Below, in pieces: positions 1-39,613 of a stretch of DNA of 39,613 nucleotides. The translations under genes and the position numbers were made by a program. A model generated the notes under the pieces. It did no database searches and had not been told where the DNA came from. It was given only the letters and a program-made list of their open reading frames with translations. The number at the start of each line of letters is the position of its first letter. Positions within the stretch are counted from its first letter, which is position 1. Origin of the DNA: an uncultured Clostridia bacterium (GTDB taxonomy: Bacteria; Bacillota; Clostridia; UMGS1883); contig CANRCD010000002.1 in the NCBI GenBank assembly GCA_947629005.1, forward strand, positions 200,875-240,487, read 5' to 3'.

Positions 1-676
1 GGAACAGCGCAATGTTCGCCACGTCCTCGGGCTTGCCGGTGCGCTGCATGGGAATTTGCGCGCACATAGCCTTTTTTGCCTCCTCCGAAAGAACGGCCGT
101 CATGTCGGTCTCGATAAAGCCGGGGGCGATAGCATTGTATGTTACGCCGCGGGAGGCAAGCTCCTTCGCCGCGGACTTTGTCATGCCGATGATACCGGCC
201 TTGCTGGCGCTGTAGTTGGCCTGCCCCTTGTTGCCGCCGAGGCCCACCACGCTGCTTATGGATACCGTCCTGCCGTAGCGCTGGCGCATGAATAGGGGGT
301 AGGTGTGCTTTATCATGTTGAAGGCGCCCTTGAGGTTGACGCTTATGACCGCGTCGAACTCCGCCTCGCTCATCTTGAGGATGAGGTTGTCACGGGTAAT
401 GCCCGCGTTGTTTATCAGAATGTCCACCCTGCCGAACGCCTTGACGGTCTCGTCCACGGCGGCCTTGGACTCCTCGAAGTCGGCCACGTTGCAGTATATG
501 TCCAGCGCCTTAACGCCCAAAGCCTCAAGCTCTTTTACGGTGGCGCCGCCGCGCTCCCTGTCGCCCACGTATAGAATGGCGACGTTGGCTCCGTTTTCGG
601 CCAGCTTAAGCGCGATGGCGCGGCCTATGCCCTGCGAGCCGCCGGTGACAATGGCGTTTTTTCCTTCCAATAGCAT
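1..676 (-). CDS. fabG: 3-oxoacyl-[ACP] reductase FabG (3' end missing)
   Basis: NADPH-dependent reduction of 3-oxoacyl-ACP to 3-hydroxyacyl-ACP in cytosolic type II fatty-acid elongation. Translation from the ATG at 676 shows the short-chain dehydrogenase/reductase hallmarks: TGGSQGIGRA near the N-terminus (nucleotide-binding TGxxxGIG), NNAG mid-protein, the catalytic Ser in SISSVVG and YSASK carrying the catalytic Tyr and Lys, then NAIAPGFIETDM after it. The gene runs off the left edge after about 225 codons; the family is about 246 residues, so only the last 20 or so residues are missing. The start lies 3 bases after the fabD stop, so translation is probably coupled. It is the last gene visible of the fabH-acpP-fabK-fabD-fabG unit. 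Confidence 0.96.
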   Translation of the reverse strand, partial: MLLEGKNAIVTGGSQGIGRAIALKLAENGANVAILYVGDRERGGATVKELEALGVKALDIYCNVADFEESKAAVDETVKAFGRVDILINNAGITRDNLILKMSEAEFDAVISVNLKGAFNMIKHTYPLFMRQRYGRTVSISSVVGLGGNKGQANYSASKAGIIGMTKSAAKELASRGVTYNAIAPGFIETDMTAVLSEEAKKAMCAQIPMQRTGKPEDVANIALF

Positions 677-679
677 AGC

Positions 680-1597
680 TTACTCTCCTTTAACGGCCGC
701 AACGGCGGCCTCAAGCGTTTCCTTGTTTTCCACGTTCAGCACGCGGACGGAGGAGTCTATCTTGGCGATAAGGCCCGATAGAGTTTTCCCCGGGCCGACC
801 TCAATGAATGTATCGACGCCGGCGGCTATCATTTTTTCCACGATTTTCTGCCACTGAACGGGATTTCGTATCTGCTCGCGCAAAAGCTCCGCCGCATTGC
901 CGAAATAGACGTCCGCGGTGTAGTTGGAGTACACCGGTATTGTCGGTTCGGCAAAGCTCATGGCGGTCATATCGGCGTAAAGTCGCTCCGCAGCCCTGTT
1001 CATAAAGGGCGAGTGAAACCCTCCGCTGACGGCCAACGGTATGGCCCTGCCGCCGGCGGCTTTGACGTCCACCGAAAAGGCCGCAAGCTCGTCATTGTCT
1101 CCCGCCACCACAAGCTGCCCGGGGCAGTTGTAGTTGACGGGGTACATTTTATCGTATTTTTCGGCAATACTCTCTACGGCCTCATTAGGGAGCTTTACGC
1201 AGACAACCATGCCGCTGCCGGTCTCCTCGGCGGCGTCGTTCATGTATTCGCCGCGCAGTCTCACAAGCCGAAAACCATCCCGCACGGGGAGCATACCGGC
1301 AAAGACTATGGCCGGAATTTCACCGAGCGAGAAGCCTGCGGCGCAGTCGGCGCTGACGCCGCGCTCGCGAAGGGCCTCCGCCGCCGCCAAATCCACAAGG
1401 AACATACATGGCTGCGTGTTCACAGTGAGGGAAAGTTCTTCCTTACTGCCCTCAAAGCAGAGGGCGCTTATGCCGGGGCGCAGTTCCTCGGCCGTGTCAA
1501 ACACGGCTCTTGCCGCAGGGCTTATTTCGCACAGTTCGCGGCCCATTCCGGTATACTGCGAGCCCTGACCGGAGAACACAAAGGCTATTTTACCCAT
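680..1597 (-). CDS. fabD: Malonyl-CoA:ACP transacylase FabD
   Basis: Transfers malonyl from CoA to the acyl carrier protein, supplying the extender unit for fatty-acid synthesis. 305 residues, the usual length. GQGSQYTGMG (residues 10-19) is the family's N-terminal signature; the nucleophile is Ser90 in GFSLGE; the catalytic His195 sits in GGFHSPFM; the carboxylate-binding Arg is in the RLRGEYM region. The nucleophile elbow reads GFSLGE where the textbook enzyme has GHSLGE; other acyltransferases tolerate substitution at this place, so activity is still expected. Its start overlaps the end of fabK by 13 bases and its stop is 3 bases from fabG, which points to translational coupling along the operon. 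Confidence 0.96.
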   Translation of the reverse strand: MGKIAFVFSGQGSQYTGMGRELCEISPAARAVFDTAEELRPGISALCFEGSKEELSLTVNTQPCMFLVDLAAAEALRERGVSADCAAGFSLGEIPAIVFAGMLPVRDGFRLVRLRGEYMNDAAEETGSGMVVCVKLPNEAVESIAEKYDKMYPVNYNCPGQLVVAGDNDELAAFSVDVKAAGGRAIPLAVSGGFHSPFMNRAAERLYADMTAMSFAEPTIPVYSNYTADVYFGNAAELLREQIRNPVQWQKIVEKMIAAGVDTFIEVGPGKTLSGLIAKIDSSVRVLNVENKETLEAAVAAVKGE

Positions 1598-2532
1598 TTT
1601 CCGGCCCCCTTAAGAACCTGTTCGGCCTCGGTAAAGATTTCGGTTATGATTTCCGCCGCGGGCTGCTCTTTTTTGACCATTGCGCTTATTTGCCCTGCGA
1701 GGAAGCTGCCATCCTTTTCGTTGCCCTCAACGGCTGCCTTGTAAAGCGAGCCGACGCCGAGCTGCTCCAGCTCCTCGTCGCTTACGCTCGGGTCGTACTC
1801 GGCCTTAAAATAATTGCGGGAGAAGGGATTTTTTATGCTTCTTACTGGATGACCGAGCCTGCGGCCCGTCATGATGGTGTCCACATCGCCGGCCTTAATA
1901 ACTTTCTTTTTGTAGTTTTCATGAACGTTACACTCGTTGGCGACAAGGAAGCGCGTGCCGAGCTGTACGCCCACCGCGCCCAGCATAAAGGCCGCCGCCA
2001 CCCCGCGTCCGTCGGCAATGCCGCCCGCGGCAAGCACGGGAATGTCCACAGCGTCAACTATCTGCGGCACCAGAACCATCGTCGTCAGGTCGCCCACATG
2101 GCCGCCGCTTTCACCACCCTCGGCGATAACAGCCGTGGCTCCGCAGCGCTGGGCAAGCTTTGCCAAAGCCACCGAGGCCACTACGGGAATGACCTTTATC
2201 CCAGCGGCTATCCAGCCCTCCATAAAGCGGGAGGGGTTGCCCGCGCCGGTAGTCACCACGGCCACTCCCTCTTCGGCCACGACCTGCGCAACCTCGTCCA
2301 CATGGGGGCTCATTAGCATTATGTTCACGCCGAAGGGCTTATCCGTCAGCGTTTTTGCTTTCTTTATCTGATCGCGCAGCCAGTCGCCGCCGGCGTTCAT
2401 GGCCGAGATTATGCCCAACCCGCCTCCGTTCGACACGGCCGCCGCCAGCTCGGCGTCGGCTATCCAAGCCATTCCGCCCTGAAAAATGGGGTATTCGATA
2501 CCCAGAAGCTCACAAAGCGGGGTTTTTATCAT
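1585..2532 (-). CDS. fabK: FMN-dependent enoyl-[ACP] reductase II FabK
   Basis: Reduces trans-2-enoyl-ACP to acyl-ACP, the last step of each elongation cycle, using FMN and NAD(P)H. 315 residues. The TIM-barrel flavoprotein family (shared with 2-nitropropane dioxygenase) shows in YPIFQGGMAW (about residues 15-24), the glycine-rich SNGGGLGIISA, EGGESGGHVG mid-protein, and AAGGIADGRGVAAAF followed by LGTRFLVANE, which bind the flavin phosphate. By sequence alone nitronate monooxygenase is possible; the position inside a fab operon with no fabI makes FabK much more likely. The RBS (AAGGAGAG before the ATG at 2532) is good. FabK enzymes are insensitive to triclosan in known cases; here that is inference. 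Confidence 0.93.
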   Translation of the reverse strand: MIKTPLCELLGIEYPIFQGGMAWIADAELAAAVSNGGGLGIISAMNAGGDWLRDQIKKAKTLTDKPFGVNIMLMSPHVDEVAQVVAEEGVAVVTTGAGNPSRFMEGWIAAGIKVIPVVASVALAKLAQRCGATAVIAEGGESGGHVGDLTTMVLVPQIVDAVDIPVLAAGGIADGRGVAAAFMLGAVGVQLGTRFLVANECNVHENYKKKVIKAGDVDTIMTGRRLGHPVRSIKNPFSRNYFKAEYDPSVSDEELEQLGVGSLYKAAVEGNEKDGSFLAGQISAMVKKEQPAAEIITEIFTEAEQVLKGAGKWVK

Positions 2533-2565
2533 CGAAATCTCTCCTTATTATTAATACAACAGACA

Positions 2566-2630
2566 GGCAAAGGAGCTTTGCTCCCTTGCCTTTCCGTCGG
2601 GGCCCGCGCCGCGCGCGGCGCGGCGCGGGC
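2566..2630 (-). other. Two adjacent hairpins between acpP and fabK
   Basis: Read on the minus strand after acpP there is first a very GC-rich hairpin at 2602-2630 (11-bp arms GCCCGCGCCGC/GCGGCGCGGGC) and then a second one at 2566-2590 (11-bp arms GGCAAAGGAGC with one mismatch, loop TTT). Neither has a clear U-run on this strand. Plausible roles are partial attenuation or protection of the acpP mRNA end so that the carrier protein is made in excess over the enzymes; this is inference. Confidence 0.5.
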
Positions 2631-2638
2631 ATGGCGGT

Positions 2639-2845
2639 TTACTTGCTTTCGATGAGGTCTACAAGCGCGCCGACGGTTGTGATAGAGGGATTAAGCTCAA
2701 TTTCCACGCCGAGCTCCTCCTCAACCTTCATGACCATGTCGAGCATATCAAGAGAATCAATGCTGAGGTCGTCAAAGGCGGTTTCAAGCGTTATGTCCGC
2801 GTCGGTGTACTCCGCGAGAATTTCCTTTACCTTGTCGAATACCAT
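2639..2845 (-). CDS. acpP: Acyl carrier protein AcpP
   Basis: Carries growing acyl chains on a 4'-phosphopantetheine arm. 68 residues, strongly acidic, with the modification site Ser31 in the DSLD motif (IDSLDMLD) followed by the conserved helix MVMKVEEELGVEIE. It is a little shorter than the usual 75-80 residues: the helix I segment starts late, with Ser at 31 instead of about 36. The start ATG at 2845 is preceded by AGGAGG in the right place, and no earlier in-frame start with an RBS was seen, so the short form looks real. Second gene of the fab operon, 48 bases after fabH. Confidence 0.95.
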   Translation of the reverse strand: MVFDKVKEILAEYTDADITLETAFDDLSIDSLDMLDMVMKVEEELGVEIELNPSITTVGALVDLIESK

Positions 2846-2893
2846 GGTGTATTCCTCCTAAAATATGTATTTATAATAAGGGCCTTGCCCGTA

Positions 2894-3847
2894 TTACCAC
2901 CTGTAAATTGCGCCGCCGTCCGTCAGGCCCGCGCCGAAGGCCGTAAAGGCTACGATGTCGCCCGCCTTAAAGCGGCCGCGGCGGTTTTCGATATCGAGCA
3001 CTATGGGCTCGCTGGCGCTGCTGGTGTTTCCCATGTCCTCAATGCCCACGCAGAATTTTTCCATGGGTATTTCAAGTTTTTTCTGTGTGGCGGATATTAT
3101 TCTTAGGTTGGCCTGATGGGGAATAATGTGATCTATGCCCTCAAGCGGAATGCCCGCAAGCTCCGCCGCCTCCACAATATCGCCGCTCATCGCGCCGATA
3201 GCGTACTTATAGGTCTCCTGCCCGTTCATAAAAGCAAAGCTGTTACAAGCCTCAATGGGGTCGGCAAAGGGACAGTTTCCCCTCGCGCCGTGTATGCCCA
3301 CATACTCGGTGTTGCCGTGAGTGTGCAGCTTTATTGAGAGCAGATTGTCGCCCTCGCCCAGCACCACGGCTCCAGCCCCGTCGCCAAAAAGCACGCAGGT
3401 GCTGCGGTCTGTCCAGTCGGCATAGCGGGACATGGTTTCGCTGCTGACAATGAGCACCTTTTTCACCGCGCCGGCCCCAAAATATTTGGCCGCCACGTCC
3501 ATGGCCGCAATGAAGCCCGAGCAGGCGCTGGATATGTCGAATGACAGGCACGATGCGCCTATCGCTTCCTGAACCGAGCAAGCCACCCCGGGAGATACGT
3601 TCAGGCCAGTGCCCGTAGTGCCGAGGATAAGGTCCAACTCGTCGGGGGCAACTCCGGCCATTTCGAGCGCGTTTTTCGCGGCCTCGATACCCATGGAGGA
3701 GGTGGTCTCTACGGTGGCAATATGGCGGCGACGTATGCCGGTGCGCTTGCTTATCCACTCGTCGGAGGTGTCTACGATTTTTGAAAGGTCGTCGTTAGTG
3801 ACTATTTTTTCGGGCAGACTGTGACCCGTACCTAATATTTTGAACAT
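2894..3847 (-). CDS. fabH: 3-oxoacyl-[ACP] synthase III FabH
   Basis: Condenses an acyl-CoA primer (acetyl- or branched acyl-CoA) with malonyl-ACP to start fatty-acid synthesis. 317 residues. The thiolase-fold catalytic triad is visible: Cys109 in SSACSGF, His244 in IIPHQAN and Asn274 in MGNTSSAS, with the C-terminal GAGLTDGGAIYRW typical of FabH. First gene of the operon, behind a strong promoter at 3886-3914. The sequence does not tell whether it prefers acetyl-CoA or branched primers. SpoVAD at 29603-30610 shares the fold but not the function. Confidence 0.97.
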   Translation of the reverse strand: MFKILGTGHSLPEKIVTNDDLSKIVDTSDEWISKRTGIRRRHIATVETTSSMGIEAAKNALEMAGVAPDELDLILGTTGTGLNVSPGVACSVQEAIGASCLSFDISSACSGFIAAMDVAAKYFGAGAVKKVLIVSSETMSRYADWTDRSTCVLFGDGAGAVVLGEGDNLLSIKLHTHGNTEYVGIHGARGNCPFADPIEACNSFAFMNGQETYKYAIGAMSGDIVEAAELAGIPLEGIDHIIPHQANLRIISATQKKLEIPMEKFCVGIEDMGNTSSASEPIVLDIENRRGRFKAGDIVAFTAFGAGLTDGGAIYRW

Positions 3848-3885
3848 TTCGGGAGCCCCTCTCAGAAATATAAATACTACCTCTT

Positions 3886-3914
3886 ATTATAGAACAAAAC
3901 CGCGCGGTTGTCAA
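3886..3914 (-). promoter_or_regulatory. Promoter of the fabH operon
   Basis: On the minus strand TTGACA (3914-3909), a 17-bp spacer, then TATAAT (3891-3886): a perfect match to the housekeeping (sigma-A) consensus. Transcription would start about 30-35 bases before the fabH ATG. Confidence 0.88.
3898..3909. promoter_or_regulatory. Palindrome inside the fabH promoter spacer
   Basis: AACCGCGCGGTT is a perfect 12-bp palindrome lying between the -35 and -10 boxes, its end touching the -35. Such a position suits a repressor site. It does not resemble the FapR or FabT consensus known to me; a role as the lexA terminator stem (it lies about 45 bases after the lexA stop) is the alternative. Confidence 0.4.
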
Positions 3915-3951
3915 GGAAAAAATGGCAAAAGCCCCGTCGGGCGCGAAAGAT

Positions 3952-4551
3952 TTACAAAAGACTTCTGAACACGGCGATGACCTTGCCGAGAATGCTTACG
4001 TCGCTCACGATAATGGGTTCCATATAGTCGTTTTCGGGCTGAAGGCGGAAATGGCCGTTTTCCTTATAAAAGGTTTTTACGGTTGCGCTGTCGTCAACAA
4101 GAGCTACGACCATCTCACCGTTATGGGCCACCTGTTGTTGTGCCACAACAACATAGTCGCCGTCGAAGATGCCGGCGTTTATCATGCTGTCGCCCTGAAC
4201 GCGCAGCATAAAAATGTCCGCGTTTTTTGCAAAATCCATCGGCAGGGGAAAGGTGCGTTCAAAGTTTTCCTCAGCCAGAATAGGCGTGCCGGCGGCCACA
4301 CGGCCAATGACGGGCACCTCAAGAAAGTCCCTTTCAATGCCGCCGTTTTTCAGCCTCAGCGCGCGGGAACTGTTTTCGCCCTTTTCCAGCTTGCCGTCGC
4401 GCTCAAGCCGTTTAAGGTAGCCATGTACGGTGGAGGGCGAGTTCAGCCCCACGGCTTCGCCAATTTCTCGAACCGTTGGCGGATAGCCTTTCTCGGAGGA
4501 ATATTGTTCGATATACGAGAGAATTTTGTTCTGTTTTTCAAAATTTGGCAT
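3952..4551 (-). CDS. lexA: SOS repressor LexA
   Basis: Represses SOS genes and is inactivated by RecA-stimulated self-cleavage. 199 residues. N-terminal winged helix-turn-helix (residues 1-65) with PTVREIGEAVGLNSPSTV as the recognition region; cleavage bond Ala87-Gly88 in VAAGTP; C-terminal S24 peptidase domain with nucleophile Ser122 in GDSMINAGI and general base Lys159 in ATVKTF. Start ATG at 4551 has GGAGA upstream. The gene is divergent from a LysM membrane protein gene, the arrangement of lexA-yneA in Bacillus, and a LexA box overlaps its own promoter, so autoregulation is expected. Confidence 0.97.
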   Translation of the reverse strand: MPNFEKQNKILSYIEQYSSEKGYPPTVREIGEAVGLNSPSTVHGYLKRLERDGKLEKGENSSRALRLKNGGIERDFLEVPVIGRVAAGTPILAEENFERTFPLPMDFAKNADIFMLRVQGDSMINAGIFDGDYVVVAQQQVAHNGEMVVALVDDSATVKTFYKENGHFRLQPENDYMEPIIVSDVSILGKVIAVFRSLL

Positions 4552-4571
4552 AAAATCATCTCCTTAAAATC

Positions 4572-4600
4572 ATTATAGCACAGTTTTTTCAAAAATGCAA
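4572..4600 (-). promoter_or_regulatory. lexA promoter
   Basis: Minus-strand TATAAT (4577-4572) with a poor -35 TTGCAT (4600-4595) 17 bp upstream. The -35 overlaps LexA box 1. Confidence 0.65.
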
Positions 4601-4611
4601 ACATTTGTTCT
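4598..4611. promoter_or_regulatory. LexA (SOS) box 1
   Basis: CAAACATTTGTTCT fits the Gram-positive box CGAAC-N4-GTTCG with a deviation in the left half-site. It overlaps the lexA -35 region. Confidence 0.85.
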
Positions 4612-4630
4612 AATTTTTTCAAAAAAAGTA

Positions 4631-4659
4631 TTGACAACGAACAAATGTTCTGATATACT
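4631..4659 (+). promoter_or_regulatory. Promoter of the yneA-like SOS gene
   Basis: TTGACA (4631-4636), 17-bp spacer, TATACT (4654-4659). LexA box 2 fills the spacer and box 3 lies just after the predicted start of transcription, so the gene should be tightly repressed until DNA damage. Confidence 0.85.
4638..4651. promoter_or_regulatory. LexA (SOS) box 2
   Basis: CGAACAAATGTTCT, one base off the full symmetrical CGAAC-N4-GTTCG, placed between the -35 and -10 of the yneA-like gene. Confidence 0.92.
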
Positions 4660-4671
4660 AAAGTCAGAAAG

Positions 4672-4685
4672 CGAACAAATGTTTG
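4672..4685. promoter_or_regulatory. LexA (SOS) box 3
   Basis: CGAACAAATGTTTG, 34 bp (about three helix turns) downstream of box 2 on the same face, which would allow two LexA dimers to bind side by side. Confidence 0.88.
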
Positions 4686-4712
4686 CAATAGTACGAACGG
4701 AGGTTGTTATTT

Positions 4713-5051
4713 ATGACGATGGAATATCATTCCGCTTATATTATAAAGAAGGCAAGGAGGCAGTCCGTCCTCAACCGCCAGCGCAGAGCGGCGGTTATTG
4801 CCGTGCTTCTGGCCGCGGCCGTTATGTGGGCTGTTTTCAGCGGCGCGCTAAACGGGCTTTTTGCTCCTGCCGAAACGGTGGGAGAGTATGTCAGCGCCAA
4901 TCGGGGCGACAGCCTTTGGTCTATAGCCGAGGAGTATAAGCCCGAGGGCGAGGATACCCGCGCTTTTATGCGCTCTATTATGAAAATCAATGGTATGGAC
5001 GCCGCCATAGTGTACGAGGGGCAGATACTGTTCATCCCCGCCAAGGGGTGA
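4713..5051 (+). CDS. YneA-like SOS-induced LysM membrane protein (putative division inhibitor)
   Basis: 112 residues: a basic N-terminus (KKARR, NRQRR), one membrane helix at about residues 26-46, then a LysM peptidoglycan-binding domain (about 56-108; GDSLWSIAEEY ... INGMDAAIVYEGQILFIPA). This is the layout of Bacillus subtilis YneA, which holds back cell division during the SOS response and sits next to lexA in the same divergent arrangement. An earlier TTG at 4704 is in frame, but GGAGG at 4699-4703 is correctly spaced only for the ATG at 4713. LexA boxes 2 and 3 control it. Function is inferred from architecture, context and operator; sequence identity to YneA outside LysM cannot be judged here. 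Confidence 0.85.
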   Translation: MTMEYHSAYIIKKARRQSVLNRQRRAAVIAVLLAAAVMWAVFSGALNGLFAPAETVGEYVSANRGDSLWSIAEEYKPEGEDTRAFMRSIMKINGMDAAIVYEGQILFIPAKG

Positions 5052-5098
5052 CCGCGCGTGCGCGGCAGTATGTCGGCTGTCCGCAGGTTAATAAAAAA

Positions 5099-5133
5099 CC
5101 TCCTGCGGTAGATTTTGTATCTGCCGCAGGAGG
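5099..5133. terminator. Bidirectional rho-independent terminator
   Basis: 14-bp stem CCTCCTGCGGTAGA/TCTGCCGCAGGAGG (one G-T), 7-base loop, with T-rich tracts on the plus side and an A-run before it that gives TTTTTTATT on the minus strand. It separates the convergent yneA-like gene and the six-gene aconitase unit. Confidence 0.9.
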
Positions 5134-5161
5134 CTGTTTTGGTTTATTTTTTTGTGTTTTT

Positions 5162-6289
5162 TTATACAGCCCGCTCGCCGTTCACAAACACAGCCTTTAC
5201 GGCGGCGTCAAAGTCAAGAGGGAAGCGGTCGAATACGGCGATATCGGCGTCCTTGCCGACCTTCAGCGAGCCGACACGGCCGTCTATGCCGCAGAGCCGC
5301 GCCGGATTTATAGTTATCGCCCTAAGGGCTTCGGCGGCGTCCATGCCGCCCTTTACGGCTAACGCAGCGCACAGCGGCAGGTGCTTTTCGGGTATCTCGG
5401 GGTGGTCGGTAATGATGGCGACGTTAAGGCCGGCCCCCGCCAGCGCCGCCGCAGTTTCGTAGCTGAGCGCGCCGAGCTCGGGCTTACTGCGGTCGCCGAG
5501 GCTCGGCCCCACGCAGACGCCTACATTTTCCTCTTTGAGTATGTCGGCTATGAGGTGGCCTTCGGTACAATGCTCTATCGTCATTTTAAGGCAAAATTCC
5601 TTGGCTATGCGAAGGGCGGTGAAGATGTCGTCGGCGCGGTGAGCGTGGGCCTTCACAAGCATCCCGCCGCCGAGGCAGGGGACAAGGCTTTCGCTCTTAA
5701 AGTCAAAATCAGGCTCATCCTGTTCTGCGTATTTTTTAGCCTTAATAAGCGCCTCGCGGATAGCCGCCGCCGTTCCCATGCGGGTTGAGGGGAACTGCTT
5801 TTTTTCGCCGTATACGCCCTTGGGATTTTCGCCAAAGGCGAATTTCATGGCCGCGTCGGCCTTGATGAGCATATAGTCCACCCGCCGTCCGCGTGTTTTT
5901 ATCGCCGTAAAGGAGCCGCCGATGGGGTTTGCGCTGCCCGGTCCGGTCACGACCGAGGTCACCCCCGCGGCCAGCGCCTCGGCAAAGGCGTGATCCATCG
6001 GATTCACCGCGTCGATTGCGCGAAGCTGAGGAGTTATGGGGTCGGTATCCTCGTTGCCGTCGGCCCCTTCCATGCCGAGCGAGTCCTCCCACATACCGAT
6101 GTGGGAGTGGGCGTCGATTAGCCCGGGGACGACAAAGCAGCCCTCCGCGTCAAAGGCGGTCTCGCCTTCGGGACACTCGCTCATCGGTCCAACGGCGGTT
6201 ATTTTTCCGTTTTCAAAGGCTGCGAATCCGTTTTCGTACTCCGCGCCCTCCATCGTGAGGACGCGGCCGTTTTTGATTACAGATACCAT
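5162..6289 (-). CDS. Metal-dependent amidohydrolase (imidazolonepropionase-like)
   Basis: 375 residues from the ATG at 6289, which has GGAG 8 bases upstream; upstream in-frame TTG/ATG codons exist but have no RBS and would overlap the previous gene. Amidohydrolase superfamily: an N-terminal beta-sandwich strand set (VIKNGRVLTMEG), PGLIDAHSHIG with the metal ligands His61 and His63, further ligands in KAHAHR, TIEHCTEGH and ITDHPE, and the C-terminal NPARLCGIDGRVGSLKVGKDADIAVF that closes the sandwich domain. The substrate is unknown; the subgroup contains imidazolonepropionases, prolidases and uncharacterised deaminases. No histidine-degradation genes are nearby. It is the last gene of the aconitase/isocitrate dehydrogenase unit, followed by a strong terminator. 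Confidence 0.88.
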   Translation of the reverse strand: MVSVIKNGRVLTMEGAEYENGFAAFENGKITAVGPMSECPEGETAFDAEGCFVVPGLIDAHSHIGMWEDSLGMEGADGNEDTDPITPQLRAIDAVNPMDHAFAEALAAGVTSVVTGPGSANPIGGSFTAIKTRGRRVDYMLIKADAAMKFAFGENPKGVYGEKKQFPSTRMGTAAAIREALIKAKKYAEQDEPDFDFKSESLVPCLGGGMLVKAHAHRADDIFTALRIAKEFCLKMTIEHCTEGHLIADILKEENVGVCVGPSLGDRSKPELGALSYETAAALAGAGLNVAIITDHPEIPEKHLPLCAALAVKGGMDAAEALRAITINPARLCGIDGRVGSLKVGKDADIAVFDRFPLDFDAAVKAVFVNGERAV

Positions 6290-6303
6290 AGGCTGCACTC
6301 CAA

Positions 6304-6708
6304 TCATGTCCAAAGTGAAGTAATAAACATTGGGCTTGAATTATCAGATCTATTGAAGCCGCAACGCTTGTAAAAGTCCGCTTCTTTGTCGTATGCGACG
6401 ACAACTATGCGCAGATATTCCTTATATTTTTCCTTAACCGCTTCAACCAGTCTCCTGCCTATACCGAGTCCCTGATATTCGGGCCGCACAAGCAGATAGT
6501 GGACGTAGGCCGTCATGGAGCCGTCGTCCATGGCACAAATCATACCAACGAGCTTATCACCGTCCCATGCAGAAATCACGGTCTCAAAACCCTTCATGGC
6601 CTCGGCCAGCCTGTCGGGATAGTGTCCGGACGACCATTCAACCGACAGAAACAAGTCTTGCAGGGCGGCGGCGTGGAAATCGTGAGTATAGCTGTATGTA
6701 ACTTCCAT
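6304..6708 (-). CDS. GNAT-family N-acetyltransferase
   Basis: 134 residues. Acetyl-CoA-binding motif A is clear: VRPEYQGLGIGRRLVEAV (R/Q-x-x-G-x-G/A), preceded by the strand VHYLLV and followed by the terminal YDKEADFYKRCGF that is typical of the fold. It acetylates an unknown small molecule or protein. Starts 3 bases after the preceding GNAT gene and is followed after 14 bases by the amidohydrolase, so it is cotranscribed with both. The last strand (SSPMFITSLWT) is short but complete for the family. Confidence 0.9.
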   Translation of the reverse strand: MEVTYSYTHDFHAAALQDLFLSVEWSSGHYPDRLAEAMKGFETVISAWDGDKLVGMICAMDDGSMTAYVHYLLVRPEYQGLGIGRRLVEAVKEKYKEYLRIVVVAYDKEADFYKRCGFNRSDNSSPMFITSLWT

Positions 6709-6711
6709 AGC

Positions 6712-7455
6712 TCAATCCTCCAAAGATAAACCGATATATTCTCCATAGGTGAGGAAGCCCGCGGCAAGCGCGGTTCTGCGGGAGGCGGTGTTTTCGGCGT
6801 CGGTTGACCAAAGCGGCGTTTTGCCGTTTTTAACTATCTGCAAGGCGCAGAGCCGCGCGCTGTCCGAGGCGTACCCACGCCCGCGGTGCTCCTCCAAAGT
6901 ATTGACACCTATCTCCTGCACGGCGTCGGCCATGTAGGGCATTAGCGGCGCGTCGGTGCAGCAGGCGAGTATGCCGTTGGCAAAAACGCCGCAGCATATA
7001 CCTGCGTCTGTCATTTCGTCAAAATATTCGCGCAGCCAGCCGATGTCTCTGCAATCGGGGTTGATTTTTCTGAAAAAGTCCTCGTAGAGCGCGTAGTCCT
7101 CTCTGCGCAGGATTCGGGCAGGTCCGGGTTCGTATGGGCCGCCCGCAAAAAGATATTTTATTCCGTGGGAAACGGAACCGGAGTATACCTCGGCTAAGGC
7201 GCGCGATAGCTCCGAGGGGGCGGGCGAGGCGCCAAGCCTTTCCGTAAGCGTGCCGAGCCTCGGGGCGGCGGCGTCGCCGTAGGAAATTATCGTCTTGCCG
7301 TCGCCAAACCATGCCCAGACGTCAAATCGGTGGGAGTAGCCGGGCTGAACGCGGTTCCTTTCGTCGGAGTACACATACTCCACGCCCTTGGCCGCGCTGA
7401 TGTCCTTTCCGGCCCAGAGCGAATAATATTGCTCCGTTGTCTGCCTGTAATCCAT
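6712..7455 (-). CDS. GNAT-like acetyltransferase, two-lobed
   Basis: 247 residues. The C-terminal third carries a GNAT core: IGVNTLEEHRGRGYASDSARLCALQIV (motif A with RGRGYA), then WSTDAENTASRRTALAAGFLTYGEYIGL. The N-terminal half (residues 1-120) has no motif I recognise; WAWFGDGKTIISYGDAAAP suggests a degenerate first GNAT lobe, as in tandem-GNAT proteins. A conserved pair ICCGVFANGILACCTDAPLMPY precedes the core. Substrate unknown. Sits 8 bases after trxB. Confidence 0.82.
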   Translation of the reverse strand: MDYRQTTEQYYSLWAGKDISAAKGVEYVYSDERNRVQPGYSHRFDVWAWFGDGKTIISYGDAAAPRLGTLTERLGASPAPSELSRALAEVYSGSVSHGIKYLFAGGPYEPGPARILRREDYALYEDFFRKINPDCRDIGWLREYFDEMTDAGICCGVFANGILACCTDAPLMPYMADAVQEIGVNTLEEHRGRGYASDSARLCALQIVKNGKTPLWSTDAENTASRRTALAAGFLTYGEYIGLSLED

Positions 7456-7463
7456 AATTCCTC

Positions 7464-8333
7464 CTAATAGCTTTCGCTCACGGCGACCGCTCCGTCGGCG
7501 GCGGCGGTGACAACCTGCCGCAGGGGCTTTTTGCGGATGTCGCCCACGGCGAATACGCCCTCGATTTCGGTGCGCATCCTTTCGTCTGTCACGATATACC
7601 CTTCGTCGAGGCTTATCTGGCCCTCAACGAGTTCGGTGCGGGGCAGGGCGCCCACTGCCACAAACACTCCGTCCACGGCGAGGCTTCTGCCGTCCTTTAG
7701 CAAAATCCCATTTAGACGCCCGCTCTCAGACGTAAATTCGGCGGCCTCGGAGTTGGGCATGAACTCCACGTTCGGCAGGCTTATGCGGGCAAGAGCCGCG
7801 TCGCCGCCGCGCAGGACGCTCCTGCGGTGGAGCAGGTAAACTTTTTTACAAAGGCGGCTGAGGTACTCGCAGTCATGGACGGCGGTATCGCCGCCGCCGA
7901 TTACGGCCACGGTCTTGTCGCGGAAAAAGCCCCCGTCGCAGACCGCGCAGTAACTGACGCCCGCGCCCACGAGCTCCTTTTCCCCCTTAACGCCTAGCGG
8001 GCGGGGATAGGCCCCCATGGCGAGCACCAACCTTTGCGCGGCGTAACTGCCCTTGCGCGTCGCTACGGTCTTATCCTTAAGCGAAATTTCCTTCGCCTTT
8101 TCGCGGCGCACCTCCGCGCCCATGGCCTCGGCCTGTTCGCGCATGAGGCGGCCGAGCTCGGGACCGGCTATGCCGGCGGGGAAGGCGGGGTAGTTTTCTA
8201 TTTTTTCGGTCAGCGTCATCTGCCCGCCAAATGCCCCGCCCTCAAGCAACAGCGTTTTTTTGCCGCTTCGGGCCGAGTATATGGCTGCGGTGAGCCCCGC
8301 AGGACCCCCGCCGACAATAATTGTGTCGTACAT
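7464..8333 (-). CDS. trxB: Thioredoxin reductase-like FAD/NAD(P) oxidoreductase
   Basis: 289 residues. Passes electrons from NADPH through FAD and a redox disulfide to thioredoxin or a similar partner. FAD site GGGPAGLTAAIYSAR (residues 8-22), redox pair Cys129-Cys132 in SYCAVCDGGFF, NAD(P) site VIGGGDTAVHDCEYL, and the second FAD contact VFAVGDIRKKPLRQVVTAAADGA. Slightly shorter than typical TrxB (305-320) because of a compact C-terminal end. Thioredoxin itself is not in the window. The gene lies 15 bases after icd, whose product makes NADPH that this enzyme could use. Confidence 0.92.
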   Translation of the reverse strand: MYDTIIVGGGPAGLTAAIYSARSGKKTLLLEGGAFGGQMTLTEKIENYPAFPAGIAGPELGRLMREQAEAMGAEVRREKAKEISLKDKTVATRKGSYAAQRLVLAMGAYPRPLGVKGEKELVGAGVSYCAVCDGGFFRDKTVAVIGGGDTAVHDCEYLSRLCKKVYLLHRRSVLRGGDAALARISLPNVEFMPNSEAAEFTSESGRLNGILLKDGRSLAVDGVFVAVGALPRTELVEGQISLDEGYIVTDERMRTEIEGVFAVGDIRKKPLRQVVTAAADGAVAVSESY

Positions 8334-8348
8334 AAAATATCTTCCTTT

Positions 8349-9560
8349 TCAGCCGAGTTTTTTCTCCAACTCTGCCCTAATGGCCTTGATGAAATCAAGG
8401 GAATTGACAACAGTGGGCGTCACGCCCTCGGCCAAGCCCGCAAGGTCCTTCGTCATAACGCCGCTCTCAAGGGTGTCAAGGCAGGCGGACTCAAGCTTGT
8501 CGGCAAAGTCCGTCAGCTCGGGCGAAGCGTCCAGCTCTCCGCGCTTTTTTATAGCGCCGCTCCACGCGAAAATCGTGGCGATGGGATTGGTGCTTGTTTC
8601 CTCGCCCTTGAGGTAACGGTAGTAGTGGCGCGTCACAGTGCCGTGGGCCGCCTCGTACTCGTAGCAGCCCTCGGGGCTGACGAGGACGCTCGTCATCATG
8701 GCGAGCGAGCCGAAGGCCGTGGACACCATGTCGCTCATAACGTCGCCGTCGTAATTCTTGCAGGCCCAGATATAGCCGCCCTCGCTGCGTATCACGCGGG
8801 CCACGGCGTCGTCGATGAGGGTGTAGAAGTACTCTATGCCCAGCTCGTCGAATTTCGCCTTGTACTCGCTGTCGAATATGTCTTGGAAAATCAGCTTGAA
8901 GGTTTGGTCGTACTGCTTGGATATGGTGTCCTTGGTAGCGAACCAAAGGTCCTGCTTTGTGTCGATGGCGTACTGGAAGCACGAGCGGGCAAAGGATTTA
9001 ATGCTGCTATCCTTGTTATATAGGCCCTGAAGCACGCCGGGGCATTCAAATTCGTATACGGTCTCGCGGAAGGAGGCCCCATTCTCGCCGGTGAAAACCA
9101 GCTCGGCCTTGCCCTTTTCCGGCACGCGGTACTCGGTTCCCTTGTATACGTCGCCGTAGGCGTGGCGGGCTATGGTGATGGGCTTTTTCCAGTTGCGCAC
9201 GGCGGGTTTCACACAGCTTAGCAGTATAGGCGCGCGGAACACAGTGCCGTCCAAAATGGCGCGGATTGTGCCGTTGGGGCTTTTCCACATCTCCTTGAGC
9301 TTGTATTCCTCCACGCGCTGGGCGTTGGGCGTTATAGTGGCGCACTTCACGCCGACGCGCCACTTTTTGATGGCCTCGCCGGCCTCGTAGGTGACACGGT
9401 CGTCGGTTTCGTCGCGGTGGGGCAGGCCAAGGTCGTAATACTCGGTGTTCAGCTCCACGAAGGGGAGCAGCAGCTCGTCCTTTATCATCTTCCACAAAAT
9501 GCGGGTCATCTCATCGCCGTCCATCTCGACGATTTTATTTTTCATGGGGATTTTGTTCAC
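8349..9560 (-). CDS. icd: NADP-dependent isocitrate dehydrogenase (eukaryotic-type)
   Basis: Oxidative decarboxylation of isocitrate to 2-oxoglutarate with NADPH formation. 403 residues, the length of the homodimeric subfamily shared with eukaryotic IDH1/2 and distinct from the E. coli Icd subfamily. Diagnostic segments: EMDGDEMTRILWKMIKDELL at the N-terminus, CATITPNAQRVEEYKLKEMWKSPNGTIR (substrate-binding Ser and Arg), DGTVFRAPI, and KNYDGDVMSDMVSTAFGSLAMMTSVL, then YEYEAAHGTVTRHYY. The order aconitase-icd means citrate can be turned into 2-oxoglutarate for glutamate synthesis; citrate synthase is not in the window. Confidence 0.97.
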   Translation of the reverse strand: MNKIPMKNKIVEMDGDEMTRILWKMIKDELLLPFVELNTEYYDLGLPHRDETDDRVTYEAGEAIKKWRVGVKCATITPNAQRVEEYKLKEMWKSPNGTIRAILDGTVFRAPILLSCVKPAVRNWKKPITIARHAYGDVYKGTEYRVPEKGKAELVFTGENGASFRETVYEFECPGVLQGLYNKDSSIKSFARSCFQYAIDTKQDLWFATKDTISKQYDQTFKLIFQDIFDSEYKAKFDELGIEYFYTLIDDAVARVIRSEGGYIWACKNYDGDVMSDMVSTAFGSLAMMTSVLVSPEGCYEYEAAHGTVTRHYYRYLKGEETSTNPIATIFAWSGAIKKRGELDASPELTDFADKLESACLDTLESGVMTKDLAGLAEGVTPTVVNSLDFIKAIRAELEKKLG

Positions 9561-9573
9561 TGTGTTCTCCTCC

Positions 9574-11832
9574 TTACTTATTGTTGTTTGCGTAATAATT
9601 CATCAGGCAGCCGTCGAGGATAATCTGCTTTTCGTCGGCTGTCAGGCCGGTGATATGCAGCATAAGAGCCTCGGTGGAGCCGTCTCGCTTTATGACGGTC
9701 GCGGGGATATTCTCCGCGCCGCTTTCGACGGCCTTCCTTATGCCGGGAACAAACACGTAGTCGCCGTCGGAGTAGTCAAAGGGCGTGTCCCTGTCAATGG
9801 TGAAGGGGAGAATACCCCAGTTTATACAATTGCTGCGGTAGCGCTTTGTGGCGAACTCGTAGCATATATTTCCGAAGCCGCCCAGCACCTTCTGGCAGGA
9901 GGCCGCCTGCTCGCGGGCCGAGCCGTCGCCGGGCTTGTTGGCGAACACGCACGAGCCGAACTGCGTGCTTTCCATCAGCTTTTCGGGGGAGCCGACCTTC
10001 ATCAGCGTCTCGGTCAGCTCCACGGGCCGCTTGCCCTCGCGCCGCTCCTTTTCAACGGCGGCCACGGCCTTGCTGCGGCCCACATACTCGGGTACGCGGC
10101 GCGACAGTGCAAATTCGCTCAGGCGCAGGGGATTGCTGCGGTAAGAGCTCGTTTCACCGGAGGGGATAAGCTCGTCGGTAGTCGTGACCTCGTCATGTAT
10201 CACGGCGGCGAGCTTGAGCAGCAGATTTTCGGCCAAGGGATACATCTTCGGCCAGTCGGTGATGTTGGGGCCGAGGCGCAGCTCGGCGTTGGGATCGGCC
10301 TTGCCGAAGCCGTTATACACGCGCTTTTCGTAAACGCCGCTGTCGAAGCTGTATTCGGCGTTGTATTCGGGTATTTCAACGTCGGTGGCGGCTGTCAGCG
10401 CGCCCTTGTTCAGCGCGGTGGCCGCAATTGTGCGGGCGTCGGCCAGAGCCACGCCGCTTAGCTGGCCCTCGCCGGGCTTGGAGCCTTCGCGGTTGAGGAA
10501 GTTGCGGGTGGTGTGGCGAAGCGAAAGGCCGCTGTTGGCCGGCACGTCGCCCGCGCCGAAGCACGGCCCGCAGAAGCAGGGCTTGAACACGGCCCCGGCC
10601 TCGAGAAGCGAAGCCTGAACGCCGTTTTTGATGAGCGCGAGATTTATCGGCACGCTGCTTGGGTAAACCGAAAGGTTGAAATATCCGTCGCCTATGTCGG
10701 CATTTTTAAGTATAGCCGCGGCCTCGCATATATTCTCGAACATACCACCGCTGCAACCGGCGATTACGCCCTGATCTATCATGATCTTGCCGTCAACGAG
10801 CTTATCCGTCAGGTTAAAGCGCACCTTGGGGCCGAACTGCTCGGCGGCCTTGAGCTCGATTTCGCGCAATATGTCGCCGGCGTTCTGCTGGAGCTCGTGA
10901 ACGGTGAAGGCGTTGGAGGGGTGGAAGGGCATGGCAATCATGCTTTCGATTTTTGAAAGGTCTATCCTTATAACGCGGTCGTAATAGGCGTTCTCCTCGG
11001 GGCGCAGCTCCTTATAATCGCCGGCGCGGCCGTGTATTTTGTAAAATTCCTCAACCCTCTCGTCGGTGTGCCATATAGACGAAAGGCAGGTGGTCTCGGT
11101 TGTCATAACGTCTATGCCGATGCGGAAGTCCATCGAAAGGCTGCTTACGCCGGGACCGGTGAACTCCAGCACGCGGTTCTTCACAAAGCCGTCCTTAAAG
11201 GTGTCGCCAACGAGGGCGAGAGCCACGTCCTGAGGGCCTACGCCCTTTTTTGGCGCGCCCTCAAGGTACACCAGCACTACCTCGGGGGCGGCGATGTCGT
11301 AGGTGTTGTTAAGGAGCTGCTTCACAAGCTCAGGCCCGCCCTCGCCGACGCCCATCGTGCCAAGCGCGCCGTAGCGGGTGTGGCTGTCGGAGCCGAGTAT
11401 CATCTTCCCGACGCCGCTCATCATCTCGCGGGCGTACTGGTGGATAACGGCCTGATTTGCCGGCACGTATATGCCGCCGTATTTTTTTGCCGCGCTGAGC
11501 CCAAACACGTGGTCGTCCTCGTTTATGGTGCCGCCGACGGCGCAAAGGCTGTTGTGGCAGTTTGTCATCGCGTAGGGGAGGGGAAATTCCTTAAGCCCGC
11601 TGCCCCGCGCCGTTTGGATTATGCCTACGTAGGTTATGTCATGCGAGATGAGGGCGTCAAATTTTATCCTCATTTTTTCGCCGCCCGTCGAGTGAGCCCG
11701 CATTATCTTATAGGCCATGGTGCCTTCGCGGGCGGCCTCGGGCGAGGGGAAGCCCTCGGGCGCGTCCTTCGCGTCGATTATTCTGCCGCCGCAAAGGTAT
11801 GCGCCGGCGCTTTTAAGTTCCGCTGTGAACAT
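9574..11832 (-). CDS. Aconitase-family hydratase (YbhJ-like), probable aconitate hydratase
   Basis: 752 residues. Isomerises citrate and isocitrate through a [4Fe-4S] cluster. Visible: GSDSHTRYGALGTMGVGEGG (about 147-166), cluster ligands Cys360 in VIAGCSGGMFEN and Cys421/Cys424 in CFCGPCFGAGD, and a C-terminal swivel domain (about 540-752) with YRSNCINWGILPF near the end carrying the substrate-binding loop. Length and the CFCGPC motif fit the YbhJ-like branch rather than AcnA or AcnB. Because icd is next, aconitase activity is the best inference; another hydro-lyase substrate cannot be excluded. Its own promoter lies just after the spoVT terminator; it is the first of six tightly packed genes. 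Confidence 0.88.
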   Translation of the reverse strand: MFTAELKSAGAYLCGGRIIDAKDAPEGFPSPEAAREGTMAYKIMRAHSTGGEKMRIKFDALISHDITYVGIIQTARGSGLKEFPLPYAMTNCHNSLCAVGGTINEDDHVFGLSAAKKYGGIYVPANQAVIHQYAREMMSGVGKMILGSDSHTRYGALGTMGVGEGGPELVKQLLNNTYDIAAPEVVLVYLEGAPKKGVGPQDVALALVGDTFKDGFVKNRVLEFTGPGVSSLSMDFRIGIDVMTTETTCLSSIWHTDERVEEFYKIHGRAGDYKELRPEENAYYDRVIRIDLSKIESMIAMPFHPSNAFTVHELQQNAGDILREIELKAAEQFGPKVRFNLTDKLVDGKIMIDQGVIAGCSGGMFENICEAAAILKNADIGDGYFNLSVYPSSVPINLALIKNGVQASLLEAGAVFKPCFCGPCFGAGDVPANSGLSLRHTTRNFLNREGSKPGEGQLSGVALADARTIAATALNKGALTAATDVEIPEYNAEYSFDSGVYEKRVYNGFGKADPNAELRLGPNITDWPKMYPLAENLLLKLAAVIHDEVTTTDELIPSGETSSYRSNPLRLSEFALSRRVPEYVGRSKAVAAVEKERREGKRPVELTETLMKVGSPEKLMESTQFGSCVFANKPGDGSAREQAASCQKVLGGFGNICYEFATKRYRSNCINWGILPFTIDRDTPFDYSDGDYVFVPGIRKAVESGAENIPATVIKRDGSTEALMLHITGLTADEKQIILDGCLMNYYANNNK

Positions 11833-11888
11833 TGTGTGTCCTCCGTTTCTTTATCTCGCCATTGAAATATAGTATATGTATTTAAAAT

Positions 11889-11917
11889 ATTATACCATAT
11901 TTTAGGCCGCTTATCAA
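11889..11917 (-). promoter_or_regulatory. Promoter of the aconitase-icd-trxB unit
   Basis: Minus-strand TTGATA (11917-11912), 17-bp spacer, TATAAT (11894-11889). Confidence 0.82.
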
Positions 11918-11933
11918 GGCCTTTGCCAAAAAA

Positions 11934-11955
11934 AATGCGGGCCCGCGCCCACATT
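11934..11955 (-). terminator. spoVT terminator
   Basis: Stem AATGTGGGC/GCCCGCATT on the minus strand (9 bp, one G-T) followed by a run of eight T residues, 14 bases after the spoVT stop. Confidence 0.85.
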
Positions 11956-11968
11956 TTTTGCCTAAAGC

Positions 11969-12514
11969 CTATGCTTCCATATGCTTGCCAAGAAACCCGG
12001 CAGCGCTTTGGCAGAGCTTTTCCTCTACCTCCCCCATGCCGTCGCCGGTGAGATCGGTTATCATTACGACAGTACCGATGGTGTCGCCCTCGCTGATAAT
12101 GGGCGCCATAACGCCCGCGTAGTACTTGTCGGCCCCCTCCACAATCGGCACGGGGTCGCTTCCGCCGGGCTCCATAACAAAAATCCGCTTTTCGTCCATC
12201 AGCCTTTCTAGCTTGTCGCTTATGCGCTTTTCCTGCAGCTCCTTGCGGGGCGCGCCCGATACCGCGATAACATTGTCCTTGTCGGTTATCAGCACCGGAT
12301 TGCCGCTGGTTTTAGACAGTGTTTCCGCGTATTCTGATGCAAAATCGCCAAGCTCGCCGATGGGCGAGTATTTTTTGAAAATGACCTCGCCGTCCCGCTC
12401 GGTGAAGATCTCCAGCGGGTCGCCCTCGCGTATGCGAAGGGTGCGGCGTATTTCCTTTGGGATGACTACCCTTCCCAGGTCGTCTATCCTCCTGACTATA
12501 CCTGTTGCTTTCAT
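11969..12514 (-). CDS. spoVT: Stage V sporulation transcription factor SpoVT
   Basis: 181 residues. N-terminal AbrB-type swapped-hairpin DNA-binding domain (1-52: MKATGIVRRIDDLGRVVIPKEIRRTL) and a C-terminal GAF-like domain (about 56-178) ending in a helix LCQSAAGFLGKHMEA. In Bacillus SpoVT tunes sigma-G-dependent genes in the forespore, including spore coat and germination genes. Length and two-domain layout match SpoVT and not the shorter AbrB or MraZ. RBS AAGGAGA lies 11 bases before the ATG. A near-palindrome at 12539-12558 in its leader could be an autoregulatory site. Confidence 0.93.
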   Translation of the reverse strand: MKATGIVRRIDDLGRVVIPKEIRRTLRIREGDPLEIFTERDGEVIFKKYSPIGELGDFASEYAETLSKTSGNPVLITDKDNVIAVSGAPRKELQEKRISDKLERLMDEKRIFVMEPGGSDPVPIVEGADKYYAGVMAPIISEGDTIGTVVMITDLTGDGMGEVEEKLCQSAAGFLGKHMEA

Positions 12515-12538
12515 ATATGAAATTCTCCTTTTTGCTGC

Positions 12539-12558
12539 GATATTACTATGGTAGTATC
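12539..12558. promoter_or_regulatory. Near-palindrome in the spoVT leader
   Basis: GATATTACTA/TGGTAGTATC: 8 of 10 positions are symmetric. It lies 25-44 bases before the spoVT ATG, where a repressor or SpoVT itself might bind. No clear sigma-G promoter was identified nearby. Confidence 0.35.
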
Positions 12559-12678
12559 TGCGAAGGCAAAAATTTTATCCGTGGTAAATTTTATAAACAC
12601 ACAGGAGTCGACGCGACCAAAGGATTAGGCGATTATTCCCATATTTAGCATAATTTTCCTCTTTTCGTCCGGCCTCGG

Positions 12679-13236
12679 TTAAATTCCGGCGGCTCTTGCC
12701 GCCTCGTCGAGCAGCGCTTCGGCGTCCGCGTCCCAAATATCAAGCCCTTCGGCCGATATGAAGCGCGTTTCCTTTATGCCGTAAAAGCCCTTGGCAAGCG
12801 CGTCCACGTATTCAAAGCCCATATTGCGCGTGATTGGCCCGCCGGAGGTGGTCACGTAAAAAAGTCTTTCCGCGCGGCACAGACCCCTGGGCGTGCCGTC
12901 CTCCTCGTAGCGGAAGGTCACTCCGCAGACCGTTACATTTTCAAGATATATTTTTAGCAGCGCGGGAAACGACAAATCCCAGTACGGCGCGGCAATCACG
13001 ATAGTGTCCGCGTCGGCAAAGACGCGCGCCGCCCCGAGCTCGGGGGCGGAAAAATCCCCCGAGGCGGTCAGTTCCTCGCGCCGTCGGAGCGAATCCTCGC
13101 ACAGCGGGCTTAAGCCGCACAAATCCGGACGGATTTCGCAGACCTCGCCGTCGAGGCCCGCGAGCAGCCTCCGCGCAAGCCTCAGCGTCCGCGACCCTTT
13201 GCGAACGCAGGTGTTCACAAATAAAATTTTTTTCAT
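12679..13236 (-). CDS. Flavodoxin-fold NAD(P)H reductase (AzoR/NQO-like)
   Basis: 185 residues. FMN-dependent NAD(P)H oxidoreductase of quinones or azo compounds. MKKILFVNTCVRKGSRTLRLARRLL is the N-terminal strand and phosphate loop; APYWDLSFPALLKIYLENV is the hallmark of the azoreductase/quinone reductase family; TSGGPITRNMGFEYV forms the flavin-facing loop. The physiological substrate is unknown. The start chosen is the ATG at 13236, in frame with the whole domain, but the 38 bases containing this start and the first 12 codons are repeated exactly just upstream (13239-13276), so the only SD-like sequence (AAGGATG) serves the upstream copy. See the minicistron entry. Confidence 0.88.
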   Translation of the reverse strand: MKKILFVNTCVRKGSRTLRLARRLLAGLDGEVCEIRPDLCGLSPLCEDSLRRREELTASGDFSAPELGAARVFADADTIVIAAPYWDLSFPALLKIYLENVTVCGVTFRYEEDGTPRGLCRAERLFYVTTSGGPITRNMGFEYVDALAKGFYGIKETRFISAEGLDIWDADAEALLDEAARAAGI

Positions 13237-13276
13237 ATGCGAACGCAGGTGTTCACAAATAAAATTTTTTTCATAT
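13201..13276. repeat. Perfect 38-bp tandem duplication at a gene start
   Basis: Two identical 38-bp units, 13201-13238 and 13239-13276, each beginning GCGAACGCAGGTG and ending TTTTTTTCATAT on the plus strand. Each contains the ATG and first 12 codons of the reductase gene. Because 38 is not a multiple of three, the outer ATG is out of frame with the gene body. Confidence 0.97.
13233..13274 (-). CDS. 13-codon minicistron created by the duplication
   Basis: From the outer ATG at 13274 the reading is MKKILFVNTCVRI and then TGA, which overlaps the ATG of the full reductase gene as ATGA. The SD-like AAGGATG precedes only this outer ATG. If translated, the reductase would be made by termination-reinitiation. 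The peptide itself is a by-product of the repeat and is probably not functional. Confidence 0.45.
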   Translation of the reverse strand: MKKILFVNTCVRI

Positions 13277-13578
13277 TATATCATCCTTTTTTATATCAAT
13301 TTTTATACAATGCGAATAAAAAGGAGGGGCAGGCCTTTGCGCGACGACATTTTTTCGTGAAAAAGTGTCGGAGCAAAAACGTGCTTTGCCCCGACGCCGC
13401 CGAGTGGTAATTTTCGTTCGTAGTTCAAGGGCATAAAATGCAGAAAATCCGCTCGTTTAGGGCGGATTTTCTTCGTCAAATCAGGCTTTTAATTTTTTTA
13501 CAGTTATATAAATGAAATGTGGTTTCAAAGCCTTCAGCCCTTGAACGGTCTGCGCGTATTTTTTTACGGCCCGCCAAA
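13277..13578. other. 302-bp intergenic region with fold-back sequences
   Basis: No coding region. On the plus strand there is a hairpin at 13346-13369 (arms GACATTTTTTC/GAAAAAGTGTC) nested in a longer pairing from GGGGCA (about 13326) to TGCCCC (about 13394), and the 13443-13471 hairpin listed separately. The part next to 13277 is very AT-rich and should hold the reductase promoter, but no convincing -35/-10 pair was found. Confidence 0.5.
13443..13471 (-). terminator. Hairpin after pgcA, possible terminator
   Basis: Perfect 10-bp stem GAAAATCCGC/GCGGATTTTC with a 9-base loop, 108 bases after the phosphoglucomutase stop. The following minus-strand tract TGCATTTTATG is only moderately T-rich. 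Confidence 0.55.
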
Positions 13579-15318
13579 TTACGCGCCTGCGGCGTCAAGC
13601 ACAGCGCGTCGTATTTCCTCGAGCTTGGCCTGAGCGGCGGCCCCGTCGGCCTCGCTGTAACCAAAGTAGAACTTTATCTTGGGCTCGGTGCCGCTCGGGC
13701 GCACGGCTATCCAGCCGCTTTGGCCCTCGCCGCCGAGCTCAAAGTAAATCATGTTGTTTAGCGGCTGACCAGTCTCACCCTTGCTGCCGTCGGCATAGGT
13801 TATGACGCCGGTTTCGTAGTCGCGCAGGGCAGTAATCTTAACGCCGGCAAAATCCTTAAAGCCGCCGTTTCTGAGGCGGTCTATCATGGCGGCTATGCGG
13901 GCGGGGCCGTCGGGGTCGTCAAGGTAGATGTTCTTAACGCCCTCACAGTAGCATCCGTATTTTTTATAGAGCGAGAGCAGAGCCTCGTAAAGGTTCATGC
14001 CCCTGTATTTTTTGTACCAAGCGGCCATTTCGGTGATGAGCATAGAGGCCACCACGGAGTCCTTGTCACGGACATAGGAGCCGCTTAAATAGCCGTAGCT
14101 CTCCTCGAAGCCGAATACGAAGTTTTTCTTGTTGCCGTCCCGCTCAAATTCCAGAATTTTTTCACCGATGAACTTGAATCCGGTCAGCACCTCCATCAGC
14201 TCCACGCCGTATTCCTTCGCAACGGGGCGCAGCATTTCGGTGGTGACGACGGTTTTGATAAGCACGGGGTTTTCGGGCATAAGGCCCTTTTCTCTCCGCT
14301 GGGAAAGGATGTATTCGCTGAGCAGAACGCCGGTCTGATTGCCGGTCAGCGTCACATATTCGCCGTTGTCGGCGCGGACTACTATGCCCACGCGGTCGGC
14401 ATCGGGGTCGGTGCCGATGATGAGATCGGTGTTATGCTCCTTCGCCATGCCTATGGCTATCTCAAAAACGTCCTTGTTCTCGGGGTTGGGGGCCTTCACC
14501 GTGGGAAAGTCGCCGTCGGGGAGCTCCTGCTCCTTGACCACATACACGTTCTTCATGCCGCACTTGGCAAGAATACGGCGGACGAGCTTATTGCCCGTAC
14601 CGTGTAGGGGGGTGTATATTATGCTGAAATCATCGGCTACCGAGGCGATAACGTCACGGTTTATGGACTGCTCGTACACGCTTTCGATGTATGGCGCGTC
14701 TATGTCCTCGCCTATGTACGTGAGAAGCCCGCGGTTTTCAGCCTCGGCCTTATCCATAGTTGCGGCGCCGGTGAAGATGTCGATTCCCTCAATGGCCTCA
14801 ATGACAACGTCGGCGGCCTCGGGCGGGAGCTGGCCGCCGTCCTCGCCGTAGACCTTGTAGCCGTTATACTCCTTAGTGTTGTGGCTGGCGGTTATCACAA
14901 TGCCGGAAACGCAGCCCAAGCGGCGGACTGCGAAGCTGAGCTCGGGCGTGGGGCGCAGAGCGTCGAACAGATATACCCTTATGCCGTTGGCACACAGCAC
15001 CAAAGCGGCCTCGAGGGCAAACTCGGGGCTGAAATGGCGGCTGTCATAGGCGATGGCCACGCCGCGGCTTTGGCCGCCCATGCCGGTTATCCAGCTTGCA
15101 AGGCCCTGCGTGGCGCGGCGAACGGTATAGATATTCATGCGGTTGCTGCCGGCGGCGATTTTGCCGCGCAAACCGGCCGTGCCGAAAGAAAGCTCCGTTT
15201 CAAAGCGGGAGCGTATTTCGGCCTCGTCGCCCGCTATGGCCTCCAGCTCACGGCGGAGGCTTTCCTCCAAAGCGGGATAGGCGAGCCATTTATTGTAATT
15301 ATCCATATATGCTGGCAT
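13579..15318 (-). CDS. pgcA: Phosphoglucomutase/phosphomannomutase (PgcA-type)
   Basis: 579 residues. Interconverts glucose-1-phosphate and glucose-6-phosphate for cell-wall glycan and glycolipid precursors. Catalytic phosphoserine Ser145 in ITASHNTKEYNG, magnesium loop Asp304/306/308 in GTDPDADRVG, sugar-binding FGFEESYGYL, and the C-terminal phosphate-binding VRPSGTEPKIKFYFG. Length and the N-terminal extension (about 40 residues before FGTAGLRG) match the Bacillus PgcA branch, not GlmM (about 450). The ATG at 15318 has AGGAGG just upstream. Twelve bases separate it from tyrA. Confidence 0.95.
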   Translation of the reverse strand: MPAYMDNYNKWLAYPALEESLRRELEAIAGDEAEIRSRFETELSFGTAGLRGKIAAGSNRMNIYTVRRATQGLASWITGMGGQSRGVAIAYDSRHFSPEFALEAALVLCANGIRVYLFDALRPTPELSFAVRRLGCVSGIVITASHNTKEYNGYKVYGEDGGQLPPEAADVVIEAIEGIDIFTGAATMDKAEAENRGLLTYIGEDIDAPYIESVYEQSINRDVIASVADDFSIIYTPLHGTGNKLVRRILAKCGMKNVYVVKEQELPDGDFPTVKAPNPENKDVFEIAIGMAKEHNTDLIIGTDPDADRVGIVVRADNGEYVTLTGNQTGVLLSEYILSQRREKGLMPENPVLIKTVVTTEMLRPVAKEYGVELMEVLTGFKFIGEKILEFERDGNKKNFVFGFEESYGYLSGSYVRDKDSVVASMLITEMAAWYKKYRGMNLYEALLSLYKKYGCYCEGVKNIYLDDPDGPARIAAMIDRLRNGGFKDFAGVKITALRDYETGVITYADGSKGETGQPLNNMIYFELGGEGQSGWIAVRPSGTEPKIKFYFGYSEADGAAAQAKLEEIRRAVLDAAGA

Positions 15319-15330
15319 AGGTTCCTCCTG

Positions 15331-16182
15331 TCAATTATTAAGGAATTTACGCTTCGCGGCGGTTGCACCGCGCATTATTTGCTTAAGTTTATCCCTGTCC
15401 GAGCTTTCGACAGCCGTCTTAATTCTCATAAGGCTGTCGCACATTTCGCCGATGAGCTTAGCGAGCGAGGCTTTGTTGAGCACAAACAGCTCGCTCCACA
15501 GCTCTTCGTTGAGTATGGCGACGCGGGTGCAGTCGCGCAGGCTGCCGGCGCTGTACATGGCGCTTTTTTCAATATGCGTATTGTCGCACAGGGCCACGGC
15601 CACCGCGTGCATAAGCTGCGAGGTGTAGGCTATCATTTCGTCGTGGTCCTCGGGAGTGGTGGTTATTACGTTGGCGGCCCCGATATGCCTTGCCAGTGCC
15701 TCGGCGGTTTCAAGCGCGGGGCGGCGGGTGTTGGGTGTGGCCGCGATAATGAAATTGCAGCGTTCGAAGAGCGTGGGCAGGGCGTTAATGTAGCCGCTGA
15801 CCTCGCGGCCGGCCATCGGGTGGCAGCCAACGAAATACAGATCCTTGCGAAGGCCGGCCTCAACCGCTCCCACGACGGGCCCTTTTACGCCGCACACGTC
15901 GATTACGACAGCGCCGCTCTTGAGCAGCTTCTGATTGCCGAGGATAAAGTCCACCGTCGCGCGGGCGTACAGGGCAACGATGAGCAGGTCGGTATCGGCG
16001 AGAATACGCTCGGTCTCGGCCTCGGAGCAGGAAGAGTTTTCGATCACACCGTCCTCAAAGGCCTTTGCCACAACGGAGGCGTCGATATCAATGCCGTAAA
16101 CGCGGCAGTCCTTAAAGCCTGCCGCCGCCATAGCCATGGAGCCGCCGATAAGACCCAGCCCCGCAACGGTTACATTATACAT
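15331..16182 (-). CDS. tyrA: Prephenate dehydrogenase TyrA
   Basis: Oxidative decarboxylation of prephenate to 4-hydroxyphenylpyruvate in tyrosine synthesis. 283 residues from the ATG at 16182 (GGTGA 8 bases upstream); a GTG at 16194 in the same frame would add four residues. NAD-binding VTVAGLGLIGGSMAMAAA at the N-terminus, DVCGVKGPVV, then the catalytic/recognition GCHPMAGREVSGY, and a helical C-terminal dimer domain. There is no fused chorismate mutase and no C-terminal ACT domain, so allosteric control by tyrosine through ACT is not expected. Promoter at 16224-16252. Confidence 0.95.
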   Translation of the reverse strand: MYNVTVAGLGLIGGSMAMAAAGFKDCRVYGIDIDASVVAKAFEDGVIENSSCSEAETERILADTDLLIVALYARATVDFILGNQKLLKSGAVVIDVCGVKGPVVGAVEAGLRKDLYFVGCHPMAGREVSGYINALPTLFERCNFIIAATPNTRRPALETAEALARHIGAANVITTTPEDHDEMIAYTSQLMHAVAVALCDNTHIEKSAMYSAGSLRDCTRVAILNEELWSELFVLNKASLAKLIGEMCDSLMRIKTAVESSDRDKLKQIMRGATAAKRKFLNN

Positions 16183-16223
16183 ATAATCTGTCACCGCCCT
16201 ATTTTACCCAATATCATATTATA

Positions 16224-16252
16224 ATTATAGCTCAAAATTCGCGCAAATTCAA
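16224..16252 (-). promoter_or_regulatory. tyrA-pgcA promoter
   Basis: Minus-strand TTGAAT (16252-16247), 17-bp spacer, TATAAT (16229-16224). Confidence 0.75.
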
Positions 16253-16271
16253 ACCGAAAATTATACAAATT

Positions 16272-16772
16272 TTACAATGGTTTTATCCTATTATTCCTCA
16301 ATTTTTGCCAAAGGAACCGTAAAAGCAGGGCGAACGCCGCCCCGACAAGAGCGCCGGCGGTGTCGATAAGTACGTCCGTCGGGCGGCCCGACCTCCCAGA
16401 AACAAGCCGCTGGTGCAGCTCGTCGGTGACGGCGTAAACAGCCGAAACGGCCGCTGACAGCGGCAGCAGGTGTTTTTTTCTGTATTGCCCCCAAAGGAAC
16501 AGCAGCCAAAAGCCCAGCCATGCGTAAATCGAAAAGTGCGCCAGCTTGCGCACCGGCAGCATGACCTTTTCAACAAGGGCGTCCTGCTGGGCGGGCGTCA
16601 TTTCTTTATATTCCGGAACCACCAGCGACAGTACGGCCCTCGCCACGGTTCCGCTGGTTTTAGTGGATTCGTTGGAATTCTGCGCTGAAAAGACAAAAAT
16701 CATGCACATGGCCGAGACGGCCATTATCCACAGAAAAACCGTAGCCGCAATGCGGCGCGATGGGGTTTTCAT
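16272..16772 (-). CDS. VanZ-like membrane protein
   Basis: 166 residues with four predicted membrane helices. Family motifs: FSAQNSNES after helix 1, RKLAHFSIYAWLGF, TDELHQRLVSGRSGRPTDVLIDTAGALVGA. VanZ was named for low-level teicoplanin resistance in enterococci; most VanZ-domain proteins in Clostridia have no proven role. The gene's SD is inside the end of the SGNH hydrolase gene 7 bases upstream, so the two are cotranscribed. Confidence 0.9.
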   Translation of the reverse strand: MKTPSRRIAATVFLWIMAVSAMCMIFVFSAQNSNESTKTSGTVARAVLSLVVPEYKEMTPAQQDALVEKVMLPVRKLAHFSIYAWLGFWLLFLWGQYRKKHLLPLSAAVSAVYAVTDELHQRLVSGRSGRPTDVLIDTAGALVGAAFALLLRFLWQKLRNNRIKPL

Positions 16773-16779
16773 ATCAGCT

Positions 16780-17856
16780 TCACTTCCATAAACAGTCTAA
16801 AAGCCCGCTCGACAGCAGCGCACGCGCCGCGGCCTCGCCGGCGGCTCCGTTGGGGTGGGCGTCGTCCGAAGCGCACATGAATTCCGGACGCACGCGGCCG
16901 CTTTCGCCCTCAAGCAGAGAAGCTAAGTCGAAAACCTCCGAACAGAGTTCGCCGCCGAGAATGGCCCGATTCACTATTTGACGCTGCCTCTCCTCCCATT
17001 GATCAAGGTTAAATGGCGGTACGGTAAAAAGTATGATTTTTATGTCCGAACGCCCTTCCCTCAGAAGCTCCAGAGCGCGGCGAAGGCTCGTTATTACCTG
17101 CTCGCCCGTTCTTCTGCCGGTCTTTATATCGTTCACTCCGAAGCACACCGTAACAACGTCGCCCCTGCGGGCGAGCCTCAGAAAGATACCGCCGGCCTCG
17201 GCGTCGTATGCGCGGGCCCAGCCGCAGCCGTTGTTTATCACGCTTATGTCGTCGGGCAAGGCAAGTCCAACGCGGTGGCTCCACGCCTCGTATTTGTCGG
17301 TGCGGGTGCGGGCGCCCTGCGTTATGCTGTCGCCAAAAAAGAGCAGCGTTTTCCGAAAATCCCCTTGGGAGCCGATAAAGCCCGGGCGCAGCACGTTCAG
17401 CGTGCGAAGCCCGTTTCTGAATCCCGAGGACGCGCTTTCGTTGGTGGAGGGAAGGGCGCAGTCCGTCTCGGCCCGAACGCGGAGCCGCACGGATAGCCAG
17501 TCTCCCTCACAGAGAGTGAGCGGAGCGAGGTCGCTGGAAAAGCCTTCCGTCACCTCGGCGAAGGGTTCCCCGCCAAAGGTCAGTCGGGCCTCGTCCTCGG
17601 GGCGGGGCGAGGGCTTATCCCCGCGTCCTATGGCCGCCTCCGTCACGGTAAAGCTGGGGCCTGCCTCCTCGCGGACGCCGCAGCCGGTGGAATATATGCG
17701 GTTCCAGTATTTTATCGCAATATCAAGCGGGCCGGTGCGGCGGGGCCTGTACCAGCTCAAAAATTCGGTTTCCTCGCCGGCAGAGAGGCGGCAGTAATTG
17801 TTGTTGCCGCAGCCGCTGACGGTCAGTGAAAAAAGCTTTTCCGAAAAAAAGTCCAT
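16780..17856 (-). CDS. SGNH/GDSL-family hydrolase (acyl esterase-like)
   Basis: 358 residues from the ATG at 17856, preceded by AAAGGA; longer upstream readings run through the tRNA terminator and are unlikely. N-terminal 150 residues form an all-beta segment I cannot name (likely the jelly-roll that precedes such esterases); the SGNH domain follows: block I FFGDSITQG (nucleophile Ser), Gly in NNGCGWARAYDA, block III GVNDI (Asn), block V DDAHPNGAAG (Asp and His). No signal peptide, so it would act in the cytosol or leave by another route. Probably deacylates a sugar or lipid; substrate unknown. Confidence 0.87.
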   Translation of the reverse strand: MDFFSEKLFSLTVSGCGNNNYCRLSAGEETEFLSWYRPRRTGPLDIAIKYWNRIYSTGCGVREEAGPSFTVTEAAIGRGDKPSPRPEDEARLTFGGEPFAEVTEGFSSDLAPLTLCEGDWLSVRLRVRAETDCALPSTNESASSGFRNGLRTLNVLRPGFIGSQGDFRKTLLFFGDSITQGARTRTDKYEAWSHRVGLALPDDISVINNGCGWARAYDAEAGGIFLRLARRGDVVTVCFGVNDIKTGRRTGEQVITSLRRALELLREGRSDIKIILFTVPPFNLDQWEERQRQIVNRAILGGELCSEVFDLASLLEGESGRVRPEFMCASDDAHPNGAAGEAAARALLSSGLLDCLWK

Positions 17857-17884
17857 GGCGGCCATCCTTTCGTTACAAAAACGA

Positions 17885-17900
17885 GCCGCCCCGCGGCGGC
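17885..17900 (-). terminator. Terminator after tRNA-Leu
   Basis: Minus-strand stem GCCGCC/GGCGGC with loop GCGG, followed by TCGTTTTTG. A second GC-rich stem (AACGCCG/CGGCGTT) lies between it and the tRNA at about 17912-17934. Confidence 0.65.
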
Positions 17901-17940
17901 CCTGTCCTTGCAAAACGCCGCGGCGCCGGCGTTTTTTTAA

Positions 17941-18028
17941 TGGTGCTCGAGACCGGGATCGAACCGGTACGGCTTTAAGGGCCGCAGGATTTTAAGTCCT
18001 GTGCGTCTGCCAGTTCCGCCACTCGAGC
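17941..18028 (-). tRNA. tRNA-Leu (anticodon UAA)
   Basis: 88 nt, minus strand: acceptor GCTCGAG pairs with CTCGAGC before A-CCA (CCA is encoded). Anticodon stem CAGGA/TCCTG with loop CTTAAAA gives anticodon TAA; a long variable arm (GGCCC ... GCC) and T-loop TTCGATC confirm a class II tRNA-Leu. Confidence 0.97.
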
Positions 18029-18041
18029 TTAATTACACCTT

Positions 18042-18070
18042 ATTATACTAAAATCGCCGCGTTTTGTCAA
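18042..18070 (-). promoter_or_regulatory. tRNA-Leu promoter
   Basis: Minus-strand TTGACA (18070-18065), 17-bp spacer, TATAAT (18047-18042), about 14 bases before the mature tRNA 5' end: a consensus promoter. Confidence 0.88.
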
Positions 18071-18127
18071 TACGGTTTTGAAAAAAATCGCGCCCGCAAA
18101 AAAACCTAAAAAATTTTTGCAAAACTA

Positions 18128-18156
18128 TTGACAATCAAGGCAAAACATTGTACAAT
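18128..18156 (+). promoter_or_regulatory. potABCD promoter
   Basis: TTGACA (18128-18133), 17-bp spacer, TACAAT (18151-18156). Transcription should begin near 18163, leaving a leader of about 140 nt. Confidence 0.85.
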
Positions 18157-18162
18157 ACTGCT

Positions 18163-18302
18163 ACTGGTACAATTGGCGGGCTTTCGTGCATAGTCCCTGA
18201 TTGTGCTGTTTTTATTTTGAGGCGGCAGGACGTCCTTGTAGGCCGCTTCGAAAAATCGTGATGGGGCTAAAGCTCCCAAATACTTAAAGGGGTGACGCAG
18301 TT
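18163..18302 (+). other. Long 5' leader of potABCD
   Basis: No ORF with an RBS. A stem GCGGC/GCCGC at 18222-18246 encloses the palindrome AGGACGTCCT, and GGGGCTAAAGCTCCC (18253-18267) can fold back weakly close to the RBS. I do not recognise a known riboswitch class. Possible cis-regulation of polyamine uptake is a guess. Confidence 0.4.
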
Positions 18303-19796
18303 TTGAAGGACAAAAACATCATTATCGAGCTGAAAAATGTCTCGAAGCATTACGGGCAGACATACGCGGTGGAGGATTTCAATTTGCAGGTCAAAAAGGG
18401 AGAGTTTGTAACATTTCTCGGGCCTTCGGGCTGCGGAAAGACAACGACCCTCAGAATGATAGCCGGCTTTGAAATGCCCACAGAGGGGCAGATTCTTTTG
18501 AACGGCAGGGATATTTCCTCTCTTCCGCCATACGAGCGGCCGGTAAACACCGTGTTCCAGCGCTATGCGCTGTTCCCGCACCTTGACGTTTACGACAATA
18601 TAGCCTTCGGGCTCAAGCTTAAGAGAGTGGATGGGGAAAACGGCAAAAAGCGCAGGCTGACGCAGAAGGAAATAACCGAAAAGGTCCGCTCCGCACTGAA
18701 AATAGTTGACCTTGAGGAGTACGAGGACCGTGACATCTCGACGCTCAGCGGCGGCCAGCAGCAGCGCATAGCCATTGCCCGTGCCATCGTGAACGAGCCC
18801 GAGATACTGCTCCTTGACGAGCCGCTTGGCGCGCTCGACCTTAAAATGCGCAAGGATATGCAGCTCGAACTTAAGGAAATGCACAAAAAGCTTGGCATTA
18901 CCTTTATATACGTGACCCACGATCAGGAGGAGGCGCTGACGCTTTCCGACACAGTAGTTGTGATGAAGGACGGCATGATACAGCAGATAGGCACGCCCGA
19001 GGGCATATACAACGAGCCCGCCAACGCTTTTGTGGCCGACTTTATCGGCGAGAGCAACATATACAGCGGCACCGCCATGGGCGGCCTTAAGGTACGCTTT
19101 TTGGGCCATGTTTTCGACGCGCTTGACGAGTTTGAGAAAAACGAGAAGGTGGACGTAGTCGTCCGCCCCGAGGACATAAAAATCGTCCCCGCCGGTGAGG
19201 GACAGGTCAGCGGCCGACTTGTGAGCAAGATTTTTAAGGGCATACATTACGAATATTTGATGATGGTGGGCCGCAGCGAGGTAGTCATTCAGGATACTCG
19301 CAATCTTGACATTGACCGAGAGGCCGGTATAATCATCGAGCCCGACGGTATACATATCATGGCCAAGGAGCTGACGGCTAACGTCTACGACGACGCCTAT
19401 ATCGACAAAAACAATAATGTCGTCATCTCCGAACGCCCCTTCCCCTGCGATGTAACGCAGCTGGTGTCCGGCTCAACTCTCGACGGCGACGGCTATGTCA
19501 TCGGGCCCGACGGCACGGTCTACGACTTCACCGACGCCGACGTCAAGGCCTCGATAGGCCTCGGCGATATTGAAATCCTTGACGACGTTGACGCGGGCGA
19601 GGCGCAGGGCAGCGTGGTTGCCACCATATACAAGGGCGACCACTATATGCTCACCGTCCGCACCGCCGAGGACGAGGACTTTGTGCTTGACACGGAATAT
19701 ACCTACGACGAGAACGACCGCGTGGGCATTCACGTTAAGCCGGAAAGTATCGTTCTTACGCTAAGGGGGGAGGCTAAAAAGTATGCGAAAAAGTAA
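18303..19796 (+). CDS. potA: Spermidine/putrescine ABC transporter ATPase PotA, extended
   Basis: Energises polyamine uptake. 497 residues, against about 350-380 for ordinary PotA. Walker A GPSGCGKTT (40-48), Q-loop FQRYALFPH, signature LSGGQQQR (148-155), Walker B ILLLDEP (168-174), switch His in VTHDQEEA. A TOBE regulatory module follows (about 250-355: VVVRPEDIKIV, GRLVSKIFKGIHYEYLMMV). Then comes an extra stretch (about 356-490) that ends with a second TOBE-like unit: GSVVATIYKGDHYMLTV (436-452) and GIHVKPESIVL (475-485) mirror the first. Start is TTG at 18303 with GGGGTGA at good distance; no ATG fits. Overlaps potB by 14 bases. Confidence 0.94.
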   Translation: MKDKNIIIELKNVSKHYGQTYAVEDFNLQVKKGEFVTFLGPSGCGKTTTLRMIAGFEMPTEGQILLNGRDISSLPPYERPVNTVFQRYALFPHLDVYDNIAFGLKLKRVDGENGKKRRLTQKEITEKVRSALKIVDLEEYEDRDISTLSGGQQQRIAIARAIVNEPEILLLDEPLGALDLKMRKDMQLELKEMHKKLGITFIYVTHDQEEALTLSDTVVVMKDGMIQQIGTPEGIYNEPANAFVADFIGESNIYSGTAMGGLKVRFLGHVFDALDEFEKNEKVDVVVRPEDIKIVPAGEGQVSGRLVSKIFKGIHYEYLMMVGRSEVVIQDTRNLDIDREAGIIIEPDGIHIMAKELTANVYDDAYIDKNNNVVISERPFPCDVTQLVSGSTLDGDGYVIGPDGTVYDFTDADVKASIGLGDIEILDDVDAGEAQGSVVATIYKGDHYMLTVRTAEDEDFVLDTEYTYDENDRVGIHVKPESIVLTLRGEAKKYAKK

Positions 19797-20586
19797 CCTC
19801 CGCTTTCAGCGCAAATTTCTCGCCATACCCTATGCCGTGTTTATGGCGCTTTTCGTTGTGGCTCCGATGGCGCTCATTATAGGCTATGCCGTCACCAACG
19901 GCAGCGGCGTTCCCTCGTTGGAAAATCTCACCATATTTTTCAGCGACAGAAACAACGTTGATACCCTGACCGTCAGTCTGCTCATCGGTCTCGGCAACAC
20001 GGCGCTGTGTCTGCTTATCGGTTATCCGGTGGCAATGCTGCTGGCGAAAAAGGAACTGGGCTTCACGATGGCGACGGTGCTGCTTTTTGTCATGCCAATG
20101 TGGATAAACTTTGTTCTGCGTACCGCCGCCACCCGCGACCTCATCTATTGGATGGGGCTTAAGGGCGGCGAACACCCCTACGCGGCCACGATGGTGGGCA
20201 TGGTATATAACTACCTGCCCTTCACCATTCTCCCGCTCTACACCACCATGATAAAAATGGATAAAAGCCTTGTTGAGGCCTCTTACGACCTTGGCGCGCG
20301 TCCTGCGCAGACCTTTGTCCGCACGGTGATACCCATGACTATGCCCGGCATAGTTTCGGCGGCGATGATGGTGTTCATGCCCACCATGAGCAGCTACGTC
20401 ATCTCCGACGTTATGGGCGAAAGAAAGATTTCCCTCATAGGAAACAGTATACAGCTCTACTTTGACCAAGGGCTCTGGCACATGGGCAGCCTTGTGGCGC
20501 TGATAATGCTTGTGATAATCCTTGTGGGCTCGTTCTTTACCAGAAATGTCGAGACAGAGGACGACGCGAGAGGAGGCCTGTGGTAA
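19783..20586 (+). CDS. potB: Spermidine/putrescine permease PotB
   Basis: 267 residues, six predicted membrane helices. It pairs with PotC to make the membrane channel. N-terminal FLAIPYAVFMALFVVAPMALIIGYAV is the first helix; the EAA loop that docks on the ATPase is EASYDLGARPAQTFVRTVIPMTMPGI (about 165-190). GGGGGGAGG lies before the ATG at 19783, inside potA, so translation is coupled. Confidence 0.95.
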   Translation: MRKSNLRFQRKFLAIPYAVFMALFVVAPMALIIGYAVTNGSGVPSLENLTIFFSDRNNVDTLTVSLLIGLGNTALCLLIGYPVAMLLAKKELGFTMATVLLFVMPMWINFVLRTAATRDLIYWMGLKGGEHPYAATMVGMVYNYLPFTILPLYTTMIKMDKSLVEASYDLGARPAQTFVRTVIPMTMPGIVSAAMMVFMPTMSSYVISDVMGERKISLIGNSIQLYFDQGLWHMGSLVALIMLVIILVGSFFTRNVETEDDARGGLW

Positions 20587-20587
20587 A

Positions 20588-21394
20588 ATGAAGGGAAATA
20601 AACTTACCGGCTTCATTCAGAAGTTTTACGTATATATAGTACTTTTCATTATGTATGCGCCAATCCTTGTACTGGTGGCCTTCAGCTTTACCGATACAAA
20701 GGTTATAGGCACGTGGAACGGCTTCAGCCTGAGGCTTTATTCATCGCTGTTCAAAAACAGAGACATCATGGAAGCTACGCTCAACACCTTTATTGTGGCG
20801 TTTTCCTCGGCCTTTGTTTCAACGGCACTGGGCACCCTCGGCGCGGTGGGCATATTCTACAGCGGCAAGCGGGCGAAGGCCCTGCTCGAGGGCATGGGCC
20901 AGATTCCGATTCTCAACGCCGAGATTGTGACGGCTCTTTCGCTGACTATACTTTTCGTATTTTTCGGCGTGCGTTTTAACTTTATCACGCTGCTTATCGG
21001 CCACGTGGTGCTCACCATACCCTTTGTGGTGCTGAGCGTACGGCCCAAGCTGATGCAGATGGATCCGAACATCTACGAGGCGGCGATGGACCTCGGCGCG
21101 ACGCCGAACAAGGCTCTTATGCGCGTGGTGCTGCCCGAGGTTATACCGGGCGTCGTCAGCGGCTTTATCCTTTCGGTGACGCTCAGCCTTGACGACTATA
21201 TTATCACGGCATTTACCCGCGATACCGCCTATCAGACGCTCAGCACCTACGTTTACGGCATAACCAGCAAGCGCGGCACGCTGCCGCCGTCGCTCAGGGC
21301 GCTGACGACAATAATAACTCTGCTGGCGCTGGTGGTGCTGCTTATCGCGAACCTCCGCGGCAAAAAGGCTGAGAGCCGCAGGCCGAGAAGGTAG
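20588..21394 (+). CDS. potC: Spermidine/putrescine permease PotC
   Basis: 268 residues with six helices. Typical start KFYVYIVLFIMYAPILVLVAFSF and the EAA loop EAAMDLGATPNKALMRVVLPEVIPGVVSGF. A longer reading from 20522 overlaps potB by 65 bases and has no RBS; AGGAGG ahead of 20588 decides the start. Only one base separates it from the potB stop. Confidence 0.95.
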   Translation: MKGNKLTGFIQKFYVYIVLFIMYAPILVLVAFSFTDTKVIGTWNGFSLRLYSSLFKNRDIMEATLNTFIVAFSSAFVSTALGTLGAVGIFYSGKRAKALLEGMGQIPILNAEIVTALSLTILFVFFGVRFNFITLLIGHVVLTIPFVVLSVRPKLMQMDPNIYEAAMDLGATPNKALMRVVLPEVIPGVVSGFILSVTLSLDDYIITAFTRDTAYQTLSTYVYGITSKRGTLPPSLRALTTIITLLALVVLLIANLRGKKAESRRPRR

Positions 21395-21421
21395 ATTCGG
21401 AAAACGAAGGGACTGTGATAG

Positions 21422-22855
21422 ATGAAAAAATTTCTTATGGCGCTGCTGCTCGGCGCGGGTCTCGCGCTGGGCTCGATTACTGCCCTTGCCGACGGAAGCG
21501 AAAGCCTTGTGCTTCGCGTTTATAACTGGCAGGATTATATAAACGACGGTGTTGACGAGGACAACAACAAGGTGGATAAATCGGTCCTCGAGCTCTGGGA
21601 AGAGGATTACGAATCCCGCACCGGACAGAAGGTTTCGGTGCAGTACGATATGTTTGAAACCAACGAAACCATGCTTAATACTCTGCGCACGGGCAAAACG
21701 CAGTACGACCTTGTCTGCCCGTCGGATTACATCATACAGAAAATGATAAAGGAGACCGTGGAGGGCGGCGAGGAAAACATAATGGTCGAAAAGTACGACC
21801 TTTCCAAAATGCCGAATTACACCGCCAACGTGTCGCCCTTTATCCGAGATATGTTCAGCCGCTACGGCTGGACGGACTACGCCGTGGGCTATATGTGGGG
21901 CACCGTGGGCATACTCTACGATCCCGAGCGCGTCACGGAAGGAGACGTCAGCACTTGGGACATACTTTGGAACCCCGATTACCGCAAGGCCACAAGCTGC
22001 AAGGACACCAGCCGCGACGCTTACGTTATCGGACTGCTTGAGGTCTACGGCGACGAGCTCCGCGCGAACCGCGCCGCCTACGACGCCGGTAAAATAAGCG
22101 CGGCCGAGCTTCAGGCCCGTACCCATGAGATAGTGAACCGCGTGGATGACGAGTCCATAGACCTTGTGGAGCGGGCGCTCAAGGACATGAGGACCAATAT
22201 CTACGAGTTTGAGGTGGATACCGGCAAGACCGACATCGTCTCGGGCAAGATAGCCGCAAACGTGGCGTGGAGCGGCGACGCCGTATACGCCATGGATCTC
22301 GCCGAGGAGGAGGACGATATATTTCTCGGCTACAAGGTGCCCGAGGAGGGCAGCACGATTTGGTTCGACGGCTGGGTAATGCCGAAGGGCGCCAATGTCG
22401 ATCTGGCACAGGATTTTGTGGACTTCCTCTGCCGACCCGAGATAGCCGCCATGAACCAAGAATTTATCGGCTACACCAGCGCCATCGCCGGAGACGAGCT
22501 TTTTGACCTCGTCACAGATTGGTACGGCGACGACGAGGGAGATATAGCCTACGACCTGACGTACTTCTTTGAGGGAACCCTTTCGGATGACCGCCTTGAA
22601 AACGGCCGCGCCATAGTACACACCGGCGAGCGCGACCGCCAGCTTATGGCGCAGTACCCGTCCGAGGAGGTAACCGCCCGCTGCGGCATAATGGAGGATT
22701 TCGGCGACCGCAACGAGCTGGTTCTCGCAGCGTGGGGGCGCGTCAAGGGCGCGAGGCTGCCCGACTGGCTCTATGTTGTTCTGGGAGTGGCGTTGGCCGC
22801 CGCGCTTATAGCCTCGGCTCTTTCCGGCAGGAAGAAGAAAAGAAAAAGAAGATAG
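21422..22855 (+). CDS. potD: Polyamine-binding protein PotD with C-terminal membrane anchor
   Basis: 477 residues, against about 340-360 usual. Captures spermidine or putrescine outside the cell for PotBC. Signal peptide at 1-23 (MKKFLMALLLGAGLALGS...ALA, cleavage before DG) with no lipobox Cys. The mature part opens with LRVYNWQDYIND, the PotD/F opening, and has YDLVCPSDYIIQKM and VAWSGDAVYAMDLA later. The region about 185-250 (AAYDAGKISAAELQARTHEIV) is larger than in simple PotD. The C-terminus is unusual: LPDWLYVVLGVALAAALIA is a membrane helix (about 446-468) followed by GRKKKRKRR. So it appears tethered at the C-terminus rather than lipidated. Terminator follows at 22912. Confidence 0.93.
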   Translation: MKKFLMALLLGAGLALGSITALADGSESLVLRVYNWQDYINDGVDEDNNKVDKSVLELWEEDYESRTGQKVSVQYDMFETNETMLNTLRTGKTQYDLVCPSDYIIQKMIKETVEGGEENIMVEKYDLSKMPNYTANVSPFIRDMFSRYGWTDYAVGYMWGTVGILYDPERVTEGDVSTWDILWNPDYRKATSCKDTSRDAYVIGLLEVYGDELRANRAAYDAGKISAAELQARTHEIVNRVDDESIDLVERALKDMRTNIYEFEVDTGKTDIVSGKIAANVAWSGDAVYAMDLAEEEDDIFLGYKVPEEGSTIWFDGWVMPKGANVDLAQDFVDFLCRPEIAAMNQEFIGYTSAIAGDELFDLVTDWYGDDEGDIAYDLTYFFEGTLSDDRLENGRAIVHTGERDRQLMAQYPSEEVTARCGIMEDFGDRNELVLAAWGRVKGARLPDWLYVVLGVALAAALIASALSGRKKKRKRR

Positions 22856-22911
22856 TAGGGGCGCGCCGACCTCGCGCTCCGATGGTATTGCTGTGTAAAT
22901 ATGTCGGCATA

Positions 22912-22940
22912 AAAAGGCTTCCCCTCGGGGGAAGCCTTTT
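22912..22940 (+). terminator. pot operon terminator
   Basis: Perfect 13-bp stem AAAAGGCTTCCCC/GGGGAAGCCTTTT, 3-base loop, ending in TTTTTCC. Confidence 0.92.
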
Positions 22941-23063
22941 TCCTGTAGGCCGGACATTACAGAAAAAATCTCCAATCTTCGACAAAAAGCTTGTCAAAAA
23001 CGGCCGGCTTCATGGAGGAACTCGACCGTGACGCGCGGGACAGCGGAAAGGAGGACGGCGAAA

Positions 23064-23436
23064 ATGAACGATAAAATGAGTGTAAAAAAGAAAAGGTACA
23101 TTGCCGTAATGCTCCTCGGCCTTGCCCTAAATATAGGTCTTTACTGGGTTTCTCACATCTTTAAGATGCCGATGTGGCTTGATACAGTGGGCACCGCAGT
23201 AACGGCCGTGGCGCTCGAGCCGGCGGCCGGCCTTGTGATAGGTTACGCCACAAATCTGTTCGAGTCAAGCGCAATATACATGAGCGGCACTATCGTTTTT
23301 TTCGCGATTACGGCCGCTGGTCGCGGATACCGCCGTCATGTGCGCGGTTCTTCCGCTGGTGTGGCGGCTGCTGCCATGCAGCTTTAAAAACGAGATCCTT
23401 GAGAGCGGCGTGACGTGGAATTCGCCTTTTAAGTAA
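23064..23436 (+). pseudogene. Broken small membrane protein gene (ECF S-component-like)
   Basis: An ORF with a good RBS (AAAGGAGG before the ATG at 23064) starts KKRYIAVMLLGLALNIGLYWVSH, then FKMPMWLDTVGTAVTAVALEPAAGLVIGYATNLF: this opening is typical of substrate-specific (S) components of ECF vitamin transporters or related five-helix sensors. After IVFFAITA at about 23310 the frame turns into low-quality sequence (GRGYRRHVRGSS) and stops at 23387. In the +1 frame a good hydrophobic end continues, LVADTAVMCAVLPLVWRLLP, to a stop at 23436. The joint product is about 120 residues, much shorter than the family (about 160-190), so an internal deletion plus frameshift is likely. A sequencing error could explain only the frame, not the length. 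Confidence 0.65.
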
Positions 23437-23453
23437 AACGATCCGAGAAATAA

Positions 23454-23479
23454 AAAGGGCGGCCGATGGGCCGCCCTTT
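23454..23479. terminator. Bidirectional terminator
   Basis: 11-bp stem AAAGGGCGGCC/GGCCGCCCTTT, loop GATG. The minus-strand tail reads TTTTTATTTC (for the L,D-transpeptidase), the plus-strand tail is GCGTTTT. Confidence 0.88.
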
Positions 23480-23484
23480 GCGTT

Positions 23485-24699
23485 TTATGCTGTTACATAT
23501 ATCGTAGTCTGCAATGGTATAGTATCCGTCAGCCACTTAATATTCTCCGGACGGACGCGCACACAGCCGTGGGATATGCGTACGCCCACGCGGGCGTCGG
23601 CGTTGGCCCCGCTGTACCGCAGCAGTGTGGAGTGGATGGCGTAGCCGCCGTAGAAGCGCATTATCGGACCCACGTAGTAGGTGGGGTACTCCCAGCGGCT
23701 CTGGTACTGATAATATTTGAAAACGCCCTCGACAGTGGGGGTCGCGGGCGCGCCAATGGCGCAGGGGAAGCTGTTTATCTGGTGCCAGCCGCCTCGCTGC
23801 CCCTTGAACACGCGCACTGTGTATTCGCCCTTGGATACCCAGATAAGGTAGTTGGTGTCGCTCGTTATGCCCTTGCCGTTCATCAGCTTCTCCGCCGCGT
23901 TCTGACCGGCCGAGGCGTAGCCCAGCGAAAGCGAGAGCGTGCAGCCGTCGTCGCTGTAGTCGATTCCGCAGCCAAAAACGGAGGCCGTATCAGCCACGGG
24001 TACATAAAGCCCGCCGTCAATATTACGGGGAGCGAGTGTCAGATTAAAGGCTTCGCCGTTCCTGTAGGCGCAGAGCTGGTCGGGGTAAAGCAGCAGGCTA
24101 ACGTCGCCCTTGGAGAGCGTCAGCCCTCCGTCCGAAAGGCGGGCCGAGGCGAGCCCCAGCGCACCAAGAGCCTCGGCGGAGATGAGTATGCCCTCGGGGT
24201 AGGTATAGAGCGCCAAATCGGGACGGGATTCGCCGTCAAGCTTTAGGTTTACTATCCTACCGGCCGCAGGAATCAGCGTCATGTAAAATTCGGTAAAGTA
24301 GTCGAGCTTCGCGCCGTCCGCGGTCGGGGCGGAATAGGTTTGGAGAGTGAAGTAGGCTCCGACGGAACCGTTGAAACCCAGCTCGGCCTCGCCCTGCTTT
24401 ATATGCAGGAAGAAGGCCTTGCCTATCTCGTAGGCCGGCGCCGTGAAGGAAAGGTCGATATACGGCGGGGTTTCGCCGTTAATTTCTATAGTTTTTTCAC
24501 CAAGAGAAGCGCTGTCGCTTCCGTCCAGCAGTTCAAATATGAGCGTCTGCTCTTTCAGAACCGCCGCCTCGCTCATAAGCTGTAAATGCACCGTAACCGT
24601 TGTGAACAGCGGCTCTCCGGAACCCTCGGCCGCGTCCTCGGCAAAGGCCGGCAGGGCAAACAGAGCGAAAATAAGTATTATGGCCGTCAGTCGTTTCAT
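23485..24699 (-). CDS. Secreted L,D-transpeptidase (YkuD domain)
   Basis: 404 residues. Forms 3-3 cross-links in peptidoglycan or attaches proteins to it. Signal peptide 1-20 (MKRLTAIILIFALFALPAFA). Residues about 25-160 are a beta-rich region without a name; 160-255 resemble a copper-amine-oxidase-like stalk repeat (GILISAEALGALG ... GGLYVPVADTASVFG). The C-terminal YkuD domain (about 280-404) contains YAIHST and the catalytic ISHGCVRV with nucleophile Cys379. In spore-formers such enzymes can act on the cortex or the vegetative wall; nothing here decides between them. Promoter at 24734-24762, terminator at 23454. Confidence 0.92.
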   Translation of the reverse strand: MKRLTAIILIFALFALPAFAEDAAEGSGEPLFTTVTVHLQLMSEAAVLKEQTLIFELLDGSDSASLGEKTIEINGETPPYIDLSFTAPAYEIGKAFFLHIKQGEAELGFNGSVGAYFTLQTYSAPTADGAKLDYFTEFYMTLIPAAGRIVNLKLDGESRPDLALYTYPEGILISAEALGALGLASARLSDGGLTLSKGDVSLLLYPDQLCAYRNGEAFNLTLAPRNIDGGLYVPVADTASVFGCGIDYSDDGCTLSLSLGYASAGQNAAEKLMNGKGITSDTNYLIWVSKGEYTVRVFKGQRGGWHQINSFPCAIGAPATPTVEGVFKYYQYQSRWEYPTYYVGPIMRFYGGYAIHSTLLRYSGANADARVGVRISHGCVRVRPENIKWLTDTIPLQTTIYVTA

Positions 24700-24733
24700 A
24701 TCGTATCCTCCTAAATCCTCCGTTACGATTTTA

Positions 24734-24762
24734 ATTATACCTTAACATATTTAAAACGTCAA
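24734..24762 (-). promoter_or_regulatory. L,D-transpeptidase promoter
   Basis: Minus-strand TTGACG (24762-24757), 17-bp spacer, TATAAT (24739-24734). Two AGGAGG-like sequences follow before the ATG. Confidence 0.82.
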
Positions 24763-24823
24763 CATAAAATTTTGTGTATGGCGCGACAAATTCCAGCAAA
24801 TAAAAAAAATTTCAAAAAAAGTA

Positions 24824-24852
24824 TTGACAAACTCAATTAGTTGTGCTAAACT
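24824..24852 (+). promoter_or_regulatory. feo operon promoter
   Basis: TTGACA (24824-24829), 17-bp spacer, TAAACT (24847-24852). The -10 region is inside the palindrome at 24837-24854. Confidence 0.8.
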
Positions 24853-24854
24853 AA
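24837..24854. promoter_or_regulatory. DtxR/IdeR-like operator at the feo promoter
   Basis: TTAGTT-N6-AACTAA, a perfect inverted repeat covering the -10 box. It resembles the DtxR/IdeR consensus (TTAGGTTAG...CTAACCTAA), so iron-dependent repression is the natural reading. Assignment is by resemblance and location. Confidence 0.6.
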
Positions 24855-24903
24855 CTAACGGCTGATGAATAACAGACCGAACCAACCGATAGGAGGAGAT
24901 ATT

Positions 24904-25113
24904 ATGCCACTTAAGCTGATGGAAGCCGGTGTAAAACGCAAAATCGTCAAAATCGGCGGAAAAGAGAAAACAAGGCGCTTTCTGGAGAGCCTCGGCTTTG
25001 TGGAGGGCGCGGAAGTGAGCGTCGTATCGGAGCTTGGCGGGAATATGATAGTAAACGTGAAAAATTCGCGCGTGGCTATCGACAGCAGTCTTGCCGAGCG
25101 GATAATGGTGTGA
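24904..25113 (+). CDS. feoA: FeoA-domain protein 1
   Basis: 69 residues, an SH3-like FeoA domain (LMEAGVKRKIVKIGGKEKTRRFLESLGFVEGAEVSVVSELGGNMIVNVKNSRVAID). FeoA is a small cytosolic partner that supports FeoB ferrous iron uptake. An upstream ATG at 24865 is in frame, but AGGAGGAG sits 7 bases before 24904, so the shorter form is chosen. First gene of the feo operon; a second feoA follows. Confidence 0.92.
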   Translation: MPLKLMEAGVKRKIVKIGGKEKTRRFLESLGFVEGAEVSVVSELGGNMIVNVKNSRVAIDSSLAERIMV

Positions 25114-25157
25114 TTTGAGCGGGTTGCCGCATATCTGGAAGGAAAGGGGAGATATCA

Positions 25158-25379
25158 GTGAAAACCTTAAGAGAGACCGCCGTTGGCGAGACAGTTACCG
25201 TAGAAAGGGTGAACGGCGGCGGAGCCGTCAAGCGCAGGATTATGGACATGGGCGTCACGCGCGGCGTGGAGATTTACGTGCGCAAGGTGGCCCCGTTGGG
25301 CGATCCTATCGAGGTGAACGTGCGCGGATACGAGCTTTCGCTCCGTAAGGCCGACGCCGAAATGATAGAGGTGAAATAG
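25158..25379 (+). CDS. feoA: FeoA-domain protein 2
   Basis: 73 residues with the canonical FeoA pattern: LRETAVGETVTVERVNGGGAVKRRIMDMGVTRGVEIYVRKVAPLGDPIEVNVRGYELSLRKADA. Starts at GTG 25158 with AGGGGAGA upstream. The paralogue is closer to the textbook FeoA than the first copy, because it has the MGVTRG and PLGDPIEV segments. Two consecutive feoA genes before feoB are common in Clostridia. Confidence 0.95.
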   Translation: MKTLRETAVGETVTVERVNGGGAVKRRIMDMGVTRGVEIYVRKVAPLGDPIEVNVRGYELSLRKADAEMIEVK

Positions 25380-25399
25380 CCTTTATTTTTTGCCAAGGT

Positions 25400-25415
25400 A
25401 TTAGTCGAATCTAAT
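25400..25415. promoter_or_regulatory. Second TTAG/CTAA palindrome, before feoB
   Basis: ATTAG-TCGAAT-CTAAT, followed directly by TTAGTTAGGAGG, i.e. the feoB SD. Its half-sites resemble those at 24837-24854, which suggests a second site for the same metal regulator, or a leader structure. Confidence 0.45.
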
Positions 25416-25434
25416 TTAGTTAGGAGGAACAAAT

Positions 25435-27594
25435 ATGTCGGTTACAATAGCCCTCGCGGGCAACCCAAACAGCGGCAAAACCACGCTTTTCAACGCGCTG
25501 ACGGGGGCGAATCAGTTTGTGGGTAACTGGCCCGGCGTCACCGTTGAAAAGAAGGAGGGCCGTCTTAAGGGCAGGAAGGACGTTACAATTACCGACCTTC
25601 CGGGGATATACTCCCTTTCGCCCTACACTCTCGAAGAGGTGGTGGCGAGAAATTACCTCATAAATCAGCGCCCCGACGCCATACTCAACATCGTTGACGG
25701 CACAAACATCGAAAGAAATCTCTACCTAACCACACAGCTCATGGAGCTGGGCATACCCGTCGTTATGGCGGTGAATATGATGGATGTGGTAAAAAAGAGC
25801 GGCGATACCGTAAACGTAAAACAACTGGAGGATAGACTGGGCTGTCCGGTGGTCGAGATATCGGCGCTGAGGGGAGAGGGCGTTGATAAGGCCGCCGAAA
25901 AGGCAGTGGGCCTCGCCGAGGGCAAGGCTAAAACACCGGCCATACATTCCTTTGAACCGAAGGTGGAGGGGTATCTTTCGGAAATTGAGGCCCGTATCAC
26001 GGGCGTCAGCGAGGAGCAGAAGCGTTTCTACTCCATAAAGCTCTTTGAACGGGATGACAAAATCGACCTTAAGACCGACGTTGGCGATATCATTGAAAAG
26101 GCCGAAAGGGAGATGGATGACGACAGTGAAAGCATAATCACCAACCAACGGTACAATTACATAACATCAATAATAAAGAACTGCTATACGAAAAAAAGCA
26201 AAAATCGTCTGAGTATATCCGACAAAATTGACAAAATTGTCACAAACCGAATTTTGGCCCTGCCTATTTTTGCCGTTGTGATGTTCGTTGTTTACTACGT
26301 TTCTGTGACTACCGTCGGCACCTTCGTCACCGACTGGACGAACGACGGCCTGTTCGGCGAGGGCTGGAACCTGTTCGGCAATGAGAATATGTTTGTGCCG
26401 GGAATACCTGTTCTTATCGGAAATCTGCTCGATGCGCTCGGCGTTTCGGGCTGGCTCGCGAGCCTCATTCTCGACGGAATTGTGGCGGGCGTGGGCGCGG
26501 TGCTGGGATTTGTTCCGCAGATGTTGGTGCTGTTCGCCTTTTTGGCCTTTCTCGAGGGCTGCGGCTACATGGCGAGAATAGCCTTCATCATGGACAGGAT
26601 ATTCCGCCGCTTCGGCCTTTCGGGCAAGTCCTTCATACCCATGCTCATCGGCACGGGCTGCGGCATACCGGGCGTTATGGCCTCGCGCACAATCGAAAAC
26701 GACCGCGACCGCAAAATGACCATAATGACGACTACCTTCATTCCCTGCGGGGCAAAGCTCCCGATAATCGCCCTCATTGCCGGCGCGCTGTTTGACAACG
26801 CCGGTTGGGTGGCCGCCAGCGCCTACTTTGTGGGAATAGCGGCAATAGTTGTTTCCGGCATAATACTCAAGAAAACCAAGATGTTCGCCGGAGACCCCGC
26901 GCCCTTCGTAATGGAGCTGCCGGCCTACCGCCTGCCCACCGTTGGCAGCGTACTGCGCAGTATGTGGGAGCGCGGCTGGTCGTTCATTAAGAAGGCCGGT
27001 ACGGTAATTTTGCTCTCGACGATCGCGCTGTGGTTCCTTCAGGGCTTCGGCGTTGAAAACGGCCGCTTCGGCATGGTTGAAAGCCTCGACAATTCCGTTC
27101 TCGCGTCTATAGGCCGCGCAATAGCGTGGATATTCGTTCCGCTGGGCTGGGGCGACTGGAAGGCCGCCGTCGCGGCGGTCACAGGCCTTATTGCCAAGGA
27201 AAACGTCGTCGCTACCTACGGCCTGCTTTACGGCTTTGCCGAGGCGGCTGAGGACGGGGCCGAGTTCTGGGGCTCCTTCGCCGCCGAGTTTACGGCAATA
27301 TCGGCCTATTCGTTCCTTGTGTTCAACCTGCTCTGCGCGCCCTGCTTCGCCGCGATAGGCGCTATCCGCCGCGAGATGAACAGCGCGAAGTGGACGTGGT
27401 TCGCCATAGGATACCAGTGCGTGTTCGCCTATATGGTTTCGCTGTGCATTTTCCAAATCGGCCGCCTCGTGACGGATGGGGTGTTCGGCTTGGGCGTGGC
27501 CGCCGCCTTTGCGGTGTTGGCTCTATTCGCGTTCCTGCTGCTTAGACCAAGCAAGGATACGGGCCGCCTCGTGCTGAGCCCCACGGTGAAGTGA
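25435..27594 (+). CDS. feoB: Ferrous iron transporter FeoB
   Basis: 719 residues. Imports Fe(II) across the membrane. N-terminal G-protein domain: G1 GNPNSGKTT (8-16), G2 region FVGNWPGVTVEKKEG, G3 DLPGIYSL, G4 NMMD where the canonical motif is NxxD, then a guanine-dissociation-inhibitor helical region. The membrane part (about 270-719) has two Gate motifs: GCGIPGVMASRTIEN and LCAPCFAAIGAIRREM. Length is the usual one for the shorter Clostridial FeoB. RBS AGGAGGAAC before ATG 25435. Confidence 0.97.
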   Translation: MSVTIALAGNPNSGKTTLFNALTGANQFVGNWPGVTVEKKEGRLKGRKDVTITDLPGIYSLSPYTLEEVVARNYLINQRPDAILNIVDGTNIERNLYLTTQLMELGIPVVMAVNMMDVVKKSGDTVNVKQLEDRLGCPVVEISALRGEGVDKAAEKAVGLAEGKAKTPAIHSFEPKVEGYLSEIEARITGVSEEQKRFYSIKLFERDDKIDLKTDVGDIIEKAEREMDDDSESIITNQRYNYITSIIKNCYTKKSKNRLSISDKIDKIVTNRILALPIFAVVMFVVYYVSVTTVGTFVTDWTNDGLFGEGWNLFGNENMFVPGIPVLIGNLLDALGVSGWLASLILDGIVAGVGAVLGFVPQMLVLFAFLAFLEGCGYMARIAFIMDRIFRRFGLSGKSFIPMLIGTGCGIPGVMASRTIENDRDRKMTIMTTTFIPCGAKLPIIALIAGALFDNAGWVAASAYFVGIAAIVVSGIILKKTKMFAGDPAPFVMELPAYRLPTVGSVLRSMWERGWSFIKKAGTVILLSTIALWFLQGFGVENGRFGMVESLDNSVLASIGRAIAWIFVPLGWGDWKAAVAAVTGLIAKENVVATYGLLYGFAEAAEDGAEFWGSFAAEFTAISAYSFLVFNLLCAPCFAAIGAIRREMNSAKWTWFAIGYQCVFAYMVSLCIFQIGRLVTDGVFGLGVAAAFAVLALFAFLLLRPSKDTGRLVLSPTVK

Positions 27595-27595
27595 T

Positions 27596-27772
27596 ATGGG
27601 CACGATTGTAGTTCTTGCAGTCCTCGTGGTTGCCATTGCCGCCGCAGTGGCGTCTCTCCGGCGGCAGAAAAAGTCCGGCAAGGGAGGCTGCGGCTGTGGG
27701 TGCGGCGGCTGCGCCATGGCCGGAATGTGCCACGGCGCGGATTCCAAAGACTCCGAAAATAAAAAAAGCTGA
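27596..27772 (+). CDS. FeoB-associated Cys-rich membrane protein
   Basis: 58 residues: a membrane helix (GTIVVLAVLVVAIAAAVASL), basic RRQKK, then a cysteine cluster CGCGCGGCAMAGMC. This matches the FeoB-associated Cys-rich protein family that follows feoB in many Firmicutes. It starts one base after the feoB stop and probably assists iron handling; the exact role is unknown. The six Cys residues could bind a metal. Confidence 0.88.
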   Translation: MGTIVVLAVLVVAIAAAVASLRRQKKSGKGGCGCGCGGCAMAGMCHGADSKDSENKKS

Positions 27773-27789
27773 AATAAATAACCGAAAAC

Positions 27790-27812
27790 GGCCCGAGGGA
27801 ATCCCTCGGGCC
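27790..27812. terminator. Hairpin after the feo operon
   Basis: GGCCCGAGGGA/TCCCTCGGGCC, an 11-bp perfect stem. There is no clean T-run, so it is a strong hairpin with uncertain termination; it also lies between convergent genes. Confidence 0.6.
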
Positions 27813-27825
27813 GCTAAGTTGTTGC

Positions 27826-28272
27826 TTAATATAACGCCTTCAAAAAAATAATTACTTCGTTCCCCTTCTGATTTATATACTCGCACCCGTCTGTTTCAAA
27901 CCCCAGGCTTTGGTGCAGAGCTATGCTTGGGACATTATCCCTCCGAACCTGCTGCGAAACGATTTTATACCCTTTATTTTTTGCGATTTCCAATGCCATA
28001 TATAATGCCTTTTTTCCAAAGCCCTGCCTTTGATATGCCGGAAACACCCTAATACCGATCGAAATAACAGTATCGGATTTTTCGTATAAGGAAATTTCTC
28101 CTACTATGCCGCCGTCGTGAATAACGGCAAGCATTTCAAAGTATTTGCCTTTGTATTCACACTTGTTCCAATCGCAAATCATGCTTTGAATTTCTTTGAG
28201 AGACATATCTGTATATGAAAGCTTCTGCAAAGTTACAGCGTCATCATATTCAAAATGCCTTAATATAGCCAT
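27826..28272 (-). CDS. GNAT-family N-acetyltransferase, low GC
   Basis: 148 residues from ATG 28272 with GAGAGGA upstream; a TTG at 28293 would overlap the previous gene. RimI-like GNAT fold: IGIRVFPAYQRQGFGKKALYMALEIAKNKG is motif A (Q-R-x-G-F-G), and NVPSIALHQSLGFETDG motif B. Substrate unknown. The coding sequence is only about 40% GC, clearly lower than its neighbours, and uses A/T-rich codons (AAA, ATA, TAT), which suggests recent arrival. It is the third gene of the ybaK unit. Confidence 0.88.
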   Translation of the reverse strand: MAILRHFEYDDAVTLQKLSYTDMSLKEIQSMICDWNKCEYKGKYFEMLAVIHDGGIVGEISLYEKSDTVISIGIRVFPAYQRQGFGKKALYMALEIAKNKGYKIVSQQVRRDNVPSIALHQSLGFETDGCEYINQKGNEVIIFLKALY

Positions 28273-28289
28273 AATATACGTCCTCTCGC

Positions 28290-28667
28290 TCAATCCTCGT
28301 CCTTACTGACGCTTATTCCCAGCGTATCGTCCGAGGCGGCGACGTTCACGTAAACGCCGTCCTTTTCGAGCGGCACGCCCAGCGCGGCCACATCGTTTAT
28401 GCCCTCGAGCTCGGCAAAGCCGGCCTCCTTAAGGGCTTCTACGTATTCCTCGCTCTCATCCTTTGATACATCCTCGTAAATGATTGAGCAATAGCCCATA
28501 TCCTCGTCGAGTATCATCTCGGAGGGGGAGCCGTGCGCGGGTTTGGGCAGCGTCTCGGTGTAGTCGTTTTTGGGCCACTTGTCTATCTCGCTCGTCACGG
28601 GGCCGTCGGGCCGTCCGCAGCCCGTCAGAGCGAGGCACAACGCCGCAAGCGTGAGCAGCCTTTTCAT
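28290..28667 (-). CDS. Small secreted lipoprotein, unknown function
   Basis: 125 residues. Signal peptide with lipobox: MKRLLTLAALCLALTGC, so Cys17 would be acylated and the protein held on the outer face of the membrane. The mature protein is acidic (many Asp/Glu) with VEALKEAGFAELEG, and ends KDED. I do not recognise a domain. Start chosen at 28667 (GGGAGG upstream), overlapping the end of ybaK by 4 bases (ATGA), so translation is coupled. Confidence 0.85.
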   Translation of the reverse strand: MKRLLTLAALCLALTGCGRPDGPVTSEIDKWPKNDYTETLPKPAHGSPSEMILDEDMGYCSIIYEDVSKDESEEYVEALKEAGFAELEGINDVAALGVPLEKDGVYVNVAASDDTLGISVSKDED

Positions 28668-29140
28668 TCCGCCGCCTCCCAGCCCTTGCAAACGTCCACC
28701 CACGCCTTGGGCGCGGCGCAGTCCTCAAGCTCGGCCACAGTCAGCTCTATGGCGCTGTTGGCGCTGCCGCAGGCAGGAAATACCGTCGCGAAGCGCTTGA
28801 GCGAAACGTCAAGATAAACCTCCACCCCGTCGTTCACGGCAAAGGGGCATACGCCGCCCACCGCGTGACCGATAAGCTTCTCCGCCTCGGCGGGGGAGAG
28901 CATTTTAGCCTTGGCCCCGAAGCGGGCCTTGTACTTTGGATTGTCGATTTTCGCGTCGCCGGCGGCGACTATGAGTATGGGGCCGTCAAGCATAAACGAA
29001 AGCGTTTTCGCTATCCGCGCCGGTTCGCAGCCGAGGGCCTCCGCCGCAAGCTCCACCGTCGCGCTTGAGCTCTCAAGCTCCCGTATGCGCCCCTCCATGC
29101 CCCGCCCGCGGAAAAATTCCTTTACTCTTTCTATTGACAT
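28664..29140 (-). CDS. YbaK/EbsC-type aminoacyl-tRNA deacylase
   Basis: 158 residues. Removes mischarged amino acids (e.g. Cys or Ala from tRNA-Pro) in trans. Family marks: RIAKTLSFML, AAGDAKIDNPKYKARFG (with Asp and Lys near the active site), HAVGGVCPFAV (the loop with GGVCPF) and VYLDVSLKRF. This branch is close to Clostridial EbsC/YbaK. First gene of a three-gene unit behind a promoter at 29172-29199. Confidence 0.92.
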   Translation of the reverse strand: MSIERVKEFFRGRGMEGRIRELESSSATVELAAEALGCEPARIAKTLSFMLDGPILIVAAGDAKIDNPKYKARFGAKAKMLSPAEAEKLIGHAVGGVCPFAVNDGVEVYLDVSLKRFATVFPACGSANSAIELTVAELEDCAAPKAWVDVCKGWEAAE

Positions 29141-29171
29141 ATTTATCCTCCGTTCAAATGTTTCTGTTTAT

Positions 29172-29199
29172 ATTTTATCACATTTTCGCTCCGTGTCAA
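29172..29199 (-). promoter_or_regulatory. ybaK promoter
   Basis: Minus-strand TTGACA (29199-29194), 16-bp spacer, TAAAAT (29177-29172). Confidence 0.7.
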
Positions 29200-29218
29200 T
29201 AAAAAATTGTCGTAACTT

Positions 29219-29250
29219 AAAACGCCTTCCCCTTGAGAGAAAGGCGTTTT
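29219..29250. terminator. Hairpin with T-runs, probable terminator
   Basis: Stem AAAACGCCTT/AAGGCGTTTT (10 bp), 12-base loop, with T-run on the plus side (GTTTTTC). It lies upstream of ybaK and could end readthrough from spoVAD on the minus strand. Confidence 0.6.
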
Positions 29251-29602
29251 TCATAACACCTAAACATTGTGCGAATGATATTTGCTCACCAATACCCCGA
29301 GGGGTATTGTTTGCTCATCAGTCAAAGGGGCCCCGCAAAGACGGCGGAGCTTGTGACATTAAAGTCGCGCTCCCTACGGATTAAAATTGAAAACAGTTTC
29401 GTGCCGCGCAAAACAAAATCACCCACGCAAAAGCCCCGTCACGGGAATCTTTAAGGGGCCCGCAGGCCCCTTAAACGCGTTGAGGGGTTCACCGGCTGCG
29501 AGTTCCCCCCCCCGAGACTTTTGGTTCTTTTGGTCACAAAAGAACATAGACAAATAATTAAATACGACTGCCCGCGTCGTCGCGCGAAGCAGAAACCAAG
29601 CC
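29251..29602. repeat. Palindrome-rich intergenic region without genes
   Basis: No ORF with RBS. Three perfect inverted repeats: 29290-29309 (CAATACCCC/GGGGTATTG, 2-base loop) flanked by direct repeats TTTGCTCA (29281-29288, 29310-29317); 29450-29475 (TTTAAGGGGCC/GGCCCCTTAAA, loop CGCA); 29524-29545 (GTTCTTTTG/CAAAAGAAC, loop GTCA). A run of nine C is at about 29505-29513. Their density suggests a degenerate mobile element or REP-like unit; no terminal repeat of an IS was recognised. Confidence 0.6.
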
Positions 29603-30610
29603 CTACTCTATATGCGCGAGCTCCACAGTATGGGCTATACAGGGTATGCTTTCGCCCTGAAGCACCGTGGTGGGGCTGAGCAACGCTCCGGTGGCGGTAA
29701 ACAGCACGCGCTTCCACTCGCCGCTGTTGAGCTTTGGCAGAATGTGGGCGCAGAGCATTGTAGCGGCGCAGCCGCAGCCGCTGCCGCCGGCGTGCACATC
29801 CTGCTTTTCGCGGTCGAAAATCATCTCGCCGCAGTCGTAGTAGTTGGCCCCGAGGTTTACGCCGTCCCTGCGGAGCAGCTCGCGGGCAAGTTCCATACCT
29901 ATCACGCCGAGGTCGCCTGAGAAAATGGCGTCGTAATCCGAGGGTTTTGCCGCGTTATAGTTCAGGTGCGCGGTAATAGTGTCGGCAAAGGCCGGAGCCA
30001 TCGCCCCGCCCATGTGGTTGGCGTCGGTCTGACCCATGTCGGTTATGGTGCCGATGGTAGCCGCCGTAACGCCCACTTTGCCCTGAAAGCCCAGCAGCAC
30101 TGCTCCCGCGCCCGTTACCGTCCACTGAGAGGATGGCGGCCGCTGACTGCCGTACTCAAGCGGGGTGCGAAACTGCTTTTCCGCGCTGCAAAAGTGGCTG
30201 CCCGCGCTGGCAAGGATGTTTTCGCCGTAGCCGCCGTCAAGCAGGGCGGCGGCGGTTATCAGGCTTTCTGCCATGGTGGAGCAGGCCCCGTAAACCCCTA
30301 AAAACGGTATGCCAAAATCTTTTACCGCGAAAGACGTCGCTACGCACTGATTCAGCAGATCGCCGCCGGTGGCCGCGTCGATGGCGTCCTCCGTCAATCC
30401 GCTGCTTTCGAGGCAAAGCTCAATAGCCTCGCTTTGCAGCCGACTTTCGGCCCTTTCCCAGTTGTCCTCGCCGACGTACTCATCGGTTTCGATTTTACTG
30501 AAGTTTTGTCCGAAGGGGCCCTCGCTCTCCTTTTTGCCTGCCACCGAAGCCCAGGCCCAAATCCTTGGCGGCCGGTTGAAGCGGATAGCTCCGCGTCCTA
30601 TTTTCTGCAT
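29603..30610 (-). CDS. spoVAD: Stage V sporulation protein AD (SpoVAD)
   Basis: 335 residues. Thiolase-fold protein that binds dipicolinic acid and is needed to load Ca-DPA into the forespore. Distinctive: RFNRPPRIWAWASVAGKKESEGP at the N-terminus, GGDLLNQCVATSF, GVYGACSTMAESL, PSSQWTVTGAGAVLL, and HAGGSGCGCAATML at about 285-298. These are hallmarks of SpoVAD, not of FabH. Follows spoVAC by 4 bases. Confidence 0.95.
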   Translation of the reverse strand: MQKIGRGAIRFNRPPRIWAWASVAGKKESEGPFGQNFSKIETDEYVGEDNWERAESRLQSEAIELCLESSGLTEDAIDAATGGDLLNQCVATSFAVKDFGIPFLGVYGACSTMAESLITAAALLDGGYGENILASAGSHFCSAEKQFRTPLEYGSQRPPSSQWTVTGAGAVLLGFQGKVGVTAATIGTITDMGQTDANHMGGAMAPAFADTITAHLNYNAAKPSDYDAIFSGDLGVIGMELARELLRRDGVNLGANYYDCGEMIFDREKQDVHAGGSGCGCAATMLCAHILPKLNSGEWKRVLFTATGALLSPTTVLQGESIPCIAHTVELAHIE

Positions 30611-30614
30611 ATTG

Positions 30615-31058
30615 TCACCTCATGAAAAAATAGTAAATCAGCCCCGCGACGATGGACGCCGCTGTGCCGTAGACGATGACAGGCCCCGCTACAATGAACA
30701 TTTTTGCCCCGACGCCCGTCACCCAGCCCTCGGTTTTGTACTCCATAGCCGGCGAGACTACCGAGTTGCTGAAGCCGGTTATCGGCACCAGAGTGCCGGC
30801 TCCGGCGAATTTTGCAATTTTCTCGAAAACACCCGCCGCCGTCAGGACAGCTGCGAGCAGGATAAGGCTTATGCTCACCGACGAGGCCGTCAGAGTTTCG
30901 TTCAGGTCCAGAGAAAGGAAGAAGTGCCTTAATCCCTCGCCAAGGGTGCATATTAGCCCTCCTACGAAAAAGGCTTTGAGACAGTCTGTAAAGATGGGCG
31001 AGTTTTTGGTGTAGCCCTCCACCATTTTTTCATATTCCTTGTTGGATATGTTGCTCAT
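30615..31058 (-). CDS. spoVAC: Stage V sporulation protein AC (SpoVAC)
   Basis: 147 residues with four or five membrane helices. Mechanosensitive-type membrane component for DPA transport in sporulation and germination. Conserved FFVGGLICTLGEGL, the GAGTLVPITGFSNSVVSPAMEYKTEGWVTGVGAKMF core and the last helix GPVIVYGTAASIVAGLIYYF. SpoVAE is a homologue of about 116 residues; the longer N-terminus (YEKMVEGYTKNSP) and the place before spoVAD identify this as SpoVAC. GGAGGA before ATG 31058. No spoVAE follows. Confidence 0.94.
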   Translation of the reverse strand: MSNISNKEYEKMVEGYTKNSPIFTDCLKAFFVGGLICTLGEGLRHFFLSLDLNETLTASSVSISLILLAAVLTAAGVFEKIAKFAGAGTLVPITGFSNSVVSPAMEYKTEGWVTGVGAKMFIVAGPVIVYGTAASIVAGLIYYFFMR

Positions 31059-31084
31059 ATTGTCCTCCGTTTGTCATGAAGTTT

Positions 31085-31192
31085 TTATATCAGCGCCGTC
31101 TGAAGGTCCGCGGTAAAGCCCTTTTCCGTCAGCGCCGCACGCATAAGGCACAGCGCCGCGATGGCAAGCAGGGCCGCAATTTTTTTATACAT
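31085..31192 (-). CDS. 35-residue hydrophobic small ORF upstream of spoVAC
   Basis: ATG at 31192 with AAAAGGAGCG at proper distance; product MYKKIAALLAIAALCLMRAA then LTEKGFTADLQTALI, a basic start and one hydrophobic segment that could be a membrane helix or signal sequence. It ends 26 bases before spoVAC. A strong RBS, clear hydrophobic nature and operon position support it; no family is recognised. CATAATA at about 31216-31222 (minus strand) resembles a sigma-F/G -10. Confidence 0.5.
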   Translation of the reverse strand: MYKKIAALLAIAALCLMRAALTEKGFTADLQTALI

Positions 31193-31260
31193 TTCAGTCA
31201 CGCTCCTTTTTGGCTATTATGCCCGCCACAAAAATTTTTATTATTTTTTTCAAAAAACTA

Positions 31261-31289
31261 TTGACAAACGGGAAAAGGCGTAGTATTAT
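31261..31289 (+). promoter_or_regulatory. Promoter of the GntR-ABC operon
   Basis: TTGACA (31261-31266), 17-bp spacer, TATTAT (31284-31289); the -10 lies within the operator palindrome. Confidence 0.85.
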
Positions 31290-31316
31290 TGTATTAAGCG
31301 CTTAGAACAATAATAC
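31283..31316. promoter_or_regulatory. 34-bp operator palindrome for the YtrA-type regulator
   Basis: Arms GTATTATTGT ... ACAATAATAC with a second symmetrical core TAAGCGCTTA between them. It covers the -10 and start of transcription, just before the GntR gene, so autorepression is very likely. Confidence 0.8.
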
Positions 31317-31327
31317 GAGGTGATGTA

Positions 31328-31702
31328 ATGAGGTGGAATTTTGTGAGCGACAGGCCGATATACGCTCAAATCGTCGAGAGCATGAAGCTGTTCATCGCGG
31401 GTGGCGAGCTTGCCCCCGGCGGCAAGGTGCCCCCTGTGCGGGACTTGGCCGCCGAGGCGGGCGTGAACCCGAACACCATGCAGCGGGCTCTCGCGGAGCT
31501 TGAGCGCGAGGGGCTGCTGCGCTCGAACCGCACCAGCGGAAGGTACGTTACCGACGACGCGGCCGTCGTCGAGGCCGTAAGGCTGAGCCTTGCCAAGGCC
31601 GAGACCGTCAGGTTTCTCGGCGCGATGGAAAAGCTCGGCTACGGCAGGGCCGACATTGCGCGGCTCGTTGAAAATTTTAAAGCGGGAGATGATAAGGCAT
31701 GA
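31328..31702 (+). CDS. GntR-family regulator, YtrA type
   Basis: 124 residues. N-terminal winged helix (MRWNFVSDRPIYAQIVESMKLFIAGGELAPGGKVPPVRDLAAEAGVNPNTMQRALAELEREGLL) and only a short helical tail, the hallmark of the YtrA subfamily (no ligand-binding domain). Such regulators repress a linked ABC transporter, often responding to cell-wall stress or antibiotics in known cases. RBS GAGGTGA. Its stop overlaps the ABC ATPase start by 4 bases. Confidence 0.93.
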   Translation: MRWNFVSDRPIYAQIVESMKLFIAGGELAPGGKVPPVRDLAAEAGVNPNTMQRALAELEREGLLRSNRTSGRYVTDDAAVVEAVRLSLAKAETVRFLGAMEKLGYGRADIARLVENFKAGDDKA

Positions 31703-32400
31703 GCGAGATAGTAATGGAGTGTAAGAATTTGTGCAAGAGCTACGGCGGCAAGGCCGCGCTTTCCGGACTTGACATGGAAATACGCCGAGGCCGCATAGTG
31801 GGCCTTTTGGGGCCGAACGGCAGCGGCAAAACAACGCTTATCAAAATCGCCAACGGGCTGCTCAGGCCCGACGCCGGCGAAATACTGATCGACGGCGGGC
31901 CTGTCGGGCGCGAGAGCAAGGCAAAGGTGTCGTACCTGCCGGACTGCCTGTCGCTGCCCGAGTGGATGCGCGTCGGCGAGCTGATAAAGTTTTACGCGGG
32001 CTTTTTCTCGGATTTCAGCGAGGAAAAGGCGCGGGCCATGCTGAAAAGCCTCGGCTTGGAGGACTCCGCCCGCTTCAAGTCGCTCTCGAAGGGCAATAAG
32101 GAGAAGGTGCAGCTAATCCTCACCATGAGCCGCGAGGCCTCGCTTTACCTGCTCGACGAGCCGCTCGGCGGCGTTGACCCCGCGACGAGGGACTATATAC
32201 TCGGCGCGATAATAGCCAATTATTCGGAAAGCTCCTCCGTCGTCATATCCACCCACCTTATTTCCGACGTGGAGAAGGTTTTGGACGAGGTGTTCTTCAT
32301 TCGCGAGGGCAGGATATTTTTAAGCGACACGGTGGATAATATCCGCGACGTCCGCGGCATGAGCGTGGACGCGCTGTTCAGGGAGGAATTCAGATGTTAG
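31699..32400 (+). CDS. ABC transporter ATP-binding protein
   Basis: 233 residues. Walker A GPNGSGKTT (38-46), signature degenerate SLSKGNKEKVQL in place of LSGGQ, Walker B LYLLDEPLGG, switch His in STHLISDVEK. The NatA/YtrB-like export ATPases often have this weak signature. Works with the following permease; regulated by the preceding GntR protein. Substrate unknown. Overlaps neighbours by 4 and 7 bases. Confidence 0.93.
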   Translation: MSEIVMECKNLCKSYGGKAALSGLDMEIRRGRIVGLLGPNGSGKTTLIKIANGLLRPDAGEILIDGGPVGRESKAKVSYLPDCLSLPEWMRVGELIKFYAGFFSDFSEEKARAMLKSLGLEDSARFKSLSKGNKEKVQLILTMSREASLYLLDEPLGGVDPATRDYILGAIIANYSESSSVVISTHLISDVEKVLDEVFFIREGRIFLSDTVDNIRDVRGMSVDALFREEFRC

Positions 32401-33179
32401 GAAAACTGCTTAAATACGAGCTAAAGGCCACCGGTCGGGTGCTGCTGCCGGCGTTCGCGGCGCTTTTGGCGATTGCGCTGGCCTCGTCGTTCATCGTCAG
32501 CGACAGCCCGCTCATACGGGGTTACGGCGGCGGCACGGAATACAGCTCGCAGCTTCAGCGCACTATGGTTCTTGTTATGACTATGCTCTATATGGCCGCC
32601 TGCGCCGGCACCTGCGCCGTCTGCGCGCTGATCTCGGTTCAGCGTTTTCGGCGGAATATCCTCGGCCCCGAGGGCTACCTTATGAATACCATTCCCGTCA
32701 GCCCAATGGCCAACGTGGCCGCGAAGCTGATAACCGCGACGCTTTTCCAACTTGTGGGCATATTCGTGGTGATTTTGAGCGTGGGCGTTTTTACGAGCAG
32801 CGTCGGCTTCGGCGATTTGATAACCATGCTGAGATACATTCCGCGAATAGGCCCAGACGCCTTGGCGCAGTCGCTTTTGGCCCTCGCCTGCGTCATACTC
32901 GCGGTCGCGCTGTTCAATATAGCGGTATATGCCGCTCTTTCGGTCGGTTATTCGTTCAACGGCCCGAAGCTGGTTATCTCGATAGCGGTTTTCGCCGCGC
33001 TGTGGATAGGCGGCTCCGCGCTGTATATCTCCGTGCTTGAAAGGGCCGTCATGGCCGCGAGTCGTATGGCCGTTTGGGCCGTCAACGACATCACCGCCCT
33101 CTGCTTCGAGGCGGTCTATATCGCGATAGGCCTCCTTGTGACAAATTGGTTCCTCAAAAATCGGCTGAATTTGGAATAA
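32394..33179 (+). CDS. ABC transporter permease, ABC-2-like
   Basis: 261 residues with six predicted membrane helices (e.g. LLPAFAALLAIALASSFIV, VLVMTMLYMAACAGTCAVCALI, LFQLVGIFVVILSVGVF, LVISIAVFAALWIGGSALYI). It has the cytosolic segment RFRRNILGPEGYLMNTIPVSP between helices 2 and 3, common to exporters of this kind. Together with the ATPase it should form an efflux or bacitracin/lantibiotic-immunity-like pump. No substrate evidence. Terminator follows. Confidence 0.88.
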   Translation: MLGKLLKYELKATGRVLLPAFAALLAIALASSFIVSDSPLIRGYGGGTEYSSQLQRTMVLVMTMLYMAACAGTCAVCALISVQRFRRNILGPEGYLMNTIPVSPMANVAAKLITATLFQLVGIFVVILSVGVFTSSVGFGDLITMLRYIPRIGPDALAQSLLALACVILAVALFNIAVYAALSVGYSFNGPKLVISIAVFAALWIGGSALYISVLERAVMAASRMAVWAVNDITALCFEAVYIAIGLLVTNWFLKNRLNLE

Positions 33180-33206
33180 CGCCGCATATCGTTGCAGAAA
33201 CCGCAA

Positions 33207-33234
33207 AAAGGGCCTCCCAAACGGGAGGCCCTTT
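33207..33234. terminator. Bidirectional terminator
   Basis: 12-bp stem AAAGGGCCTCCC/GGGAGGCCCTTT, loop AAAC, between convergent ABC permease and PFOR genes. Confidence 0.85.
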
Positions 33235-33253
33235 CGTTATGCGGTTTTTGCTC

Positions 33254-36200
33254 TTACTTCGCAAGCTCCACAAGGTGAGCGTACTTCTCCTTGGCGTACT
33301 TTTCGGCCTGTGCAAACAGATCCTTGGCCCTATCGGGATTGCTGCGGGCGAGGGAGTTATAGCGAACCTCATTCATGATGAACTCGTTGTAGTCCATAGT
33401 GGGCTCCTTAGAGTCAAGCTGGAAGGGGTTCTTGCCCTCGGCAGCAAGCCTGGGGTCGTAGCGGAACAAATGCCAGTAGCCGGCGGCCACGGCGCGCTTC
33501 TCCTCGGTTTGAGCAATGCTCATGCCGCCCTTGATACCGTGGTTGATGCAGGGGGCGTAGGCTATGATGATGGAGGGGCCGTTGTAGGTGCCGGCCTCAA
33601 CAAAGGCCTTGATGCACTGGTTGTTGTCGGCGCCCTGCGCCACCTGAGCGACGTATACGTAGCCGTAGCTCATAGCGATGGCGGCGAGATCCTTCTTCTT
33701 AACGGCCTTACCGGCGGCGGCAAACTGCGCGATTGCGCCGGTGGGCGTAGCCTTGGAGGCCTGACCGCCGGTGTTGGAGTAAACCTCGGTGTCGAACACC
33801 AGAACGTTTACGTCCTCGCCGCTGGCCAGAACGTGGTCCAAACCGCCGAAGCCTATGTCGTAGGCCCAGCCGTCGCCGCCCAAAATCCATACGGACTTCT
33901 TGCCGAGGTAATCCTTTTCCTTGAGTATCTCGGCGGCCTCGGGGGTGTTCATCTTGGCGAGAACCTCAACGAGCTCGGCGGTGGCAACCTTGTTGGCCTT
34001 GCCGTCGTTCTTGGTTTCGATATACTTGTCGATAACGGCCTTCGCGGCGTCGTCGGCGGTTTCCTTCACGGCCTCGACCTTCTTGATAAGATCCTCGCGC
34101 AGGGTGTTCTGGGCAAGGAACATACCATAGCCGTACTCGGCGTTATCCTCAAACAGGGAGTTGGCCCAAGCGGGGCCTTCACCGGCGGCGTTGGTGGTGT
34201 AGGGAGTGGAGGGAGAGCTGCCGCCCCAAATGGAGGAGCAGCCTGTGGCGTTGGCGATATACATTGTGTCGCCGTAAAGCTGGGTGGCGAGCTTCGCGTA
34301 GGGAGTTTCGCCGCAGCCCGCGCACGCGCCCGAGAACTCGAGCAACGGCTGCTTGAACTGGCTGCCCTTGACGGTGGTCTCCTTGAACTTTTCGTGAACC
34401 TCGGCCTTATCGGGAACGGTCACGGCGAAGTCGAACACAGCCTGCTTGTCAAGCTGAGAGTCGAGCGGCTTCATAACAAGGGCCTTTTCGCCCTTCTTGC
34501 CGGGGCATACGTTCGCGCAGGAGCCGCAGCCCGTGCAGTCGAGCACGGATACGGCCATGCCGAAGTAGTAGCCGTTCATGCCGGTCATGTTGATATACTT
34601 AATGCCCTCGGGAGCGTTCTTGAGCTCGTCCTCGGTCAGAACGACGGGACGGATGCAGGCGTGGGGGCATACGTAGGAGCAGAAATTGCACTGTATGCAG
34701 TTATCGCTGTTCCACTCGGGAACGTCGATGGCTATGCCGCGCTTCTCGAAGGCGGCGCTGCCCAGAGGAACCTCGCCGTCGGCGTACTTTTCAAACGCGG
34801 AAACGGGCAGCTTCATGCCGGCGAACGCGCTGATGGGATTGAGTATGTTGTTTACATAATCCACAAGACGGCCCTCGCCCTCGAACTTGACGGAGAGATC
34901 CTCGTCCTTGGCGTTCTTCCAGCTTTCGGGAACGTCCACCTTAACGACCTGCTTCGCGCCGGCGTCAATGGCGTCGTGGTTCATCTTAACCACGGCCTCG
35001 CCCTTCTTGCCGTAGGAAGCGGTGGCGGCGTCCTTCATGTACTTGATGGCGTCCTCCTCGGGGATAATGCCGGCAAGCTTGAAGAAGGCCGACTGAAGAA
35101 TGGTGTTTATCCTGTTGCCAAGGCCGATTTCCTTGCCTATCTTAACGCCGTCGATGGTGTAGAACTGAATGTTGTTCTCGGCGATGTAGCGCTTAACCTG
35201 ACCGGGAATGTGAACCTCCATCTCCTCGGGCGTCCACGAGCAGTTGAGCAGGAACACGCCGCCGGGCTTAACGTCGGTCACCATGTCGTACTTTCTGATG
35301 TAGGAGGCCTTGTGGCAGGCCACGAAGTCGGCCTTATTGATAAGGTAGGTGCTGGTAATCTTGGGGTTGCCGAAGCGAAGGTGAGAAACCGTAAGGCCGC
35401 CGGACTTCTTGGAGTCATAGTCGAAGTAGGCCTGCACGTTCATATCGGTGTGGTCGCCGATAATCTTTACGGAGTTCTTGTTCGCGCCGACGGTACCGTC
35501 GGCGCCGAGGCCCCAGAACTTGCAGCTCGTAACGCCGGCGGGAGTGGTGTCGGGATTTTCGGTGATGGGCAGGGAAAGATGCGTAACGTCGTCCTCGATG
35601 CCGATGACAAAGCGCTTCTTTTCGGTATTCCTGTAAACGGCGATAATCTGGGCGGGGGTGGTGTCCTTGCTGCCAAGACCGTAGCGGCCGCCGTAGATGT
35701 CAACGTCCTGAAGGGCGGTGCCGCGAACGGCCGCGCAAACGTCCAGATACAGAGGCTCGCCTATGCTGCCGCTCTCCTTCGTTCTGTCGAGAACGGAAAT
35801 CTTTTTAACGGTAGCGGGGATAGCCTCAACAAGGTGCTTCGCGGAGAAGGGACGGTACAGGCGTACCTGAACCAGACCCACCTTTTCGCCTGCGGCGGTA
35901 AGGTAGTCGATAGTCTCCTTTATTGTGTCGCATACGGAGCCCATCGCCACAATGACCTGCTCGGCGTCAGGCGCACCGTAGTAGTTGAACAGCTTGTAGT
36001 CCGTGCCGATCATGGCGTTTACCTTATCCATGTACTCCTGGCACTTTTCGGGAACGGCCTCGTAATACTTGTTCGCGGCCTCCTTCGCCTGGAAGAATAC
36101 GTCGGGGTTCTGGGCCGTGCCGCGCTGAGCGGGGTGCTCGGGGTTAAGGCTGCGGCGGCGGAAGGCGTCAATGGCGTCCATATCGACGAGCTGAGCCAGC

Positions 36201-36769
36201 TCCTCGTTGGACCATACCTCAACCTTCTGGTACTCGTGCGAGGTGCGGAAGCCGTCGAAGAAGTGCAGGAACGGCACGCGGGAGGAGATTGTGGTAAGGT
36301 GCGCGACTGCGCCGAGGTCCATGGCCTCCTGCGGGTTGGTGGAGCAGAGCATGGCGTAGCCCGTCTGGCGGCAGGCGTAAACGTCCTGATGGTCGCCGAA
36401 GATGGACAGTGCGTGGCTCGCAAGGGCGCGCGCCGAAACATTGATAACATTGGGAAGCAGTTCGCCCGCTATCTTATACATATTGGGTATCATCAGAAGA
36501 AGGCCCTGCGAGGCGGTGTAGGTCGTAGTGAGAGCGCCGGCCGCCAAGGAGCCGTGAACCGCGCCGGCGGCGCCGCCCTCGGACTGCATTTCGGCAATCT
36601 TGACCTTTCTTCCGAAGATGTTGAGCTTGCCCTCCGTGGCCCATTTATCCGTTACCTCCGCCATAGTGGAGGAAGGAGTAATTGGGTAGATGGCAGCAAC
36701 GTCGGTAAAAGCGTAGGACGCCCATGCCGCGGCGTTGTTGCCGTCCATGGTTTTCTTTTTTCTTGCCAT
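33254..36769 (-). CDS. nifJ: Pyruvate:ferredoxin (flavodoxin) oxidoreductase
   Basis: 1171 residues, a single-chain PFOR. Converts pyruvate and CoA to acetyl-CoA, CO2 and reduced ferredoxin in anaerobes. N-terminal domain (YPITPSSTMAEVTDKW), domain II, then two ferredoxin-type clusters (CIQCNFCSYVCPHAC and CTGCGSCANVCPG), a further Cys pair in SGACAGCGETPY, and the TPP-binding GDGWAYDIGFGGLDHVLASGEDVNVLVFDTEVYSNTGGQ. All parts are present, no frameshift. AAGGAG lies about 10 bases before the ATG. A minus-strand promoter is at 36828-36856. Confidence 0.98.
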   Translation of the reverse strand: MARKKKTMDGNNAAAWASYAFTDVAAIYPITPSSTMAEVTDKWATEGKLNIFGRKVKIAEMQSEGGAAGAVHGSLAAGALTTTYTASQGLLLMIPNMYKIAGELLPNVINVSARALASHALSIFGDHQDVYACRQTGYAMLCSTNPQEAMDLGAVAHLTTISSRVPFLHFFDGFRTSHEYQKVEVWSNEELAQLVDMDAIDAFRRRSLNPEHPAQRGTAQNPDVFFQAKEAANKYYEAVPEKCQEYMDKVNAMIGTDYKLFNYYGAPDAEQVIVAMGSVCDTIKETIDYLTAAGEKVGLVQVRLYRPFSAKHLVEAIPATVKKISVLDRTKESGSIGEPLYLDVCAAVRGTALQDVDIYGGRYGLGSKDTTPAQIIAVYRNTEKKRFVIGIEDDVTHLSLPITENPDTTPAGVTSCKFWGLGADGTVGANKNSVKIIGDHTDMNVQAYFDYDSKKSGGLTVSHLRFGNPKITSTYLINKADFVACHKASYIRKYDMVTDVKPGGVFLLNCSWTPEEMEVHIPGQVKRYIAENNIQFYTIDGVKIGKEIGLGNRINTILQSAFFKLAGIIPEEDAIKYMKDAATASYGKKGEAVVKMNHDAIDAGAKQVVKVDVPESWKNAKDEDLSVKFEGEGRLVDYVNNILNPISAFAGMKLPVSAFEKYADGEVPLGSAAFEKRGIAIDVPEWNSDNCIQCNFCSYVCPHACIRPVVLTEDELKNAPEGIKYINMTGMNGYYFGMAVSVLDCTGCGSCANVCPGKKGEKALVMKPLDSQLDKQAVFDFAVTVPDKAEVHEKFKETTVKGSQFKQPLLEFSGACAGCGETPYAKLATQLYGDTMYIANATGCSSIWGGSSPSTPYTTNAAGEGPAWANSLFEDNAEYGYGMFLAQNTLREDLIKKVEAVKETADDAAKAVIDKYIETKNDGKANKVATAELVEVLAKMNTPEAAEILKEKDYLGKKSVWILGGDGWAYDIGFGGLDHVLASGEDVNVLVFDTEVYSNTGGQASKATPTGAIAQFAAAGKAVKKKDLAAIAMSYGYVYVAQVAQGADNNQCIKAFVEAGTYNGPSIIIAYAPCINHGIKGGMSIAQTEEKRAVAAGYWHLFRYDPRLAAEGKNPFQLDSKEPTMDYNEFIMNEVRYNSLARSNPDRAKDLFAQAEKYAKEKYAHLVELAK

Positions 36770-36827
36770 TTGAACACACTCCTTATATTAATAATAAAAA
36801 AAGCAAAAAATAGATTTAACCGTATAC

Positions 36828-36856
36828 ATTTTATAACTTTTTTGCGAATTAGTCAA
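36828..36856 (-). promoter_or_regulatory. PFOR promoter
   Basis: Minus-strand TTGACT (36856-36851), 17-bp spacer, TAAAAT (36833-36828). The leader to the ATG is AT-rich, about 55 nt. Confidence 0.78.
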
Positions 36857-36905
36857 GGGGTTAAATGGATTTTTATAAATATTGATAAAAGTTTTTCAGA
36901 ATTTA

Positions 36906-38018
36906 TCAAAATTTGATAATCCGCGCGGGCCGTCCGCTCTGCTCCAGCGGCGCCGAGCCTATCTCCCAGCCTGGGCCGGTGGTCTCGGCGTAAAAATAAT
37001 TCACCCCGCCGAAGGGGTAATATTCCCCCTTCATGAGTCCGTCGTCGGCTATGCCCACGGCCATGTGCCCTCCGGAGGGTCCCTCAAAGGCGAGCAGCGC
37101 AGCGTCCACGCCCATTTCCTTCAGCAGGCAGGCCAGCAAAATGGACTTATCCTCACAGTCGCCCTTCTGCTCGAACAGCGTTTCGGCAGGAAAGTTCGGG
37201 TATTCCTCCGCTCCCTTTGAGAGGAGGTCGTCCGCGTAGGGCAGCGACTGCACAAAACCGAGCGCCAACTCCGTCCGCTCGTGCGGGCCGAGGCCCAGCC
37301 TGCCGGCGGCGTCCTCAAAGCAGGCGGCAAGCGACGCGATATACAGGTCGTCCCCCGCGTCGGAGGCGTAGGCCGCGTAGTTGAACACTCCGTTTTCCTC
37401 GCGGCTCACGGCGCGGCAGGCGTCGTAAAGCGCTACCGGCAGCGTCAGCGTAAAATCCCATACGTACCGCCCCTCGGGCGGCGAAAAGCGAAAATGCAGC
37501 GGAGCCATGGCCGTGGAGCGGTCCTCCACGGGTCGGTATTCGGCCATAGGCATATCCGGCAGCGTAAGAAATACGGCTCGGCGGGCCTCGTCGCGGCGCA
37601 GCTCGCCGCAGCGGGCGAGGTCGGAAAAATAAATGGCCGTCATATTATCCGCATTAAAGCTTTGAATTACTTCCCCGTCCAGCCGTGTTTCGATATCCGT
37701 TTCCAGCAGATTGGCTATCGGCTGTCCGTAGGTGCGCCTGTCGCGCCAGACGCGCAGCGGGGCGATTTTCCCGCCGGTATAGCTCAGATCCACCCGCCGC
37801 AGATAGTCGTTGTACGTGCAGGTAAAGCCGTAGCCCTCCAAATCTGCGGCCCGCACCGCCGTTTGGCCGTTGATGCTGAAGGAGGGTATGGGATTGTTGT
37901 TGATGTAGGCCGCTATGTCGGAGCCCAAGGCCTGACCTGCGGCTTCCGCCGCTGCGGGCGCAGAAAAAAGCGCCGCGCAGAGCAGCGCGGCAGCGAGGTC
38001 CTTAATCCCACTCCACAT
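36906..38018 (-). CDS. Secreted transglutaminase-like protein
   Basis: 370 residues. Signal peptide (MWSGIKDLAAALLCAALFSAPAAAEA). Residues 38-80 read like a copper-amine-oxidase N-terminal repeat (PIPSFSINGQTAVRAADLEGYGF); a transglutaminase-like domain covers the C-terminal half: Cys288 in QKGDCEDKSILLACLL and His318 in SGGHMAV, with a later acid (YFYAETT). Bacterial transglutaminase-like proteins are usually cysteine peptidases or structural proteins of the envelope; which applies here is unknown. Start at 38018 is chosen for GGAGG 7 bases upstream; it overlaps the rhodanese gene by 17 bases. Confidence 0.8.
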   Translation of the reverse strand: MWSGIKDLAAALLCAALFSAPAAAEAAGQALGSDIAAYINNNPIPSFSINGQTAVRAADLEGYGFTCTYNDYLRRVDLSYTGGKIAPLRVWRDRRTYGQPIANLLETDIETRLDGEVIQSFNADNMTAIYFSDLARCGELRRDEARRAVFLTLPDMPMAEYRPVEDRSTAMAPLHFRFSPPEGRYVWDFTLTLPVALYDACRAVSREENGVFNYAAYASDAGDDLYIASLAACFEDAAGRLGLGPHERTELALGFVQSLPYADDLLSKGAEEYPNFPAETLFEQKGDCEDKSILLACLLKEMGVDAALLAFEGPSGGHMAVGIADDGLMKGEYYPFGGVNYFYAETTGPGWEIGSAPLEQSGRPARIIKF

Positions 38019-38310
38019 AGCCGTACCTCCACGAAAGTAGCCCGCCAAAGTCGCACACATTTTCGTAGCCCTCTTCGTCGAGCAGCGCAGCGGCCACGGC
38101 GCTGCTGCGGCCGCTGCGGCAGCAGACCAATATCCGCGCCGACTTGTCGGGCAGCTCGCCGAGCCTGTGCGGAAGCTCGTCCACCGGTATGCAGACGGAG
38201 TCCTCTATGTGCCCCAGCGCGTATTCGTCCTCGGTGCGCACGTCCAGCACCGTGCAGTCCCCGCCGTCCATAATGCGTTTTGCCTCATCTTGGCTGATTT
38301 TTCTGTGCAT
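38002..38310 (-). CDS. Single-domain rhodanese
   Basis: 102 residues. Sulfur transfer or persulfide carrier: VLDVRTEDEYALGHI and the active-site loop Cys64-Arg-Ser-Gly-Arg-Ser (VCCRSGRSS), then GYENVCDFGGLLSW, which is typical of single-domain GlpE/PspE-like proteins. GGAGG precedes the ATG. Promoter at 38332-38360. The coupled envelope protein downstream has no evident link. Confidence 0.93.
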   Translation of the reverse strand: MHRKISQDEAKRIMDGGDCTVLDVRTEDEYALGHIEDSVCIPVDELPHRLGELPDKSARILVCCRSGRSSAVAAALLDEEGYENVCDFGGLLSWRYGYVEWD

Positions 38311-38331
38311 TGCGCCGCCTCCTCTGTTCCT

Positions 38332-38360
38332 AATATACCACTAAACCGCCCCAAAGTCAA
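38332..38360 (-). promoter_or_regulatory. Rhodanese promoter
   Basis: Minus-strand TTGACT (38360-38355), 17-bp spacer, TATATT (38337-38332). The -35 lies in the loop of an inverted repeat ACCGCCC/GGGCGGT (38345-38367). Confidence 0.75.
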
Positions 38361-38388
38361 GGGCGGTAAAAATTTTAAGTTTTCAGGG

Positions 38389-38417
38389 TTGCAAAAGACG
38401 GAAATCGGTGCTATAAT
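38389..38417 (+). promoter_or_regulatory. ribF promoter
   Basis: TTGCAA (38389-38394), 17-bp spacer, TATAAT (38412-38417). Confidence 0.8.
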
Positions 38418-38452
38418 ATGGTATAAATATTTCTGAAACGGAGGGACGGGCC

Positions 38453-39328
38453 ATGCGTACCGCTTTGGCGCTGGGCTTTTTCGACGGAGTTCACATCGCG
38501 CACCAAAAAATAATATCCGCCGCCGTGGATTATGCCCGCGAGCATGGCCTCCGCGCGGCCGCGCTCACCTTCGACCGCCCTCCCGCGAGCGTGCTTTTCG
38601 GCGCGAAGGAGCGGCTTTTGACCGATGACGCTGAGAAGCGCCGCCTGATAGAGGGCCTTGGCGCGGAGCGCCGCATTCTCGCGGCCACGCCTTCTCTTCT
38701 CGCCATGAGCGGAGCTTCCTTTGTTGAGCTGCTCGTTCGGGAACACTCCGCCGCCGCGCTTTTCTGCGGCTATAACTACACTTTCGGCAGCGACCGCCTT
38801 GGTGCGGAGGAGCTTGCGCGGCTTGGGCGGGAGAGGGGACTTTTCGTCCGCGTCCTCCCCGAGGAGACCGCCCTCGGCGGGCCGGTCAGCAGCAGCCGTA
38901 TCCGCGCACTGCTTGCCGAAGGCAGCATGGAGCAGGCCGCCGAGCTGTTGGGCCGGCCCTTTTCGGTAACCGGCACGGTGGAGCGGGGCAAGGGCCTCGG
39001 CCGCTCGCTGGGCTTCCCCACGCTCAATATTTACCCCTCCGTCAGCGGCGAACTTTTGCCCCATGGCGTTTATGCGGCGCGGATTGCTTTTGGGGACGAA
39101 AGCCGCGCCGCGGTGGCAAATTTCGGAATAAACCCCACCGTAGGTGATAAAAATATCAGATTAGAGGCCCATATTCTGGATTACAGCGGCGACCTGTACG
39201 GCCGAACGGTCACGGTGTCGCTCTGCCGCTTTCTCAGGCCGGAGCGCAAATTTTCCTCGGTGGACGAGCTTGCCGCTCAGATAGCCGCGGACGCGAGGGA
39301 ATGCAGAATTATGAATGTCGGATTATGA
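38453..39328 (+). CDS. ribF: Riboflavin kinase / FAD synthetase RibF
   Basis: 291 residues, bifunctional. N-terminal nucleotidyltransferase (FMN to FAD): GFFDGVHIAH (8-17; the family has G-x-F/L-D-G-x-H), CGYNYTFGSDRLG, VSSSRIRALL. C-terminal kinase (riboflavin to FMN): GRPFSVTGTVERGKGLGRSLGFPTLNI, NFGINPTVG, LEAHILDYSGDLYG. Good RBS GGAGGG. Monocistronic. Confidence 0.96.
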   Translation: MRTALALGFFDGVHIAHQKIISAAVDYAREHGLRAAALTFDRPPASVLFGAKERLLTDDAEKRRLIEGLGAERRILAATPSLLAMSGASFVELLVREHSAAALFCGYNYTFGSDRLGAEELARLGRERGLFVRVLPEETALGGPVSSSRIRALLAEGSMEQAAELLGRPFSVTGTVERGKGLGRSLGFPTLNIYPSVSGELLPHGVYAARIAFGDESRAAVANFGINPTVGDKNIRLEAHILDYSGDLYGRTVTVSLCRFLRPERKFSSVDELAAQIAADARECRIMNVGL

Positions 39329-39361
39329 ATGATGGCGCGTTATAACACAAATTATTTCCTT

Positions 39362-39378
39362 TTTGTAAATTTTACAAA
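39362..39378. promoter_or_regulatory. Operator-like palindrome
   Basis: TTTGTAAA-T-TTTACAAA, a perfect 17-bp inverted repeat ending 5 bases before the -35 of the next gene. Regulator unknown. Confidence 0.5.
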
Positions 39379-39383
39379 TTTAA

Positions 39384-39412
39384 TTGACAACCTATCCAGT
39401 ATGTGGTATACT
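39384..39412 (+). promoter_or_regulatory. Promoter of the right-edge gene
   Basis: TTGACA (39384-39389), 17-bp spacer, TATACT (39407-39412). Confidence 0.83.
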
Positions 39413-39451
39413 TTAGGATATAAAAATACGAAATAAAGAGAGGGCTTAAAC

Positions 39452-39613
39452 GTGACCTTCAGAAAATATTTAACGGTGCTGCTTGTGGTGATACTTATGT
39501 TTGCCGCGGCGGCTGCCGGCATATTCACGGCGCAGAAGCTTACCTCGCAGGTGGACGCTGATTTTTCGGTCAACGTGTACCGCGAGCTTGAGGAGCCCGC
39601 CCCCAAGGAGGAG
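39452..39613 (+). CDS. Membrane-anchored protein, N-terminus only
   Basis: GTG start with AGAGAGGG upstream; 54 codons to the edge. MTFRKYLTVLLVVILMFAAAAGIF is a signal anchor, then TAQKLTSQVDADFSVNVYRELEEPAPKEE begins an acidic extracytoplasmic part. Too little is visible to name it. Confidence 0.75.
   Translation, partial: MTFRKYLTVLLVVILMFAAAAAGIFTAQKLTSQVDADFSVNVYRELEEPAPKEE

Follow-up and report, generated by a model that had tools for sequence, protein, structure and literature searches.

Background

Short tandem duplications, translational coupling across overlapping stop and start codons, and repeat-based contingency loci are the closest described counterparts of the locus analysed here. 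In laboratory bacteria, 30-base duplications in fliE arose between 5-bp matches (PMC8546590). With respect to coupling, ATGA-type overlaps linked the translation of the two reading frames in 13 of 14 gene pairs tested, and of five E. coli pairs deprived of their Shine-Dalgarno (SD) sequence, three showed a 60-90% fall in reinitiation and one lost it altogether (PMC6728339). A survey of the open-access literature yielded no report of a tandemly duplicated start codon serving as a switch.

The locus resembles each of these systems in part. Like the fliE duplications, it consists of two perfect adjacent copies of tens of base pairs with very short junction homology (1 bp here versus 5 in fliE), but it spans a start codon, belongs to a natural genome, and is under no known selection (PMC8546590). 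As in the ATGA termination-reinitiation pairs, the TGA of the leading frame overlaps the next ATG; unlike those pairs, the leading frame repeats the gene's own start over 13 codons, the inner ATG has no SD, and coupling is predicted from sequence (PMC6728339). Tandem-repeat contingency loci likewise have perfect repeats at gene starts, in units whose length is not a multiple of 3, whereas here there are two units only and the repeat is not conserved at this site.

Methods

The window is the whole stretch of DNA analysed, 39,613 nucleotides of contig 2 (409,044 bp) of the draft genome of an uncultured, gut-type Clostridia bacterium (2.04 Mb, 30 contigs, 97% complete). Tandem repeats were identified using Tandem Repeats Finder. 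The control for the organism's own genome comprised the window and 40 stretches of 20 kb, excluding G000 contig 2, 304001-340000 (L116 4001-20000 and L117 1-20000), which reads as N; a further 596 kb around homologues was also covered. Start regions of 80 homologues (49-77% identity, members of the same genus included) were set side by side and read by eye. A covariance model of the dispersed repeat designated element B was built from 10 copies.

Results and discussion

Features of the locus

The features referred to below are as follows, in coordinates of the window.

12679-13236, minus strand: intact Flavodoxin_2 flavoprotein gene of 185 aa, starting at the inner ATG (13236)
13200-13276, minus strand: perfect 38-bp tandem duplication, two units plus 1 bp (77 bp)
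13233-13274, minus strand: outer ATG and 13-codon minicistron MKKILFVNTCVRI with its stop; the TGA (13235-13233) overlaps the inner ATG
13275-13283, minus strand: extended -10-like sequence TGATATAAT, abutting the outer ATG; 38 nt separate it from the inner ATG downstream
13284-13289, minus strand: SD-like AAAGGA, 9 nt before the outer ATG, the sole SD match
13275-13317, minus strand: non-repeat leader of 43 bp, the only such sequence separating the gene from the dispersed repeats
13318-13398: element A, dispersed repeat of about 80 bp, AAAAAGGAGGGGCA...TTTGCCCCGACGCC
13400-13575: element B, dispersed intergenic repeat of about 190 bp counting flanks

The gene matches Flavodoxin_2 (PF02525) over residues 2-182 with an E-value of 2.1e-19, and its score of 70.5 bits against a curated cut-off of 27 places it in the family. 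NCBIfam azoreductase models matched only below their cut-offs, such that an earlier note on this DNA, which had called the product a flavodoxin-fold reductase, was right at the level of the family and at nothing finer. The gene product is an ordinary flavin reductase-like enzyme.

A perfect duplication of the gene start

Tandem Repeats Finder reported a perfect repeat at 13200-13276 (period 38, 2.0 copies, 100% match), whose score of 154 is by far the highest in the window. The duplicated content is the start codon and first 12 codons of the minus-strand gene, doubled free of mismatches as the earlier note had described; that note had placed the repeat at 13201-13276, with the correct unit of 38 bp, and the full repeat is the 77 bp from 13200. 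Chance cannot account for two perfect 38-bp copies. Among the 803,613 non-N bases sampled from the organism's own genome, this is the sole perfect tandem pair whose unit reaches 20 bp, indicating that repeats of this sort are not a general tendency of the genome; one further pair in the same sample, a 21-bp repeat, reached 90% identity. In the 596 kb around homologues the sole perfect pair has an 18-bp unit and none reaches 20 bp, and a search of IMG/VR for the 38-bp unit returned no exact match.

As the repeat measures twice 38 bp plus 1, the sequence directly displays a junction homology of 1 bp in the single-copy ancestor, which argues against simple recombination between pre-existing repeats as the origin of the duplication. 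The identity of the copies had also led to the claim that the duplication must be young; the copies are indeed identical, but the age bound this provides is weak, given that 0 mismatches in 38 positions set an upper limit on divergence of about 7.6% at 95%.

Homologues with a single start

None of the 80 homologues, same-genus ones included, carries the 38-bp duplication; in most, a GGAGG-type SD lies a few nucleotides upstream of one ATG. Close homologues came from rabbit-gut MAGs titled Monoglobus or Clostridia. The comparison of homologous upstream regions that the earlier note had proposed revealed no two-unit form. Two adjacent perfect copies with one copy in relatives constitute a short tandem duplication mutation, and the single-copy state of the homologues implies that the two-unit state is derived and private and the single unit ancestral, in agreement with the earlier suggestion that one unit amounts to a normal gene start. 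The nearest species by PGM (G004, 97% aa) would make the best comparator, but its assembly is 76% complete and lacks the flavoprotein region.

A same-family flavoprotein gene at L028, just upstream of position 4001, has an SD region duplicated over about 15 bp (ggaggtaaatatttt/ggaggtaaatatatt), which its near neighbours L026 and L027 lack; this is an independent small event of like kind.

Two starts and one SD

On the minus strand the elements follow one another in the order AAAGGA, TGATATAAT, ATG (13274), ...CGC-AT-ATG (13236) A. The outer frame reads MKKILFVNTCVRI and then stops, giving 13 residues, whereas the inner frame reads MKKILFVNTCVRKGSRTLRL. The minicistron therefore ends in a TGA that overlaps the inner ATG as ATGA, the stop/start overlap by which a coupled gene pair is recognised. 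AAAGGA serves the outer ATG at 9 nt; upstream of the inner ATG there was no useful SD match, the best being GTGA at 16 nt. Both the sole ownership of an SD-like sequence by the outer copy and the out-of-frame 13-residue peptide had been anticipated in the earlier note, and both were confirmed. Folding prediction places the inner ATG in a paired region (unpaired probability 0.01-0.17) unless a ribosome opens it.

We lean towards a recent, lineage-private duplication that leaves the reading frame intact, yields the same protein at a lower and coupled level, and represents a reversible mutation as opposed to an evolved switch. Replication slippage or end repair, using 1 bp of junction homology, would have doubled the ATG and first 12 codons. 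With transcription entering from upstream, ribosomes would bind the old SD AAAGGA, translate the out-of-frame minicistron of 13 codons, and terminate at the TGA lying over the true ATG, where a fraction may restart. The protein would be unchanged, its output would be lower and coupled, and one deletion could revert the duplication. Coupling can fairly be proposed, since translation is known to be coupled at ATGA junctions, and lower expression is to be expected because SD removal weakened reinitiation in tested pairs (PMC6728339); the duplication thus probably reduces expression of the gene via termination-reinitiation. Counting against this explanation, the leaders of the homologues could not be aligned with the leader found here.

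Alternative explanations

The termination-reinitiation proposed in the earlier note is accordingly reasonable in its logic and uncertain in its application, as an extended -10 may bypass the minicistron, an alternative which that note overlooked. Transcription could begin from TGATATAAT, placing the mRNA start at about codon 3 of the outer copy; the inner ATG would then be the sole start, preceded by an untranslated leader of about 31 nt lacking an SD, and the minicistron would never be translated. TGATATAAT is a perfect extended -10 and the best promoter-like element of the 43-bp leader, and TGnTATAAT arose in 0.64% of shuffles of that leader, which is suggestive, although plain TATAAT is frequent in AT-rich DNA and arose in 15% of the same shuffles. 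Its distance to the inner ATG, 38 nt, falls within the 24-43 nt that separate the better -10 matches from the ATG in homologues, while its distance to the outer ATG is 0, so that transcription could begin within the outer copy for some or even all mRNAs. The -35 associated with TGATATAAT is nevertheless poor (3 of 6 positions), and the good spacing of the SD speaks for an original start of translation, before the duplication occurred, at the outer-type position. A promoter scan of the minus strand found no sigma-70 match with a good -35. Overall, we regard transcription from TGATATAAT as unlikely. It is also quite improbable that the duplication is an artefact of assembly or of a minor strain, with a chimeric read or mixed population concealing a single-unit genome. 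The draft state of the genome in 30 contigs, the single unit in every close relative, and the lack of other such pairs in the sampled genome would all be in keeping with an artefact; however, any k-mer longer than 39 suffices to resolve two units of 38 bp, and the site lies deep within a 409-kb contig.

The proposal in the earlier note that copy number acts as a phase-variable expression switch found no support, and gain or loss of 38-bp units in that role appears very unlikely. Perfect adjacent repeats can delete by slippage and, with a unit not divisible by 3, copy number alters the start context. Yet there are only two units, in one genome; no one- or three-unit variant was seen in collections with a single genome for each species; the conserved array that marks a phase-variable locus is kept in none of the 80 homologues; the gene, which encodes an ordinary enzyme, is of neither the surface nor the modification type; and each unit brings its own ATG and stop, such that extra units would add minicistrons and not toggle the frame. 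Equally hard to credit is a minimal, two-unit, start-duplicating contingency locus in which cells would pass back and forth between one unit, giving full expression of the flavin reductase, and two units, giving coupled, low expression. Recoding is the least plausible reading and borders on the negligible: slippage within the outer copy's A7 tract would bring the outer start into frame, and one added A does give a stop-free MKKNFICEHLRSH-MKKILFVN... with 13 additional residues, but A7 tracts are frequent in such DNA, the extension occurs in no relative, and proteins of the family start with strand 1 of the flavodoxin fold.

If real and expressed, the private duplication would offer a clean natural case in which one small duplication makes a normal start into a coupled minicistron, and the one-unit form would serve as a simple control. 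The system itself is ordinary: the mutation is private and bears no sign of selection for switching.

Dispersed repeats upstream

The intergenic region at 13318-13575 is made up of two dispersed repeats, elements A and B. They were considered as a cause of the duplication and rejected, as they begin 42 bp away (13318) and share no breakpoint with it. Element A also occurs at L105 (two copies), L110, L111, L118, and L121, either joined to element B or alone.

Element B has conserved ends with an inverted repeat (GTTCAAGGGC/GCCCTTGAAC), a terminator-like hairpin (AAAATCCGC..GCGGATTTT) in its interior, and an AT-rich, poorly conserved middle; it matched nothing in Rfam. Further copies are located at L109, L119, L121, L122, L134, L139, L141, and elsewhere. 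The covariance model identified at least 30 strong copies in the organism's own genome and from 36 to at least 64 matches in each of seven genus relatives, some of them reverse-strand matches to the same hairpin, with fewer and weaker matches at the level of family and order. In four genus relatives, the PGM orthologues are followed by ordinary terminators or close gene neighbours and in no case by element B, which makes the copy in the window a lineage-specific insertion. In 8 of 10 copies, a gene reading into the element has its stop codon 11-18 bp from the element's end. Element B looks MITE-like, with a preference for the 3' ends of genes, and we judge it worth more attention than the 38-bp duplication.
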